This document shows positions 1 to 64,000 of a DNA stretch of 64,000 nucleotides, piece by piece (position 1 is the first letter of the stretch; each line of letters begins with the position of its first letter). Made by a program: the position numbers and the translations under genes. Under the pieces are notes generated by a model. It was not told where the DNA came from and did no database searches. It worked only from the letters and a program-made list of their open reading frames with translations. This DNA comes from Undibacterium parvum (GTDB lineage Bacteria > Pseudomonadota > Gammaproteobacteria > Burkholderiales > Burkholderiaceae_D): the NCBI RefSeq assembly GCF_003955735.1, contig NZ_CP034464.1, forward strand, positions 1,054,001 through 1,118,000, written 5' to 3'.

Positions 1-635
1 GCAATACCGGCAATGGCGACGGAACAATGTCGAATTGTGCGGGTTTTTCAGTGCCTGCTCCCGTATCTGCCAGTACTGCAGATACAGATAGGGGTTGGAG
101 TATTTATTATGTCGCCAATGATGCCAATAATGAACCTGGGCTATATTGCAAATACTACAGTTCAACGAGTGGTAAATGGGCTGCAGACGCCATCGTCAGC
201 GGTGTAGAGTCATTTCAGGTTTTGTATGGTTTGGATACCAGTAGCCCTACCGATGGACTTGCCAACAAATATCTGACTGCGGCCGATATCAATAGCCTAG
301 ACAGTGGATTGACTTTGGTTGGAACAACCGCAGCCGAAAAAGCGAAAGATTTGAATAGAAAAACATTCTGGAAAAAAATATTGCTTGTGAAAGTAGCGAT
401 CTTGGTGCGCGGCAAAGAAAATGCCAGGACCGATGCGACGACCTCAACATACAACTTATTCGGATCAGCTTATGCAACGGCAAATAGCAGCAATGACAAA
501 GGAACGACCATTAGCGAAGTCAACTTAGCTGCTGACACCCGAAATCGCATCCGAAAAGTCTATTCCGTCACGATTCAATTACGGAATAATTGCATGGTTG
601 ATCCTGTACATGGCATCTGCCTACCTCCTAATTAA
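1..635 (+). CDS. pilW: Type IV pilus assembly protein PilW (C-terminal part, 5' end outside window)
   Basis: The reading frame is open from the left edge and ends at 635, so only the last ~210 residues are present. The segment around residues 60-90 (GVESFQVLYGLDT then KYLTAADIN) matches the usual PilW pattern of a 'VE..QVqYG.DT' strand followed by a Y-[LV]-[ST]-A element. PilW is a minor pilin that helps prime type IV pilus assembly in the inner membrane. The N-terminal prepilin helix lies upstream of the window. The gene is followed after 8 nt by pilX, so it belongs to the same operon. Assignment rests on the motif and on synteny with pilX, pilY1 and pilE. Confidence 0.8.
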   Translation, partial: NTGNGDGTMSNCAGFSVPAPVSASTADTDRGWSIYYVANDANNEPGLYCKYYSSTSGKWAADAIVSGVESFQVLYGLDTSSPTDGLANKYLTAADINSLDSGLTLVGTTAAEKAKDLNRKTFWKKILLVKVAILVRGKENARTDATTSTYNLFGSAYATANSSNDKGTTISEVNLAADTRNRIRKVYSVTIQLRNNCMVDPVHGICLPPN

Positions 636-643
636 ACTTTATC

Positions 644-1291
644 ATGCGCATTCATCTCAAAATCAAGGCTAACCTGGCAAACGAGTCAAGGTACAAAATT
701 AACAAGCAATCAGGTGCTTCCTTAATCGTTTCCTTAATCATGCTCATCGTCGTGCTCGTACTCAGCATCTCAGTGGCGACCATGTCATTACAAAATGAGA
801 AATCATCCCGTAGTGATCGTGATCGGCAAGTTGCCTTAAACGCTGCCGAAGCTGCACTTAAGGACGCAGAATCAGACATAGACCCGCAAAACACGCCCGC
901 TGGCACTAGAAAAACATTTTTCGACGCAACATCAAATCTCTATTTTGAAACTGGTTGCGCCTCTGGCGATAGCAATCCCTATCAGGGCATGTGCCTCCCT
1001 ACCGTGGTCGGTATTCCAGTTTGGCAAAGCGTCGATTTAGCCGACAGTGGCTCAAGCTCCAAATCGGTGGCATTTGGCAAATTCACGGGCCAAACCATGA
1101 CCACAGGAAAAAGTTCATTCCCAGCCAAATTGCCACGTTACATTATCGAAGTCATACCCGATATTGATCCTGGGAAAGAAGCGACCGAACAAACTAAATA
1201 TATATATCGAATAACCGTAGTCGGTTTTGGTGCCAACGAGCAAACACAAGTTGTCTTGCAGAGCTATTACCGAAAATCAGTATCGTCTTAA
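644..1291 (+). CDS. pilX: Type IV pilus assembly protein PilX
   Basis: This 215-residue protein has a PilX-type N-terminus: a ~24-residue leader, then QSGASLIVSLIMLIVVLVLS as the hydrophobic helix, followed by a polar amphipathic stretch with QVALNAAEAALKDAE. That 'ALnaAEAAL.dAE' motif is typical of PilX N-terminal domains. PilX is a minor pilin that acts with PilV, PilW and PilE in initiating pilus fibres. It lies 8 nt after pilW and ~43 nt before the likely pilY1 start. The glycine before the hydrophobic segment fits processing by prepilin peptidase PilD (inference). Confidence 0.85.
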   Translation: MRIHLKIKANLANESRYKINKQSGASLIVSLIMLIVVLVLSISVATMSLQNEKSSRSDRDRQVALNAAEAALKDAESDIDPQNTPAGTRKTFFDATSNLYFETGCASGDSNPYQGMCLPTVVGIPVWQSVDLADSGSSSKSVAFGKFTGQTMTTGKSSFPAKLPRYIIEVIPDIDPGKEATEQTKYIYRITVVGFGANEQTQVVLQSYYRKSVSS

Positions 1292-1334
1292 TTTTGTTAT
1301 GAGAGTGATATTTATCACTCTACGGAGAACCATT

Positions 1335-4300
1335 ATGAAAAATTTAATCAGTCGCCTCATTTGCTCTGGGTTACTCTTCACGCACATCGGTGTATTTGCT
1401 GCAGCCCCGCCGATAGTGGGATTATCTAGTACGCCTTTATATTCGGGCGGCGGGAACGTGCGCCCCAACCTATTATTAAATTTATCGGTGGAATTCCCAA
1501 CGGTTAAATATGCCTATAGCGGGATCGCTTACAACAAAACGATAGATTTCATTGGATACTTCAATCCAAAAAAATGCTACACCTACCCCGGAGGCAGTGC
1601 AACTTATACGGATTGGAACGGCGCCAGCTTGACTGTACCAACTCCTGAAAAGGCAGCTGCGGGGACGGAATTTTTTTCTATTTCTGGTGCTGCCGATGGC
1701 AATCATGAATGTACCAATGCTTTCAGTGGAAATTTTTTAAATTGGGCATCGTCTTCAGCGATTGATATGTTGCGACTTGCTTTAACGGGTGGAGATAGAA
1801 TAGAGAGTCTCGACACAACAACGCAAACTGTTTTGCAGAGAGCCTTTTTGTCTGTCAGCACTTCAAATTTTTATCGCAGCGGTTATTTTCCACAATTATC
1901 GATTACTGGAGCCGGTAACGTTAGCGCGCCAAATAAAGTCACACCATTTAATGTCACTACATTAACAATAACTAATTGTGAAAATAAGATCCAGTTTAGT
2001 GACTCTGCTAATAATTCATCGCAAAGTTGCGGTGTAGCGAGACTTTCTAACGGAAAATTAGCGAAAACAGATAAATACTGGGGTGAATTTTATGCGAGAG
2101 TCAAGGTTTGCGATGGCAATGAAAACACGACACGAACCGATGTTTGCATGCAATATCCTAGCGGAAACTATAAGCCAGTAGGGCAAATGCAGCGCAATCA
2201 AAATAACGTGCGTTATGGCGCCTTTGGTTATTTAATGGATCAAACCAATACTCGCCAAGGCGGTGTATTGCGCGCACCATTAAAATATGTCGGTAGCAAG
2301 CAATATAAAGCTGCCAATTCATTTATTGAAGAAGCCAACGATCGACAAGAATGGGATGCCAGCACAGGCGTGTTTGCCAGTAATTCTGAGGGTGATGCCA
2401 CTGGAAATAGTGGTGTCATCAACTACCTCAATAAGTTCGGCCGAACCGGCGTTTACAAAGGATACGATCCTCTCAGTGAACTTTATTACGAAAGTATTCG
2501 CTACCTACAGGGGCGGCAACCAACGCCAGAAGCAATAGCCGGCATGACCACCACCATGCAAGATAATTTCCAGGTAGTAACGAGTTGGGTTGATCCAATT
2601 GAAGCATCCTGCCAAAAGAATTACACCATTACGATCGGCGATGCCAATACGCATCAAGATAAATTCATTCCTGGCAATAATAGAACCGGCACTGGCGATA
2701 CAGCGAGGGCAGCAGATACGGCTACAACGCAGTGGCCGGCGTTCAATGTCATGACGCAAACTGCAAAAGTAGCTGCCTTGGAGTCAACGAGTACTTATGG
2801 CAATTCTGCGCCAGTCGCAGCGTTGGCAAACATGGATACCGCCAATACTGGCTCCAATGGCGGAACTTTTTACATGGCAGGTACCGCATATTGGGCTAAC
2901 ACCAATGATATTCGGCTTGATAAGCCGGTACGTGTAAAAACCTATGCAATTGACGTAGATGAAAATGGTAATGGCTCAATAGATAATACTGGCAGAAGTA
3001 ACACGGCGCCACGACTTTCACAACTTTATCTTGCTGCGAAATACGGTGGTTTCAATGACGCTAACGCAGATGGCAATCCCTTCAAAACCGGGACTGTCGA
3101 TGGTAAAACGCTCTTGACTAATAATACCGAATGGGCAAGTGGTAACGGTACTGATCCAGATAATTTTTTCCTGGCCAGTAATCCTGCAAAAATGATTGCG
3201 GCAATAGCAAAAATTTTTCAAACAGTCGCAACGAGTGGCGGAACACTCTCGGGTATCGGGATCAGCTCGACTAAATCAAGTGACAATCCGTATATCTATG
3301 TGCCTGGATTTGATCCTGAACGTTGGTCCGGCAGTTTAAAGAAAAAATCTGGACTTACCTTGAATCCTCCAGCGATATGGGATGCGGGCGCGATCCTCAC
3401 GGGCAACCCTACACCAACCCCTAGCCCTGGCACACGTAAAATTTACACTGCAAAAGTCGCTGCAGACGGCTCATTATCAACCATAGATTTTGTATGGAAT
3501 AATGGCGCCAATTTTAATAGCGCTGATCAAACCGCACTAAACACGAACCCGCACACCAACATTGTGGATAATCTCGCAGATAAGCGTATTAATTATTTAC
3601 GCGGAGATCGAAGCTTAGAGACAGATGCGGGAGGATTCCGCATAAGAAGCAGTGTTTTAGGCGATATTGTAAATAGTGCCCCAGTGTATTATGGGGCGCC
3701 AGCCAAAAACATTTCCGGACCAGGTTACAGCACTTTCTATACCGCCAACGCAGGCCGACAACAGGCTGTTTACGTCGGCGCGAACGACGGCATGCTGCAT
3801 GCATTCGATGCAGGCACTGGTACCGAATTGTTCTCTTATGTGCCAAATGCCTTAATTTCTAAATTAAACATGCTGACAGATCCTTACTACTCACATCAGT
3901 CATATGTGGATGGGAAAATTTCGGTGAAAGACACACAAATTAATGGTGCATGGAAAACCTTACTACTCTCTGGCATGGGCTCTGGTAATAAAGGGGTTTT
4001 TGCACTGGATGTGACAAATCCAGCCAATTTCAGTGCTGGTTTAGGTGCGATTTGGGAATTCACTGACAAAAATGATACTGACATGGGTTACTTACTTTCA
4101 CCGCCATTGATTGCAAAATTTCGCACAGGAACCTCAGCGGGACAACCAACTTATGGCAACTTTGCCGTTATTTCAAGCGGTTACAATAACTTCGATACGT
4201 CGGATGTCAATGCGACGAACAAGCGCGGTAGCTTATTTCTATTATCATTGGATAAAGCCCCTAACGCAGCATGGGTTTCTGGTAGCAATTACTTTAAATT

Positions 4301-5219
4301 AAATACCGATACTGCAAGCACGTATGTTGATATAAGCAAAAAAAATGCCCTTGCCGCTCCGAATGTAGTCTACGGTGCCGATGGTGCTGTTAATTATGTC
4401 TATGCTGGCGACCTTCAGGGAAATTTATGGCGTTTTGTATTTACTAGCGGCAGCCTAGCTACGTCGATAGCTTCGTCTAAACCTGTATTTACTGCGAAAA
4501 CCAGCGCTGGTATACCTCAGCCCATTACGGTTCAGCCGAAAATTGTTTTCGCTCCCGGTGGTGGCTATATCATTACTTTCGGCACAGGAAAATATGTTGA
4601 AACATTTGATATTTCTACAGCCAACTATAATACTAGCTCTTATTATGCGGTCCTTGATACAACCTATAACGCCGATGCGGTAACCGGACGCAGTCAACTT
4701 GAAGCACGAACAGCAACTGCTTCAGGTGCTGGATTCACCTTAACAGGAAATAGTTTTAGCTATGGAACCACGGCTGGCACAAAAAAAGGATGGTACTTTG
4801 ACTACTCCGATTCAGCAACGACAGGTGAGCGCAGCGTAACTGAAGGCGCGATTGCAGGGCAATTTTTATTCTTCAATTCGCTTTTACTTAGCTCAAATCC
4901 TTGTTCCGGCGGCAGCGGAAAAATGTATCAAATTGACTTATTAACTGGCCTTAGCGATGGCGTGACTGGAACAAGTTCAACAATAGGACTACTTAACTCA
5001 CCGATCGTGTTCAACATCAGCACTACTGTAGGAGATAGAAACGCGACTGGATCTCGTCGTACAGTCACTAAACAGACTGTAATTACAACTGGGACAGGAA
5101 ATAGTACCGGAGAATCAACGACAAGTACCTCAACTCCGGATCAAGCGTCGAAGACCGGACGTTTGAGCTGGCGTGAACTCCAAAATTGGCAAGAACTGCG
5201 TAAAGATGCGAACAAATAA
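1335..5219 (+). CDS. pilY1: PilY1, pilus tip adhesin / type IV pilus biogenesis factor
   Basis: The product has 1294 residues from ATG 1335, which is preceded by GGAG at good distance and starts a Sec signal peptide (MKNLISRLICSGLL...VFA). The open frame extends upstream to 1227 but that start would overlap pilX. FDPERWSGSL near residue 660 and the strand VYVGANDGMLHAFDAGTG near residue 812 mark the PilY1 C-terminal beta-propeller. Two EF-hand-like loops, DENGNGSID near residue 540 and DANADG near 575, could bind calcium, as known for PilY1 of Pseudomonas. The end, RLSWRELQNW, is typical of the family. PilY1 sits at the pilus tip and affects extension, adhesion and surface sensing. Its stop overlaps the first possible pilE start by 1 nt. 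Confidence 0.92.
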   Translation: MKNLISRLICSGLLFTHIGVFAAAPPIVGLSSTPLYSGGGNVRPNLLLNLSVEFPTVKYAYSGIAYNKTIDFIGYFNPKKCYTYPGGSATYTDWNGASLTVPTPEKAAAGTEFFSISGAADGNHECTNAFSGNFLNWASSSAIDMLRLALTGGDRIESLDTTTQTVLQRAFLSVSTSNFYRSGYFPQLSITGAGNVSAPNKVTPFNVTTLTITNCENKIQFSDSANNSSQSCGVARLSNGKLAKTDKYWGEFYARVKVCDGNENTTRTDVCMQYPSGNYKPVGQMQRNQNNVRYGAFGYLMDQTNTRQGGVLRAPLKYVGSKQYKAANSFIEEANDRQEWDASTGVFASNSEGDATGNSGVINYLNKFGRTGVYKGYDPLSELYYESIRYLQGRQPTPEAIAGMTTTMQDNFQVVTSWVDPIEASCQKNYTITIGDANTHQDKFIPGNNRTGTGDTARAADTATTQWPAFNVMTQTAKVAALESTSTYGNSAPVAALANMDTANTGSNGGTFYMAGTAYWANTNDIRLDKPVRVKTYAIDVDENGNGSIDNTGRSNTAPRLSQLYLAAKYGGFNDANADGNPFKTGTVDGKTLLTNNTEWASGNGTDPDNFFLASNPAKMIAAIAKIFQTVATSGGTLSGIGISSTKSSDNPYIYVPGFDPERWSGSLKKKSGLTLNPPAIWDAGAILTGNPTPTPSPGTRKIYTAKVAADGSLSTIDFVWNNGANFNSADQTALNTNPHTNIVDNLADKRINYLRGDRSLETDAGGFRIRSSVLGDIVNSAPVYYGAPAKNISGPGYSTFYTANAGRQQAVYVGANDGMLHAFDAGTGTELFSYVPNALISKLNMLTDPYYSHQSYVDGKISVKDTQINGAWKTLLLSGMGSGNKGVFALDVTNPANFSAGLGAIWEFTDKNDTDMGYLLSPPLIAKFRTGTSAGQPTYGNFAVISSGYNNFDTSDVNATNKRGSLFLLSLDKAPNAAWVSGSNYFKLNTDTASTYVDISKKNALAAPNVVYGADGAVNYVYAGDLQGNLWRFVFTSGSLATSIASSKPVFTAKTSAGIPQPITVQPKIVFAPGGGYIITFGTGKYVETFDISTANYNTSSYYAVLDTTYNADAVTGRSQLEARTATASGAGFTLTGNSFSYGTTAGTKKGWYFDYSDSATTGERSVTEGAIAGQFLFFNSLLLSSNPCSGGSGKMYQIDLLTGLSDGVTGTSSTIGLLNSPIVFNISTTVGDRNATGSRRTVTKQTVITTGTGNSTGESTTSTSTPDQASKTGRLSWRELQNWQELRKDANK

Positions 5220-5692
5220 TGATCGGAAATAACATGTATAAGAACAGAAATCGCGGATTTACCCTCATTGAAATAATGATTGCGGTAGCCATTCTCGCTA
5301 TTTTAGGAAGCGTTGCTTTTTCATCGTATACCGATAGCGTCATTAAAACCAGGCGATCCGAGGGAAAAACAGCACTGCTTAAGTTGATGCAGCAAGAAGA
5401 GCAATTTTTCACTCAAAATAACTCGTATAGCGTGTTCTCCCAAGCATCTGTTGATGCAAATGAAAAGAAATTTAAGTGGTTTTCGGGAGAGGCAGCATCG
5501 AGCAGTTCGTATGACATCATTGCCACCGCCTGCGCAGGCGATACAATACAAAATTGTGTGTTACTGACAGCTTATCCGGGCACTACAAATGTCAACTCGA
5601 CGTTTAAAGACCCGACATGCGGAAATCTAACATTAACCAGTACCGGTGTAAAAGACGTATCCGTGTCTGGCGCTAAGAGTAAGTGTTGGTAA
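5219..5692 (+). CDS. pilE: Type IV pilin-like minor pilin PilE
   Basis: The 157-residue product contains a class III prepilin leader and cleavage site: short basic leader, G, then FTLIEIMIAVAILAILGSVA. Methylated Phe and conserved Glu+5 are both present. Two in-frame ATGs are possible, 5219 (overlapping the pilY1 stop by 1 nt) and 5234 (MYKNRNRG|FTLIE); neither has a strong ribosome binding site. Cys residues near the C-terminus (TCGNLTL... KCW) match the disulfide-bonded loop of PilE-type pilins. The position directly after pilY1 is the classical place of pilE in the minor pilin operon. Confidence 0.88.
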   Translation: MIGNNMYKNRNRGFTLIEIMIAVAILAILGSVAFSSYTDSVIKTRRSEGKTALLKLMQQEEQFFTQNNSYSVFSQASVDANEKKFKWFSGEAASSSSYDIIATACAGDTIQNCVLLTAYPGTTNVNSTFKDPTCGNLTLTSTGVKDVSVSGAKSKCW

Positions 5693-5695
5693 ATC

Positions 5696-6250
5696 ATGAA
5701 AATATTCCGCCGTAATAATGGCTTCACTCTGGTTGAGTTAATGACAACCATCTCTATTGCTGTCATTTTAATGGCAATAGCAATACCTAGCTTTAAAACA
5801 ATGATAGAGAATCAACGCTTAGTCACAACCGCTAGTGAATTTTATGCCGCTGTCAATTTAACTCGTGCTGAAGCAATTAAACGTGGCGCTAGAGTTAATA
5901 TGGTTGCAAATGATGGTGCAAAATGGACCTCGGGATGGACCGTATTTATAGATGCCAACGATAATTTACTAGTTGATGCTGGTGAAACAATTATTTTCAC
6001 ACATGATGCAACAGTCGCAAATATTACGAGTGTGAACACATTCACGGATACAAGCAGTACTTATATTTCTTATACTGGAAATGGCCGTAGTAGAACCAAG
6101 GCGAGTAGCCAGCAACCCCAAGCAGGAACCGTTTCGTTTACGCTCGGTGATGCGACCAGAAGAGTAAAGATCAATTTTTTAGGTCGAGCAAGGATATGCA
6201 ATCCAGTTGCAAATTTGAGTACATGCTCAAGCACGGTCAGTGGGAATTGA
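5696..6250 (+). CDS. fimT: GspH/FimT family pseudopilin
   Basis: This 184-residue protein starts MKIFRRNNG|FTLVELMTTISIAVILMAIA, a prepilin leader with Gly-1, Phe+1 and Glu+5. The following region (EFYAAVNLTRAEAIKRG, then WTSGWTVFIDANDN) is the GspH/FimT/FimU signature, in which a helix with 'ARSEAIKR'-like sequence precedes a 'GW.VF.D.N.D' strand. It is the last gene of the pilus operon, 3 nt after pilE. In many relatives fimT or fimU stands at the front of the operon rather than at its end. A role in priming pilus assembly is inferred from the family. Confidence 0.87.
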   Translation: MKIFRRNNGFTLVELMTTISIAVILMAIAIPSFKTMIENQRLVTTASEFYAAVNLTRAEAIKRGARVNMVANDGAKWTSGWTVFIDANDNLLVDAGETIIFTHDATVANITSVNTFTDTSSTYISYTGNGRSRTKASSQQPQAGTVSFTLGDATRRVKINFLGRARICNPVANLSTCSSTVSGN

Positions 6251-6598
6251 TTGTTTTTGAAATCAGACATTTGCGCGATGAATATTAGGCAAGATGTTTA
6301 CCAAAAGTGCACCAATGGCATCTACACAACTCAATAAAATATAGTATGTCCATCGCGTAGAAGAAGATCACACAAGGCAGTCTGTTTGATGACTTAATCA
6401 TAGCGTTGGTGTCGACTGAATATTACCCCTCCGCACATCTGAAAACGGAATTCGCTGCCAGTAGGTGCAATTATTGAACCGGGGCAAGAGCATCGTCTTT
6501 GGCCACCACAAAGTACTGCGTTTAATTTCGGAAAAAATATGCGTGCTGTAAGTCGGGCCTAGCCAACTGCAAACCACAGCCCCGCCCCCTTCGCACAC
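6251..6598. other. Intergenic stretch between pilus operon and rRNA terminator, no gene seen
   Basis: No ORF with credible composition or a start signal was found on either strand. I see no clear rho-independent terminator right after fimT. The remaining bases to 6855 hold a short inverted-end element (6599-6677), a GC-rich hairpin at 6762-6777 and a stretch resembling the 5' part of tRNA-Ser. Confidence 0.5.
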
Positions 6599-6677
6599 AT
6601 ACTCCCCCAAATTTTTAAGTAAACCAGCCGCTTGCCCGCGCAGTCTTTGTGGGTTTTAAATATACAGAGGGGAGTAT
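6599..6677. repeat. Short inverted-end element, copy A (79 bp)
   Basis: The stretch begins ATACTCCCC and ends GGGGAGTAT, a perfect 9-bp terminal inverted repeat. Inside are an ATTTTTAA block, CCAGC, GCGCA and an inner AAACC / GGTTT pair. A second element with the same ends and similar internal order is at 60250-60330. It resembles a MITE or a structured intergenic repeat, but no transposase or target duplication is seen. Confidence 0.4.
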
Positions 6678-6761
6678 TTTTGAGGTGTGGCAGAGTGGTG
6701 AGTGCGTGCCGAAGCCTTGGTTTTAAAGAACTCTCGGGACATGCCTGAGGGCTAGAAGAAT

Positions 6762-6780
6762 GCGGCGCATTCGCCGCTTT
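6762..6780 (+). terminator. GC-rich hairpin, possible weak terminator
   Basis: GCGGCG and CGCCGC form a perfect 6-bp stem around CATT and are followed by TTT. It could end transcripts running from the pilus operon, but it lies over 500 nt beyond fimT and has a short U-tract. Confidence 0.3.
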
Positions 6781-6855
6781 GTCGCAGGGTGTCGGAACAT
6801 GCAAGGTCAGTGCAGTGCGCTATGGGAGTTGTCTTCGAACGGATTGCGCAAAGCA

Positions 6856-6889
6856 AAAACCCCTCAACAGATTACTGTTGAGGGGTTTT
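6856..6889 (-). terminator. rRNA operon terminator
   Basis: Two 15-base arms (6856-6870 and 6875-6889) are perfectly complementary around an ATTA loop: AAAACCCCTCAACAG and CTGTTGAGGGGTTTT. On the minus strand the GC-rich stem runs into a T-tract just after the 5S gene. The stem has A/T tails on both sides, so it may also stop plus-strand transcription. Confidence 0.9.
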
Positions 6890-6898
6890 CTAATAAAA

Positions 6899-7012
6899 GC
6901 CTGACGATGACCTACTTTCACACTGGTTGCAGCACTATCATTGGCGCGGAGTCGTTTCACGGTCCTGTTCGGGATGGGAAGGGGTGGTACCGACTTGCTA
7001 TGGTCATCAGGC
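6899..7012 (-). rRNA. rrf: 5S ribosomal RNA
   Basis: The minus strand reads GCCTGATGACCATAGCAAGT at the 5' end and GTAGGTCATCGTCAGGC at the 3' end; these pair as helix I. Internal CCATCCCGAACAGG is the universal 5S loop B/C segment. The length of 114 nt is normal. Confidence 0.95.
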
Positions 7013-7284
7013 ATAACTTGTTGACTTATTGTGGCGCACGTTATTCTGTGCGTCGCAACAGGTCCAATTGGGAAGAAGGGTCGTAGGGCGGTTTGCACCA
7101 CCAAGGCAAGCAAACATGGTTCACTTGTCCATCAATAATCTTTGTGCTGAGCGATTGACCATCGCTGCAGCGTGCCTGCATGTTGAGTGCAGGACTTAGG
7201 CGGTTGTGATTTGTACCAAACTTCGTCGATTCCTCGACGACATAAGGCAAACACACAAACAATACTTGTCGTAAATCTATAACA

Positions 7285-7295
7285 CTAAAGTTATA

Positions 7296-7303
<8 letters not shown>
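7285..7303 (-). other. 23S rRNA 3' processing-stem arm
   Basis: This 19-base segment is the exact reverse complement of 10165-10183 at the other end of the 23S gene. In the precursor RNA the two would form the long duplex normally cut by RNase III. Confidence 0.75.
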
Positions 7304-10164
<2,861 letters not shown>

Positions 10165-10173
<9 letters not shown>

Positions 10174-10183
10174 ATAACTTTAG
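10165..10183 (-). other. 23S rRNA 5' processing-stem arm
   Basis: This pairs perfectly over 19 bases with 7285-7303. It forms the base of the 23S precursor stalk. Confidence 0.75.
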
Positions 10184-10202
10184 ATTCTGGCGTCTGATTG
10201 TT

Positions 10203-10232
10203 CACATCAAAGTAAAAATCTACTTTGATGTG
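10203..10232 (-). other. Perfect 12-bp hairpin in the 23S leader
   Basis: CACATCAAAGTA and TACTTTGATGTG flank a six-base loop, between tRNA-Ile and the 23S 5' end. There is no U-tract, so it is more likely an RNA folding or processing element than a terminator. Confidence 0.6.
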
Positions 10233-10532
10233 GTGCTAGTTCAAAATCACTGGCAGAGCCAGATGATTTTTCCAGTAACACCTACGCTCAGGTTCATCAC
10301 CAAAAAATCGCTATAGTTCTTATTACTATGAGTATTACTTTAGCGTTTGCCGTATCTCAAGATATTTGATTTTCTAAAACCCTGTATTGCTACAGTGCTT
10401 TTCAAACTCTTTTTAATACATTTTATGTTTGTTTGATACAATCACAACCCTTCCATGAATTATCGTTAATAACTGTCGTTATTAATTTCCTTCACAGAAA
10501 TAATTTTGATTATTTCTACTTTACTTCTTCTC

Positions 10533-10547
10533 AATTGTTAAAGAACG
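10533..10547 (-). promoter_or_regulatory. boxA-like antitermination site before 23S
   Basis: On the minus strand GTTCTTTAACAATTG closely resembles the rrn boxA core (TGCTCTTTAACA). It lies in the spacer between the tRNA pair and 23S, where NusB/S10 antitermination sites are known. Confidence 0.7.
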
Positions 10548-10640
10548 GTCTTACTTGATACTTTGCTTTCGTTTCGAAAGAACAAATCTCAATAGCGCGC
10601 GCGCTACTCACATTTGTTTTTTCTTCCCACTCCATTTTAC

Positions 10641-10717
10641 TGGTAGGGCTGGTTGGACTCGAACCAACGACCCCCGCGTTATCAACACGGTGCTCTAACC
10701 AGCTGAGCTACAGCCCC
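10641..10717 (-). tRNA. ileT: tRNA-Ile (GAT)
   Basis: The minus strand gives a 77-nt cloverleaf starting GGGGCTGTAGCTCAGCTGG with anticodon GAT in TTGATAA, T-loop GGTTCGAGTCC and encoded CCA. It is the first tRNA of the 16S-23S spacer. Confidence 0.97.
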
Positions 10718-10746
10718 ACTTATTTACGACTTCTTTACTACGTAAA

Positions 10747-10822
10747 TGGTGGAGGTTAACGGGATCGAACCGTTCACCCCCTGCTTGCAAAGCAGGTGCT
10801 CTACCAGATGAGCTAAACCCCC
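10747..10822 (-). tRNA. alaT: tRNA-Ala (TGC)
   Basis: The minus strand gives a 76-nt cloverleaf starting GGGGGTTTAGCTCATCTGG with anticodon TGC in TTTGCAA, T-loop GGTTCGATCCC and encoded CCA. On the minus strand it lies between 16S and tRNA-Ile, so the transcribed order is 16S-Ala-Ile-23S. Confidence 0.97.
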
Positions 10823-10869
10823 AATTCGGGAACTCGGTACCGATGAATCGCTCCATCGCTACGTTCTTT

Positions 10870-10895
10870 ATCATTAACAGTCAATAAGTGTGGAC
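10870..10895 (-). other. 16S rRNA 3' processing-stem arm
   Basis: This segment is complementary to the 16S leader at about 12630-12655 over ~24 positions with two mismatches. The core TATTGACTGTTAA arm on one side matches TTAACAGTCAATA on the other. It would form the 16S precursor stalk. Confidence 0.7.
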
Positions 10896-10915
10896 ACTTA
10901 ACTTGTAGCGCACTC

Positions 10916-12451
<1,536 letters not shown>

Positions 12452-12629
12452 AATCTCTGTTTTGTGTTCATTTCTGAACTCCGTTCTTGCGAACGGTGTC
12501 GCTCACTCAAATAACTGACAGGCTACTTTTGAACTTGCGTTCTCAAGCATCCTATTTATTACTTTTGCGAACATTTGATATTTTTTAAGTTGAACTAACT
12601 ACCGAAGTAATTAGCCGCGCTCTTTATCA

Positions 12630-12655
12630 AGTGCCCACATTTATTGACTGTTAAT
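12630..12655 (-). other. 16S rRNA 5' processing-stem arm
   Basis: This is the partner of 10870-10895, as described there. It sits directly after boxA in the leader RNA. Confidence 0.7.
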
Positions 12656-12667
12656 TGTTAAAGATCT
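12653..12667 (-). promoter_or_regulatory. boxA antitermination site in the rrn leader
   Basis: On the minus strand AGATCTTTAACAATT resembles the rrn boxA consensus. It lies about 200 nt upstream of the 16S 5' end. Confidence 0.7.
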
Positions 12668-12906
12668 GTCTTCTGTTTTTTGGCGCGTCACTATCGATTC
12701 TCACCGACTGCAAAGCGTTTCTGCCAGATTGCTACAAAGCGTTTTGTTTGTAAGCAGCAGAGAGATGAGATTATGCGGCATTTCCTTCTACTCGTCAACC
12801 CCTTGTTTTACGAGCGCTTGAATTTGATTTACATCTTCATTCAAACCTAAGGTTAATTCGTTAGCCTTACTTTCTTCATTTCGCCCCGCTCTTCAGCGGG
12901 AGGCGA

Positions 12907-12936
12907 ACTATAGCAAAGCCTAACTAGGATTGGCAA
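12907..12936 (-). promoter_or_regulatory. rRNA operon promoter (sigma-70 type)
   Basis: On the minus strand a -35 box TTGCCA (12931-12936) and a -10 box TATAGT (12907-12912) are separated by 18 bp. The bases after the -10 box (TCGCCTCCCGC) form the GC-rich discriminator typical of stringently controlled rRNA promoters. An A/T-rich tract lies upstream of the -35 box, like an UP element. The transcript would carry a ~440-nt leader with boxA before 16S. Confidence 0.75.
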
Positions 12937-13038
12937 GCTTTTGTTTAAATGATTTAGAAGATAGGCGCTTCAACAATTACGCATTTAAAGTAAGTCATTT
13001 TCGCGGCAAGGCTGACAACAGTTAAAATAGCGCTTTAA

Positions 13039-13063
13039 TTTACCGAAGTAGTTGTTCGGTAAA
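13039..13063 (+). promoter_or_regulatory. Inverted repeat upstream of the FAD dehydrogenase gene
   Basis: TTTACCGAA and TTCGGTAAA form perfect 9-bp arms with a 7-bp spacer, ending 31 nt before the start codon at 13095. The symmetry and place suggest an operator for an unknown dimeric regulator. Confidence 0.5.
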
Positions 13064-13094
13064 TGCTGACCTGATTTTTTAAGTATTGATTTCT

Positions 13095-14711
13095 ATGCTA
13101 CGTCTAACCGACATACAACTCCCCCTCGATCACCAAGAATCGGAGATTAAAGCTTCGATTCTTAAGCGTTTATCTATCGAGGGAAAAGACCTACTCGATT
13201 TCTCTATTTTTCGCCGCAGTTACGATGCTCGGAAAAAATCAGCAATTATATTGATCTACACTTTAGATGTACTGGTTAGCGACGAGACCGAAGTCCTCAA
13301 TCGCTTTAAAGGAAGTACGAATGTCGGGGTATCGCCTGATACGCAATATCGCTTCGTAACTCATACTAATAGAGTGGACTTTAAGAGACCTGTCATTATT
13401 GGCTTTGGCCCTTGCGGCCTATTTGCCGCGCTGCTGTTGGCGCAAATGGGTTTTCGCCCTATTGTATTAGAACGTGGCAAAGCGGTTCGGGAACGCACCA
13501 AAGATACCTGGGACTTGTGGCGCAAGAGAGAATTGCACCCAGAATCAAATGTGCAATTCGGGGAAGGCGGGGCCGGCACCTTTTCAGATGGAAAACTTTG
13601 GAGCCAAATAAAAGACCCAAAACACTATGGCCGCAAAGTATTAACAGAATTCGTAAAAGCTGGCGCACCTTCGGAAATTATGTATGTCAGCAAGCCGCAT
13701 ATTGGCACGTTTCGCCTGGTCAAGATGATAGAGGAAATGCGCGCCAACATTGAAGCTCTAGGCGGAGAAATTCGCTTCGAGCAAAAAGTGACGGATATTG
13801 ATATTAAAGACGGTCAAACACTAGGACTGAAAATCAATGGCGACGAATATTTAGCTGCCGATCAGGTCGTGCTGGCGATCGGTCATAGCGCTAGAGATAC
13901 TTTTGAGTTGGTTCATCAACGTGGCATTTACGTTGAGGCGAAGCCGTTTTCAATAGGGTTTAGAATTGAACATCCACAATCAATTATTGATCAAGCTCGC
14001 TTCGGAAGAAATGCGGGTAATAAAATATTGGGATCGGCTGACTATAAACTAGTTCACCATGCAAAAAATGGGCGATCTGTTTACAGTTTTTGCATGTGCC
14101 CTGGCGGCACAGTTGTTGCGGCCACCTCAGAGCCTGGGCGCGTGGTCACCAACGGCATGAGTCAATATTCACGCAACGAACGCAATGCAAATAGCGCGAT
14201 TGTGGTCGGAATCACTCCAGAGGACTACCCAGGACATCCATTGGCAGGCATAGATTTGCAACGAGAACTGGAGTCTCTCGCCTATGAACTAGGGGGAGCA
14301 AACTATAACGCCCCCGGTCAGTTGGTTGGTGACTTTATAGCGAAGCGCCCTTCAACAGAAATTGCCAGCGTAATCCCGTCATACAAACCGGGTATTACCA
14401 TGTGTGATTTAGCCTTAGCATTACCTGCTTACGCAATCGATGCAATACGAGAAGCCTTACCGGAATTTGAGAAACAGATTAAAGGCTTCGCGATGAACGA
14501 CGCTGTTCTAACTGGCATAGAAACGCGCACATCTTCTCCAATACGTATCAAGAGAAACGACACTAGCTATCAAAGCATAAATACCCAAGGACTGTACCCA
14601 GCTGGCGAAGGTGCGGGTTATGCAGGCGGAATTTTATCGGCAGCAATAGATGGGATTAAGGTGGCGGAAGCGGTCGCTCTTAACATCCAAAACAAAAGGG
14701 AATCGTCTTAA
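13095..14711 (+). CDS. FAD-dependent dehydrogenase (COG2509 family)
   Basis: The product has 538 residues from ATG 13095; the frame also has a TTG at 13086, which I consider less likely. VIIGFGPCGLFAALLLAQMG is the N-terminal FAD-binding Rossmann motif, placed after a ~95-residue N-terminal domain, as in this family. NVQFGEGGAGTFSDGKL and CMCPGGTVVAA are conserved family segments, and the C-terminal GLYPAGEGAGYAGGILSAA contacts FAD. The substrate of this widespread flavoprotein family is unknown. It is a single gene with its own inverted repeat upstream, facing away from the rRNA operon. Confidence 0.85.
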   Translation: MLRLTDIQLPLDHQESEIKASILKRLSIEGKDLLDFSIFRRSYDARKKSAIILIYTLDVLVSDETEVLNRFKGSTNVGVSPDTQYRFVTHTNRVDFKRPVIIGFGPCGLFAALLLAQMGFRPIVLERGKAVRERTKDTWDLWRKRELHPESNVQFGEGGAGTFSDGKLWSQIKDPKHYGRKVLTEFVKAGAPSEIMYVSKPHIGTFRLVKMIEEMRANIEALGGEIRFEQKVTDIDIKDGQTLGLKINGDEYLAADQVVLAIGHSARDTFELVHQRGIYVEAKPFSIGFRIEHPQSIIDQARFGRNAGNKILGSADYKLVHHAKNGRSVYSFCMCPGGTVVAATSEPGRVVTNGMSQYSRNERNANSAIVVGITPEDYPGHPLAGIDLQRELESLAYELGGANYNAPGQLVGDFIAKRPSTEIASVIPSYKPGITMCDLALALPAYAIDAIREALPEFEKQIKGFAMNDAVLTGIETRTSSPIRIKRNDTSYQSINTQGLYPAGEGAGYAGGILSAAIDGIKVAEAVALNIQNKRESS

Positions 14712-14725
14712 TTTTCCGATCAGAG

Positions 14726-14763
14726 AGAGATGCCAATAACGCTGATTGGCGCTTGACATCTCT
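14726..14763. terminator. Imperfect hairpin between convergent genes
   Basis: An inner stem GCCAAT / ATTGGC and an outer stem AGAGATG / CATCTCT are nested with a small bulge. There is no U-tract, so a termination role is only suggested by its place between two convergent genes. Confidence 0.35.
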
Positions 14764-14778
14764 TGAAGTAAAGCGCGA

Positions 14779-15606
14779 CTAGCTTAGCAAGTCATCTAAA
14801 CCGGCAGCAAGTTCAGCAATAGGCGGCATCGTCGATAGAAGCAAGTCCGCACTAATTCCTAACTTAATGGCGACATCCTCTGGAAAAGTTGCCTCGAGTT
14901 CAGCTTTCGAATATTTATTTTCCTCACCTCTGGAAAGCCAAGAGGCCAGATGGATAACCGCAGCCATGGGTTCGAACGGATCGGAATGCAAAGGATCAGG
15001 AAATGATTTAATCACCGTAGAGAAATTATCAGGAAACCGCCAGCGCTTTGCTAATTCAGCACCAACATCCGCAAAGTCGTATCCAAATGATGCACGTTCA
15101 ACTCCGAGACGACGAGAGTCCAGCGGGCCAGCAATCTTATCTATTTGCAGAGTTTGCTCTGGCATACCAGCGTGCATCACCAATTGACCGATTGCATGCA
15201 TCAATCCTACGGTAAAAGCAAAATCAGAATTTCCGTGAATCTGCTTCGCCAGCCATTTAGCAATCACAGCAGTATGCATGCTGTAACGCCAAAACTGTTT
15301 AAGATCTACCCCTGGCATCGCCTTGAACCCACCTGTCAAACCACTACTAATGACCAAGGTTCGCACCGTCATGAAACCTAACATTAAAACCGCATCATCG
15401 ATCGTTCCTATGCTTTTTGAAGCATGGTAATAGGATGAATTTGCCAGACGCAATAATTTAGCGCTCAATACCTGATCCGCGCTCAGCTTTTTAGCAATCT
15501 CGTCAATCGACACATTATCGTTATTAAAACTGTCAATAACCTCTTGCACGACCTTAGGTATTGTGGGTAAGGCATTCTGTTGCTGAAATAGAGCATCGAA
15601 ATTCAT
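14779..15606 (-). CDS. HDOD domain protein
   Basis: This 275-residue protein begins after a strong AGGAGG site. Residues ~10-210 fit the HDOD fold: LPTIPKVVQEVIDSFNND, then LSADQVLSAKLLRLANSSYY, then IDDAVLMLGFMTVRTLVIS. HDOD domains resemble HD phosphohydrolases but lack the metal-binding HD pair, and they usually take part in signalling through unknown partners, often linked to motility or cyclic di-GMP. No second output domain is attached. Neighbours give no functional link. The specific role is unknown. Confidence 0.85.
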   Translation of the reverse strand: MNFDALFQQQNALPTIPKVVQEVIDSFNNDNVSIDEIAKKLSADQVLSAKLLRLANSSYYHASKSIGTIDDAVLMLGFMTVRTLVISSGLTGGFKAMPGVDLKQFWRYSMHTAVIAKWLAKQIHGNSDFAFTVGLMHAIGQLVMHAGMPEQTLQIDKIAGPLDSRRLGVERASFGYDFADVGAELAKRWRFPDNFSTVIKSFPDPLHSDPFEPMAAVIHLASWLSRGEENKYSKAELEATFPEDVAIKLGISADLLLSTMPPIAELAAGLDDLLS

Positions 15607-15810
15607 AGATCATTCCTCCTGTGATTACAGCATCAAGACTATGACGGCAGGGCTTTGCGCAGATAGATTTCGCGCCAAATTTGGCGATAGAAAGAAAGGA
15701 AATAGTAGAAAAATATTCCTCTCGGATAAATAATACTCCGATAAATATTCGAAAGGAATGTTTTTTTATGAAACAACTTCGGACGGTCAGAACTTAAGAA
15801 ACACGCTGGG

Positions 15811-16299
15811 CTACAAAAATTTCTGCCAGTAAGCAACATCTACCCATTGATTGTTTTTAAACCCAACTTCAGCGAAATGAGCTACTTTAATGAAGCCCAT
15901 TTTCTCATGCAACTTGATACTATTTTCATTGGGGAGTGCGATACCAGCAATAAGCAGATGTACGCCCAATTGTGTCAAGCGCTCAAATAATTTTTCATAC
16001 AAAAGAACACCGCAACCCTTCCCAATTGCAGCAGGAGCCAAGTAAACACTAAGTTCGACCGAGAAGCGATACGCTGAACGCTCGCGCCATTTCGTCGCAT
16101 AAGCGTAACCATCAACTATGCCATCGGTCTCTATTACCAACCAAGGTAGGGCCTCTGAGACACTTACAATTCTTCGCGACATCTCTGAGACATTTACCTC
16201 TACCTCTTCAAATGAAATAATCGAATTACTGACATAGTAATTATAAATATTGCAAATGGCTTCGGCATCTGCCGCATTTACAAGGCGTATTTTCGTCAT
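15811..16299 (-). CDS. GNAT acetyltransferase, phosphinothricin acetyltransferase-like
   Basis: The 162-residue protein is a full-length GNAT domain. IRLVNAADAEAICNIYNYYV at the start, RSAYRFSVELSVYLAPAAIGKGCGVLLYEKL in the acetyl-CoA motif region (split here: AYRFSVE, then GKGCGVLLYE) and NENSIKLHEKMGF near the end match the PAT/bar-like and methionine sulfoximine N-acetyltransferase group. These enzymes acetylate the amino group of glutamate analogues or other amino acids. The usual Q/RxxGxG motif reads AAIGKGCG. The glutamine synthetase region ~4 kb away makes a link with glutamate-analogue detoxification attractive but unproven. Confidence 0.8.
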   Translation of the reverse strand: MTKIRLVNAADAEAICNIYNYYVSNSIISFEEVEVNVSEMSRRIVSVSEALPWLVIETDGIVDGYAYATKWRERSAYRFSVELSVYLAPAAIGKGCGVLLYEKLFERLTQLGVHLLIAGIALPNENSIKLHEKMGFIKVAHFAEVGFKNNQWVDVAYWQKFL

Positions 16300-16370
16300 A
16301 AAACTTACTTTTTATATGAAAATTTTGTGCGGTGATTCTAGCAATAGAAAAATCGATGAAGCTTTAAAAA

Positions 16371-17891
16371 TCAATCATCCTTCACGCCATCGATACCCAA
16401 CTCTTGAATTTTTCTAGTGATCGTATTTCTTCCTATACCTAAGCGTATCGCAGCATCATTTTTTCGGCCATGTGTATGCCGTAATGCAGCCTTAATCACC
16501 ACCGATTCAAAAACTCTCCCCAATTTATCAATGACTTCAGATTGCCCCTGCACCAGCATAGCGCTCGCTTCGTTCTCGAGCAAATTCATCCAAGTATCAC
16601 TACTTTGATGCGATCCAAAATTTGCGGAATGGGCGGCATTGGAAGCCTGAATTGAATTTGGTAGCAACTCAGCAGAGGGCTGCTGATTAGAGTTTACGGA
16701 ACTCGCGGCTGCCTCCACATTTGATTCTATAGATTGATCAGGATGCAGCAACTCTTGTGGCAAATCAAAAACTTCCACAGTCTGCCCCGGAGCCATAACG
16801 GTGATCCAATTACATAAATTTTCTAGCTGACGTACATTTCCAGGAAAGTCTAAGCCGGATAAAAAATTCAAGGCGGGGTCTGACATACGCTTGATATCGA
16901 CGCCCAATTGCTTGGCACTTTGTGCCAAAAAAAACTTGGTTAACAGCGGAATATCTTCACGGCGCTCACGCAAACTAGGCAAGCGCAAGCGAATCACGTT
17001 GAGGCGGTGGTACAGATCCTCTCGAAAAAGACCGTCTTTAACTCTAGACTCCAAATTTTGATGGGTCGCTGCGATTACTCGGACATTGGCCTTCATAGGC
17101 TGGTGGCCGCCGACGCGATAAAAATGACCATCCGACAGAACTCGCAGCAATCTGGTCTGCAATTCCGCAGGCATATCGCCTATTTCATCCAAGAATAAAG
17201 TACCGCCTTCGGCTTGTTCGAAACGCCCGCGCCGGGTCGCTTGCGCTCCGGTAAAGGCCCCTCGTTCATGTCCAAATAATTCTGACTCTAGCAAGTCTTT
17301 AGGAATTGCTGCGGTATTTAGAGCTATAAAAGGCTGCAAGGACCGTGGACTATGCTTATGCAAGGCACGCGCAACCAACTCTTTCCCGCTGCCAGACTCG
17401 CCAGTAATTAAAACGGTAACGTTCGATTGCGATAAGCGCCCGATTGCTCGGAACACATCTTGCATCGCGGGTGCCTGGCCGAGTATTTCAGGCGTCTCTG
17501 AAATATTTTGCTCTACGCTTGCCTCGCGCAAACTCTCATCCATTGCTCGACGGATTAACTCGATCGCCTTGGCCAAATCAAAAGGTTTGGCGAGATACTC
17601 AAAAGCGCCGCCCTGAAACGCAGCAACCGCAGAATCAAGGTCAGAAAAAGCGGTCATAATAATTACCGGCAGGCCTGGATATTTGGCTTTGACAGTTTGC
17701 AGCAACTCCAAGCCAGATGCCCCATGCATGCGAATATCAGATACCAGAACTTGTGGCATATCGCTCTGCAACGCGGTCATTGCGTCACGCGCATTGGTGA
17801 AACTTCTTGTTGCAAGATTTTCACGCGCCAGTGCCTTTTCTAGCACCCAGCGAATTGAATCATCGTCATCCACTATCCAGATTGGTTTCAT
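16371..17891 (-). CDS. glnG: Nitrogen regulation response regulator NtrC (GlnG)
   Basis: From ATG 17891 the product has 506 residues and starts MKPIWIVDDDDSIRWVLEKA, the usual NtrC N-terminus; ATG 17903 is an alternative. The receiver domain has its phosphoacceptor Asp in VLVSDIRM. The AAA+ domain carries GESGSGKELVARA (Walker A), GAFTGA (sigma-54 contact) and FLDEIGDMP (Walker B). A Fis-type helix-turn-helix ends the protein (NDAAIRLGIGRNTITRKIQEL). It activates sigma-54 promoters when phosphorylated by GlnL. A Ser/Asn/Gln-rich linker of about 50 residues separates AAA+ and DNA-binding domains. The gene follows glnL by ~85 nt. Confidence 0.95.
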   Translation of the reverse strand: MKPIWIVDDDDSIRWVLEKALARENLATRSFTNARDAMTALQSDMPQVLVSDIRMHGASGLELLQTVKAKYPGLPVIIMTAFSDLDSAVAAFQGGAFEYLAKPFDLAKAIELIRRAMDESLREASVEQNISETPEILGQAPAMQDVFRAIGRLSQSNVTVLITGESGSGKELVARALHKHSPRSLQPFIALNTAAIPKDLLESELFGHERGAFTGAQATRRGRFEQAEGGTLFLDEIGDMPAELQTRLLRVLSDGHFYRVGGHQPMKANVRVIAATHQNLESRVKDGLFREDLYHRLNVIRLRLPSLRERREDIPLLTKFFLAQSAKQLGVDIKRMSDPALNFLSGLDFPGNVRQLENLCNWITVMAPGQTVEVFDLPQELLHPDQSIESNVEAAASSVNSNQQPSAELLPNSIQASNAAHSANFGSHQSSDTWMNLLENEASAMLVQGQSEVIDKLGRVFESVVIKAALRHTHGRKNDAAIRLGIGRNTITRKIQELGIDGVKDD

Positions 17892-17976
17892 ATCGTTTTG
17901 CATTCCGTTTCGGTAATTGTTAAGCATATCGATGTTAGTAACACTTATGATGTTACGTTTCCCCACTCGGGTATTT

Positions 17977-19059
17977 TTAAGGGAGCGGGAGCAAAATTCT
18001 GAAATCAGTACATCCCGGGCGGCTTTCACACTCTATTGCACCTAAGTGTTGCTCAACGAAAGTTTGCGCAAGGGTCAGCCCTAGGCCGCTTCCGCCATCT
18101 CGTCCTGAAACCAAGGGGTAAAAAATACGGTGACGTATTTCATCAGGAATCCCAGGTCCGTTATCAATAATATGCAAATCCAATGCCAGTCGATAACGCA
18201 CTTTTGCCAGCGTCATCTGACGCACCACCCGTGTTCTGAAAACAATCTCGGCATCGCCCGACTTGATGCGTTCGCTCAGGGCTTGTGCCGCGTTATGGGC
18301 AATATTGAGTACCGCTTGTATCAACTGCTCTTTGTCACCGCGAAATTCAGGTATCGACAAATCGTAATCGCGTTTGATCGTTAATCCTTGCGGAAATTCC
18401 GCCACCATCAAGCTACGTACTCGCTCACACACTTCATGAATATTCACGTCACCCACTATGTGTGGCAGCCTATGCGGAGCCAATAAGCGATCAACCAAGG
18501 TCTGCAAACGATCGGCTTCTTTAATGATGACTTGCGTGTATTCCCGCAACTCCTTTAAATGCCGCTCCGGCAATTCCAATTCCAGTAATTGTGCTGCGCC
18601 TCTTATACCGCCCAAGGGGTTTTTGATCTCGTGCGCCAAATTTCGTATCAGCTCTTTATTCGCCTTACTTTGATCCAGCATGCGTTCTTCGCGATCGAGC
18701 TTTAATTGCTGCACGTTTTCACGCAACTCTATAAGCACTGGAGAATCGGGATTATCGAGAGCAGTGACAATACTATGCACATGCAGGGCATCTCTACCAC
18801 TACGCTCTAACGTGAGATCTTGGCGTTTGTCAGCGAACTGATGGGCCACAGCCTGCTCAAAAACATCCAACAATTCATCGCCATTAAGAAATAAATCAGA
18901 TAGTTTTTGATGCGTCAAAGCCTTAAAGGAACTACCGAGTAGACTCTCCGCTGCGGCATTGGCATACATGATGCAACTATCAGCATCCAGCACGATAACA
19001 GCGGAGGTAAGCAAATCTAAGCCAGCGAGTGAGGTGAGTGGTGTTTTCAAAGTGCTCAA
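17977..19059 (-). CDS. glnL: Nitrogen regulation sensor kinase NtrB (GlnL)
   Basis: I place the start at TTG 19059 (360 residues), because the upstream part of the frame (to 19098) is occupied by a terminator-like hairpin and does not resemble NtrB. The protein has a PAS domain (GLDLLTSAVIVLDAD...), a HisKA domain with phosphoacceptor His in NLAHEIKNPLGG (about residue 143), and a HATPase domain with DNGPGIP and GGSGLGLTLAQ. It phosphorylates GlnG under nitrogen limitation and is controlled by PII protein. No Shine-Dalgarno sequence is visible before either TTG candidate (19059, 19050). Confidence 0.92.
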   Translation of the reverse strand: MSTLKTPLTSLAGLDLLTSAVIVLDADSCIMYANAAAESLLGSSFKALTHQKLSDLFLNGDELLDVFEQAVAHQFADKRQDLTLERSGRDALHVHSIVTALDNPDSPVLIELRENVQQLKLDREERMLDQSKANKELIRNLAHEIKNPLGGIRGAAQLLELELPERHLKELREYTQVIIKEADRLQTLVDRLLAPHRLPHIVGDVNIHEVCERVRSLMVAEFPQGLTIKRDYDLSIPEFRGDKEQLIQAVLNIAHNAAQALSERIKSGDAEIVFRTRVVRQMTLAKVRYRLALDLHIIDNGPGIPDEIRHRIFYPLVSGRDGGSGLGLTLAQTFVEQHLGAIECESRPGCTDFRILLPLP

Positions 19060-19063
19060 TAAT

Positions 19064-19087
19064 AAAAAAAGGCCGCGTATAGCGACC
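19064..19087 (-). terminator. Rho-independent terminator or attenuator directly before glnL
   Basis: On the minus strand GGTCGC and GCGGCC pair over six bases (one G-U) around a five-base loop and are followed by seven T residues. The T-tract ends only a few bases before the likely glnL start codon. It would end transcripts arriving from glnA and the DUF4124 gene, or act as an attenuator. Confidence 0.65.
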
Positions 19088-19198
19088 TTAATATGCAAAC
19101 ATCATGCCTGAAATCGTTTTATCGTTAATGCAGAATATTTCTAACATCAAAATACCTTAGTCCGCTCATTTAAGCTTCAAAACGACGATGCGTTGTGT

Positions 19199-19678
19199 TT
19201 ATCTCAGATTGCCCAATTCCCGTTTTAGTGCCTCGATGTTTTTTTCGGTGCGACTAATATCGTCTTTCATCATCGTAGTGCGTTCTTGATATTTGGCGAA
19301 ATTCTTTTCCCCACCAAGGCGCTCAGGCTCACCATTGTTGTATTCTTTTTTTAAATTTGCTAATTTTTGATCCTCGGCCTTCAGCTCATCGGTCAAAATT
19401 TGCTTGCGATCCGAATCGCGCGCCTTTTGAGTACCATCATCGACCTTGGGGAAGCTTGATGGAGTAGACGCTGGGCTAGCACTTGTCTTTTTTGTCGTAG
19501 GCGGTGCGGGGACAACAGTGATGCCTTCCAACTCGACTTTTTTGCAGCCTTTGGTCGCACCTGTATTTTTATATTCTTTTTTGCCATTTTCATCGACGCA
19601 CAAATACACGTCGGTTTCAGCATGAAGCTGCGTAGAAAAAGCGCAAAAAAAGAGAAATCCAGCAAATATTCGATTCAT
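19199..19678 (-). CDS. DUF4124 domain secreted protein
   Basis: This 159-residue protein has a Sec signal peptide (MNRIFAGFLFFCAFSTQLHA|E) followed by a DUF4124-like segment, VYLCVDENGKKEYKNTG, in which two cysteines (VYLC and KGCKK) may pair. A Pro/Ser/Thr linker leads to a charged C-terminal helix (residues ~90-155) with coiled-coil character. It probably acts in the periplasm, but no function is known for the family. Its place between glnA and glnL is frequent in Burkholderiales (recalled, not checked). No strong ribosome binding site is visible. Confidence 0.8.
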   Translation of the reverse strand: MNRIFAGFLFFCAFSTQLHAETDVYLCVDENGKKEYKNTGATKGCKKVELEGITVVPAPPTTKKTSASPASTPSSFPKVDDGTQKARDSDRKQILTDELKAEDQKLANLKKEYNNGEPERLGGEKNFAKYQERTTMMKDDISRTEKNIEALKRELGNLR

Positions 19679-19770
19679 AGTAGGACCATTTCGTAACTAA
19701 CGGGCTCAGTGTATGCCAAGCCGGGCGTTAGCACAATTGCAGTGCAATACTCGGTAACAATTTGGCGAAA

Positions 19771-19797
19771 AAAAAGCGGGGAAAATCCCCGCTTTTT
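19771..19797 (-). terminator. glnA terminator
   Basis: Twelve-base arms AAAAAGCGGGGA and TCCCCGCTTTTT pair perfectly around AAA. The stem follows the glnA stop on the minus strand by ~26 nt and ends in T-tracts in both directions. Confidence 0.9.
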
Positions 19798-19823
19798 AAT
19801 CACTTATCCAAATTCACCGAAAA

Positions 19824-21239
19824 TTACAGGGAATAATACATATCAAATTCAGCAGGATGGGTAGTCATGCGCATGCGCTGTACATCTTGCATTTTCAGTT
19901 CGATGTAAGCATCGATCATGCTGTCGCTGAATACGCCGCCACGTGTCAAGAACTCACGGTCTTTATTCAAGGCATCCAAAGCTTCTTCCAAAGATGCGCA
20001 AACCGTTGGGATCAACGCGTCTTCTTCTGGTGGCAAATGGTACAGATCTTTAGATGCTGCTTCACCTGGATGTATCTTATTCTGCACACCGTCTAGACCC
20101 GCCATCATCAGTGCCGAGAAGCACAGGTATGGGTTTGCCAGTGGATCCGGGAAACGCGCTTCAACGCGACGACCTTTTGGATTCGCAACATAAGGAATGC
20201 GGATCGAAGCTGAACGGTTTTTAGCGGAGTACGCCAATTTTACCGGAGCTTCGTAACCTGGAACCAAACGCTTGTAGGAGTTGGTACCTGGGTTAGTGAT
20301 TGCATTCAATGCCTTAGCATGCTTGATGATACCGCCGATGTAGTACAGGGCGAAATCAGACAAACCAGCATAGCCATCGCCAGCGAACAAGTTTTTGCCG
20401 TCTTTCCAGATAGACTGGTGAACGTGCATACCGGAACCGTTGTCGCCAACGATAGGCTTAGGCATGAAAGTAGCTGTCTTACCGTAGGTATGAGCAACGT
20501 TCCATACGACGTATTTCAAGTTTTGAGTCCAATCAGCGCGCTCTACCAGTGTAGAGAAACGGGTACCGATCTCATTTTGACCAGCGCCAGCGACTTCATG
20601 GTGATGCACTTCAACTGGAATACCCAAAGATTCCAAAATCAGGCACATTTCAGAACGCATGTCCTGGAAACTATCGACTGGAGGAACAGGGAAATAACCA
20701 CCCTTAGTAGTAGGACGATGGCCAGTATTGCCGCCTTCTAGCTTTTCGCCAGTAGTCCATGAAGCTTCGTCAGAATCTATCTTCACGAAACAGCCGGACA
20801 TGTCGATTTTCCAGCGTACGCTGTCGAAAATGAAGAATTCTGGTTCTGGACCGAAGTAAGCTGTATCGCCGATACCGGACGATTTCAGGTAGGCTTCTGC
20901 GCGTTTTGCAATAGAACGTGGATCGCGGTCGTAACCTTTGCCATCAGTTGGCTCGATCACATCGCACTGCATAAACAAAGTTGTTTCTTCCATGAATGGA
21001 TCGATGTTTGCAGTCGATGGATCTGGAATCAACAACATATCTGAGGATTCTATCCCTTTCCAACCAGCGATGGAGGAACCGTCAAAGGCGTGGCCAGATT
21101 CGAATTTATCGATATCGAAATGAGAGACTGGCACAGTAACGTGCTGTTCTTTGCCTCGGGTATCAGTAAAACGGAAATCAACGAATTTAACTTCGTTGTC
21201 TTTCGCCATTTTCAAGACTTCTGCGGCTGTCATTGCCAT
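19824..21239 (-). CDS. glnA: Glutamine synthetase type I
   Basis: The 471-residue product is a full-length GSI-beta enzyme that makes glutamine from glutamate, ammonia and ATP as a cytosolic dodecamer. [19 protein letters not shown] holds the Asp-50-type loop, [10 protein letters not shown] and GSGMHVHQS are catalytic-domain signatures, and [11 protein letters not shown] lies in the ATP site. DLYHLPPEE contains the tyrosine adenylylated by GlnE in this class. The start is preceded by GAGGAG. Upstream lie a sigma-54 promoter and three NtrC-type sites, so it is nitrogen regulated by the GlnL-GlnG pair downstream. Confidence 0.98.
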
Positions 21240-21378
21240 GTAAAACTCCTCAAATAGATCTATAAATAAATTCGAAAATTGCTGAGCCGTCTGCTAGCCG
21301 GCGCGTACATCTTGCTAAACACCTAGTTTTTTGAAATAGGGAGTATCAAGCTGACAGCGGAACTCAATTGAAGATCAT

Positions 21379-21394
21379 AGCAGATTCCGTGCCA
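21379..21394 (-). promoter_or_regulatory. Sigma-54 promoter of glnA
   Basis: The minus strand reads TGGCACGGAATCTGCT. This matches the -24/-12 consensus TGGCACG-N4-TTGCW at every position but one, with correct GG-to-GC spacing. It lies ~140 nt upstream of the glnA start. Confidence 0.85.
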
Positions 21395-21501
21395 TCTTCA
21401 AGCCAAAACCACTTCCTGTTGATCTAAGCCTAAATCCTTGTTTTCTCTCAGCTTTTCGTGGGCGAGTATAAATATTAGCTAAGCCACCCAAAATACTTAA
21501 C

Positions 21502-21584
21502 GCACTTAAATGGCGCAAAATACATTCAAGGCACTTAAATGGTGCAAATATTTATTTGACCTTATATTTGCACTTATTTTGTGC
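21502..21584 (-). promoter_or_regulatory. Three NtrC-binding sites (enhancer) upstream of glnA
   Basis: Three 15-bp dyads fit the NtrC pattern GCACY-N5-GGTGC: 21502-21516 (GCACTTAAATGGCGC), 21531-21545 (GCACTTAAATGGTGC) and 21570-21584 (GCACTTATTTTGTGC). They start 29 and 39 bp apart and lie ~110-205 bp upstream of the -24/-12 element, the usual distance for an enhancer. They also lie ~150 bp upstream of the divergent formate dehydrogenase operon. Confidence 0.82.
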
Positions 21585-21737
21585 GAATTAATCAGCGATT
21601 AATTTATATCCCGATTACTTTGCCTTCTGGCATTTTTTGATTTTATTATTTGCTAATAAGTTGAAAAAAACAGACGTCCAGAGTTCGATTAATTACTATT
21701 CTTAGTATATTCATAAACCTCAGTTTAATTGCTCACT

Positions 21738-23453
21738 ATGCTCCCCATCATCCCGATACTAAGCGATAAAGAAATTAAGCGAAAACAAAGCAAGGGTCGC
21801 CAGCTTGATCCCGTGGCATTGCAAGAGGTGCGCGATCTTTTGGGGGGCGTCTCTCGACAACAAGATCTATTAATACAACATTTGCATACGATCAATGATC
21901 ACTTCGGCTATCTTTGCCTACCCCATCTGACGGCGCTGGCGCAAGAGTTGCGTTTGGCGCAAACCGAGGTATTTGAAGTCGCCAGTTTTTATCACCACTT
22001 TACTATCGTCAAAGAGCAGACCGAACTGCCGGCAGAAATCAGCCTAAGGGTCTGTGACGGTCTTTCCTGCGAAATGGCGGGTGCTACACATTTGCGTGGG
22101 CAATTACATGATTATTTACAAAAAACCAATAACCAATCTATCCGCGTAATTCGCGTGCCCTGCATAGGTCGCTGCGAACAGGCGCCAGCAGCGCTCTTAG
22201 GTCAACATGCGATACCGAGTGCAGACCTACTTGCTATCAATCTGGCGATAACGCAAAAAAACGTCCAGGCAGAGGCTTTGGAATATATTGATTACCAAGC
22301 CTACCAAGCTCAAGGTGGCTATCAAAAATTGCAAAAATGTCACAATGGTAGAGTCGACCGGGAATCGCTTTTTAAGTGCATGGAAGAATCTGGCTTGCGT
22401 GGTTTGGGCGGCGCCGGTTTCCCGGTTGCTCGTAAATGGCGCATCGTGGCGGCTGAAATTGGTCCGCGCTTACTAGCCGTGAATCTCGATGAAGGCGAAC
22501 CTGGCACTTTCAAGGATAGATATTACCTAGAACGTGACCCGCATCGTTTTCTTGAAGGTATGCTCATCGCGGCATGGGCGGTAGATATAGCCGAAGTGTA
22601 TATTTATTTGCGTGATGAATACCATGCCTGCCGCCACATGCTAGAGGCCGAACTGGTTAAATTACAAGAAAACCCACCGGTTGCTGGCATGCCTAGCATA
22701 CATTTACGGCGCGGCGCGGGAGCCTATATTTGCGGTGAAGAATCGGCCATGATCGCCTCGATAGAGGGCAAGCGGGGCCTGCCACGCTTGCGCCCGCCCT
22801 ACGTGGCACAAGTTGGTTTGTTTAATCGCCCTACCCTGGTACACAATTTTGAAACCCTGTACTGGGTACCTGACTTATTGAAAAAAGGCGGTGACTGGTT
22901 TAGCAAGGAAGGTCGTAATGGCCGCTCTGGTCTACGCTCTTTTTCGGTCTCGGGGCGGGTTAATCAGCCGGGGGTGCACTTGGCGCCAGCCGGAATTTCG
23001 GTGGCAGAACTAATAGAAGAATATTGTGGCGGCATGCCTGATGGACATATCTTGTATGCCTATCTTCCAGGTGGTGCCTCGGGTGGCATCCTGCCTGCGT
23101 CTTTGAGCCATCTGCCGCTCGATTTTGATACGTTGCAAGGGTATGGTTGCTTCATCGGTTCGGCAGCAATTATCGTGCTCTCGCAACACGACAGCGCAAT
23201 CACTGCCGCCAGAAACATGATGGCGTTTTTTAAGCATGAGTCTTGCGGCCAATGCACTCCTTGCCGCGCTGGCACAGCCAAGGCTTTGGATTTGATCTCG
23301 CAAGATGTGTGGGATATTCCGCTATTACAGGATCTCTCGGAGCTAATGCGTGACGCCTCGATTTGCGGGCTAGGGCAAGCTGCCCCTAACCCCATCGATT
23401 GCGTGATTAAGTATTTTCCGCAAGAACTCAATTTAGCGCAGGAAAAACCATGA
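21738..23453 (+). CDS. NAD-dependent formate dehydrogenase beta subunit (fused NuoE/NuoF, FdsG-FdsB type)
   Basis: I choose ATG 21738 (571 residues) over TTG 21729. Residues ~20-170 are NuoE/FdsG-like, with [2Fe-2S] cysteines in RVCDGLSCE and VPCIGRCEQ. The rest is NuoF/FdsB-like: GLRGLGGAGFPVARKW and VNLDEGEPGTFKDR bind FMN and NADH, and ESCGQCTPCRAGT with SICGLGQ supply the [4Fe-4S] cluster. The subunit passes electrons from the formate-oxidising subunit to NAD+. Such a fused beta subunit with a single alpha subunit resembles the heterodimeric FDH1 of Methylobacterium. The stop overlaps the next start by 4 nt (ATGA). Confidence 0.92.
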   Translation: MLPIIPILSDKEIKRKQSKGRQLDPVALQEVRDLLGGVSRQQDLLIQHLHTINDHFGYLCLPHLTALAQELRLAQTEVFEVASFYHHFTIVKEQTELPAEISLRVCDGLSCEMAGATHLRGQLHDYLQKTNNQSIRVIRVPCIGRCEQAPAALLGQHAIPSADLLAINLAITQKNVQAEALEYIDYQAYQAQGGYQKLQKCHNGRVDRESLFKCMEESGLRGLGGAGFPVARKWRIVAAEIGPRLLAVNLDEGEPGTFKDRYYLERDPHRFLEGMLIAAWAVDIAEVYIYLRDEYHACRHMLEAELVKLQENPPVAGMPSIHLRRGAGAYICGEESAMIASIEGKRGLPRLRPPYVAQVGLFNRPTLVHNFETLYWVPDLLKKGGDWFSKEGRNGRSGLRSFSVSGRVNQPGVHLAPAGISVAELIEEYCGGMPDGHILYAYLPGGASGGILPASLSHLPLDFDTLQGYGCFIGSAAIIVLSQHDSAITAARNMMAFFKHESCGQCTPCRAGTAKALDLISQDVWDIPLLQDLSELMRDASICGLGQAAPNPIDCVIKYFPQELNLAQEKP

Positions 23454-26287
23454 ACAGCGCAGCCTTGGCAAGCAGCGCCACTGCGGCGCATACGGAAATA
23501 GAAATACAGATCAACGGTCAAGCTATCTCCTGCACGAACAATGAAAGCTTGCTCGGTATCGCAAAACGAGTCGGCATAGAAATCCCACATCTATGCTACC
23601 AAGACGGAATGCCAGCGGCGGGAAATTGCCGTGCCTGCATGGTAGAAGTCAACGGTGAGCGAACGCTCGCTGCATCTTGCTGCCGTCATGCCAGCGCTGG
23701 TATGCAAGTAACTACCAACAGCCCACGCGCGCTTAAGGCGCAAAAAATGGTATTGGAACTGATGCTGGCCGATGCCCCACCTAAGGAAAACCAAACCGAC
23801 GGCAGCACCAACGAATTACAGTATTGGGCGCAACAGGCAGGGCTACTGGCCACTCGTTTTACGCCGCGCCCAAGCCAAGCCAGAGATCAATCACACCCGG
23901 CCATTCATGTCAATTTAGACGCCTGCATACTCTGCACACTTTGCGTGCGCGCCTGCCGCGAGGTGCAGGTCAATGATGTCATCGGCTTGGCATTTCGCGG
24001 CTCGGACAGTAAGATCGTGTTTGATATGGATGATGCTTTGGGCGCATCGACCTGCGTTGCTTGCGGCGAATGCGTACAAGCCTGCCCGACCGGCGCGCTA
24101 TTGCCCGCCAACCCAAAGGCGCAACAGTTACCGGATCAAAAAGTTGACTCTCTGTGTCCGTATTGCGGAGTCGGGTGCCAACTGACCTATCACGTCAAAG
24201 ATAAACAAATCATCGCGGTTGAAGGCCGCGACGGCCCCGCCAACCATGCCCGTCTGTGCGTCAAAGGACGTTATGGTTTTGATTACGCACATCATCCACA
24301 GCGATTGACAGTGCCACTGATACGCCGCAGTGATGTGCCTAAGAGTGCCGATCTGGAAATGGATCCAGAAAATATTCTAGACGTTTTTCGGGAAGCGAGT
24401 TGGGACGAAGCACTCAGCTTCGCCGCCGGAAAATTAGTCACTTTACGCGATCAGCATGGCAAAAAATCTCTGGCCGGTTTTGGTTCGGCCAAAGGCAGCA
24501 ATGAAGAGGCTTATTTATTCCAGAAATTAGTCAGGATAGGCTTTGGTAGCAATAACGTCGATCATTGCACCCGCCTCTGCCACGCATCTTCGGTTGCCGC
24601 GCTATTAGAAGGAGTAGGCTCGGGCAGCGTATCCAACCCTATCATGGACGTTGCATTGGCTGAGGTGGTTATTGTGATCGGAGCCAATCCTAGTGTGAAT
24701 CATCCGGTCGGTGCCAGTTGGATCAAAAATGCGGTCAAACAAGGCAGCAAGCTGATCGTCTGCGATCCACGCAGATCAGATATGGCAAGACTGGCACATG
24801 AATTTCTGCAATTTAATCCCGATACTGATGTCGCCTTATTAAATGCAATGATGCACGTGATCATTCAGGAAGATCTGATTGATCACACCTTCATTGCAAA
24901 GCGCACTAGCGGCTTCGAGGCCATCAAGCAGCATCTGCTCGACTATCCACCGGAGCTAATGGCAGCAATCTGCGGCGTTCCCGCCGATACCATACGCGAG
25001 GTCGCCAGATTGTATGCCAGCGCCAAGACCGCGATGATTTTCTGGGGCATGGGCGTCTCCCAACATATCCACGGCACCGACAATGTGCGCTGCCTGATCG
25101 CCTTGGCTTTGATGACAGGTCAGATCGGCCGTCCCGGCACCGGTTTGCATCCTTTGCGCGGACAAAACAATGTGCAAGGGGCCTCCGATGCTGGTCTCAT
25201 TCCTATGATGTTCCCGGACTATCAGCGCGTTAGTGAGCCCGCAAATATCATTAAATTTGAAGAGCTTTGGCAACTCACACCCGGCAGCTTAGATACGCAA
25301 CCAGGTTTAACCGTGGTCGAAATTATGCATGCGATCGTACAGAAAGAGGCGCAAGGAAAAATCCACGGTATGTATATCATGGGCGAAAATCCAGCAATGT
25401 CCGACCCCGACGTGAATCAGGCGCGCGTCTCATTGGCGGCACTAGAGCACCTAGTCGTACAGGACATTTTCCTGACCGAAACCGCCTGCTTCGCCGACGT
25501 GATTTTACCGGCCTCAGCCTTTCCGGAAAAAACCGGCAGCTTTACCAATACCGACCGTACCGTGCAACTGGGCAGGCAAGCGCTAGCGCCACCGGGCGAT
25601 GCCCGCCAAGACTTATGGATTATTCAGCAAATCGCGCAGCGCATGGGCCTAAGCTGGAACTACCCGCATGTCTCGGCCGTATTTGAAGAGATGCGCCTTT
25701 GCATGCCTAGTATCGCCGGCATCAGTTGGCAAAGACTGGAGCGCGATGGCGCCGTTACCTATCCCTGCTTACATGAGGACGATGTGGGCGAAGCAGTGGT
25801 ATTTACCCAGCGTTTCCCGACCAAAGATGGCCTCGCAAAATTTGTAGCGGCAGGCTTGATCTCGGCCGACGAGCAGCCGGATGCCGACTATCCTATGGTG
25901 CTCATTACCGGCCGCCAATTAGAGCACTGGCACACCGGCAGCATGACGCGCCGCGCCAGTGTGCTTGATGCCCTAGAGCCAGATCCGGTCGCCTTAATTC
26001 ATAGCGATGATTTGCTGGCCTTACAGATTTCAGCCGGTGACATCGTTACACTCAGTTCGCGCCGTGGTACGGTCAGTCTGTATGCCAGGGCCGACAATAG
26101 CTCGCCGCGTGGTGCAGTATTTGTACCGTTCTGCTATTACGAAGCCGCCATCAATAAACTCACCAATTCTGCGCTCGATCCGTTTGGTAAAATTCCCGAG
26201 TTTAAATATTGTGCAGTGAAACTCACCGCCGGCGGTGAGTTTCCTAAGCAGGGCAGTTTTGGCGGCGGCCAAGCCTTACTTTCTTGA
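23450..26287 (+). CDS. Formate dehydrogenase alpha subunit (Mo/W-bis-MGD)
   Basis: The 945-residue protein starts at ATG 23450 with AGGA upstream. Residues ~16-95 are a [2Fe-2S] domain (C49, C60, C63, C77). Residues ~150-215 carry two [4Fe-4S] ferredoxin motifs (C159-C169 and C202-C212), and C236, C239, C243 and C270 bind the proximal cluster of the molybdopterin domain. C377-H378 in RLCHASSV is the catalytic pair; the codon is TGC, so the metal ligand is cysteine, not selenocysteine. A molydopterin dinucleotide-binding domain ends the chain. It oxidises formate to CO2. No fdhD or fdsD chaperone gene follows, unlike in canonical fdsGBACD operons. Confidence 0.93.
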   Translation: MNSAALASSATAAHTEIEIQINGQAISCTNNESLLGIAKRVGIEIPHLCYQDGMPAAGNCRACMVEVNGERTLAASCCRHASAGMQVTTNSPRALKAQKMVLELMLADAPPKENQTDGSTNELQYWAQQAGLLATRFTPRPSQARDQSHPAIHVNLDACILCTLCVRACREVQVNDVIGLAFRGSDSKIVFDMDDALGASTCVACGECVQACPTGALLPANPKAQQLPDQKVDSLCPYCGVGCQLTYHVKDKQIIAVEGRDGPANHARLCVKGRYGFDYAHHPQRLTVPLIRRSDVPKSADLEMDPENILDVFREASWDEALSFAAGKLVTLRDQHGKKSLAGFGSAKGSNEEAYLFQKLVRIGFGSNNVDHCTRLCHASSVAALLEGVGSGSVSNPIMDVALAEVVIVIGANPSVNHPVGASWIKNAVKQGSKLIVCDPRRSDMARLAHEFLQFNPDTDVALLNAMMHVIIQEDLIDHTFIAKRTSGFEAIKQHLLDYPPELMAAICGVPADTIREVARLYASAKTAMIFWGMGVSQHIHGTDNVRCLIALALMTGQIGRPGTGLHPLRGQNNVQGASDAGLIPMMFPDYQRVSEPANIIKFEELWQLTPGSLDTQPGLTVVEIMHAIVQKEAQGKIHGMYIMGENPAMSDPDVNQARVSLAALEHLVVQDIFLTETACFADVILPASAFPEKTGSFTNTDRTVQLGRQALAPPGDARQDLWIIQQIAQRMGLSWNYPHVSAVFEEMRLCMPSIAGISWQRLERDGAVTYPCLHEDDVGEAVVFTQRFPTKDGLAKFVAAGLISADEQPDADYPMVLITGRQLEHWHTGSMTRRASVLDALEPDPVALIHSDDLLALQISAGDIVTLSSRRGTVSLYARADNSSPRGAVFVPFCYYEAAINKLTNSALDPFGKIPEFKYCAVKLTAGGEFPKQGSFGGGQALLS

Positions 26288-26401
26288 GATCTGCCAGTCG
26301 TGAGACAACAACGGCAATAGGTCAAATATATTGAACTAGGGCGACGTGAGCGACTAAGCCAACGCAGACGCTACGTCAATAAAACCAAATAAATTACGCA
26401 A

Positions 26402-26437
26402 AAAAACCATCGTACTTTGCTAGCTACGATGGTTTTT
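26402..26437. terminator. Bidirectional terminator between formate dehydrogenase and TonB receptor genes
   Basis: Arms AAAAACCATCGTA and TACGATGGTTTTT pair perfectly over 13 bases around a 10-base loop. A- and T-tracts on the two sides allow termination of both convergent transcripts. Confidence 0.88.
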
Positions 26438-26459
26438 AAAGGCTAATAATTACTAATTG

Positions 26460-29132
26460 TTAGAACGCATAGCTCGCACGAACATAGTAAGCGCGGCCGA
26501 CTGGATCGGTATAACGTGGATCGTATCCTTTTTGAAACAAGGTACCCTGATTAGAGAACGGTGGATCTGTGTCTAGCAAATTTTTAATACCTGCGGTCAA
26601 AGTAAATCCTTTGAAACCGGTATAACTGCCTGACAGATTCCAAAGGCTATACGCTGCAACGTCTTGCTTAAATTCGGCGGCGACCGAATTTTGATCAACA
26701 TAGCTAGATCTATGCGATTGTGCAAGGGTCGCACTCCAGCTCGCCAAGCTCCAGTTTATCGAGGCATTATGTCGCCATTTAAAAACCGGGCCACTATTGC
26801 CATAGGTGCCAACGTTCTCCAGGAAATCGCCGTTACGTTCATTTTGATATTCATACTTATGCACATAAGTACCATCAAAGGAAATGACAAAATTTCCTAT
26901 TGATGTTTTTGGCATTCTGAACGTCACCCCGATATCGACACCGTCAGTTTTGACTTCGCCAAGATTTTCATTTTTATCCAAAATTGCATTCGGGGTGCCG
27001 TCGGCAAATCGCAGGAATCTATCTTTATATTTTGGATAATTACCGTAAATTACAGCCTCATCCAATGGTGCAATTTTGTCCGTCAAATGGATGTTCCAAT
27101 AATCCACGGCCAGCGTCACTTCCGGAATAGGTTCGAGTACGATACCAAACGCAAAGGTCTTGGATTTCTCAGGGCTTAAATTGGTATTTCCACCTTGCAA
27201 CTTAAACTGCTGCAAATCGCAATCACGCAAAGGATTCGCGCCCGGCAATGTAGAAATTTTACCGCCTGGGCAAAACACCGGATCGCTGTACTCATTATTG
27301 GTATCGTTCCGTGACGGTGGTGCTGACTTTTCAAATAGCGTAGGAGCACGGAAACCAGTACTTGCAGAAGCCCGCAACAACACTTCTTTAGTCGGTTGGT
27401 AGCGCGCGCCTACTTTAGGATTAAAAGTGCTACCGACATCGCTGTAATTATCAAAGCGCCCTGCCACTTGCAATTCAAAATCTTTAGCGAAAGGAATTCC
27501 AACTTCGGCAAATACCGCCTCAATGTTACGACTACCCGTTTTTGGCAATGAACTAGACAAACCGGAACTCGATGCTTGCGATGCGATCGCAGTATTTACA
27601 TCGAAATTAGCTTTCTCGTTTCGTAATTCTCCGCCAAATGCGACCGCCAGTTTGCCGCCGGCCATTTGCATCAACTCGCGGCTAGCCTTAAAATCGATTC
27701 CCGTTGTGGTAACGTCGGCGCTTTGTACCTGACCACGTAAAGCCGTGCTAGCGAGATATGCTTTACCAGCTGCATCCTGCAGGGCAAATGGATTCAAAGA
27801 ACCATTGGCAACGCCAGCGGCGAAAGACGAATCCTTCACGTAACCGCCCACAAAGTCTTCGGAAGATTTACTCACAGAATAAGTGACGCCGGTTTTATAG
27901 TCCCAATCCGCCAACACACCTTCCAGCCCTAAGACCACGCGATCAGCTACGCCTTTAGAATCGATCGCCCGTTGTCCCGCTTCTAATGGACGCCAATTCA
28001 CCGATAGGGGATCGCCACTTAAGCCAGCTTGCGCCGGTACGCTACCATTGCCCGGATAAAATTTGCTAGTATTAGGTAAGACCAAGCCGGTCTGCGGCGG
28101 TGGCGCTGTACGCGATTTAACGAAATTCTCTGAGTGCAATAACTCTAACGTTGCCAAATGGTCTACACCTAACTTGATGGATCCCTTGGCAAACACTGCG
28201 GTTTGCTCACTGCTAGGCAAATCATCGATTAAACGTGTGTAATCCTGGCGGCAAGTGGTACCGCCAGCCTTAGGAACCGAGTAAGGTGGATTACAGCCTG
28301 AAGCAAAACCGGGATTGCCAGCAAGGTCGGCAGTCGCATCGTAGAAATTGCCAGGGAAGGTGGTGCCACTAGTTAAAAATACCCCATGCTGAGGAATCAC
28401 ACCAGTCTTGGAAAATTCCCTATCAGCCGAAGTGATCACGGTTTGCTTATGATAGTCCACCACACCAAATAAGTTGTAGCCGTCTTTATTCAAATCGCCA
28501 AAACCACCGGTCAGATTCACACGCTTTTCATCGCCCCCCGTTTGTCGCGGTTGGACTATTTCGCCGGAAATGATGACGCCTTTAAACGACCGTTTAGTAA
28601 TGAAATTGATCACCCCACCAATCGCATCGGTACCATAAATAGCTGAGGCACCATCGCGTAACACTTCAACCCTATCCAATGCGGCGATGGGAATAATATT
28701 CAAATCAACACTGGCACCATCATAGGGATGATTAGCGATACGGCGGCCATTCAATAAAACTAAGGTCTTATCTCCGCCCAAGCCCCGCAAATCGGCACTG
28801 GCCTGGCCACCAGTCGGTAAGCCACTAGAATTACCACCCACCGCATTTCCACTACCAAGACTAGACTGATTAGAAGGCAACTTACTAAGAACTTCTTGTG
28901 CGGTCGTCAAACCTTGTTTGATAAATTCTTCTGCTTTTATTACAGTCAAAGGATTTGCGGTTTCTGAAACGAGTCGTTTGATCGAAGACCCGGTGACCTC
29001 GACGCGCTGCGGTTCAACGCCAACATCCTGCGCCACTACTACCTGACTAAGCATCCCCATACTAACTACCACACTACCAGCAAACATCAAGCGCAAGGAC
29101 CGGGATAAAGCTGTCTCTCTAGTTCTAATCAT
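26460..29132 (-). CDS. TonB-dependent outer membrane receptor
   Basis: From ATG 29132 (GGAG 7 nt upstream) the product has 890 residues; the frame extends to 29162 but lacks a comparable site. A signal peptide ends near VVVAQ. The plug domain follows with a TonB-box-like region (VEVTGSSIKRL), VIKAEEFIKQGLTTAQEVLSK and the conserved RVEVLRDGASAIYGTDAIGG. The chain ends in a beta-barrel with the terminal aromatic (YYVRASYAF). The ligand cannot be told; no TonB-ExbBD or transport genes are adjacent. It is transcribed toward the formate dehydrogenase operon. Confidence 0.93.
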   Translation of the reverse strand: MIRTRETALSRSLRLMFAGSVVVSMGMLSQVVVAQDVGVEPQRVEVTGSSIKRLVSETANPLTVIKAEEFIKQGLTTAQEVLSKLPSNQSSLGSGNAVGGNSSGLPTGGQASADLRGLGGDKTLVLLNGRRIANHPYDGASVDLNIIPIAALDRVEVLRDGASAIYGTDAIGGVINFITKRSFKGVIISGEIVQPRQTGGDEKRVNLTGGFGDLNKDGYNLFGVVDYHKQTVITSADREFSKTGVIPQHGVFLTSGTTFPGNFYDATADLAGNPGFASGCNPPYSVPKAGGTTCRQDYTRLIDDLPSSEQTAVFAKGSIKLGVDHLATLELLHSENFVKSRTAPPPQTGLVLPNTSKFYPGNGSVPAQAGLSGDPLSVNWRPLEAGQRAIDSKGVADRVVLGLEGVLADWDYKTGVTYSVSKSSEDFVGGYVKDSSFAAGVANGSLNPFALQDAAGKAYLASTALRGQVQSADVTTTGIDFKASRELMQMAGGKLAVAFGGELRNEKANFDVNTAIASQASSSGLSSSLPKTGSRNIEAVFAEVGIPFAKDFELQVAGRFDNYSDVGSTFNPKVGARYQPTKEVLLRASASTGFRAPTLFEKSAPPSRNDTNNEYSDPVFCPGGKISTLPGANPLRDCDLQQFKLQGGNTNLSPEKSKTFAFGIVLEPIPEVTLAVDYWNIHLTDKIAPLDEAVIYGNYPKYKDRFLRFADGTPNAILDKNENLGEVKTDGVDIGVTFRMPKTSIGNFVISFDGTYVHKYEYQNERNGDFLENVGTYGNSGPVFKWRHNASINWSLASWSATLAQSHRSSYVDQNSVAAEFKQDVAAYSLWNLSGSYTGFKGFTLTAGIKNLLDTDPPFSNQGTLFQKGYDPRYTDPVGRAYYVRASYAF

Positions 29133-29602
29133 AGTCAATCTCCGAATATATAATAATTGCATAAACTATACCAATCTGTTTTGATGTGAATGTAGTCACA
29201 GGCTGATCATATGGCAAGAATCGTTCTGCACGCTTGAAATAAAATTGTTCACTTTGCCAATTTTTTTGACGTATTTTCATACTTTTCACTCTCGACAATA
29301 TCAATTCGTACAACTACACATCGGTTGTTTTTCATGCTTATTCCGTTGTTCATTCACCACAAAACATGTGCTATCAGCAAGCATAGCGAAACCTGGTCAT
29401 GTCACAACAAATAGAAAAACTGACTTTTCTGGAGACGCAAGTGACGCGATTGAAAAAAGCAACGCACGGAACAAAAATGGCTGACAAATCACTTGCGGTA
29501 AACGTTACACTGCATAGCACTCAATCGCGGCAATAAGCAAAATTCAAGCTACAAATCTGGCAGCGACCATACCAACCAGCTCTTAACCTTCTTAAAATCA
29601 AG
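29133..29602. other. Intergenic region between divergent genes, nothing recognised
   Basis: These ~470 bases separate the TonB receptor gene and the rhodanese gene, which are transcribed apart. The region must hold both promoters, but I found no convincing consensus promoter, Fur-like dyad or riboswitch fold by eye. The ORFs here are short and lack good starts. Confidence 0.5.
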
Positions 29603-30064
29603 ATGACCACTAATCTCCTCGACGATGCTCAGCAATACGGCATGGATCACAATCTGCCCTACGCCGGTGCTGTCGCGCCGGAGGATGCATGGGCGCTCTT
29701 GCAAGCCGATCACAAAATTATTCTTGTGGACGTACGCACTCATGCTGAGCGCGATTGGGTTGGTCGCGTCAGCATCCCGGAAGCACAGCATCAGGCGGTG
29801 CAGTGGAGTCTGTACCCAGGCGGTGCACCCAACCCCGAATTTATCGCGCAATTGAAGGCAGCGGTGCCGGATACGGATACCGTGATCTTATTTTTATGCC
29901 GCTCGGGTGTGCGTTCACGTCACGGCGCCAAGCTGGCAACGGAACATGGTTACAGCCAATGCTACGATATCTTGCAAGGTTTCGAAGGCGATAAAGACGT
30001 GCACGGCCATCGTAAGACAGTCGGCGGCTGGTGCAGCGCGGCACTGCCTTGGCTGGGTGCTTGA
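29603..30064 (+). CDS. Rhodanese-like sulfurtransferase
   Basis: This 153-residue protein is a single rhodanese domain. LVDVRTHAERDWVGRV is the CH2A-like segment, and the active-site loop is LCRSGVRSRHGA with the nucleophilic Cys at residue 99. Rhodaneses move sulfane sulfur to cyanide or thiol acceptors. The loop CRSGVRS is the common six-residue single-domain type. No signal peptide is present, so it is cytosolic. The start has no strong Shine-Dalgarno site. It is followed by a palindromic repeat and by a convergent transporter gene. Confidence 0.88.
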   Translation: MTTNLLDDAQQYGMDHNLPYAGAVAPEDAWALLQADHKIILVDVRTHAERDWVGRVSIPEAQHQAVQWSLYPGGAPNPEFIAQLKAAVPDTDTVILFLCRSGVRSRHGAKLATEHGYSQCYDILQGFEGDKDVHGHRKTVGGWCSAALPWLGA

Positions 30065-30180
30065 GATTATTCAAGCTAGGCTTAGCGCCGTACGCTGCAC
30101 CTCAGTAGCGCAAGGCAGCTACAAGGACGCGCAGCGGTTTTTTCTAAGCCAGCCAGAAGCCAAATTCAAAATAGACCTAG

Positions 30181-30250
30181 CCCAGCGCGCATATTCCATG
30201 CGCCTTGCAGGCCGGCATGGCTGGGAAGGCGCATGGAATATGCGCGCTGG
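30181..30250. repeat. Dispersed palindromic repeat, copy 1
   Basis: Perfect 23-base inverted arms lie at 30182-30204 and 30228-30250, around a 23-base loop. The core GCGCATATTCCATGCGCC recurs in copies 2 and 3, and with one paired change in copy 4. It sits between the convergent rhodanese and NRAMP genes. Confidence 0.85.
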
Positions 30251-30280
30251 CAGGGGCACCGTAAAATTTTCTTGCAGATC

Positions 30281-31621
30281 TTAAATCCCTATCCAGCTGC
30301 CGATCAATGCAGCAATGCAGGCGACGATGAGTGCAATGCTAATCCAGCCGGCGATCTGAGCAGGCATGCCGCTACGTGCCTCGCCCATAATCCTGACATC
30401 ACGCGCCAGCAATTGCAGCGCGATCACATGCAAAGGTAACAGCACCGCATTGACGACCTGGCTGGTGTAAATCAAAGGGATCAGTGGCAAGCCCGGTAAC
30501 GACACCACGCTGGCAGCAGCCACCGTGAGGCCGACAAAGGCAGCGTAAAAATACTGGAAATGACGCGAATCGAGATCTAGCGAGGCCGGTGCACCTATGC
30601 CCTCGGCGATTGAGTAAGCGGTTGCTATCGGCACGATGGCCGCTGCCAGCAAAGAAGCGCCTAACAAGCCAACCCCAAACAAGACCGTGGCAAACGAGCC
30701 CGCCAGCGGACGCAGCGCCAGCGCGGCATCGCCAGCATCGTTGATGTGGATGCCAGCGCGGTTTAAAGTGGCGGCGCAGGCCACTGCGATTGCCAGTCCG
30801 ATCACGCCGGTCAGTACCGAGCCGATCACCACGTCCACCCTTTCCCAGCGCAAATTGGCGACCGTAATTTTTTTATCGACCGCATACGATTGTATGAAGG
30901 CCAGACCCCAGGGTGCCAGGGTGGTGCCCAAGGTCGCGGCAATCGCGATCCAGCCCAGATTATCGACCGGCATATGCGGCACCACTGAGTTATGCCAGAC
31001 CGCCGACCAATCCGGCGCCGCCAGAATACCATCGATGATGTACAAAGCCAGCGTGGACGAGATCACCAGTAAAACCCGCTCGATACGGTGAAAAGACCCC
31101 AGCACCACCACCAGTGAAATCAGCACGGCAGCCAGCGGTGCGCTAATCCAGCTCGGAATACCGATCAAGGAACCAGCTGCCGAGATACCCGCATACTCTG
31201 CGCAGATGGTGCCGAAGTTGGCAAACAGCAGACCAAGCACCGCGATGTAGCCCCAGCCATGTCCCCAGCGTTCGCGTATCACGCCGACAAAACCCTTGCC
31301 GCTAGCGGCGCCTATGCGCACCGCCATCATGTGAAACTGCACTAGCAAAATGGTCGAAGCCGGTATGATCCACAGCAGGCGATAACCATGATCGGCCCCC
31401 AGCACAGAATAAGTGGTAATACCCGCCGGATCATCGTCCGACAAACCGGCCAATAGGCCGGGGCCCAGCACCGCCAGAAAGGCAGAAAATGCACCTATGC
31501 CTGCGGCCCGAAAACGCGCGAACTGCAAGGCGATGCCGCGTTTGTGATGTGCCACGGCATGCGCAGGTGCGCCTTTGCGCAGACGACTCTGATGGGCTTT
31601 GGAAGTACGTGTATGAGGCAT
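30281..31621 (-). CDS. NRAMP-family divalent metal transporter (divergent clade)
   Basis: The 446-residue inner membrane protein has about 11 hydrophobic helices. GPGLLAGLSDDDPAGITTYS (D62-G67) is the TM1 metal-site region, where canonical MntH has DPGN. TM6 reads GTTLAPWGLAF instead of the canonical A-M-P-H motif, so the metal-coordinating Met is missing. This pattern is shared with NRAMP-related proteins, some of which carry Mg2+, so the substrate may differ from Mn2+/Fe2+ (inference). The N-terminal ~40 residues are basic and His-rich. No regulatory element such as an MntR box was recognised upstream. Confidence 0.85.
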   Translation of the reverse strand: MPHTRTSKAHQSRLRKGAPAHAVAHHKRGIALQFARFRAAGIGAFSAFLAVLGPGLLAGLSDDDPAGITTYSVLGADHGYRLLWIIPASTILLVQFHMMAVRIGAASGKGFVGVIRERWGHGWGYIAVLGLLFANFGTICAEYAGISAAGSLIGIPSWISAPLAAVLISLVVVLGSFHRIERVLLVISSTLALYIIDGILAAPDWSAVWHNSVVPHMPVDNLGWIAIAATLGTTLAPWGLAFIQSYAVDKKITVANLRWERVDVVIGSVLTGVIGLAIAVACAATLNRAGIHINDAGDAALALRPLAGSFATVLFGVGLLGASLLAAAIVPIATAYSIAEGIGAPASLDLDSRHFQYFYAAFVGLTVAAASVVSLPGLPLIPLIYTSQVVNAVLLPLHVIALQLLARDVRIMGEARSGMPAQIAGWISIALIVACIAALIGSWIGI

Positions 31622-31917
31622 GCGGATACCGGTTAGCTAAATTGGGGCGTCTAAAAAAAGCGCCTGCACTTGATCCATGCAGCCAACTCAGCCGCAAGCC
31701 AAGTATAAACAGATTAACAAGTCCAATATCACCGCAAAGGCTTTATACCCGCTAGGCTTGATATAACGCAAAGCGCAGTAGCGCAAACTGCAGATTGTTT
31801 GTGTGCTGCGTATAGGGCAATCAAGCTGGCACCGCTTTGAAAGCGACAAATAGGCACGCGAGGCAGCAATGATTTTTCGAAAAGCGGCGTTTGTCTCAGA
31901 AAAATGTAACGATGAAC

Positions 31918-32769
31918 TCAAGACTGTGATGCATTTTCTACCTGCGGCTGTGCTGAAGTTTTGCGCCGGATGCTACGCATGACAAGATATTGCTTACGAA
32001 ATTCCAGGCCACGCTGTGGCCAATTGCGTGCGTATTCGGTCAAGCTCGCTTGTACAGCGCCAAAATCCTCGCCGTTGACGCGGCAATCCACCGCCAACTT
32101 ATCCTGACTATCACGCGAGACAAACATACGCAGACCCAAAAATTCTTGGCTTTGCAGCAGATCATGCAAAGCCGCCGTGCTTTCAGTAAACAGGCAGCAA
32201 GGACAAAACGGATGCAGCTCTGCTGCGCTGGCCGGCAGTGTCGCCAGATGCGCCACTGGCCCTAGCAATACTTGCCGGTACAGCGATTTGCCATCAGACT
32301 CATCACCGGCCACCACGCTCATTTCTATCACGGTGCAGTCTAAGGGCGTCTCACGAGTCGCGTCGGTCAGGACCACCAAGTCCATTTGCGTCCAGGCGCG
32401 AAACCCTTCAGCGATCGCCGCAGCCTCGCTGACCCCGATCGCATGTTGATATTCAGCGATCCCGTTTGGAAAAAAATCGGGATGCGCGACATACATTTTG
32501 GTGCAAGTGCGCACCCGGCCATCGGCCAAAGTGATGGATTCTATAGGCTCCACCTGCAGTAGCAAGCCACTACTCAGCCTTAAGCCAGTGGCATGCCACG
32601 CGAACTCGATTCCTTCCAGTAGCAAGAGATCAGCCAGCGCCTGCATCAGCGCAGGGTCAGCCACAGGCACAGCAGCTGCTGCCGACGAACTTGCAGCACC
32701 CGCCACAGGCGATTTGGCATTCGCGGAGAGTTTTTTCTTGAAAGAATTAAAAATAGTGATGAGTGACAT
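31918..32769 (-). CDS. Uncharacterised 283-residue protein (possibly DUF6348-like)
   Basis: The N-terminal 40 residues are basic then Ala-rich (AGAASSSAAAAVPVA) and look like a linker. Residues ~45-270 form a compact alpha/beta region with IEFAWHATGLRLSSG, TCTKMYVAHPDFFP and a CPCCLF motif near residue 195 that could bind metal. There is no signal peptide or membrane segment. The order of strands recalls the poorly characterised DUF6348 family, but I hold that loosely. It is separated from the NRAMP gene downstream by ~300 bases that hold nothing I recognise. Confidence 0.6.
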   Translation of the reverse strand: MSLITIFNSFKKKLSANAKSPVAGAASSSAAAAVPVADPALMQALADLLLLEGIEFAWHATGLRLSSGLLLQVEPIESITLADGRVRTCTKMYVAHPDFFPNGIAEYQHAIGVSEAAAIAEGFRAWTQMDLVVLTDATRETPLDCTVIEMSVVAGDESDGKSLYRQVLLGPVAHLATLPASAAELHPFCPCCLFTESTAALHDLLQSQEFLGLRMFVSRDSQDKLAVDCRVNGEDFGAVQASLTEYARNWPQRGLEFRKQYLVMRSIRRKTSAQPQVENASQS

Positions 32770-32937
32770 AAAAAATTGCGCTAAAAAAGAGACGGCACAA
32801 GCAGCAGCGCCAAACAGCGCATTGTACGTTTTTTCAGTCAGTATGGGCGATGCGCATGGCTATGACGATACTGTAAGCTAGCCACCCAGTACAACACCAG
32901 CCTATGTCACACCTAGAGAGTTTTTAAAATAGGCACA

Positions 32938-33010
32938 GGCCCAGCGCGCATATTCCATGCGCCCCGCAGGCCAGGCAAGCCGGAGACCCGCATAGAATAT
33001 GCGCGGCAGG
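32938..33010. repeat. Dispersed palindromic repeat, copy 2
   Basis: The left arm (CCAGCGCGCATATTCCATGC from 32941) matches copy 1 exactly. The right arm (CGCATAGAATATGCGCGG, from 32989) has one substitution and a small insertion. It lies in the 361-base gap between two minus-strand genes; I see nothing else in that gap. Confidence 0.8.
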
Positions 33011-33130
33011 CACGCTGGCATTTGGAGTTTCGACTTTAGACTGATGCGCAAGGAATCAAGCACGTGGAAATTTGAGCAGAGTGAAGCGAGTTTCAAGCTC
33101 ACTTCCCTGCTCTATCTTAGAGCGCCTACT

Positions 33131-34285
33131 TTATTGCTTTTGACCGCTGAAGGTACCTTGCGCTGGCGAGTTGCCGCCCCATTGCCACATACCCATAACA
33201 GCACCGCTTTGCGCGTCGATACTGCCCATGAATTGGGCTGCACCGGCTTTGCCGGCGCCGGTCAAGATAAATTCACCGATCTGGCTAATCGTCCCAGAGA
33301 CGGTAAAGTTGGTTTTGTACTTACTCGACACACCCATGCCTGTCATGGCGCCACTGTTATTGACCATCACGTTGACCGTACCATTATCGTCACCGGTAAA
33401 TTTCACTGCATACATACCACCCAGGCCTGAAGCCGCACCGCCATTATTTGAGCTGGCCAGTGGCGTGTAATTGCTGTTAGCCGAAGTCGCTTCACGCGAA
33501 TTGGTGGCGCGAATAGAGCCTGCTGCATTACGCTTTGAAGAGGCCGAAGTGGCTTGTATGAGTTGCGGTTTATCGCGAATCGCCAGGGCAATTTTATTGA
33601 AGTTATCGAGTAAACTTGCGGCTATCAATTTGCCTTCCGGCGTCTTGCTATAGCCACCAGCGCTGGCCCAGCCCATGCCACCCCAGCCCCAGCCATCGAG
33701 GCTAAAATTCATTTTACTGGCCTGACCTTCGGCACTTGCGACTTGTATCCCTGAGCGCACGTCGGCTAATAACAAAGTCGTTTCCGCTTCCTTAAATTTA
33801 ACCCCGCCAGCCAGGCCGCCCAGAGCACCTAGGGCACCTGGTAAGCGACCAAACAAGCCACCGAGAGCACCATTCATGCCGCCGGTATCTTCCGAGAATT
33901 GGATTGCTGGTGTCATCACAAAATCGGCCGCCTGCAATTGGCCGCCACCGACGTTCGAGCCATCTTGCATTTGCCCGGCAGCTGCCAGCGCACGTTCTTG
34001 CTGCAAATTTTGCATAGCGACGCCACGTTCCACGATCGTAAAGCAGCCCGATTCTTGCGCGATCATGCGCAACATAGTCGATGGCGAACCTAATTTATAG
34101 CGCCCCAGATAAGTGAGTATCTCGCTTTGTGGCTCGGCTATCGCCAGTGTGCCAAAATTGCGATTACATTTTTCTATGGTACCCAGTTCGGCCGCCTTGG
34201 CCACCACAGGTGCGCTAGATAGCAGCAAGGTCGCTGACAACAAGGCCAATTTGCCAGACGAGACTAAGGGAAATAACTGCTTCAT
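33131..34285 (-). CDS. CsgG-like secreted protein with extra C-terminal domain
   Basis: The 384-residue protein starts at ATG 34285 with GGAG upstream and has a signal peptide ending ...VVAKA|A. Residues ~35-235 match the CsgG/curli-assembly fold: TLAIAEPQ, SPSTMLRMIAQESGCFTIVE, MQNLQQERALAAAGQMQDGS and ADFVMTPAIQFSED. The lipobox of true CsgG is absent, so it is probably periplasmic rather than an outer membrane lipoprotein. A Ser/Ala/Asn linker leads to a ~110-residue C-terminal domain rich in Gly and Thr (VKFTGDDNGTVNVMVNNSG...). No curli genes are nearby. The role is unknown. Confidence 0.72.
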   Translation of the reverse strand: MKQLFPLVSSGKLALLSATLLLSSAPVVAKAAELGTIEKCNRNFGTLAIAEPQSEILTYLGRYKLGSPSTMLRMIAQESGCFTIVERGVAMQNLQQERALAAAGQMQDGSNVGGGQLQAADFVMTPAIQFSEDTGGMNGALGGLFGRLPGALGALGGLAGGVKFKEAETTLLLADVRSGIQVASAEGQASKMNFSLDGWGWGGMGWASAGGYSKTPEGKLIAASLLDNFNKIALAIRDKPQLIQATSASSKRNAAGSIRATNSREATSANSNYTPLASSNNGGAASGLGGMYAVKFTGDDNGTVNVMVNNSGAMTGMGVSSKYKTNFTVSGTISQIGEFILTGAGKAGAAQFMGSIDAQSGAVMGMWQWGGNSPAQGTFSGQKQ

Positions 34286-34436
34286 GCGCTCTCCAAAAAT
34301 GCTTATTTATTAATAAAGTGCAGGAGTATAGCGCGAATTTATAGGGAGATTCCCGGGATTTTTCTGATAATGGCTAATTTTGCAAACTATTACACTCTTT
34401 TACACTAAGCTCAGCTAGACATCGTCGGCCTTTGCA

Positions 34437-35009
34437 CTATTTACATTGCCTGAGCAGTTCGTCCGTCAGCAATAATTGAGCATATTCCCCCTGTAAGTTA
34501 CTCAGTGACATGCAATGTATCTGCTCGGCGGTTTGCATTGTTCCTTTGCAGTCTGTACTATCAAACGTAAAACAGGCGTCACTCACTACGGCCACCTTAA
34601 AACCCAGGCAAGCGGCACTGCGCGCACTGGCCTCTACCGAATAATTGGTGGCAACCCCGACCATTGCCAATTGCCCGATACCGCGCCTATGCAGCCACTG
34701 CTCCAAACCGGAATTGCAAAACGCATCGGTGACGTTTTTTTCCATGACATGTTCGCTGGCCAAGGGCGCGAAACGCGGCTGTATCTGAGCCCCCGCTTGC
34801 CCAGGCCAAAACACGGATTCGGGCGAACGTGACATATGCCGCACATGCACGATGCTGCGTCCGGCGGCGCGCCATGCCGCCAGCAAAAGCGCGATATTGT
34901 CTTCCGCCTCAGGCATATTTCTAGGCCCTAAACGCGGTTCCGTCATACCTTGCTGCAAGTCGATGAGGATGAGGGCGGCATTAGCCGCCTGAAACGTGGA
35001 CTGTGTCAT
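34437..35009 (-). CDS. Isochorismatase-like hydrolase with Ser at the nucleophile position
   Basis: From ATG 35009 the product has 190 residues (TTG 35024 is an alternative). ALILIDLQQGMTEP has the catalytic-type Asp (D17) and MEKNVTDAF the Lys (K91). The third triad residue, normally Cys in a 'G..T..CV..TA' motif, is Ser here: GVATNYSVEASARSA (S124). Some isochorismatase-fold subfamilies do carry Ser at this place. The substrate cannot be told. The gene lies downstream of the DUF2804 gene on the same strand with a ~46-nt gap. Confidence 0.78.
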   Translation of the reverse strand: MTQSTFQAANAALILIDLQQGMTEPRLGPRNMPEAEDNIALLLAAWRAAGRSIVHVRHMSRSPESVFWPGQAGAQIQPRFAPLASEHVMEKNVTDAFCNSGLEQWLHRRGIGQLAMVGVATNYSVEASARSAACLGFKVAVVSDACFTFDSTDCKGTMQTAEQIHCMSLSNLQGEYAQLLLTDELLRQCK

Positions 35010-35055
35010 AAAGCTGTGCTTCAAATTTTAAAAAGGGCTTGCGCGAACGAGCACA

Positions 35056-36102
35056 TCACCAGCGTGAAAAATGGTCTTCGGTGACTCCCACCAAATTGGC
35101 TATAGGGCGGCGCGGCGCGTCCTTGCCCGCTTTGACCCAGCCGCTGAAAGTCCCTATCGGTTGCAGATAGCGGCTGGCGGCAATCAACAGATTTTTATTT
35201 TCGCTACGACAGCCTTCAGGCTGAAACTGCAGATCGAGCAAGCCATCCTCGGTATAGATATGCCAGGGCAATAAGGGCTGCTTGGCATCAAATTCAAAAT
35301 GTGCAGCCCCTAGAGAAATAAGCTGCCCATCTAGCCACAAGGCGTTTTCATTATCCCCGAAATAGCCCGCTTGCAGATTGAAGCCCAGCTCCAGATTATG
35401 CGCCGAGGCCCAGCGCCAGGCAGTCTCACGCGCCAGAAAGCCATTACTATGATCGAAACTGGCGATGCCACCGTCCAGTGCAAATTCACGCCCCTTAATC
35501 TGAACGCTGCCGCGCAAAGGCAGGCCAGCCGATTTCACCGTGGCATGCACGTTGCCTCCCTGCACTGGTCCAATCGCGCTTAAAAATGGGGCCGCGGTGC
35601 GTGCATCAAAACTGGCGTCAATTGCGAAATCGCCGCATTGCAGCGTCAGCTGATAAGTCTCGCTAGCGGCCAGATGACGATAATCGATACGATTATTCAG
35701 AAAGCGAAAGCTGCTAGCCGCACCATCGGCTGGATGCGTATTGAGTGTCGCACTCAGGCCAGGCAAGCCATCCCGAGAAAAACTCGCCAGCATGCGTTGC
35801 GCCCGTCGATCAAAGGCATACGCAAAGGCAGTATTGGTCCAACCCACATCGACGATCGCAATGCCGCAAAAAATATCGTCTGTCGCCAGCGCCACATATT
35901 GCCAGTGTTTATGATGGAAGTGCTGCCATAGCCGACTACGTTGATGCGGAGCCGCCAATCCGCGCCAGTCTATCTGCGTCAAAGGGCCAGCATATTTACC
36001 AAAATTAACACTGCCATCGGCAGCCAGCACGCTGCGCGGTGCTGCGGCTAAAGTCAGGTCGGAGTCAGCGGCGCGCGCCACGACTGAGTTTAAAACTGTC
36101 AT
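35056..36102 (-). CDS. DUF2804 family protein
   Basis: The 348-residue protein matches DUF2804 in layout: FGKYAGPLTQIDW near the start, RLWQHFHHKHWQYVALATDD, a GWTNTAFAYAFDR segment and FDHSNGFLARETAWRWASA in the middle, with a PIGTFSGWV segment near the end. The fold is mostly beta-strand and may relate to lipocalin-like AttH domains. No function is established. There is no signal peptide. It may be co-transcribed with the isochorismatase-like gene. Confidence 0.75.
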   Translation of the reverse strand: MTVLNSVVARAADSDLTLAAAPRSVLAADGSVNFGKYAGPLTQIDWRGLAAPHQRSRLWQHFHHKHWQYVALATDDIFCGIAIVDVGWTNTAFAYAFDRRAQRMLASFSRDGLPGLSATLNTHPADGAASSFRFLNNRIDYRHLAASETYQLTLQCGDFAIDASFDARTAAPFLSAIGPVQGGNVHATVKSAGLPLRGSVQIKGREFALDGGIASFDHSNGFLARETAWRWASAHNLELGFNLQAGYFGDNENALWLDGQLISLGAAHFEFDAKQPLLPWHIYTEDGLLDLQFQPEGCRSENKNLLIAASRYLQPIGTFSGWVKAGKDAPRRPIANLVGVTEDHFSRW

Positions 36103-36174
36103 AGAGTCAGAGAGAGTGAAATAGAGTCAAATGCAAAATGGAGTACCAAGTCGCTAAAAATTAAAAACCGGCAG

Positions 36175-36250
36175 GCCCAGTGCGCATATTCCATGCGCCT
36201 TTGCCGAGCATATGGCTGGCAGCCCGCACTGGCTATGCGTCTTGGGCTAG
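36175..36250. repeat. Dispersed palindromic repeat, copy 3 (degenerate right arm)
   Basis: The left arm (GCGCATATTCCATGCGCC at about 36183-36200) matches copy 1 apart from one upstream base. The right arm is decayed: CGCACTGGCTATGCGTCTTG. It lies between the DUF2804 and NIPSNAP genes. Confidence 0.72.
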
Positions 36251-36279
36251 TGCATGGGAACGGGCAAACTTAGATCGAT

Positions 36280-36585
36280 TTATTCAAACACGGGTCGAAA
36301 GAAGGAGCGCTCATAGCTAATGATGCAACGGGTTTTTTCGGCATATTTGAAGGCTTCTATGCAATCGTGATCGAGGAAGGATTTTTCTCTATATTCCTCA
36401 TACAGTGCCAAGGACGGAAAACTGAAGATCGCCAGCGCGATATTGCTGGCACCTTCCGATGGTAGAAAATAACCGTGATGATCACCACCGAATTTCGCCA
36501 CTAAGGGTATCCACATTTTTCCGTAAGTCTCAAATTCCTTGAGTTTATAGGTATCAATCACATAGCGCAGGTAACAGGTAATCAT
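36280..36585 (-). CDS. NIPSNAP family protein
   Basis: This 101-residue protein is a complete dimeric alpha/beta-barrel-like domain. YLRYVIDTYKLKEFETYGKMWIPLV, GYFLPSEGASNIALAIFSF and LALYEEYREKSFLDHDC are the typical NIPSNAP elements: an initial strand, the heme- or ligand-facing region and the helix. The usual small proteins of this family have no settled function. It is a single gene on the minus strand. Confidence 0.8.
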   Translation of the reverse strand: MITCYLRYVIDTYKLKEFETYGKMWIPLVAKFGGDHHGYFLPSEGASNIALAIFSFPSLALYEEYREKSFLDHDCIEAFKYAEKTRCIISYERSFFRPVFE

Positions 36586-36756
36586 AGGTTTTCTTAAAAT
36601 TGTACAAAGTTGTGTTAAACCGCATCAAATAGACAAATAATTAATTTCTGAATTCTACCTAGCATTTGATTTTTAGGGAAATAGTGTGCAATCTGCATGG
36701 TTTGCGCTCTATACTTGCAACTAGATCTTTGACGAATTAAGTATCTGGAGATACAG

Positions 36757-37545
36757 ATGCACACGCCTATCTCGCTCACCTCCCTAAGCGCCAGCATGCT
36801 GGCTCACTTGCAGTTAATCCTTTTGCTTTGCTTACCCCTGAGTGCCGTGCACGCGGCCGAGCGTGAACTCATCATAGGAACTATTGCAGTGAGCCCTTTC
36901 GGCTTTCTTGATAGCACCGGCAAACCTAGCGGTATCATGTATGAAATTAGCAATCGCATCGCCGAAGAAGCGGGCCTACCCTTCAAAAACAACATAACAC
37001 CGTATGCCCGCACGGTGCTTGATTTGGAGTATGGCAATGCCGATGTCATCATCCGATATAGCAATGCTGACTTAACTAAAGTTGCACATCAAGTTATTTC
37101 TGTGCTGGCGCTACCGAGTTTCATCATAGGAAAAAATTCGAGTAGTTTTTTGCGCCTGGCTGACCTGCACGGTAAAAATGTGGGCGTCCTACGCGGTGGC
37201 AATTTTGATGCAAATTTTGCGGCCGATACGGCAATCAAGAAATATGCGGTTAATGATTATGAGCAAGCCTTCAAGATGATGATGGCCGGCCATCTCGATG
37301 CAGTCATAGGCTCAAATATCGGCCTGTATTACACCGCGCAAAAACTAGGTATCGCCACCAGCGCGCTGAGCCCCCCCTTAGTGCTGAGCACACAATATTT
37401 TGTGTTGCACGTCTCAAAAAAGAGCGCCAATGAACCGCTCTTAAAAGACTTAAAGGGCGCGGTGGAGAGGCTGCAAAAACGTGATGCTTTCACGCCCATC
37501 ATCAACAAGTACATGGGATATTATCCGTGGCAACAGCAGAAATAG
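36757..37545 (+). CDS. Periplasmic solute-binding protein, family 3-like
   Basis: The 262-residue protein starts at ATG 36757 with GGAG upstream and has a signal peptide ending AVHA|AERELI. Residues ~35-260 form a type II periplasmic binding fold: IIGTIAVSPFGFLDSTGKPSG, GNADVIIRYSNAD, LADLHGKNVGVLRGG and AGHLDAVIGSN. Such proteins bind amino acids or small acids, but this one stands alone without ABC permease genes. Similar orphan proteins in Oxalobacteraceae are common. It could be an amino acid sensor or part of a distant transporter. Confidence 0.8.
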   Translation: MHTPISLTSLSASMLAHLQLILLLCLPLSAVHAAERELIIGTIAVSPFGFLDSTGKPSGIMYEISNRIAEEAGLPFKNNITPYARTVLDLEYGNADVIIRYSNADLTKVAHQVISVLALPSFIIGKNSSSFLRLADLHGKNVGVLRGGNFDANFAADTAIKKYAVNDYEQAFKMMMAGHLDAVIGSNIGLYYTAQKLGIATSALSPPLVLSTQYFVLHVSKKSANEPLLKDLKGAVERLQKRDAFTPIINKYMGYYPWQQQK

Positions 37546-37762
37546 AGACTGGCTTAATATTCCCTGCCCAGTGAGTGGACAGAGAATTCATTCCTTTTGA
37601 AAACATTGCAAATAAGGCATAAATAAATATTTCCATGCGGAAATAAAATTACTGTAGACAGCTCGCCACAAATGTCCTAGTCTTGAGTTCAGCACGCAAT
37701 TTTCTTGTTTATATTTTCGTCTGAATCCTTTTTATCCTCCACGCAAGCCTAACATTTCACTC

Positions 37763-37796
37763 TGATACAAATTTGGTTTCAGCAGAATTTGTATCA
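37763..37796 (+). promoter_or_regulatory. Inverted repeat upstream of the cyanate cluster
   Basis: TGATACAAATT (37763-37773) and AATTTGTATCA (37786-37796) are perfect 11-base arms with a 12-base gap, 61 nt before the first gene. This may be an operator or a leader hairpin. The rest of the 312-base gap before the cluster shows no sigma-54 or NtrC consensus. Confidence 0.55.
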
Positions 37797-37857
37797 ATGC
37801 CAGCCGTGGATCTCGTTGTTTAATTGTTCCGGTTTTCATACAACAGGAGTCTTCTCC

Positions 37858-39252
37858 ATGTCTGATCAAGTTCCCATTGTCTACGATGCACACGACGCTT
37901 ACGATGCCGAGCGTCCACTCTTAATCGCCTGCGGCTGTGGCGGCAATCATGCCCCACATCAACACGCGGAGCAGCAGAGCAAACAGATCATCAGCACCGA
38001 TGTCATCAGTCGTAATTTTCTGGAAGCCGCCTTAGTCAAGGCACTGTTTCCGCACGAGCCGACCCGAAGAGCGTTCTTAAATGCCGTGGGTCGCAGCACA
38101 GCGATGGCAGCTATCGCCAGCGTCGTGCCACTGGCAAGTATGCAGGCCATGGCGCAAGAAACCAGTGGTAATTTAGAGCGTAAAGAATTGAAAGTGGGCT
38201 TTATCGCCATCACCTGCGCAGCCCCCTTGATCATGGCGGAGCCGCTGGGATTTTATAAAGAGCAAGGCCTCAATGTGCGCCTGGTCAAAACTGCGGGCTG
38301 GGGCATGATACGTGAGAAAGTGATTAAGAAAGAGCATGATGCCTCGCACTTCCTATCGCCTATGCCGCTGGCGATGAGCTTAGGCCTGGGCAATGAGCCC
38401 TTCCCCACTTCCGTCGCCACCATACAAAATAATAACGGCCAAGCCATTACCTTACACTTAAAACACAAAGACAAGCGAGATCCCAAGCAATGGAAAGGAT
38501 TTACCTTGGGCGTGCCCTTTGTCTACAGCATGCATAATTTTTTGCTGCGTTACTACCTGGCTGAATTCGGTATCGATCCGGAGACAGATGTCAAAATCGT
38601 CGCGGTGCCGCCGCCAGAGATGGTCGCCAAATTGACCGATGGCAGCATAGATGGTTTCCTCGGACCGGATCCATTTAACCAGCGTGCGGTATTTGACGGG
38701 GTTGGTTTCATCCATATTTTGTCGAAGGATATCTGGGATGGTCACCCCTGCTGCGCCTTCGGTGCCAGTGATGAATTTATCAAACAAAACCCGAATACCT
38801 TTGCGGCCTTGTTCCGTGCCATCATCAGCGCCTCACTGATCGCCAGCCTATCGACTGATCGTTACGAGATCGCTAAAACCATCGCACCGCAAGCCTATCT
38901 GAATCAACCACTGGAAGTGATCTCGCAGATATTAAGTGGCAAGTTCCCGGACGGTTTGGGTAACACGCGCTCGGTGCCGGATCGCGCTATCTTCAACCCA
39001 GTCCCATGGCAAAGTATGGCGGTATGGATGCTGACGCAGATGAAGCGCTGGGGCTATATCAAGGGCGATGTCGACTATGCGCAATTGGCCAACAAGGTAT
39101 TTTTATTGACTGAGGCAAAACATCATATGGCGCTGGCAGGCTGGAACCCGCCCAAAGGCAACTACCGCAAGCACATCATCATGGGAAAAAGCTTCGACGC
39201 ACAGAAACCGCAGGAGTATCTGAAAAGCTTTGCGATCTCGCATCAAGTCTGA
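37858..39252 (+). CDS. Cyanate/nitrate-type ABC transporter substrate-binding protein, paralogue 1
   Basis: From ATG 37858 (AGGAG upstream) the product has 464 residues. A ~65-residue N-terminal head with CGC and several His (C25, C27, H31-H36) precedes a twin-arginine-like signal, TRRAFLNAVGRSTAMAAIAS. The rest is NrtA/CmpA/CynA-like: LKVGFIAITCAAPLIMAEPLGFYKEQGL (split LKVGFIAITCAAPLIMA, EPLGFYKEQG), GFLGPDPFNQRAVF and GHPCCAFGASDEFI. It binds substrate in the periplasm and delivers it to the permease at 40778. Because cyanase is encoded in the same run, cyanate is the likely substrate. Confidence 0.85.
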   Translation: MSDQVPIVYDAHDAYDAERPLLIACGCGGNHAPHQHAEQQSKQIISTDVISRNFLEAALVKALFPHEPTRRAFLNAVGRSTAMAAIASVVPLASMQAMAQETSGNLERKELKVGFIAITCAAPLIMAEPLGFYKEQGLNVRLVKTAGWGMIREKVIKKEHDASHFLSPMPLAMSLGLGNEPFPTSVATIQNNNGQAITLHLKHKDKRDPKQWKGFTLGVPFVYSMHNFLLRYYLAEFGIDPETDVKIVAVPPPEMVAKLTDGSIDGFLGPDPFNQRAVFDGVGFIHILSKDIWDGHPCCAFGASDEFIKQNPNTFAALFRAIISASLIASLSTDRYEIAKTIAPQAYLNQPLEVISQILSGKFPDGLGNTRSVPDRAIFNPVPWQSMAVWMLTQMKRWGYIKGDVDYAQLANKVFLLTEAKHHMALAGWNPPKGNYRKHIIMGKSFDAQKPQEYLKSFAISHQV

Positions 39253-39374
39253 AGTTCTCAGCCGGTTTGATCAACTCTGCCTTGTTTTAAAAACGCACGG
39301 AAAAAACATATTGGGATTGCGCAATTGCCTCTTGATTGTTACATTATCTACAACTCACTAAGGGAGGCTATTCG

Positions 39375-40769
39375 ATGTCGCTATCCATTTTCAAACCTTA
39401 CGATCCTGAGCACAATAACAGCAGATCCTGCTGCTGCGGGCGGCACTCCAATGCGCAAGAGCATCTGGCCGATGAATTACGCCAACAAGAGCTTGCCAGC
39501 CTGAATAGGGTACGCGACCCTGAAACCCTGAACCAAGATGTGATCGAAGAAGCGCTGATGCGCGCTCTATTTCCGGACGATCATGTGCGTCGTGATTTCC
39601 TGCGCGCCGTTGGCGTGAATACCGCGCGTGCCGCTATTGCCAGTGTCTTACCGATGGCATCGCTACAGGCGATGGCACAAGAAAAAAAAGGCAGTATCGA
39701 AAAGAAGGATTTAAAAGTCGGCTTTATCGCCATCACTTGCGCCGCCCCCCTGATCATGGCTGACCCTCTGGGTTTCTATAAAAAACAGGGACTCAATGTC
39801 TCCCTTCACAAGACCGCAGGCTGGGCCTTGATACGCGACAAGATGGTCAACAAGGAATTCGATGCCTCGCATTTTTTGTCGCCTATGCCGCTGGCGATGT
39901 CTATGGGCTTGGGTACTAATCCCACACAAATGCGGATCGCCACCATACAAAACATCAACGGCCAGGCGATCACCTTGCATGTCAAACACAAGGACAAACG
40001 CGACCCGCGGCAATGGAAGGGCTTCAAACTGGCGATACCCTTTGAATATTCCATGCACAATTTTCTGCTGCGCTATTACCTGGCCGAACACGGTTTAGAT
40101 CCAGATAAAGATGTGCAATTACGCGTCACGCCGCCACCAGAGATGGTGGCCAATCTGCGTGCCGGAAATATCGATGGTTTCCTCGGTCCCGATCCTTTTA
40201 ACCAACGCGCAGTCTATGATGAAGTGGGATTTATCCACATCTTGTCGAAAGAGATCTGGGATGGTCATCCTTGCTGCGCATTTGGCATGTCGGACGACTT
40301 CGTCAAACAAAATCCAAATACCTTTGCCGCACTTTACCGTGCGGTCTTAAATGCGGCCGCCATGGCGCATGACTCTGCGCATCGCTCGCTGGTAGCCAAA
40401 GTGATTGCTCCGGTTGCTTATCTGAATCAACCTGAAACCGTGGTCGAGCAAGTGCTGACAGGGCGTTATGCCGATGGTTTGGGTAACATCAAAAACGTAC
40501 CGAACCGCGCTGACTTCGATCCCCTGCCTTGGTACTCTATGGGCGTATGGATACTGAGCCAGATGAAGCGCTGGGGCTATATCAAAGGCGAGGTCGATTA
40601 CAAGACGATCACAGAAAAAATTTTCCTGCTCACTGATGCCAAGAAATACATGAAGGAATTAGGGCAAACCAGCCCTGAATCTGGCTACAAAAAATTTAAG
40701 ATTATGGGTAAAGAATTCGATGCCAACAGCGCGGATACCTATGTCAATAGTTTTACCATCAAACGATAA
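39375..40769 (+). CDS. Cyanate/nitrate-type ABC transporter substrate-binding protein, paralogue 2
   Basis: From ATG 39375 (GGGAGG upstream) this has exactly 464 residues, the same length as the protein encoded just before it, and is similar along its whole length, so the pair arose by tandem duplication. The head carries SCCCGRH (C19-C21, H24). The signal is VRRDFLRAVGVNTARAAIAS. Ligand-site segments GFLGPDPFNQRAVYDEVGF and HPCCAFGMSDDFV are kept in both. Differences concentrate in the head and the C-terminal lobe, so the two may differ in affinity or substrate. It is followed by the permease after 8 nt. Confidence 0.85.
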   Translation: MSLSIFKPYDPEHNNSRSCCCGRHSNAQEHLADELRQQELASLNRVRDPETLNQDVIEEALMRALFPDDHVRRDFLRAVGVNTARAAIASVLPMASLQAMAQEKKGSIEKKDLKVGFIAITCAAPLIMADPLGFYKKQGLNVSLHKTAGWALIRDKMVNKEFDASHFLSPMPLAMSMGLGTNPTQMRIATIQNINGQAITLHVKHKDKRDPRQWKGFKLAIPFEYSMHNFLLRYYLAEHGLDPDKDVQLRVTPPPEMVANLRAGNIDGFLGPDPFNQRAVYDEVGFIHILSKEIWDGHPCCAFGMSDDFVKQNPNTFAALYRAVLNAAAMAHDSAHRSLVAKVIAPVAYLNQPETVVEQVLTGRYADGLGNIKNVPNRADFDPLPWYSMGVWILSQMKRWGYIKGEVDYKTITEKIFLLTDAKKYMKELGQTSPESGYKKFKIMGKEFDANSADTYVNSFTIKR

Positions 40770-40777
40770 GCTAGGCG

Positions 40778-41647
40778 ATGGCTAATCATTTGGGTCTGCG
40801 TGCCGCCTTAATCTCGCTGCTAATATTTTTGCTGTTTCTGGCAGGCTGGCATTTTGCCACCTTGCCGCCCACGACTACGTCAGCAGCAACTGTTGCGCCT
40901 CAAACGCAACAAGACGAGGACTACGCCAAACTAATGGGAAAAAGTAAGGAGAGCGAGAGCAAAGTAACAGGGTTTCCAAATCCGGCACAAATGGGGCTGG
41001 CGATGCGCAAACATTTGTCTGATCCATTTTACGATAATGGCCCCAACGACAAGGGCATAGGCATACAACTAGGCTATTCGCTGGCGCGGGTTGGGTTGGG
41101 ATTTTCGATTGCCGCTTTAGTCGCAATCCCACTTGGCTTTGTGCTTGGCATGTCGCCGCTGATGCAGCGCGCACTCAATCCATTTATACAAATTCTTAAG
41201 CCTATCTCGCCTCTGGCATGGATGCCGTTGGCGCTGTACACCATTAAGGACTCGTCTATCTCGGGCGTGTTTGTGATTTTCATCTGCTCGATCTGGCCTA
41301 TGCTACTCAATACCTCGTTTGGTGTGGCAGCGGTAAGACGCGAATGGATCAACGTCGCCAGAACCCTGGAAGTGTCAGCACTACGCAAAGCCCTGCTGGT
41401 GATACTGCCAGCCGCCGCACCGACTATTTTGACCGGCATGCGCATCTCTATGGGAATCGCCTGGCTAGTCATCGTCGCTGCCGAGATGTTGGTCGGTGGC
41501 ACCGGGATAGGTTATTTCGTCTGGAATGAATGGAATAACCTGTCGCTGACCAGCGTCATGTTTGCGATCCTATTGATAGGCGTGGTCGGGATGTTGCTCG
41601 ATCTGATCTTCGCCCGTCTGCAACAGTTTGTCAGCTATGTTGACTGA
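40778..41647 (+). CDS. ABC transporter permease, NrtB/CynB-like
   Basis: The 289-residue inner membrane protein has an N-terminal TM ([15 protein letters not shown]), a periplasmic stretch of ~75 residues, and five further TMs. The binding-protein-dependent permease motif is in [19 protein letters not shown]...[12 protein letters not shown], where the EAA loop contacts the ATPase. Family members carry nitrate, bicarbonate, taurine or cyanate. The gene sits directly between the binding proteins and the ATPase, with an 11-nt overlap at its end. Confidence 0.88.
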
Positions 41648-42590
41648 ACCTTGCATCATGGAAACCGCTTTTTTAAATGTGAAATCTTTGGCAAAACGCT
41701 TTGAGTCTGAGGACTCATCGGTATTTTACGATGTCAGTTTCGGCATAGAAAAAGGCGAATTCATTTGCATCATCGGCCACTCCGGCTGCGGCAAAACCAC
41801 CATACTCAATTTGCTAGCCGGGCTGGATAGCGCGACCGCCGGCAGCATCACGATGGATGGCAAAGAAATCTCCGGACCGAGTTTGGACCGGGGCGTGGTA
41901 TTTCAGGGACATGCGCTGATGCCCTGGCTGAGCGTCTTGCAAAACGTTGCCTTCGCAGTCAAATCGCGCTGGCCAAATTACAGCAAAGCCGAGGTCACAA
42001 CCCAGGCGATGCGCTACCTGAAGATGGTTGGTTTATTGGGTGCTGAACACAAAAAACCATCAGAATTATCCGGTGGCATGAAACAGCGCGTAGGAATAGC
42101 ACGTGCTTTTTCTATAGAGCCGAAAATGCTTTTGCTCGATGAGCCCTTTGGCGCACTCGACGCGCTGACGCGTGGTGTGATCCAGGATGAATTGCTGAAA
42201 ATTTGCGCGGCCACACGTCAAACCGTATTCATGGTTACCCATGATGTGGATGAAGCGATTTTGCTGGCTGACCGCATCCTGCTGATGTCGAATGGTCCGC
42301 ATGCACGCATCGCCGAGATCGTCGTCAATACCATGCCCAAAAATCGTACTCGCGCCACCATGCATCACGATCCGCAGTTCTACCGCATACGCAATCACAT
42401 GGTTGATTTTCTGGTTAACCGTTCACGCCGGATACAAGAGCAGACTGTCAGCGCACGCCACACCGCCAGTGATGAAGACACGCGGATAGTCAGTCCCGGC
42501 TTGGAGGTAGGCGCAAGCTCCGAAGAACCGAACACGGCAACTAGCCTTGAACAACGCAATCAAAACTGGCGCAATGCACCGCAACTTTAA
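41637..42590 (+). CDS. ABC transporter ATP-binding protein, NrtD/CynD-like
   Basis: I take ATG 41637, overlapping the permease stop; ATG 41658 is also possible and neither has a clear ribosome site. Walker A is GHSGCGKTT, the Q-loop lies in [12 protein letters not shown], the signature is [14 protein letters not shown], Walker B is [11 protein letters not shown] and the H-loop is VTHDVDEA. The C-terminal ~65 residues are polar and variable. It energises uptake through the permease encoded at 40778. The family place and neighbourhood point to cyanate or nitrate. Confidence 0.88.
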
Positions 42591-42654
42591 TAATGCAACA
42601 CCCTTTCAGTCTTGCAGTTTTTTGTCTACCCCCACCACTTAAGGAGAAACACTC

Positions 42655-43098
42655 ATGGATAGAAATCAAGTCAGCGTCAAAATACTCTCTGCCAAGGTTG
42701 CGCGAAAAATGCGCTGGAGCGAGATTGCTGAAAAAATGGGTAAGAGCAAGGAATGGACAACCGCCGCACTCTTGGGTCAAATGAGCCTCGATGAACATCA
42801 GGCCGAGATAGCGCAAAATTTGTTCTCGTTGACCGCCGAAGAAACCGCCTGGTTACAAATTGTGCCCTACAAAGGTTCATTGCCCACGGCAGTTCCTACC
42901 GATCCACTGATTTACCGCTGGTACGAAATCGTCAATGTCTATGGCTCTACCATCAAGGAACTGATCCATGAAGAATTCGGTGATGGCATCATGAGCGCGA
43001 TCGATTTTTCTATGGATATCACGCGTGAACCAGATCCAAAAGGTGATAGGGTCAAGGTCCTGTTAAGCGGAAAATTTTTGCCTTACAAATCGTATTAA
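42655..43098 (+). CDS. cynS: Cyanate hydratase (cyanase)
   Basis: The 147-residue protein is a full-length cyanase: an N-terminal helical domain (ILSAKVARKMRWSEIAEKMG) and the C-terminal catalytic domain. Arg88, Glu91 and Ser114 (in DPLIYRWYEIVNVYG and FGDGIMSAIDF) keep the spacing of the E. coli triad Arg96, Glu99 and Ser122. It turns cyanate and bicarbonate into ammonia and CO2 as a cytosolic decamer. The start follows AAGGAG. It is the last gene after the transporter, ~64 nt after the ATPase. No cynT carbonic anhydrase or cynR regulator is next to it. Confidence 0.95.
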   Translation: MDRNQVSVKILSAKVARKMRWSEIAEKMGKSKEWTTAALLGQMSLDEHQAEIAQNLFSLTAEETAWLQIVPYKGSLPTAVPTDPLIYRWYEIVNVYGSTIKELIHEEFGDGIMSAIDFSMDITREPDPKGDRVKVLLSGKFLPYKSY

Positions 43099-43139
43099 GG
43101 CCGCACCTCGGCGCCCCCCCTCAGCCCGCTTTAGGCAAT

Positions 43140-43171
43140 GCCGTAGTAGCGATCAGCATCTCTGCTACGGC
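43140..43171 (+). terminator. Hairpin after cynS, terminator-like without U-tract
   Basis: GCCGTAG and CTACGGC, extended by AG/CT, form a ~10-bp stem around a 12-base loop, 41 nt past the cynS stop. No T-run follows. Confidence 0.4.
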
Positions 43172-43293
43172 GAACTATCCGTCTCTTGTGAAGCTTGCTA
43201 TGCACGCCAAAAACCGGGGCAAGCTATACTCCATAAATTGGTCACGCAAAGTGCAGATTAGCTGCGCAAAGCAATCACTCTCAGGGGCGCCTT

Positions 43294-44664
43294 ATGCAAA
43301 ATATACAACACGAATTTCAGTACGATCTCTTAGTCATCGGTGGTGGCAGTGGCGGGGTACGCGCGGCACGCATGGCAGCCCAGCGCGGAGCCCGCGTAGC
43401 CTTGGTCGAGAGCGGTGCACTAGGTGGCACCTGCGTCAATGTAGGCTGCATTCCGAAAAAACTGTATAGCTATGCCGCCCATTACGCTGAAGCCTTTGAA
43501 GAGGCGCATGGCTATGGCTGGAGCATGGCAGAAAAACCGCGCCTCGACTGGGAACGATTGAAGGCCAATCGCGCCACTGAAATCAGCCGGCTAAACGGCA
43601 TTTATCAAAACCTGTTGAGCAATGCTGGGGTAACGATCATTGCAGGCTGGGCGCAATTGATTGACGCCAATACGGTACAGGTCAATGCTCAAAGCTACAG
43701 CGCCAATAAACTCCTGATCGCCACTGGCGGCACACCGATGCTACCTGAAATTTCTGGCAAAGAATTCATATTGAGCTCAGATCAGATCTTCGATATCAGC
43801 CCTTTCCCGCAGCGGCTGCTGGTAGTCGGCGGCGGCTATATCGCCTGCGAATTCGCCTCGATTTTCAACGGACTCGGTGCACAGGTCACACAGGTCTATC
43901 GTGGCGAACAGGTATTACGCGGCTTTGATGAAGACGTACGTCACTTTCTAGCAAACGAAGTGAGGAAGGCTGGTGTAGATCTGCGCTTGAACGCAGATGT
44001 CGCCACTATCGAGCGCCAGTCAGATGGTCTGCAGATCACACTCAAAGATGGCACTAATATGACGGTCGATGCAGTCTTGTACGCCACCGGTCGCGTGCCT
44101 AAAGTGAGCAATCTAGGACTGGAAAATGCGGCCATCAAACAAAGTTCCAGCGGTGCCATCATCGTTGATCAAAACTATCAAAGTTCAGCGCCCTCGATTT
44201 ACGCACTCGGTGATGTTACGGCACGCATACAACTAACCCCGGTGGCGCTGGGCGAAGCGATGCAACTGGTCGACCATCTATTTGGCGACGGCAGCAAAAA
44301 AATGGACTATGAGCTGATTCCTACTGCCGTATTTACCCATCCGAATATCGCCACGGTAGGGTATAGCGAGTCCGATGCGCGTGCCCAATTTAGTAAGATC
44401 CGCGTCTATCGCAGTGAGTTCAAGGCGCTCAAACATACCTTAAGCGGCAGCACCGAACGCACCCTGATGAAGCTGGTTGTAGACGATGCCAGCGACAGAG
44501 TGGTAGGTCTGCACATGGTGGGGGCCGACGCCGGTGAAATAGTACAAGGCTTTGCAGTCGCCATGAAGGCAGGCGCTACCAAGGCGCTATTCGACAGCAC
44601 CATAGGCATACACCCCACCGCCGCTGAAGAATTTGTCACCATGCGGGTGGCAGTAGGCGAATAG
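43294..44664 (+). CDS. gor: Glutathione-disulfide reductase
   Basis: This 456-residue flavoprotein has the FAD motif LLVIGGGSGGVRAARMAA, the redox-active disulfide in GGTCVNVGCIPKK (C47, C52), an NADPH Rossmann motif VVGGGYIACEFASIF with Arg at VYRGEQVLRGF, as expected for NADPH use, and the dimer-interface active-site HPTAAEEF with catalytic His. It reduces oxidised glutathione in the cytosol. The start is preceded by AGGGG. It is a single gene, followed by the fourth palindromic repeat and then by ohrR-ohr, so a redox-defence theme is visible. Confidence 0.93.
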   Translation: MQNIQHEFQYDLLVIGGGSGGVRAARMAAQRGARVALVESGALGGTCVNVGCIPKKLYSYAAHYAEAFEEAHGYGWSMAEKPRLDWERLKANRATEISRLNGIYQNLLSNAGVTIIAGWAQLIDANTVQVNAQSYSANKLLIATGGTPMLPEISGKEFILSSDQIFDISPFPQRLLVVGGGYIACEFASIFNGLGAQVTQVYRGEQVLRGFDEDVRHFLANEVRKAGVDLRLNADVATIERQSDGLQITLKDGTNMTVDAVLYATGRVPKVSNLGLENAAIKQSSSGAIIVDQNYQSSAPSIYALGDVTARIQLTPVALGEAMQLVDHLFGDGSKKMDYELIPTAVFTHPNIATVGYSESDARAQFSKIRVYRSEFKALKHTLSGSTERTLMKLVVDDASDRVVGLHMVGADAGEIVQGFAVAMKAGATKALFDSTIGIHPTAAEEFVTMRVAVGE

Positions 44665-44696
44665 CAAGATCTCTTGCAGCAATCTGAAATTGAGCA

Positions 44697-44771
44697 AGCC
44701 CAGCGCGCATATCCCATGCGGCTTTCCGGCCTGCCTGGCCTGCAGCCCGCATGGGATATGCGCGTTGGGCT
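44697..44771. repeat. Dispersed palindromic repeat, copy 4
   Basis: The arms 44697-44721 and 44747-44771 pair over 25 bases with one G-T pair. Compared with copy 1, the core has ATCCC instead of ATTCC on the left and GGGAT instead of GGAAT on the right, so the stem is kept by a paired change. It lies between gor and ohrR. Confidence 0.85.
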
Positions 44772-44851
44772 AGGCAGCTAAAAGAAGATTTGATTAACTG
44801 GTCTGCAGGCCTGATAATCCGCCTCATATACCTAGATAAACAGCTGCCTCC

Positions 44852-45307
44852 ATGAAAAAAACACCCGCCACTGAACTCGACTTACTGACACTCGATAAGC
44901 AGTTTTGTTTTTCCCTGTATTCTGCCTCACTGGCGATGACCAAGACCTATAAGCCCTTGCTGGAAAAAATTGGGCTGACCTATCCGCAGTATTTGGTGAT
45001 GCTGGTGCTGTGGCGGCAAGACGGTATTTTAGTCAAAGACATAGGCGAATTATTATTTCTCGATTCTGGCACACTCACGCCCTTACTCAAACGGATGGAG
45101 GCGGCACGATTAGTGCAGCGCACGCGCGATACGCTGGATGAACGCCAGGTGCGCATTACTCTCACGCCTGAAGGCAGAGAACTCAAGCAAGCGGCAAAGA
45201 CAATACCGATCTCAGTGATGTGCGCCAGCGGCCAGAGTGCCGAGGTGTTAATGCAACTGCGTGGCCAGTTAACGCAGATACGCGATGACTTGAGCAAAAA
45301 CACTTAA
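44852..45307 (+). CDS. ohrR: MarR-family organic peroxide sensor OhrR
   Basis: The 151-residue protein has the OhrR N-terminus LDKQFCFSLYSAS with the peroxidatic Cys19, and a second Cys124 in SVMCASG. This fits the two-Cys OhrR class, in which organic peroxide drives an inter-subunit disulfide and release of DNA. The winged-helix core includes GLTYPQYLVMLVLWRQDG and LLFLDSGTLTPLLKRME with the wing RTRDTLDERQVRITLT. It represses ohr, which lies 217 nt downstream on the same strand with a dyad operator between. Confidence 0.9.
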   Translation: MKKTPATELDLLTLDKQFCFSLYSASLAMTKTYKPLLEKIGLTYPQYLVMLVLWRQDGILVKDIGELLFLDSGTLTPLLKRMEAARLVQRTRDTLDERQVRITLTPEGRELKQAAKTIPISVMCASGQSAEVLMQLRGQLTQIRDDLSKNT

Positions 45308-45405
45308 GCCAAAGTAGAGCTGAAACTGAGCGCCGCCAACAAGCTCAGCAGACGAAGGAAGAAATAACCTATTTCTATCCAAGCGAAGATATTTCAAATT
45401 AAATT

Positions 45406-45426
45406 GCACGCAATTGAATTGTGCGC
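45406..45426 (+). promoter_or_regulatory. Putative OhrR operator upstream of ohr
   Basis: GCACGCAATT and AATTGTGCGC form 10-base arms around one G, with 8 of 10 positions symmetric. OhrR sites of other bacteria are likewise AATT-rich dyads. It lies ~100 nt before the ohr start. Confidence 0.55.
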
Positions 45427-45524
45427 TATTATTCTTCTGTCGGCCCTACTCTCAGCCGCAATGAGACGCCCGATTTGATGCGCGCTCACAGCAAGCTAAC
45501 TCATACTTTTATCAAGGAAATATC

Positions 45525-45944
45525 ATGCAAGTACTTTACACAGCAAACGCAACAGCAACTGGTGGTCGTGATGGCCGCGCCACTTCTTCCGATCAACATC
45601 TGGACGTTAAGTTGACGACGCCAAAAGAACTCGGTGGTGCCGGTGGTGATGGTACTAATCCTGAGCAAATGTTCGCCGCCGGTTATTCCGCCTGCTTCAT
45701 CGGCGCTATGAAATTTGTCTCTGCCGCCATGAAGATTAGCTTACCAGCCGACACCACCGTCAACGGTCTAGTTGGTATAGGCCCCAACGGCAAAGGCGGG
45801 TTTGGCTTGGAAGTGGCGCTCAACGTGAGCATCCCTGGTATGGAACGCGCCACCGCCGAGGCACTTGTGCATAAGGCGCATGAAGTTTGCCCTTACTCAA
45901 ACGCGACCCGCGGCAATATCGATGTCAAAGTCACGTTGCTGTAA
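45525..45944 (+). CDS. ohr: Organic hydroperoxide resistance protein Ohr
   Basis: The 139-residue protein is a full-length Ohr/OsmC-type thiol peroxidase. Cys57 in [10 protein letters not shown] is the peroxidatic residue and Cys122 in [13 protein letters not shown] is the resolving one. Arg18 in [10 protein letters not shown] and Glu47 in NPEQMF complete the active site. It reduces fatty acid and other organic hydroperoxides, using lipoylated proteins as reductant in known cases. AAGGAA precedes the start. A terminator follows. Confidence 0.95.
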
Positions 45945-45969
45945 TTGCGCTAAGCAGTTTTAGTTCTTG

Positions 45970-46000
45970 AAAGCCGCCCAGAGTACTGAGCGGCTTTTTT
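45970..46000 (+). terminator. ohr terminator
   Basis: AAAGCCGC and GCGGCTTT pair around a short loop and end in a run of six T residues, 26 nt after the ohr stop. Confidence 0.88.
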
Positions 46001-46037
46001 CACGTTTACAAGCAAACATTAATAATTTTTCATGCTC

Positions 46038-46096
46038 ATGTAAAGCTTGCTTGACATTGCTAATTTTCCGTTTATTATGTAAAGACTGCTTTACAT
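46038..46096 (+). promoter_or_regulatory. Promoter with two overlapping 20-bp operators
   Basis: A -35 box TTGACA (46051-46056) and -10 box TATTAT (46073-46078) are 16 bp apart. Operator 1 is ATGTAAAGCTTGCTTGACAT (46038-46057), overlapping the -35 box. Operator 2 is ATGTAAAGACTGCTTTACAT (46077-46096), a perfect 8-4-8 palindrome at the end of the -10 box. The two share 17 of 20 bases. Repression by the XRE protein encoded downstream is the simplest reading. Confidence 0.75.
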
Positions 46097-46219
46097 GGAA
46101 TACGTCAATTTTGCTGGAATCTAGGTAAGTGCAGTTTTTTCAACTGGCATGTAGAGAATTTTATATGCTATTTTTTTACCTACAGGTGTCAAGCACCCTT
46201 TACAAAATGGAGAATTAGC

Positions 46220-46606
46220 ATGCGTGAGAAACAAATGAATCAACTTTATCTACGTGAATTTTTTGGATCTATCCTGCTTTACCTGATGGTTCTCTTCCCC
46301 GTCACCTGGATTGCCAAAGACATGCCGGACAGCATCACGCGCACCCTACTTGCGCTCACGCCCATGCTGCCAGCACTAGGGATGTTATGGGCGATCCTGC
46401 GTCACTTCAAGCGCATGGACGAATATCTGAGAATCTGGAACTTGGAATGCATCTCATTGGCAGGCGCCTTGACCGCCGTTTTCAGTCTCACCTATGGTTT
46501 TTTGGAAGGTGTAGGCTTTCCCCGTTTGAGTATGTTCGTCATCTGGGGAGTCTTTATGGGCGGCTGGGGCATCATTGCCTGTGTGCGCAAATCGATGGAA
46601 AAATGA
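46220..46606 (+). CDS. Small membrane protein paired with an XRE regulator
   Basis: The 128-residue protein starts at ATG 46220 with GGAG upstream. Hydropathy by eye gives four TM segments (about residues 10-30, 40-57, 75-95 and 98-118). It has no motif I recognise. Its stop lies one base before the start of the HTH gene, so the two are translationally close. Small membrane protein/XRE pairs of this kind occur in many bacteria, but their physiological role is unclear. Confidence 0.75.
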   Translation: MREKQMNQLYLREFFGSILLYLMVLFPVTWIAKDMPDSITRTLLALTPMLPALGMLWAILRHFKRMDEYLRIWNLECISLAGALTAVFSLTYGFLEGVGFPRLSMFVIWGVFMGGWGIIACVRKSMEK

Positions 46607-46607
46607 A

Positions 46608-46799
46608 ATGAAAAACCATGTCAGAGAATTGCGTGGCGCACGAGAGTGGAGCCAAGCCCAATTGGCCGATCAACTGGAAGTCTCGCGGCAAACCATCAAT
46701 GCGATAGAGACGGGGCGCTATGATCCGAGTTTGCCATTAGCATTTGCGATTGCTAAGTTATTTCAACAATCTATAGAAGAAATTTTTCAGACTGATTGA
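46608..46799 (+). CDS. XRE-family transcriptional regulator (63 residues)
   Basis: From ATG 46608 the product MKNHVRELRGAREWSQAQLA... is almost only a helix-turn-helix domain. RGAREWSQAQLADQLEVSRQ and TINAIETGRYDPSLPLAFAI are the HTH_3 signature, followed by a short C-terminal helix ending EEIFQTD. Proteins of this length and ending are similar to YgzD-like regulators. It probably represses its own operon through the tandem operators at 46038-46096. The start overlaps the end region of the membrane protein gene without spacer. Confidence 0.85.
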   Translation: MKNHVRELRGAREWSQAQLADQLEVSRQTINAIETGRYDPSLPLAFAIAKLFQQSIEEIFQTD

Positions 46800-46871
46800 T
46801 ACAAAAAAGATTTAATAAATATTAAACATACACCTGAGTTTAATATTGATTAAGGACCCTCGCCAGGAAGT

Positions 46872-46908
46872 AAAAAGGGCAGATGATTTGAAGCATCCGC
46901 CCTTTTTA
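46872..46908. terminator. Bidirectional terminator after the XRE gene
   Basis: AAAAAGGGCAGATG and CATCCGCCCTTTTT pair with one mismatch around an 8-base loop. A- and T-tracts flank both sides, so it may serve both convergent transcripts. Confidence 0.82.
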
Positions 46909-46938
46909 CGTCTTGGAGAAGATCAATCCAAAACCTGA

Positions 46939-47439
46939 TTAATCGTCCCGGTGCCCTCTATCATGTCCACGACCGTGTTCATGTTCATGTTCATGTTCAC
47001 GACCATGCCCCCTGTCGTCATCGCGATCATCGTAACGCCGAGGTTCATTTCGATATTCATTTCGATATTCATTTCGGTAGCCATCATCGCGATAGCGCAC
47101 TTCGCGGTAACGCGGCACAACCACCTCGTTATACCAGCGCTCGCGCACAAAATACACCTGACGACCACAGGCATCATAGCGATAGCAGTGCTTTTCCCAA
47201 TGTCTGGAATGCCCCTCCGGCACCATTAAATACAAGGGAGGCCTTTGCACTGTGACGTGTTCTATGATGCGTGGTTCGCGATAAATGACCTGAGGGGCTT
47301 GCTGGAAACCTCCCAAATCGAGGTGACCGTAAAAACCTGGCTGGCCAAATTGTATAGAAACACCGACATCGGATGCCTGAACGCTGGCAGAAAACAGCAC
47401 AGCGATAACCAAACCTACTTTAATAAAGAACTTATCCAC
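46939..47439 (-). CDS. Secreted His/Arg/Asp-rich low-complexity protein
   Basis: The 166-residue protein has a signal peptide (MDKFFIKVGLVIAVLFSASVQA|S). Residues ~25-120 are a small domain with GVSIQFGQPGFYGHLDLGG and two Cys (HCYRYDACG) that may pair. From ~120 to the end it is repeats: YRNE three times, then EHEHEHEHG and GHDRGH. The His-rich tail may bind divalent metals, but this is inference. The repeats come from short tandem DNA repeats (46976-47000 and 47045-47080). Similar glycine/His-tailed proteins are common in Burkholderiales. Confidence 0.7.
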   Translation of the reverse strand: MDKFFIKVGLVIAVLFSASVQASDVGVSIQFGQPGFYGHLDLGGFQQAPQVIYREPRIIEHVTVQRPPLYLMVPEGHSRHWEKHCYRYDACGRQVYFVRERWYNEVVVPRYREVRYRDDGYRNEYRNEYRNEPRRYDDRDDDRGHGREHEHEHEHGRGHDRGHRDD

Positions 47440-47684
47440 GATACGCTTTCACATTGAGAATGACTGACACTGCACATCTAACGGCTCAAGCAGCTTTTTC
47501 GATGACAAGAATGAAAAAATAGCGCTTGATTTTTTATAAACTCTACCGCATATAAAGACTTATTAGCGTCTCTAGTCTACTGGATACTCTGGCAAAAGGC
47601 CGCGGGCCAAAGGGTAACAAGATGTAAAAATAAAGGCTAAGAACTTGATTTTTAAAAGAAAAATATGTTTTTACATAAGTCGTT

Positions 47685-47714
47685 CTTGAAAAAATAGAGA
47701 CACGCCCATATAAT
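47685..47714 (+). promoter_or_regulatory. Overlapping sigma-32 and sigma-70 promoters of groESL
   Basis: CTTGAA (47685-47690), a 14-bp spacer and CCCATATA (47705-47712) match the heat-shock sigma-32 consensus. Shifted by one base, TTGAAA (47686-47691), 17 bp and TATAAT (47709-47714) match sigma-70. The CIRCE element begins at the last base of the -10 box. Confidence 0.82.
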
Positions 47715-47740
47715 TAGCACTCAAGCACAGAGAGTGCTAA
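47714..47740 (+). promoter_or_regulatory. CIRCE operator (HrcA)
   Basis: TTAGCACTC, nine bases and GAGTGCTAA form the perfect CIRCE inverted repeat. HrcA binds it and represses groESL under normal conditions. Confidence 0.95.
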
Positions 47741-47859
47741 AACCCTCTGTAGCAATAGATTTTCAGTGTGACGCTATCATTACAGCAATATTTTGTTTTG
47801 GTAAGACACATTTAATTTGTACCACCATTTTTACTTATCGTAATTTATTAGGAGTCAAT

Positions 47860-48150
47860 ATGAATCTTCGTCCCCTGTATGATCGCATCATCGTTAAACG
47901 TCTGGATCAAGAAACAAAGACAGCATCCGGTATCGTATTGCCTGACGCTGCAGCTGAAAAGCCAGATCAAGGTGAAGTTTTAGCAGTTGGTCAAGGCAAG
48001 ATGTTAGAAGACGGTAAAGTACGCCCATTGGAAGTTAAAGTCGGTGATCGCGTCTTGTTCGGTAAATATTCTGGTCAAGCTGTCAAAGTTGACGGTAATG
48101 AAGTTCTGGTGATGCGCGAAGAAGATGTTTTCGCTATCGTTCAGAAATAA
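47860..48150 (+). CDS. groES: Co-chaperonin GroES
   Basis: From ATG 47860 (AGGAG upstream) the protein has 96 residues, [20 protein letters not shown], with the mobile loop [19 protein letters not shown] and the roof [10 protein letters not shown]. The frame is open farther upstream to 47734, across the CIRCE leader, but that part is not coding. GroES caps the GroEL ring in the cytosol. It is followed by groEL after 33 nt and is controlled by the sigma-32/sigma-70 promoter and CIRCE. Confidence 0.98.
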
Positions 48151-48165
48151 TTGATCACAATCTAA

Positions 48166-49839
<1,674 letters not shown>

Positions 49840-49864
49840 TTACCCTTGAGGTAAAGTTCTAAAG

Positions 49865-49895
49865 AAAAGCCCTGCATTATTTGCAGGGCTTTTTT
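49865..49895 (+). terminator. groESL terminator
   Basis: AAAAGCCCTGCA and TGCAGGGCTTTT pair perfectly around a five-base loop and run into a T-tract, 25 nt after the groEL stop. Confidence 0.9.
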
Positions 49896-50103
49896 CTTGC
49901 CTAGTTGTTTTTATTTCCCAACTAAGTTCAAAAGCCAATTCGCATATTTGCCACTATAAATCAGTCAAATCTCAAGAAAAATGCGGGAATATTTGGATTT
50001 TCATCTAGCATCTTGACAGCAACATCCATGCCTCTGATACTGCCGCACCGAAGTGACCCTTCGCACAATTAAGATTTATTCCAAAAAACATACTGGGGAC
50101 AAT

Positions 50104-52089
50104 ATGGCGCTGCAACAACTTAGCGACGAGCAAATCAGTAACTGGACTCGCGCCCAAAAGGACGAGTGGTGGTTGAGCAATATCTATCGCGGCAGCATGG
50201 CGCAATTAACGCTGCGCTCGGCAGTGACCGGTTTTTTACTGGGTGGCATATTGGCAGCCACTGCGCTATATGTCGGCGCTAAAACTGGAATAGGCATAGG
50301 CGTCAACCTGACCTCAGTTATTCTGGCGTTTGCCTTGTTTAAGATGATGCATAGTGCTGGCATCGCTTCGGATTTCACAATTTTAGAAAATAATTGTTCA
50401 CAATCGATAGCCACTGCAGCAGGTTATATGGTCTCGCCCATGATTTCCAGCCTGACCGCCTACATGATCGTTACTGGCGTCATCATTCCCTGGTGGCAGA
50501 TGCTGATCTGGATGGTGGTAGTGGCCACCCTCGGTGTGCTGATCGCCTTCCCCATGAAGCGCCGCTTCATCAATGAAGACCAACTACCCTTCCCTGAGGG
50601 GCGTGCGGCTGGTGTGGTACTCGATGCCCTATATACCGGCAATGCCGCCAGCGGTATGTACAAGGCGCGTCTGCTCGGTATGACCGCTGTATTTACCGGT
50701 CTGTATCAAATGATAGTGAGCGATGGTTGGATGAAATTGATCCAATTCAAAATTCTTCGTATGGATAAATGGACCGGTATGACTGAGGCCTGGAACCTGC
50801 ATGAACGCTTAGATACCTATTACTACATGGCGGCGGTGAAATACGATTTATGGATACCAAAGATACTCGGTGTCGATTTCCGTACACTGGGTCTGCGCCT
50901 GACCCTAGACGCCGCGATGTTAGGTGTCGGTGGCCTGATGGGCATACGCGTTGCTTCCAGCGTCTTACTAGGCGCTTTCATCAACTTCGTCATTTTGGCA
51001 CCTATCATGATAGGTCAAGGCGATATCGCCCCACGCGTAAACGCCGCCGGGACATTGGTCGCCTTGTCGCGCTCAGAAATCGTCAATCAGTGGTCGCTAT
51101 GGTGGGGGGTCTCCATGATGGTGGTCGGTGCGCTAGTTGGTTTAATGGCGAAACCCGAAATTTTCACTACGGCCTTCAAATCTTTCACAAAAAAACAAGT
51201 AAAAACTGATGCTGGAAGCGATGTCTTACGCGATATCGAAGTCCCCCTCTGGATATCGTATGTTGGCGTGCCAATTTTCAGCGTACTCGGTGCCACCGTC
51301 ACCCATGAATTTTTCGGTGTGCCCTGGCTACTGTCTTTCATCTCACTACCCTTGATTTTTGTTCTGACGGTAATTGCAGTCAACGCCATGGCACTAACAT
51401 CATGGGTGCCACAAGGTGCGCTAGCAAAAATCACCCAATTCTCTATCGGTGCGGTCGATCATACCAACCCGGCGAGTAATATTATTCCGGCTGGTATGAC
51501 GGCGGAAATCGCCATGAATGCGTCTAGCCTACTATCCGATATCAAGCCTGGCTATATGCTAGGTGCCAAACCACGTCAGCAAGCGATAGGCCACGTGATT
51601 GGTATCATCGCGGGAACTATTGCGTGCATACCGCTGTACTACTTATTATTCCTACCATCCGATGCCAACGGTCTGCGCTCTACCGCCACCATACTGACTG
51701 AGCAATTTGCCTTTCCTGCAGCTGTGCAATGGAAAGGCGTGGCTGAATTGATCGCCAAGGGCGTCAGTAGTCTGCATACTTCGGCGGTGATCGCCATGAT
51801 CGTCGCTGCCGTATGCGCTGCCGCCATCGAAGTGGCGCGCATCGTCACAAAAAATCGCTTTCCCTTGTCGGCAGTATCGATAGGTCTAGGTGTAGTTTTA
51901 CCCCCAGAAGCATGCTTCGCGATGTGGTTAGGAGCGATGGTGTTTTGGTGGATGGGTAGAAAGAACACAGAAAAAGGCAGTGCAGGCCATGACTTCTGGG
52001 TAGAGGGCTGCGAACCGATCTGCGCAGGTTTGATTTCTGGTGCTGCCTTAGTTGGAATCGGTAACGCGATTATTAATGTCCTGATCTAG
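50104..52089 (+). CDS. OPT-family oligopeptide transporter
   Basis: From ATG 50104 (GGGGAC upstream) the protein has 661 residues and about 14-16 TM segments. SAVTGFLLGGILAATALYVG, NCSQSIATAAGYMVSP and EDQLPFPEGRAAGVVLDAL are typical OPT-family blocks, and NIIPAGMTAEIAMNASSLLSDIKPGYMLGA lies in the second half. Prokaryotic OPT proteins import small peptides or metal chelates by proton symport; the substrate of this one is not known. The frame extends to 50053 without a good start. The gene has its own terminator. Confidence 0.9.
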   Translation: MALQQLSDEQISNWTRAQKDEWWLSNIYRGSMAQLTLRSAVTGFLLGGILAATALYVGAKTGIGIGVNLTSVILAFALFKMMHSAGIASDFTILENNCSQSIATAAGYMVSPMISSLTAYMIVTGVIIPWWQMLIWMVVVATLGVLIAFPMKRRFINEDQLPFPEGRAAGVVLDALYTGNAASGMYKARLLGMTAVFTGLYQMIVSDGWMKLIQFKILRMDKWTGMTEAWNLHERLDTYYYMAAVKYDLWIPKILGVDFRTLGLRLTLDAAMLGVGGLMGIRVASSVLLGAFINFVILAPIMIGQGDIAPRVNAAGTLVALSRSEIVNQWSLWWGVSMMVVGALVGLMAKPEIFTTAFKSFTKKQVKTDAGSDVLRDIEVPLWISYVGVPIFSVLGATVTHEFFGVPWLLSFISLPLIFVLTVIAVNAMALTSWVPQGALAKITQFSIGAVDHTNPASNIIPAGMTAEIAMNASSLLSDIKPGYMLGAKPRQQAIGHVIGIIAGTIACIPLYYLLFLPSDANGLRSTATILTEQFAFPAAVQWKGVAELIAKGVSSLHTSAVIAMIVAAVCAAAIEVARIVTKNRFPLSAVSIGLGVVLPPEACFAMWLGAMVFWWMGRKNTEKGSAGHDFWVEGCEPICAGLISGAALVGIGNAIINVLI

Positions 52090-52110
52090 TCTCAGATTTA
52101 CACCTCAACC

Positions 52111-52144
52111 AGGCCTTGCAATGAAAATTGCAGGGCCTTTTTCT
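52111..52144 (+). terminator. OPT transporter gene terminator
   Basis: GGCCTTGCAAT and ATTGCAGGGCC pair around GAAA with one mismatch, and TTTTTC follows. It lies ~20 nt past the stop. Confidence 0.85.
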
Positions 52145-52232
52145 TTCCTATTTACTTGCTGATGAAATAAGATACGGTATTGGCATTTTTATTCGCCCAG
52201 CTCTTAAAAAAAACCATCCCAACAGGTAAAGC

Positions 52233-53825
52233 ATGAAATTTCTCATAAGTGCAGTCCCTAAGTTAAGCTATTTCGTTTGCACTATCGCTCTGTTAGCCTT
52301 CGCCTGGCATAGTCAGCATTTTCTACTGATGCTACTAGCGGCTGCCTTGGTGCTGAGCATCCCGCTTTTCAAGTTGAATTCTTCGCTTAAAAAACAAGGG
52401 AAGAAAAAAGCTGCAATCCTTCAATATCAACTCTCCGATCAGCAGCTAAAACAAGCACGCTTACTTGCTGACCCACTGGCCGACAATACTATACAGAGCC
52501 TACTTGGCGACTGGCCACAAGCGGCAGAAAATGTATCGTATAGTCCGCTTGAACTTAGTGTTCAATGGCAAACCATCGCCAGCATCAATCGCCAGTTTGA
52601 CGATTGGAAAACCAATGCCGACATCGCCAACTGGCCGGAGACCGAGGCTAGACCTGAGTCCGCGATCGACCAGCATCTACAGGCTTATTTGCAAGCGGGA
52701 CTAGCCCTGCCAGATTGGGCAGAGCCAGCCAAGATAGAAAGAGCCGAAACCTTGTTTATGGAATACGGTGCACTCTCTTGCTCGCTCTTATTTTGCTCCA
52801 GCCTACCAGAGTGCTATGTAATACCAGATCTATCGGCAGTGCTACACGCGGCCGGACAATTGGAACAGCATACGGATCACAGGATACGCTCCACCGCTGC
52901 GATGATCTTCCCTGTAATGATGAAGGGTGGTTTATGTCAGGCCGATGGTAGCGGAGTCGCTCAAATTCTAAAAGTAAGACTAATCCACGCGACGATACGC
53001 AACCTGATTTTGCGTGGCAGCCCGGAGCACGCAATGGCTCACTTCAATCAACATATTCAGCCTTTACCACTGAGCAATTCTGCTAACTTGTTCCATACCC
53101 TATTTGCGCACGGCTGGAATCTGGAGCGCGCTGGTTTACCTTGCAACCAAAGCGAACTGGCCTATACCTTGCTGACTTTCGGCTATGTATTTTTACGCAG
53201 CATGCGCAAACTTGGTCTGGGATTAGCAAGCGAAGACGAACTGGCTTTTCTACATTTATGGAATGTGGTCGGCCACATATTGGGTATTCGACGCGAACTG
53301 ATGGCCGATACTATGCAGCAGGCAGAAGTACTGTTTCAACAAATGCAGGCACTACCGAGCAGTGAGCAGATCAGCCCAGATCCCCGACCGCGACTAGGAC
53401 AAGCCTTAATGCAAAGTATGGAGCAAGTCATTCCTTTCCGCGTATTTAAAGCATTTCCAGCTCTGATGACGCGCTATCTGTGCGGCACCAGCAATGCCAA
53501 GAAAATAGGCGTAAATCAGCGTGTATCATGGCTGTCACATAAGCTATTTATACTTCTGATGTTGTTGGTGCGAGGCATCGATACTTTCGTCAGATACTTC
53601 TCGCCTGAGTTCTCAATTTCTCGCTTGATTACACGCGTACTTGGCTATCATTTCATGAGCAAAATATTACTCGATCAAACTCGGCCACTAAAATTGCCGG
53701 AACAATTACTGAATCAAGTCAATCAAACCATAGGCACATGGAGCACAGACAACAAGTCAGCACCTTGGATGAACGCCTTGGAGAAAAAAATGACCACGTC
53801 TAGAAGTTGGAATCAGGCTGATTAG
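52233..53825 (+). CDS. MpaB / latex-clearing-protein-like haem protein (DUF2236), membrane anchored
   Basis: The 530-residue protein starts at ATG 52233 with AGGT upstream. Two N-terminal hydrophobic stretches (about residues 8-26 and 28-46) likely anchor it in the inner membrane. Residues ~165-420 match the oxygenase MpaB/Lcp fold: LFMEYGALSCSLLFCSSLPE, STAAMIFPVMMKGGL, VRLIHATIRNLIL with the likely haem ligand His252, and LHLWNVVGHILGIRRELMA. Family members oxidise polyisoprene or other lipids with a b-type haem, but many have no known substrate. The position alone gives no clue to the substrate. Confidence 0.78.
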   Translation: MKFLISAVPKLSYFVCTIALLAFAWHSQHFLLMLLAAALVLSIPLFKLNSSLKKQGKKKAAILQYQLSDQQLKQARLLADPLADNTIQSLLGDWPQAAENVSYSPLELSVQWQTIASINRQFDDWKTNADIANWPETEARPESAIDQHLQAYLQAGLALPDWAEPAKIERAETLFMEYGALSCSLLFCSSLPECYVIPDLSAVLHAAGQLEQHTDHRIRSTAAMIFPVMMKGGLCQADGSGVAQILKVRLIHATIRNLILRGSPEHAMAHFNQHIQPLPLSNSANLFHTLFAHGWNLERAGLPCNQSELAYTLLTFGYVFLRSMRKLGLGLASEDELAFLHLWNVVGHILGIRRELMADTMQQAEVLFQQMQALPSSEQISPDPRPRLGQALMQSMEQVIPFRVFKAFPALMTRYLCGTSNAKKIGVNQRVSWLSHKLFILLMLLVRGIDTFVRYFSPEFSISRLITRVLGYHFMSKILLDQTRPLKLPEQLLNQVNQTIGTWSTDNKSAPWMNALEKKMTTSRSWNQAD

Positions 53826-54001
53826 GATTTTCATAAAAACCACGAAAAAATAATAAAAAGAAAATTCATTTTCCCATCATTTCTCGGGCAATTTCGATAT
53901 CTATAAAACTGCCTTGACAGAAAAACTTAATGCCCGTGATACTGGTAGTTGCGGCAAAAAATACTGGTTATTAGACCAACCTTAGCCAGATTAATTTCAA
54001 A

Positions 54002-55846
54002 ATGACCTTAGCACGTTTACTCAACATACCGGGTTCCCACTTAAGACTCCGGATCTTGGCTCTCTTGGCCTTGATCTGGATACTTGTCACGTCCCTACTA
54101 TTTGCTACGCCGGCCTCAGCCACAGGCTCAGTAATAGAATTAAGAGATACGCAAACCTTCATCCAGACCTGGCCTAGCATCACAGAATTATCCGACCCAG
54201 AAAAAAAGCTCAGCATTGCCCAAGTAATGCAGGCCAAAAATGACTTCAAGCAGCCGCAAAAAGCCTTTGCGACTCTAGGCATGCGTAAAGATGCAGTTTG
54301 GTTACACATACCAGTGGCCGTCACGGCGGCCAGTAACGGCGTGTGGGTGCTAGACATTGATTACCCGGTCATCAATCGCATCGATTTATATGTGACCAGT
54401 GAGGAGCAATTAATACAGCAAACGACTCTAGGTAATCTGCAACCACGTGCCGAAAGAGCGATCGATGGACGTGCTCATGCTTTCGGTTTAAGACTAAAAC
54501 CGGGTAGTAATTATGATCTGTATTTGCGCGTAGAAAACACAGGCGCAATGATTTTGCCAATTAGCTTAAACAAGCCGTCTATGTTTCATACCCGCTCACT
54601 CGATGAACATATGTTGCAAGGCTTGCTCACCGGTTTAGCGCTCTGCCTTCTGGTGTATAGCCTGGCACAATGGGTGAGTCTGAGCGAACACTTGTTCGTC
54701 AAATATGCCATCTTAATCTCGGGTAGCATCTTATTTTCCTTACTGCAGTTCGGCATAGGCGCGCAGTATTTATGGTCCGATAATATCTGGATAGAGACTC
54801 ATCTCGGTGGCATCTCTGCACTGATTGCGATCATCGGCACCTTTTTATTTATAGAACAAGTATTGGCCGGACCAGACCTTAACAAATGGTTGGAACGCTT
54901 GATGCAGTTAGGCGCTGGTTTCTGTACGTTGGTCGCTATTAGCTTTAGCTTAGACTGGATAGACATACATACGGTCACTTTGGTGGTAAGCACCGTTGGC
55001 CTACTCCCCACGATACTGGGGTCACCCGGTGCGTTTGCCCGAGCCCGTCGTGGTGACCCAGTCGGAATCTACTTTTTACTCGCCTGGACCGCGTATTTCA
55101 TTGCGACTGCGATCATGATAGAGCTGATCAAAGGACGTCTACCTGCGAACTTTTGGACCATGCACTCGTTTCAGTTCGGTGCGACGTTTGATATGCTAAT
55201 TTTTATGAAGGTACTGGGCTTACGTACTAAGGCTATGCACACAGAAATGCTGCACACCGCTGGCGAACGGGACAAACTCCACTCCCTGGCGCATAGTGAC
55301 CCGCTGACCGGGCTACCCAATCGGCGCGAAATTCATACTGCCATTGCCAATGCCTTAGCGCTCAGTGCCCCAGAAAAAATCGTGGCCGTCTACATGCTCG
55401 ATCTAGACGGTTTCAAGCTGGTCAATGATCAATATGGACACGACATCGGTGATGAGTTACTGATCTCGGTCGCTAGACGGCTGCAGGCGAACTTAAGGCC
55501 CAACGATATCGTTGCGCGCCTGGGCGGCGATGAATTCGTGGTCATGGCGAAAGACTTAAATAGCCCGCAAGAAGCGCAAGATCTCGCCGAAAAACTGCTT
55601 AGCGCGTTTAACTATGCTTTCATCTTAACCAGTCAAACCTGTAGAGTCGGTCTCACCATCGGCTACGCCCTTGCCCCATTCGATGGTCAACTAACACCTG
55701 AACTACTCAAGCGTGCTGATGCCGCCATGTATTGTGGCAAACAAGATGGAAAGCATTGTGCACGACGCGGTGAAATCTCAGAGAATCAAGGCCAACTGTT
55801 CAAAAATTCTAGCCTGGAATCACATACAGACTCTGCTGCTGCCTGA
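54002..55846 (+). CDS. 7TMR-DISM sensor diguanylate cyclase
   Basis: The 614-residue protein has an N-terminal hydrophobic segment (residues ~16-38), a periplasmic 7TMR-DISMED2-like domain (~40-200) with RKDAVWLHIPVA, seven TM helices (~208-400) and a GGDEF domain (~435-600). The active site is ARLGGDEFVV with intact GGDEF, and RPND five residues before it is a product-inhibition I-site. It would make cyclic di-GMP in response to an extracytoplasmic ligand. Its 3' end overlaps the convergent DTW gene by 38 nt. Confidence 0.92.
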   Translation: MTLARLLNIPGSHLRLRILALLALIWILVTSLLFATPASATGSVIELRDTQTFIQTWPSITELSDPEKKLSIAQVMQAKNDFKQPQKAFATLGMRKDAVWLHIPVAVTAASNGVWVLDIDYPVINRIDLYVTSEEQLIQQTTLGNLQPRAERAIDGRAHAFGLRLKPGSNYDLYLRVENTGAMILPISLNKPSMFHTRSLDEHMLQGLLTGLALCLLVYSLAQWVSLSEHLFVKYAILISGSILFSLLQFGIGAQYLWSDNIWIETHLGGISALIAIIGTFLFIEQVLAGPDLNKWLERLMQLGAGFCTLVAISFSLDWIDIHTVTLVVSTVGLLPTILGSPGAFARARRGDPVGIYFLLAWTAYFIATAIMIELIKGRLPANFWTMHSFQFGATFDMLIFMKVLGLRTKAMHTEMLHTAGERDKLHSLAHSDPLTGLPNRREIHTAIANALALSAPEKIVAVYMLDLDGFKLVNDQYGHDIGDELLISVARRLQANLRPNDIVARLGGDEFVVMAKDLNSPQEAQDLAEKLLSAFNYAFILTSQTCRVGLTIGYALAPFDGQLTPELLKRADAAMYCGKQDGKHCARRGEISENQGQLFKNSSLESHTDSAAA

Positions 55847-56444
55847 TAAACCCATCAAAGGCAGCCAGTAGCGGCTGGTATTTTTCTGAGTTATTTTCCA
55901 GCAGCATCAAGGCTTGGCAAGTCGCCTCCAGAGTGGACAGTTGATCAGGTCTATGTGCTTTACGAATGCGATATTGTGAATCCGGCATATCATTCAAGGC
56001 CAGTCTAGCGAGGCTTTGCAAGAGTGGGTTTTGATACAGCATTTTGCGGCTTTTACGCCAGGTTCCATCCAATACTATCAAACGCAATTGATCAGGTAAC
56101 GCCAAACATTGATGATCCAGGGGCGGCGACTCGACCACACCACTCTGACCTTCTGAGCGCTTAGGGTAGAGTAACAGCGTCGTCTTCTCAGTCGCAAATA
56201 AGATACTTTGCAAAAATTCAGTTTCAAATTTTTCAGCGATATGCAACTGACTATTTGCCACACTCAAATGCAGTAGGCGCGCACTGCCTTTGGCATGGTG
56301 CTGCTCCAGCGGATGCTGCAAGATGATGAGTTCAACCTTAGAGGACGTCGCGGTGATCCACTGACAGATACAGGCACTCACTGGACGCAGGCAGCGCGTG
56401 CAAATTTCTCTGCGGCTAGTCGGTAGTTGCGAAGTCAAACTCAT
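55809..56444 (-). CDS. tapT: DTW domain tRNA-uridine aminocarboxypropyltransferase
   Basis: The 211-residue protein has four Cys in CTRCLRPVSACIC (C15, C18, C25, C27) that likely bind zinc, the HPLEQ segment, and the DTW-like motif LDGTWRKSRKML (D126-W129) in the SPOUT-like fold. It transfers the 3-amino-3-carboxypropyl group from S-adenosylmethionine to uridine-47 of tRNA (acp3U), as shown for E. coli TapT (YfiP). It begins 4 nt after the TolA-like gene, so they are probably co-transcribed. Confidence 0.85.
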   Translation of the reverse strand: MSLTSQLPTSRREICTRCLRPVSACICQWITATSSKVELIILQHPLEQHHAKGSARLLHLSVANSQLHIAEKFETEFLQSILFATEKTTLLLYPKRSEGQSGVVESPPLDHQCLALPDQLRLIVLDGTWRKSRKMLYQNPLLQSLARLALNDMPDSQYRIRKAHRPDQLSTLEATCQALMLLENNSEKYQPLLAAFDGFIRQQQSLYVIPG

Positions 56445-56448
56445 AGAT

Positions 56449-58377
56449 TTAACGCAATTCTTCCAGAATTTTTAGAGTTTCATCAAAATTCCAGATTCGT
56501 CGGATTTCTATCACATCGTATTTCGCTGCAATATTCGGCGGGAAAGCTGCGTAGGGAGCATTCACCCGCACGATACGTTTGACCGCCTCATCTAAATCGG
56601 CCCGCCCACTGGAGCGAATAATAGTCACATCCTCGACGCTGCCATCGCTGCGTAGCGCGACCACCACCACAGGGTCGCCACGGGCTTTATCTTTCGCAGT
56701 TTGCGAATAGTTTAAATTGCCATTGCGCTCGACTTTTTGACGCCATCCATCTACGTACATGCGCAAGGGAATTTCTCTTTCTATACTGCCAAAAAGGCTG
56801 CGTCGCCGATCATCTTGCTGGCTGCGCGGCACGGGTGGCGTACCACGCAATACGTCCATACCGCGCAATTGCTCTCTGGCGCGACTGGCCAGCTCACTAC
56901 TAAAGATATCCTTAGCGCGCGCCACACCGTCAAGCTTTCCTGGTCCACCGAATGCATCATCATTGGCCTTAGCTTGACTTGCTGCCTTGCCCGCTGCGGC
57001 AACTGCAGCATCATTGAGTGCGCGCTCACGCCCCCTTTGCTCAACTAGTTTTTGCTCTGCTAGTTTTTGTTCTGCTAGTTTTTGCTCTGCTAGTTTTTGT
57101 TCTGCTAGTTTTTGCTCTGCTAGTTTTTGCTCTGCTAGTTTTTGCTCTGCTAGTTTTTGCTCTGCTAGTTTTTGTTCTGCCTGCTTTTGCGTTTTCAATT
57201 CTTGTTGTTGCTGCCGCAATTGTGCTTGCTGGATTTGTTGCTGGATTTGTTGCTGCTTTAATTGCTCTTCCAAAGCTTTTTTAGCTTCTAGATCGAGCGT
57301 CAATTGATGCTCTTTTGCCTGCGCCTCCTGATGTTTGCGCTGCATTAATTGTTCCTGTTTCTGAGCTGCGAGTGCAGCGGCGTTTTGAGCGTTTTTCTGG
57401 GCGACTTTTTCTGCATTTTCCTGTGCCAATTGACGCGCATCATCTTCCTGCTTTTTCGCTATTTTTTTCTTTTGCAAAGACTGCTCCGCGACTACCGCCT
57501 CTTGCTGCTGCTTTAAGGCTTCGGCTTTTTGCTCTGCTTTTTGTTGCGCTTTTTGTTGCATTAATTGCGCGCTCTTCAGCGCCAACTGCTGCGCCTGTGC
57601 ATCACGCAGAGCTTGCGCTTCTGCGTCGATCAAGGCTTGCTTTAGATTTGCTTCTTTTTCTCTGTTGAGCGCTAATTCGGCCAGTTGCGCCTGGGCTGCT
57701 TGCGCCTCTAATTCAGCATTTTTTTCTTCTACCAGTGCCAAGATCGCCTCTTCTTTTTGTTTGGCGATCTTGCTGTCACTTGCTTTATGTTCTGGCTCTT
57801 CTGGGCTAGCCGCCGGCACGACAAAACTATCCTCAGTTTTTTGATCTTGAGCGATAACTCGCACGGGGGTCTCGACCGCGTCCCGCGCCGCCGCTGGTGT
57901 AGGCAGCACAGGTAAAGGCAGCACAGGTAAAGCCAGCGCACTAATCTGCTCGACCGTCTTATTTTTTTTCTGTTTTTTCGGTTTTTGCACAGCCTTGCTC
58001 ACCGCAGGGGCAGGCACAACAGGAAGCGGCATTGCCATCAACTGCATTCCAGAAATTTGCTCAGGTTTAGGCGCTGCCAATATGGGGGGCGCCGCGGCAA
58101 CCGCCTCCTCAGGCTGAGGCGCTGGCAAAGCCAGCTGTATTGGTAGATCTGGCGGCGGCAAGTCTAGACGGCGCTCGCTCCAGGGAGTTGCCAGTCCCGG
58201 CAAACCTAAACCTGGAATACCAAACTGCAAAGACAAGAGCAGCGCATGACAAAGTAGCGACAACAACACGCCTATGAACAGGCGCCTATTCGCAATATCC
58301 TTAGTGACAGCCGGGGTCGATCCTGTAGTAAAACGCATGCAAGTAATGGTAAGCAATGAGAGTTTGTCCGCGCGCAT
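56449..58377 (-). CDS. TolA/TonB-like envelope protein with long coiled coil
   Basis: The 642-residue protein has one N-terminal TM (NRRLFIGVLLSLLCHALLLS), a Pro/Ala-rich part, a ~300-residue Ala/Gln/Lys/Glu coiled coil and a C-terminal TonB-like domain (VVVALRSDGSVEDVTIIRSS). This is the layout of TolA and of TonB-family proteins, which span the periplasm to contact outer membrane partners. Nine copies of a 15-bp repeat (57046-57180) encode LAEQK repeats. The start may be ATG 58377 or 58338; neither has a clear ribosome site. No tolQRB-pal or exbBD genes are next to it. Confidence 0.78.
   Translation of the reverse strand: MRADKLSLLTITCMRFTTGSTPAVTKDIANRRLFIGVLLSLLCHALLLSLQFGIPGLGLPGLATPWSERRLDLPPPDLPIQLALPAPQPEEAVAAAPPILAAPKPEQISGMQLMAMPLPVVPAPAVSKAVQKPKKQKKNKTVEQISALALPVLPLPVLPTPAAARDAVETPVRVIAQDQKTEDSFVVPAASPEEPEHKASDSKIAKQKEEAILALVEEKNAELEAQAAQAQLAELALNREKEANLKQALIDAEAQALRDAQAQQLALKSAQLMQQKAQQKAEQKAEALKQQQEAVVAEQSLQKKKIAKKQEDDARQLAQENAEKVAQKNAQNAAALAAQKQEQLMQRKHQEAQAKEHQLTLDLEAKKALEEQLKQQQIQQQIQQAQLRQQQQELKTQKQAEQKLAEQKLAEQKLAEQKLAEQKLAEQKLAEQKLAEQKLAEQKLVEQRGRERALNDAAVAAAGKAASQAKANDDAFGGPGKLDGVARAKDIFSSELASRAREQLRGMDVLRGTPPVPRSQQDDRRRSLFGSIEREIPLRMYVDGWRQKVERNGNLNYSQTAKDKARGDPVVVVALRSDGSVEDVTIIRSSGRADLDEAVKRIVRVNAPYAAFPPNIAAKYDVIEIRRIWNFDETLKILEELR
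57046..57180. repeat. 15-bp tandem repeat, nine units, in the TolA-like gene
   Basis: The unit TAGTTTTTGCTCTGC is repeated nine times with only a C/T variation (GCTC or GTTC). Each unit encodes LAEQK on the minus strand, so copy number can change without loss of frame. Confidence 0.95.
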
Positions 58378-58549
58378 TATCGCATGTGAACCTCAGTTTT
58401 CACTAAGTTAGCCTAGCGTGCTCCTCTCAGCCTACTTATCGGCCTGACTTATCGGCAGAATATGCAAGCGCTGAGCGCCTGCACTACTCGTCAAGCGTGT
58501 CAGAATCGGTTACTATCACTGCTTATTCATACAGTATGAGAGCAGACTC

Positions 58550-59131
58550 ATGATAGGTCGCATCGCAGGCATCCTCATTGAAAAAAATCCCCCGCAATTA
58601 TTGGTTGATTGCCAGGGCGTGGGCTATGAAATCGATGTCCCCATGAGTACGTTTTACAATCTGCCAGCATTAGGTGAAAAAGTCATACTACTCACCCATC
58701 TGGCGATACGCGAAGACGCGCATGTTTTGTTTGGTTTTGGCAGCTCAGAAGAGCGCGCCACCTTTCGCCAGTTAATCAAAATTAGCGGCGTCGGTTCGCG
58801 TACTGCGCTGGCGATTTTATCTGGCATGTCGGTGGCCGATCTGGCGCAAGCGATTACCTTGCAGGAAGCCGGACGCCTGACCCGCGTGCCAGGCATAGGT
58901 AAAAAAACGGCCGAGCGCTTGCTACTCGAGTTAAAAGGTAAATTGGGTGCAGACCTGGGTGCTGCTAGCGCAGCGATTGCCGCTGGCGACCATAGTTCGG
59001 ATATCCTCAATGCCTTGCTGGCACTCGGCTATTCCGACAAAGAAGCCTTGCTGGCAATGAAGTCGGTGCCGGCTGGTTCTGGCGTCTCGGATGGCATCAA
59101 GCTGGCACTTAAATCGCTGTCTAAAGCGTAA
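58550..59131 (+). CDS. ruvA: Holliday junction branch migration protein RuvA
   Basis: The 193-residue protein starts [20 protein letters not shown], a typical RuvA N-terminus with the OB-fold. Two helix-hairpin-helix motifs lie in [18 protein letters not shown] and [20 protein letters not shown] flexible linker leads to the C-terminal RuvB-binding domain ([17 protein letters not shown]). RuvA binds Holliday junctions and recruits RuvB. It lies 9 nt before ruvB in an operon. Confidence 0.97.
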
Positions 59132-59140
59132 ACCATAGCC

Positions 59141-60217
59141 ATGAGCATACAAACCGATAATTTTTCTTCCGCAGTCAGCGAAACCCGTATCATTTCAGCC
59201 ACGCCCTCGTCACCGCAAGAAGAGGCGATAGAACGCGCCTTGCGCCCTAAGCAGCTCGATGAATACGTAGGACAGGAAAAAATTCGTGGCCAGCTAGAGA
59301 TTTTTATCAGTGCCGCCAAGAAGCGTAGCGAAGCACTCGATCACACCTTATTGTTCGGCCCGCCTGGTTTGGGTAAAACCACGCTGGCTCACATCATCGC
59401 CCGTGAAATGGGTGTTAATCTGCGCCAGACCTCGGGGCCGGTACTAGAGCGCGCCGGCGACCTGGCAGCGCTACTGACCAATCTGGAAGCGAATGACGTC
59501 TTGTTCATCGATGAGATTCATAGGCTATCACCGGTAGTCGAAGAGATTTTATATCCTGCGCTGGAAGACTATCAGATCGACATCATGATAGGTGAAGGTC
59601 CCGCAGCGCGCTCGGTCAAACTCGATCTGCAGCCCTTCACACTGGTGGGGGCCACCACCCGCGCCGGTATGTTGACCAATCCTTTGCGCGATCGTTTTGG
59701 CATCGTTGCCAGATTAGAGTTTTATACGGCGGACGAGCTTACCAAGATCGTCACGCGCTCAGCCGCCTTGCTAGGCGTGCCGATACAGCCGGACGGCGCA
59801 CGTGAAATCGCCAAACGCGCGCGCGGCACGCCGCGTATCGCGAATCGCCTGTTGCGCCGGGTGCGCGATTACGCCGAGGTTAAGGGCAATGGCGAAATTA
59901 GCAAAGAGGCCGCCGATGCGGCCCTGATCATGCTGGACGTCGATGCGGTAGGTTTTGATCTGATGGATAGAAAACTGCTGGAAGCGATCTTGTTTAAATT
60001 TGGCGGTGGCCCGGTCGGTTTAGATAATGTGGCAGCCGCCATCGGTGAAGAGCGCGACACCATAGAAGATGTGCTGGAACCCTATCTGATACAACAGGGC
60101 TATTTGCAACGCACACCACGCGGTCGCATCGCCACCCCTAGCGCCTACGCCCACTTCGGCATTACGGCACCCAGAACCGGGCCGAATGGTGAGTTGTGGA
60201 ATACGCTGGATTTGTAA
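59141..60217 (+). CDS. ruvB: Holliday junction helicase RuvB
   Basis: The 358-residue AAA+ ATPase carries Walker [14 protein letters not shown], Walker [10 protein letters not shown], sensor-1 GATTRAG and the arginine-finger region, followed by a winged-helix C-terminus ([18 protein letters not shown]). With RuvA it drives branch migration in recombination repair. The sequence is intact from the start to the stop. ruvC is not in the window. Confidence 0.98.
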
Positions 60218-60249
60218 GTCAATCTCACTAACATCTACTCCACCTTAAT

Positions 60250-60330
60250 ATACTCCACCTGAGTATATTTTTAGAGCCAGCTATTCATATGCGCAAGATG
60301 GCTATTTCTTTATAATTTTAGGGGGAGTAT
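60250..60330. repeat. Short inverted-end element, copy B (81 bp)
   Basis: It starts ATACTCCACC and ends GGGGGAGTAT, with 7 bp of perfect terminal inverted repeat, and has an inner AGCCA / TGGCT hairpin. The order ATTTTTA, CCAGC, GCGCA and GGGGAGTAT is the same as in copy A at 6599. It fills most of the gap between ruvB and the YaiI-family gene. Confidence 0.4.
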
Positions 60331-60357
60331 TCCTAAAGCCGGATCAGAAAGTCTACT

Positions 60358-60810
60358 ATGCAAATCTGGGTCGATGCCGATGCCTGCCCCAATGTCATCA
60401 AACAAATTTTGTTTCAGGCTGCCGAACGCCTGCAAATTAGCACCACCTTAGTTGCCAATCAATTTCTGACTACCCCGCCTTCACGCGTGATTAAGGCGCT
60501 GCAAGTGCCCGCTGGTTTTGATGTCGCCGACAATGAAATCGTCAGACTGATGCAGGCCGGTGACCTGGTGATTACCGGTGATATTCCGCTAGCCTCCGAT
60601 GTTTTAACTAAGGGCGGTTATGCACTCAATCCGCGCGGCTCATTCTATACCGCAGAGAATATTCGCGAGTTCCTGAGCATGCGTCAGTTCATGGAAGAAT
60701 TGCGCAGCGGCGGCGTCGAGACCGGCGGGCCAGCGGCCTTCTCCAACGCGGATAGGCAAGCCTTCGCCAATCAGCTTGATCGGTTTCTGACGAAACATGG
60801 CGGCAGCTAG
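60358..60810 (+). CDS. YaiI/YqxD (UPF0178, DUF188) family protein
   Basis: The 150-residue protein matches the family over its whole length: [18 protein letters not shown] at the start with the Asp-rich DADACP motif, [31 protein letters not shown] and [11 protein letters not shown]. The Asp residues and the PIN-like order suggest a nuclease fold, but activity has not been shown to my knowledge. It has no operon partners. Confidence 0.9.
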
Positions 60811-60920
60811 TGTCACCCCCTCCACTTAGCCCGACTCTCTTGAAGGTTTACTTGCAGATTTAGCTAGACTGAATCAAAATTAGTCTACCCACTCAACAGT
60901 GCAAAAGTTTGCACAAACCC

Positions 60921-61727
60921 ATGAATGCTCGTGATTACGCTCTTGAAATTCTTCAGGCACGCGCCTCTGGGCAAACTTTGCCTGCCGTTTCCAGCCGTAC
61001 GGAACTCAAGCTAGAGCAGGCCTATGAGATTGCCAAAAACATAGACGAGATCCGCAAGGGCCTAGGCGAACGCCCTATTGGACGTAGTCTGTCTGTGAGC
61101 TGGAATACCCCGCATGGCGAGGACGCGCTAGCAAGGCTAAGCTGGACTACGCTGTTTGATGCCACAGTTCGCCACCTGCCCTCGAATGTCTGCCTACAAA
61201 GTCTGGAGGGCGCGATGCGCCCCAAGATCAGCGCTGTCGTGATATTTAAGCTTGCCACCACACCAGCCGCCGAGGCCAGTCTGGAACAACTCGTCAGCAG
61301 CATAGAGTGGATGGCACATGGGATAGAAATCCTGGTCACGCCTTACCCGGACGAGGCTTTTTCAGATGCTGATGCAATTGCCGCTCTAGGCCTGCATGGC
61401 ACGCTATTAATCGGACCAGCCCAGCCACTCAGCCTGGCCTCACGCGCACAGTTGGGGCAATTACTGGCAAACGCCAGTGTCTCGCTCTCTTGCGACGGCA
61501 GCCTAATCGCCGCGGGATATGGCAGCAAGGTATTAGACAGCCCTGTGCATGCACTTAGATATATTCACCAACAACTCAAACTACAAAGCCAATTTCCCCC
61601 ATTGCAAGCGGGCGAGATCATCAGCACTGGCAGTTGGACCGCCCCCATTACTGTACAAACCGGGCAAACCTGGTCTAGCGCATTTTCCGGCCTAGACCTA
61701 GCCGGTATCTCAGTTTCCTTCGTCTGA
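60921..61727 (+). CDS. 2-keto-4-pentenoate hydratase-like protein (fumarylacetoacetate hydrolase fold)
   Basis: From ATG 60921 the product has 268 residues (TTG 60909 is an alternative). The N-terminal helix SSRTELKLEQAYEIAKNIDEIR and the C-terminal GEIISTGSWTAPITVQTGQTW match the hydratase/decarboxylase (MhpD, TesE, DmpE/H) family. The central metal-binding region is less clear: the segment after RPKISAVVIFKL does not show the usual E.E.AF..G motif. It may be a divergent or inactive member. No aromatic degradation genes surround it. Confidence 0.65.
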   Translation: MNARDYALEILQARASGQTLPAVSSRTELKLEQAYEIAKNIDEIRKGLGERPIGRSLSVSWNTPHGEDALARLSWTTLFDATVRHLPSNVCLQSLEGAMRPKISAVVIFKLATTPAAEASLEQLVSSIEWMAHGIEILVTPYPDEAFSDADAIAALGLHGTLLIGPAQPLSLASRAQLGQLLANASVSLSCDGSLIAAGYGSKVLDSPVHALRYIHQQLKLQSQFPPLQAGEIISTGSWTAPITVQTGQTWSSAFSGLDLAGISVSFV

Positions 61728-61793
61728 AAAACCAAAGGAACTAATCAGATTCTCAGATAATCCTAGCGGCAATCTGAAACAGCTCCGACCAAT

Positions 61794-61820
61794 AAAAAAG
61801 CACCCTAAGGGTGCTTTTTT
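61794..61820. terminator. Bidirectional terminator between hydratase and porin genes
   Basis: AAAAAAGCACCC and GGGTGCTTTTTT pair perfectly over 12 bases around TAA. A- and T-tracts flank both sides. Confidence 0.9.
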
Positions 61821-61855
61821 ATTTCAACACTAAGCAGGCCTAAGCCCGCCCAGAA

Positions 61856-62986
61856 TTAGAACATGTGACGGATACCAACGTTGAACATTTTGATAGTCGC
61901 ACCATCTGGTCTGGCTTTGCCACCAGCGTCACCCATACTCACATCAGTGTTGTTGCGATTGTAAGAAAATGAAGTATAGACGTTAGTACGCTTAGACAAA
62001 GAGTGCGTGTAACCAATCGCTGTTTGATTAGCGTCAGCATCTGCCAATGTTTGTGGCGCTGGGCCAACCGGCTTTGGATTAGTTAAAAGAGTACGATTTT
62101 TGTTCTTGGATGTGATGTAGTTAAATATAAAACTACCGGCGGCGCTAACAGGAACGGTAGCACCGATAGAGTAAACATCGCGCTTCAAAGCATCAGAAGG
62201 AGTGCCGTCATTTTTCAAATATGAATACGCACCAGCCAATTTAACTACTGAGAAATCATAAGTAGCGGCAAACAATGAGGTCTTTGTCGTGTATGGAACA
62301 TTAGTACCTTTTTCTGATTCGCTATACACACCAGTTACGAACAATGGACCAGCCGTATAAGCAGCACTCATACTCATGTAACGAGAAGATTTATTGTCGC
62401 CCGCTTTTTCTTCACCCAGACCGTACATCAGATTTGCCGTAAAACCACCCAAATCATTAGTTGAATAGGTAACGCTATTGTTTTTACGTGGACCTACAAC
62501 ATTTGGTTCAAAGAAAGCGGCAGCACCAAAACTACTAGTACTTTCGCCAGCTGCTCCGCTAGTCAAGCCTGTTCCAAAAGGATCAAAGCTATCAACAGCG
62601 ATAAACATAGGTGTATATTGGCGACCAAAGTTCACCGCACCGAAATCACCGGACAAACCAACATAGGCTTGGCGACCAAAAGTATTGCCTTGAGACGCGC
62701 CAGTATCAGCAAAAACACCCATTTCCAATTTGAAATTTGCCTTCAAACCGCCGCCCAGATCTTCACTACCTTTGAAACCCAAACGTGAACCGGATTGATT
62801 ACCACTATCCAGGGCAGTCGTAGTCGAGGACGCAGTTGCAGGAGTATTGCCATGTGCTTTAGTTGCGCCAATTTCTTGGCGTTGCAGACCCATATCTACC
62901 AAACCGTAGACTGTAACTGAAGATTGAGCTTGTGCCGCGCCTGCAACTGCAGACAAAACTGCCAGAGCGATGAGTGATTTTTTCAT
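61856..62986 (-). CDS. Gram-negative porin, copy 1
   Basis: From ATG 62986 (GGAG upstream) the product has 376 residues. MKKSLIALAVLSAVAGAAQA|QSSVTVYGLVDMGL is the usual start of betaproteobacterial general porins. LGFKGSEDLGGGLKANFKLE, FGRQAYVGLSGDFGAVNFGRQ and the C-terminal VGIRHMF with terminal Phe are family marks. The protein forms a 16-strand trimeric barrel in the outer membrane for small solutes. A tandem paralogue lies upstream on the same strand. Confidence 0.95.
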   Translation of the reverse strand: MKKSLIALAVLSAVAGAAQAQSSVTVYGLVDMGLQRQEIGATKAHGNTPATASSTTTALDSGNQSGSRLGFKGSEDLGGGLKANFKLEMGVFADTGASQGNTFGRQAYVGLSGDFGAVNFGRQYTPMFIAVDSFDPFGTGLTSGAAGESTSSFGAAAFFEPNVVGPRKNNSVTYSTNDLGGFTANLMYGLGEEKAGDNKSSRYMSMSAAYTAGPLFVTGVYSESEKGTNVPYTTKTSLFAATYDFSVVKLAGAYSYLKNDGTPSDALKRDVYSIGATVPVSAAGSFIFNYITSKNKNRTLLTNPKPVGPAPQTLADADANQTAIGYTHSLSKRTNVYTSFSYNRNNTDVSMGDAGGKARPDGATIKMFNVGIRHMF

Positions 62987-63039
62987 TGATATTTCTCCAA
63001 AGATTTTCATGTTGACATGAACTACGTTAAGTCTATACA

Positions 63040-63092
63040 GCGTTACATAAGGCAAATATGACAAATATGACAAATTCAAAAATGTGTAACGC
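63040..63092 (-). promoter_or_regulatory. Inverted and direct repeats upstream of porin copy 1
   Basis: GCGTTACA (63040-63047) and TGTAACGC (63085-63092) are perfect inverted arms, and between them AAATATGAC is repeated directly. The block lies 54-106 nt upstream of the porin start. It may be a regulator site, but I cannot name the regulator. The rest of 62987-63330 shows nothing clear. Confidence 0.4.
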
Positions 63093-63330
63093 AGACTAAT
63101 ACTTCAAAAAGTACAAAGCTGCTAATTAGAAGATAAGGTATTTGAACAAAAATCAGGCACTAGCGCCAAGAGAAATCGACTTTTTGATGCTTAAAACTCT
63201 ACTTTTGTCTCTAAAACACAACCAATTGATGCAAAAGACACCACAATTATGATGGGGCTTTGTTCATAGGCTAGAAGGATGCATCTAATGTTATTTCTGT
63301 AATTTTTCGATATTTACTAGGATTTCTCAA

Positions 63331-63359
63331 AAAAAAACCACCTTGCGGTGGTTTTTTTT
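63331..63359 (-). terminator. Terminator after porin copy 2
   Basis: AAAAAAACCACC and GGTGGTTTTTTT pair perfectly around TTGC. It lies 26 nt past the stop of the upstream porin on the minus strand and separates the two porin genes. Confidence 0.9.
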
Positions 63360-63384
63360 AACATCAATAAATGCTCAAACAAAT

Positions 63385-64000
63385 TTAGAACGAATGGTTA
63401 ATGCCAACCGCCGTACGATATGCTTTATCTTGATTCGCGCCATTAGGAATCAGACCACCTGACATCAAAGTGTCGCCCAATGCCACAGAACCAGCCTTCA
63501 CATAAGTAAAAGAAGCATAGATAGTAGAACGCTTGCTCAATGCATATTTACCCATGGCGATGTACTGATCTGCTTTACCGCTACCTAAACCAGAAAGTTT
63601 AGTGTCGTAATAAGCTGCAGTCAAAGTAGTCACTGGAGATAATGCAAAATCAACGCCGGCACCGACAACTGCAATTTTACGATTATTTAAAAGGCCGCCA
63701 TCCACTTTGTTTTCAACGTAAGTCAGTTTAAGTGCGACCGCATCGAGTTTCAATTTTCCACCGCCACCCAGCAAAGTCAAAGTCGAGTTAGCCGTAGCAT
63801 CTTTCATTTTTGCATATGCAAACGCCACACCTGAAGAACCGTCAGTGAAATATCCAGCCAAACCGGCATAAGTATTGGCGGAAGTATTGCCCGCCTGCTC
63901 ACCAAAAGCGTACATCGCGGCGCCACCAAAACCGGACACCATAGGCGTCAGGTATTTGATAGAGTTATTTTGACGCAAAGCAGTGCCGCCACCATTGGCA
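63385..64000 (-). CDS. Gram-negative porin, copy 2 (C-terminal part, 5' end outside window)
   Basis: The frame is open to the right edge and ends at 63385, so ~204 C-terminal residues are seen. NNSIKYLTPMVSGFGGAAMYAFGE is a strand that starts the porin middle (split NNSIKYLTPMVSGFGG, AAMYAFGE), KRSTIYASFTYV is the penultimate strand and VGINHSF with terminal Phe is the barrel end. It is a paralogue of the porin at 61856, sharing the C-terminal pattern. Each gene has its own terminator, so they are separately expressed. Confidence 0.92.
   Translation of the reverse strand, partial: ANGGGTALRQNNSIKYLTPMVSGFGGAAMYAFGEQAGNTSANTYAGLAGYFTDGSSGVAFAYAKMKDATANSTLTLLGGGGKLKLDAVALKLTYVENKVDGGLLNNRKIAVVGAGVDFALSPVTTLTAAYYDTKLSGLGSGKADQYIAMGKYALSKRSTIYASFTYVKAGSVALGDTLMSGGLIPNGANQDKAYRTAVGINHSF

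Follow-up and report, generated by a model that had tools for sequence, protein, structure and literature searches.

A high-copy, REPIN-like palindromic repeat family in a small clade of Undibacterium

Introduction

The ERIC, RU and NEMIS elements are palindromic, intergenic MITEs of ~100–130 bp without a transposase of their own. Sizes in this range are given for RU elements in the available part of PMC2759123. In the REPINs of Pseudomonas fluorescens, two invariant, inverted 16-mers lie at a fixed distance around a variable loop, the elements are extragenic and high in copy number, and compensatory changes are common (PMC3116915, available part). GTAG- and CGTC-tagged repeats are small palindromes that occur in dimers, mainly between convergent or same-direction genes (PMC3733652, available part), and the BIMEs of E. 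coli consist of two palindromic units in inverse orientation joined by a linker (PMC8266576, available part).

The REPIN traits listed above are shared by the Undibacterium repeat family described here, four copies of which lie in the window (the whole stretch of DNA analysed, 64 kb). Unlike REPINs, the family has no GTAG-type tag and no cognate RAYT was found for it, and its conserved sequence runs 25 bp past the arms to AT-rich ends. It resembles the tagged repeats in its paired palindromes and placement but has neither tag at a fixed offset, and it differs from BIMEs in that the loop is nearly fixed in length, GTAG is absent and the copies are mostly not in tandem. To ERIC, RU and NEMIS it is likened by description only. 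The family works like a REPIN yet lacks two defining REP features. No report of this family in Undibacterium was recognised in the literature searched, which covered subscription journals poorly; in the available parts of the papers that mention both Undibacterium and ‘palindromic repeat’, the latter refers to CRISPR only (PMC8552646, PMC12981111, PMC7922066).

Results

All four copies reported in the earlier note were found at their positions, and no further copy was present in the window, as every arm match with at most one mismatch belonged to one of these four. The full limits given below derive from an information profile built on 111 copies.

Copy 1: 30162–30270, unstranded; arms 30187–30202 and 30230–30245; between convergent rhodanese and Nramp genes
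Copy 2: 32921–33029, unstranded; arms 32946–32961 and 32989–33004; downstream of a CsgG-like gene and upstream of a DUF6348 gene, both on the minus strand
Copy 3: 36157–36265, unstranded; arms 36182–36197 and 36225–36240, the right arm with 4 mismatches; past a NIPSNAP-domain gene
Copy 4: 44680–44788, unstranded; arms 44705–44720 and 44748–44763; ATCCC variant on both arms

Every copy adjoins the 3' end of a gene, and the earlier statement that all four lie outside genes was borne out for the Pfam-supported genes. The stop codon was 10 bp away for copy 1 (Nramp), 101 bp for copy 2 (CsgG-like) and 14 bp for copy 3 (NIPSNAP), while copy 4 lies 15 bp after that of a disulphide-reductase-type gene. 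A 125-aa ORF (29907–30284) overlaps copy 1 and was taken as spurious. The arms of copy 1 are perfect, as had been noted, but over 25 bp (30182–30206 with 30226–30250) and not 23. The right arms of copies 2 and 3 had both been called decayed; they carry 1 and 4 mismatches to the arm consensus, respectively, so the term suits copy 3 much better. Of the 13 inverted repeats in the window whose gap did not exceed 60, copies 4 and 1 ranked first and second and copy 2 ninth; copy 3 was unlisted. On folding, copies 1 and 4 were very stable (z −7.4 and −6.4) and copies 2 and 3 modestly so (z −2.2 and −1.2). No Rfam family reached its gathering score in the window, consistent with the repeat not having been recognised as a named family, and the weaker matches of copy 1 (E up to 1) were mostly microRNA hairpins, all below the gathering score of their own family.

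The element, a palindrome of ~109 bp, has a pair of inverted 16-bp arms set 43 bp apart. These arms follow the frame CGCA-N6-ATGCG at a near-fixed spacing of 43 or 44, leaving a loop of 27–28 nt. When spacings of 42–45 were tried, 81 copies had 43 and 13 had 44; with 41–46, the counts were 85 and 24, and three copies had 41. Outside the arms lie GC-rich, variable segments and then an AT-rich 10-bp block at either end, and the element stops sharply 25 bp outside the arms with near-identical left and right profiles (111 copies). ATGCG is almost invariant while adjacent positions vary freely, a conservation that is partly ascertained since the scans tolerate at most 4 mismatches to the frame.

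Whole main-type copies folded no better than chimeras assembled from halves of different copies (−50.4 versus −51.2 kcal/mol, p 0.21, 110 copies). The arms alone did fold better than such chimeras (p 8e-4, 110-copy test), and main-type loops paired less well with the other half of the same copy than with halves of different copies (p 6e-5). The structured-RNA reading offered in the earlier note is therefore not favoured. Pairing at outer stem positions was no better than column composition predicts. At short range, positions on opposite sides of the centre were less strongly linked than positions in the same half; this contrast disappeared at 15–30 bp, and no exchange of halves is therefore claimed.

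In the 4.91-Mb host genome (G000), the generic arm frame was matched 303 times with a 27-nt loop and 93 times with a 28-nt loop, against 0 for the control. The arm with at most one mismatch was found 261+271 times compared to 0+1 for the reversed pattern, which excludes a chance origin. A genome-wide search, which the earlier note had proposed, returned hundreds of further copies, and the REP- or MITE-like reading given there is supported, the palindromic family being large and dispersed. Host copies are mostly hundreds of base pairs or more apart and not tandem. The pair at 4577898 and 4579408 is 85% identical across the element with unrelated flanks. The host sample of 80 stretches was non-random: 60 were evenly spaced (two of them shifted to include Y1_Tnp genes, and the grid point of the window itself skipped), 16 filled one 440-kb comparison, and four (at 2.38, 2.58, 3.22 and 3.58 Mb) were chosen as places where copies had already been seen.

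The range is patchy and limited to one genus, with several to hundreds of copies in 7 of 43 Undibacterium genomes and numbers among congeners falling from hundreds to none. A stricter pattern was absent from all 349 genomes searched outside the genus, and no match to the element was found in plasmid, phage and viral collections. The family reaches hundreds of copies in a small Undibacterium clade, and G000, G119, G368, G318 and G085 are the element-rich genomes.

With gene calls from a crude longest-ORF set, 100 of 111 copies lay outside called ORFs. Convergent gene pairs held 33 of 95 copies where 16.6 were expected, a two-fold excess, and divergent pairs were depleted. Between tandem genes, 37 of 51 copies were closer to the upstream stop than to the next start (p 0.0018; median 26 bp). 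As to the enrichment at intergenic 3' ends that the earlier note proposed to test, the copies are mostly intergenic, near stops and favour convergent pairs.

Copy 4 carries the T-to-C and A-to-G changes that had been taken to preserve its stem, but their pairing is a coincidence. Across 94 copies, the arm states at this position were 46 TT, 18 CT, 16 TC, 6 CC (~6 expected) and 8 others, and 555 of 2000 swaps matched or beat the real pairing. Because the arms vary independently there genome-wide, the paired change is not structural evidence. Covariation was found instead in the six-base core, which as a whole matched its own partner better than in any of 2000 swaps, and between species: the comparison of arms from five species gave 71 double-changed cells versus 31.0 when shuffled (0/500), with slid controls at 8–24. 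The outer segments did not covary (720/2000 swaps), nor did the base before CGCA within the host (71 matches versus 76.9 expected). This base differs between species: both arms carry G in 71 of 110 host copies, A in 26 of 32 from G119 and C in 11 of 14 from G085, the last being the best matches and not a sample. The commonest N6 was TATTCC in the host and CTATCC in G119, whose swap test used 47 rows, with one copy counted twice and one or two possibly due to chance.

The host carries three Y1_Tnp genes, two of which we take to be YafM-like; each of these two lies between different GTAG palindromes of its own. At 30 Y1_Tnp loci (3 from the host and 27 from ten congeners, in most cases with 1.5 kb on either side), no RAYT was bracketed by the family; in six loci a copy was present, and never on both sides. 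These are the loci whose Y1_Tnp the search detected, and undetected ones would be overlooked. Y1_Tnp genes were also present in G132, G063, G104 and G187, genomes nearly free of the family by the frame pattern. No fixed offset up to 40 bp outside the arm had GTAG or GTGG in more than 3, or GGAG in more than 4, of 220 halves; CGTC did not exceed 2 of 220 within 40 bp of the arm. The RAYT link raised in the earlier note is hence not supported.

With REPs and REPINs the family shares a high-copy intergenic palindrome and an inverted doublet of ~16-mers whose spacer has a fixed length and forms a hairpin; membership in the RAYT-associated class was rejected on the missing GTAG-type tag and the missing flanked RAYT gene. 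The target-site duplication of DDE-type MITEs was not found: symmetric boundaries of 13–39 bp gave no convincing signal over 111 copies (best z 3.0 over all boundaries and lengths). Integron attC sites have an invariant AAC/GTT in their R boxes. Of 111 left halves of the repeat, 41 had A and 36 had G at position −2, and attC arrays were rejected, as were cassette arrays on the mixed gene orientation in the clusters looked at.

In 400 kb of the related species G318, all nine well-formed main-type copies lay inside imported, near-identical chromosome blocks, a mosaic seen in a single 400-kb stretch from a single assembly and with a single 8-kb query. All 13 copies compared within near-identical blocks were present in both the host and G318, so no recent insertion was seen. 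A loose scan labelled three orthologous sites in the diverged G318 background as shared; on reading, one proved to be a clear copy at spacing 44, another a degenerate main-type copy and the third doubtful. Of the 17 loose hits lying outside the blocks, most look like chance matches within coding sequence. The clear and the degenerate copy would suit slow vertical inheritance or a function no less than mobility. Comparison of the host with G318 yielded no empty site, the diverged regions being too unlike in intergenic DNA or different in gene content; a G119 pair in which the host alone has a copy differed by 87 bp, too little for inference. A DNA-uptake-signal role of the palindrome is not supported: 9 of 19 main-type copies lay in imported blocks versus 6.2 expected by length (binomial p 0.22), and block ends were not significantly nearer to copies: 2 of 25 lay within 150 bp (P 0.077), and the median distance gave P 0.059.

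Discussion

We favour, at a probability of roughly 0.55, a non-autonomous REPIN-like palindromic element of ~109 bp served by a putative trans-acting mobiliser. The arm doublet would be the copying unit, probably copied via a single-stranded DNA hairpin formed by the two arms. The putative enzyme would act in trans and read both arms, and both arms would for this reason change together between species. New copies would survive mainly behind stops because insertion there may be harmless or mildly useful. This reading is backed by the copy number relative to the control, the patchy one-genus range, the fixed architecture with sharp ends, the 85%-identical pair in unrelated flanks, the species-specific arms and five-species covariation, the placement and the REPIN precedent. 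It is weakened by the failure to find an empty site, a target-site duplication, a recent insertion, a bracketing RAYT or a tag, by Y1_Tnp genes in genomes nearly free of the family, by the outer segments and the host base before CGCA not covarying, and by orthologous G318 copies that fit vertical inheritance or function equally.

A functional 3'-end module, in which a hairpin kept by the host guards mRNA ends or terminates transcription in both directions, would suit the nearness of copies to upstream stops, the bias towards convergent and away from divergent pairs, the stable folds of copies 1 and 4 and the AT-rich block on either side. In 61 of 217 foldings, an 8-nt window with at least 5 T began no more than 12 nt from the stem, but only 13 of 217 strand-wise foldings had that many T in the 8 nt immediately following it; on the latter count, a canonical intrinsic terminator was rejected for nearly all copies. 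The composition-level pairing of the outer stem and the modest folds of copies 2 and 3 also speak against a 3'-end module, and REPs in general are placed alike, between convergent and same-direction genes (PMC3733652, available part). We regard it as unlikely. Rather less probable is a double site for a putative DNA-binding protein, nucleoid- or chromosome-organising, with a preference differing by species. Each arm is a CGCA-N7-TGCG dyad, and the two dyads lie about four helical turns apart; the near-strict 43/44 spacing, the near-invariant ATGCG (in part ascertained by the scan frame), the interchangeable halves in folding tests and the joint shift of both arms between species would all agree with this. 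So would the loops, which pair worse with their own half, meaning that a perfect hairpin is not the thing kept. Placement tied to gene ends and a copy number of hundreds to none among congeners count against a double site, and independent dyads would not need the N6 matching within elements.

Least probable, and in our view improbable, is an atypical REPIN mobilised in trans by a host RAYT without GTAG. The REPIN-like architecture and the three host Y1_Tnp genes, two presumably YafM-like, would agree with it, but both of the latter have their own, different GTAG palindromes and the family is without the tag. GTAG was moreover crucial for cleavage by TnpA-REP in published work (PMC8266576, available part). 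Beside these stands the tentative and rather doubtful idea of a recognition code in the six-base core and the preceding base, rewritten genome-wide in both arms so that each species has its own ‘dialect’, with the doublet copied by a non-RAYT enzyme or maintained by a host protein.

REPIN populations are known to depend on RAYT genes, and a REPIN-like, equally abundant family in a genome whose two YafM-like RAYTs are each bracketed by other palindromes offers a clean setting in which to seek a second route of spreading or keeping such repeats. With a species-specific arm code, candidate proteins could be found by comparing element-rich with element-free congeners. For the REPIN-like element itself, another way of spreading, the import of chromosome blocks by homologous recombination with copies carried along, is well supported in one species pair. 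In the window, copy 3 sits within a stretch that is 100% identical in G318.

Copy number and anatomy of the element

The four window copies were all found to be complete 109-bp elements, and in each of them the two inverted 16-bp arms (CGCA-N6-ATGCG) start 43 bp apart.

30162-30270, palindromic element, copy 1
32921-33029, palindromic element, copy 2
36157-36265, palindromic element, copy 3
44680-44788, palindromic element, copy 4

When copy 1 was searched against the host genome (G000, a single contig of 4,910,324 bases), at least 80 matches were obtained, the best 40 of 347 candidates being scored. The arm, with at most one mismatch, was present 261 times in forward and 271 times in reverse orientation, compared to 0 and 1 for the reversed-pattern control. 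A generic frame (CGCA-N5-CATGCG, loop, then the inverse; at most two mismatches) was found 303 times with a 27-nt loop and 93 times with a 28-nt loop (control, 0). We judge the family to be both large and real.

For the anatomy, 1.664 Mb of host sequence, comprising the window and 80 stretches, was scanned with up to four mismatches and only at spacings of 43 and 44. This yielded 145 copies, 111 at 43 (the main type) and 34 at 44. Trying more spacings on some of these data revealed three copies at 41; in another Undibacterium genome, G119, two copies were one shorter and one was one longer. A sharp drop in information 25 bp beyond each arm marked the element ends. Going inwards, an AT-rich block was followed by a GC-rich segment that varied, then by the arm, of which ATGCG was nearly invariant, and finally by the loop. 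The left and right half profiles were nearly equal, so the element has no direction. Over the 109 bp, main-type copies had a median pairwise identity of 54% (each pair counted in both orientations). The copies at 4577898 and 4579408 exhibited 85% identity that was confined to the element, their flanks being unrelated. We infer that the element is mobile.

Placement and relation to RAYT-REP systems

Outside called ORFs lay 100 of the 111 main-type copies (five of these, at stretch ends, unclassified), compared to 19% of random points; the other eleven were inside crude ORFs, some of which were clearly created by repeats. The 95 classified copies were located at 33 convergent, 51 tandem and 11 divergent sites, where intergenic length predicts 16.6, 55.2 and 23.3, respectively (p 1e-5). 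At tandem sites, the upstream stop was nearer than the next start in 37 of 51 (p 0.0018).

A second dispersed repeat of ~400 bp, ~75-91% identical between places, was often bordered by the palindrome on one or both sides.

G000:C1, near 698180, 1726050-1727304, 2126931-2127443, 2364663, 2603619-2604774 and 2610633-2611725, ~400-bp repeat

Three Y1_Tnp genes were identified in the host. Two of them, which we take to be YafM-like, were each bracketed by their own GTAG palindrome. These two YafM-like RAYTs, with the GTAG palindromes GTAGGCTGGGAT... and GTAGGGTGGGCA..., and a further GTAG palindrome, GTAGGGTGCGCCATGCGCACC, were seen at L062:1250-2000 and L063:1250-1930 (stretches of the host genome) and at G000:C1 near 1725850.

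The earlier note had raised a link of the element to a RAYT gene, which the loci did not bear out. Among 30 Y1_Tnp loci from eleven genomes, mostly taken with 1.5 kb each side, none was bracketed by the element; six held it, each on one side only, and one of these six had two copies. One such copy was ~300 bp from a Y1_Tnp gene with its own GTAG palindrome, and another stood among GTAG repeats. Tags were also nearly absent at any fixed offset in 220 half-elements (GTAG and GGAG at most 3 and 4, GTGG at most 3, CGTC at most 2). As far as the cited descriptions extend in the parts consulted, two inverted REPs always flank RAYTs (PMC2817692) and GTAG is crucial for cleavage (PMC8266576). In build and placement the family works like a REPIN; however, two tested RAYT-REP features are absent from the Undibacterium element, which on that count falls outside the RAYT-REP family.

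Covariation between the arms and folding

The paired base change of copy 4 had been read as stem-preserving. The arms were independent at that position: 94 copies comprised 46 TT, 18 CT, 16 TC, 6 CC and 8 others, with ~6 CC expected. Over 110 copies the arms agreed there in 61, compared to a swap mean of 58.2, a value of 61 being reached in 555/2000 swaps. For the six-base core as a whole, matches to the copy's own partner exceeded expectation in both G000 (503/660 positions vs 447.5; 0/2000 swaps) and G119 (172/282 vs 148.6; 2/2000 swaps). On both arms, the base before CGCA was G in 71/110 G000 copies, A in 26/32 of G119 and C in 11/14 of G085 (another Undibacterium genome), with no covariation within each species (G000: 71 matches vs 76.9 expected).

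Two alignments, both using a stated stem, were analysed for double changes. The first, in which randomly drawn copies were joined by those of the window (48 copies, two species), gave 77 double-changed cells vs 50.4 shuffled (0/500; slid controls 15-33). Double changes occurred in 10 of its pairs, no more than in the shuffles (398/500). The second, hand-picked for balance and 109-base length (28 copies, five species), gave 71 vs 31.0 (0/500; slid controls 8-24). Such double changes can be explained by shared ancestry of species subfamilies, by arm-to-arm correction or by one protein reading both arms, as well as by selection for base-pairing. In folding, whole main-type copies had no advantage over chimeras that took one half from a different copy (p 0.21; G119, p 0.28; 44-spaced, p 0.13). 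For G000, the arms folded better in their own pairing than in chimeras (p 8e-4) and the loops folded worse (p 6e-5).

In 43-spaced copies, the loop halves matched each other less than expected, the lowest z at any position being -4.2. Together with the poorer folding of own loops than swapped ones, it is as if a perfect central palindrome were avoided.

Distribution among genomes

A strict 57-mer close to the host variant (at most three mismatches) was searched in 392 genomes of the bacterial family. It matched 4 of the 43 Undibacterium genomes (G000, 245; G368, 119; G318, 60; G119, 4) and none of the 349 others (control, 0). With the generic frame, the counts for 27/28-nt loops were 303/93 in G000, 240/48 in G119, 175/70 in G368, 94/34 in G318, 5/54 in G085, 10/7 in G348 and 3/2 in G327; the remaining 36 of the 43 Undibacterium genomes had 0-2 each, several of them chance-like. 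A covariance model (E <= 1e-4, stricter filters, best 26 candidates per genome scored) matched at least 8 of 145 genomes of the family, five of them Undibacterium. These matches included three and four weaker places in the Undibacterium genomes G063 and G104 (6 and 7 strand-wise matches), respectively, and 1-2 weak matches in each of three genomes of other genera. An exact scan of 84,980 species genomes, a collection from which close relatives of the window's record may be missing, matched 11 stretches, all from one Undibacterium metagenome assembly.

Stretches L266, L269 and L271 of G063 and G104 contained distant relatives whose stems were long and perfect or nearly so; ATGCG was kept, and the CGCA part was replaced on both arms.

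Blocks shared with a second Undibacterium genome

To compare G000 with G318, 440 kb of the former (C1:4.26-4.70 Mb) and 400 kb of the latter (C1:0.40-0.80 Mb) were used (stretches L147-L166, L167-L182 and others). The aligned background was mostly ~70-85% identical. Thirteen collinear blocks of up to 43 kb, totalling 143.6 kb or about a third of the stretch, were 98.5-100% identical. By frame scan of the 400 kb, all nine 43-spaced copies of G318 were inside these blocks, whereas G000 had 11 more outside. Therefore, the well-formed main-type copies of G318 in the compared stretch very probably came with imported DNA. A looser scan added two 43-spaced copies in the G318 background, one of them degenerate and the other doubtful. 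The 44-spaced type was present in G318's own background too, once at an orthologous site.

The near-identical blocks could mean that homologous replacement took place between the species recently and on a large scale, or they could be an effect of assembly. Within the window, 1,861 bases at 35740-37600 were 100% identical in G318, the match reaching the query end, and the sequence around them was ~75-80% identical or unmatched. A junction of a near-identical block thus runs through the region of the window copies.
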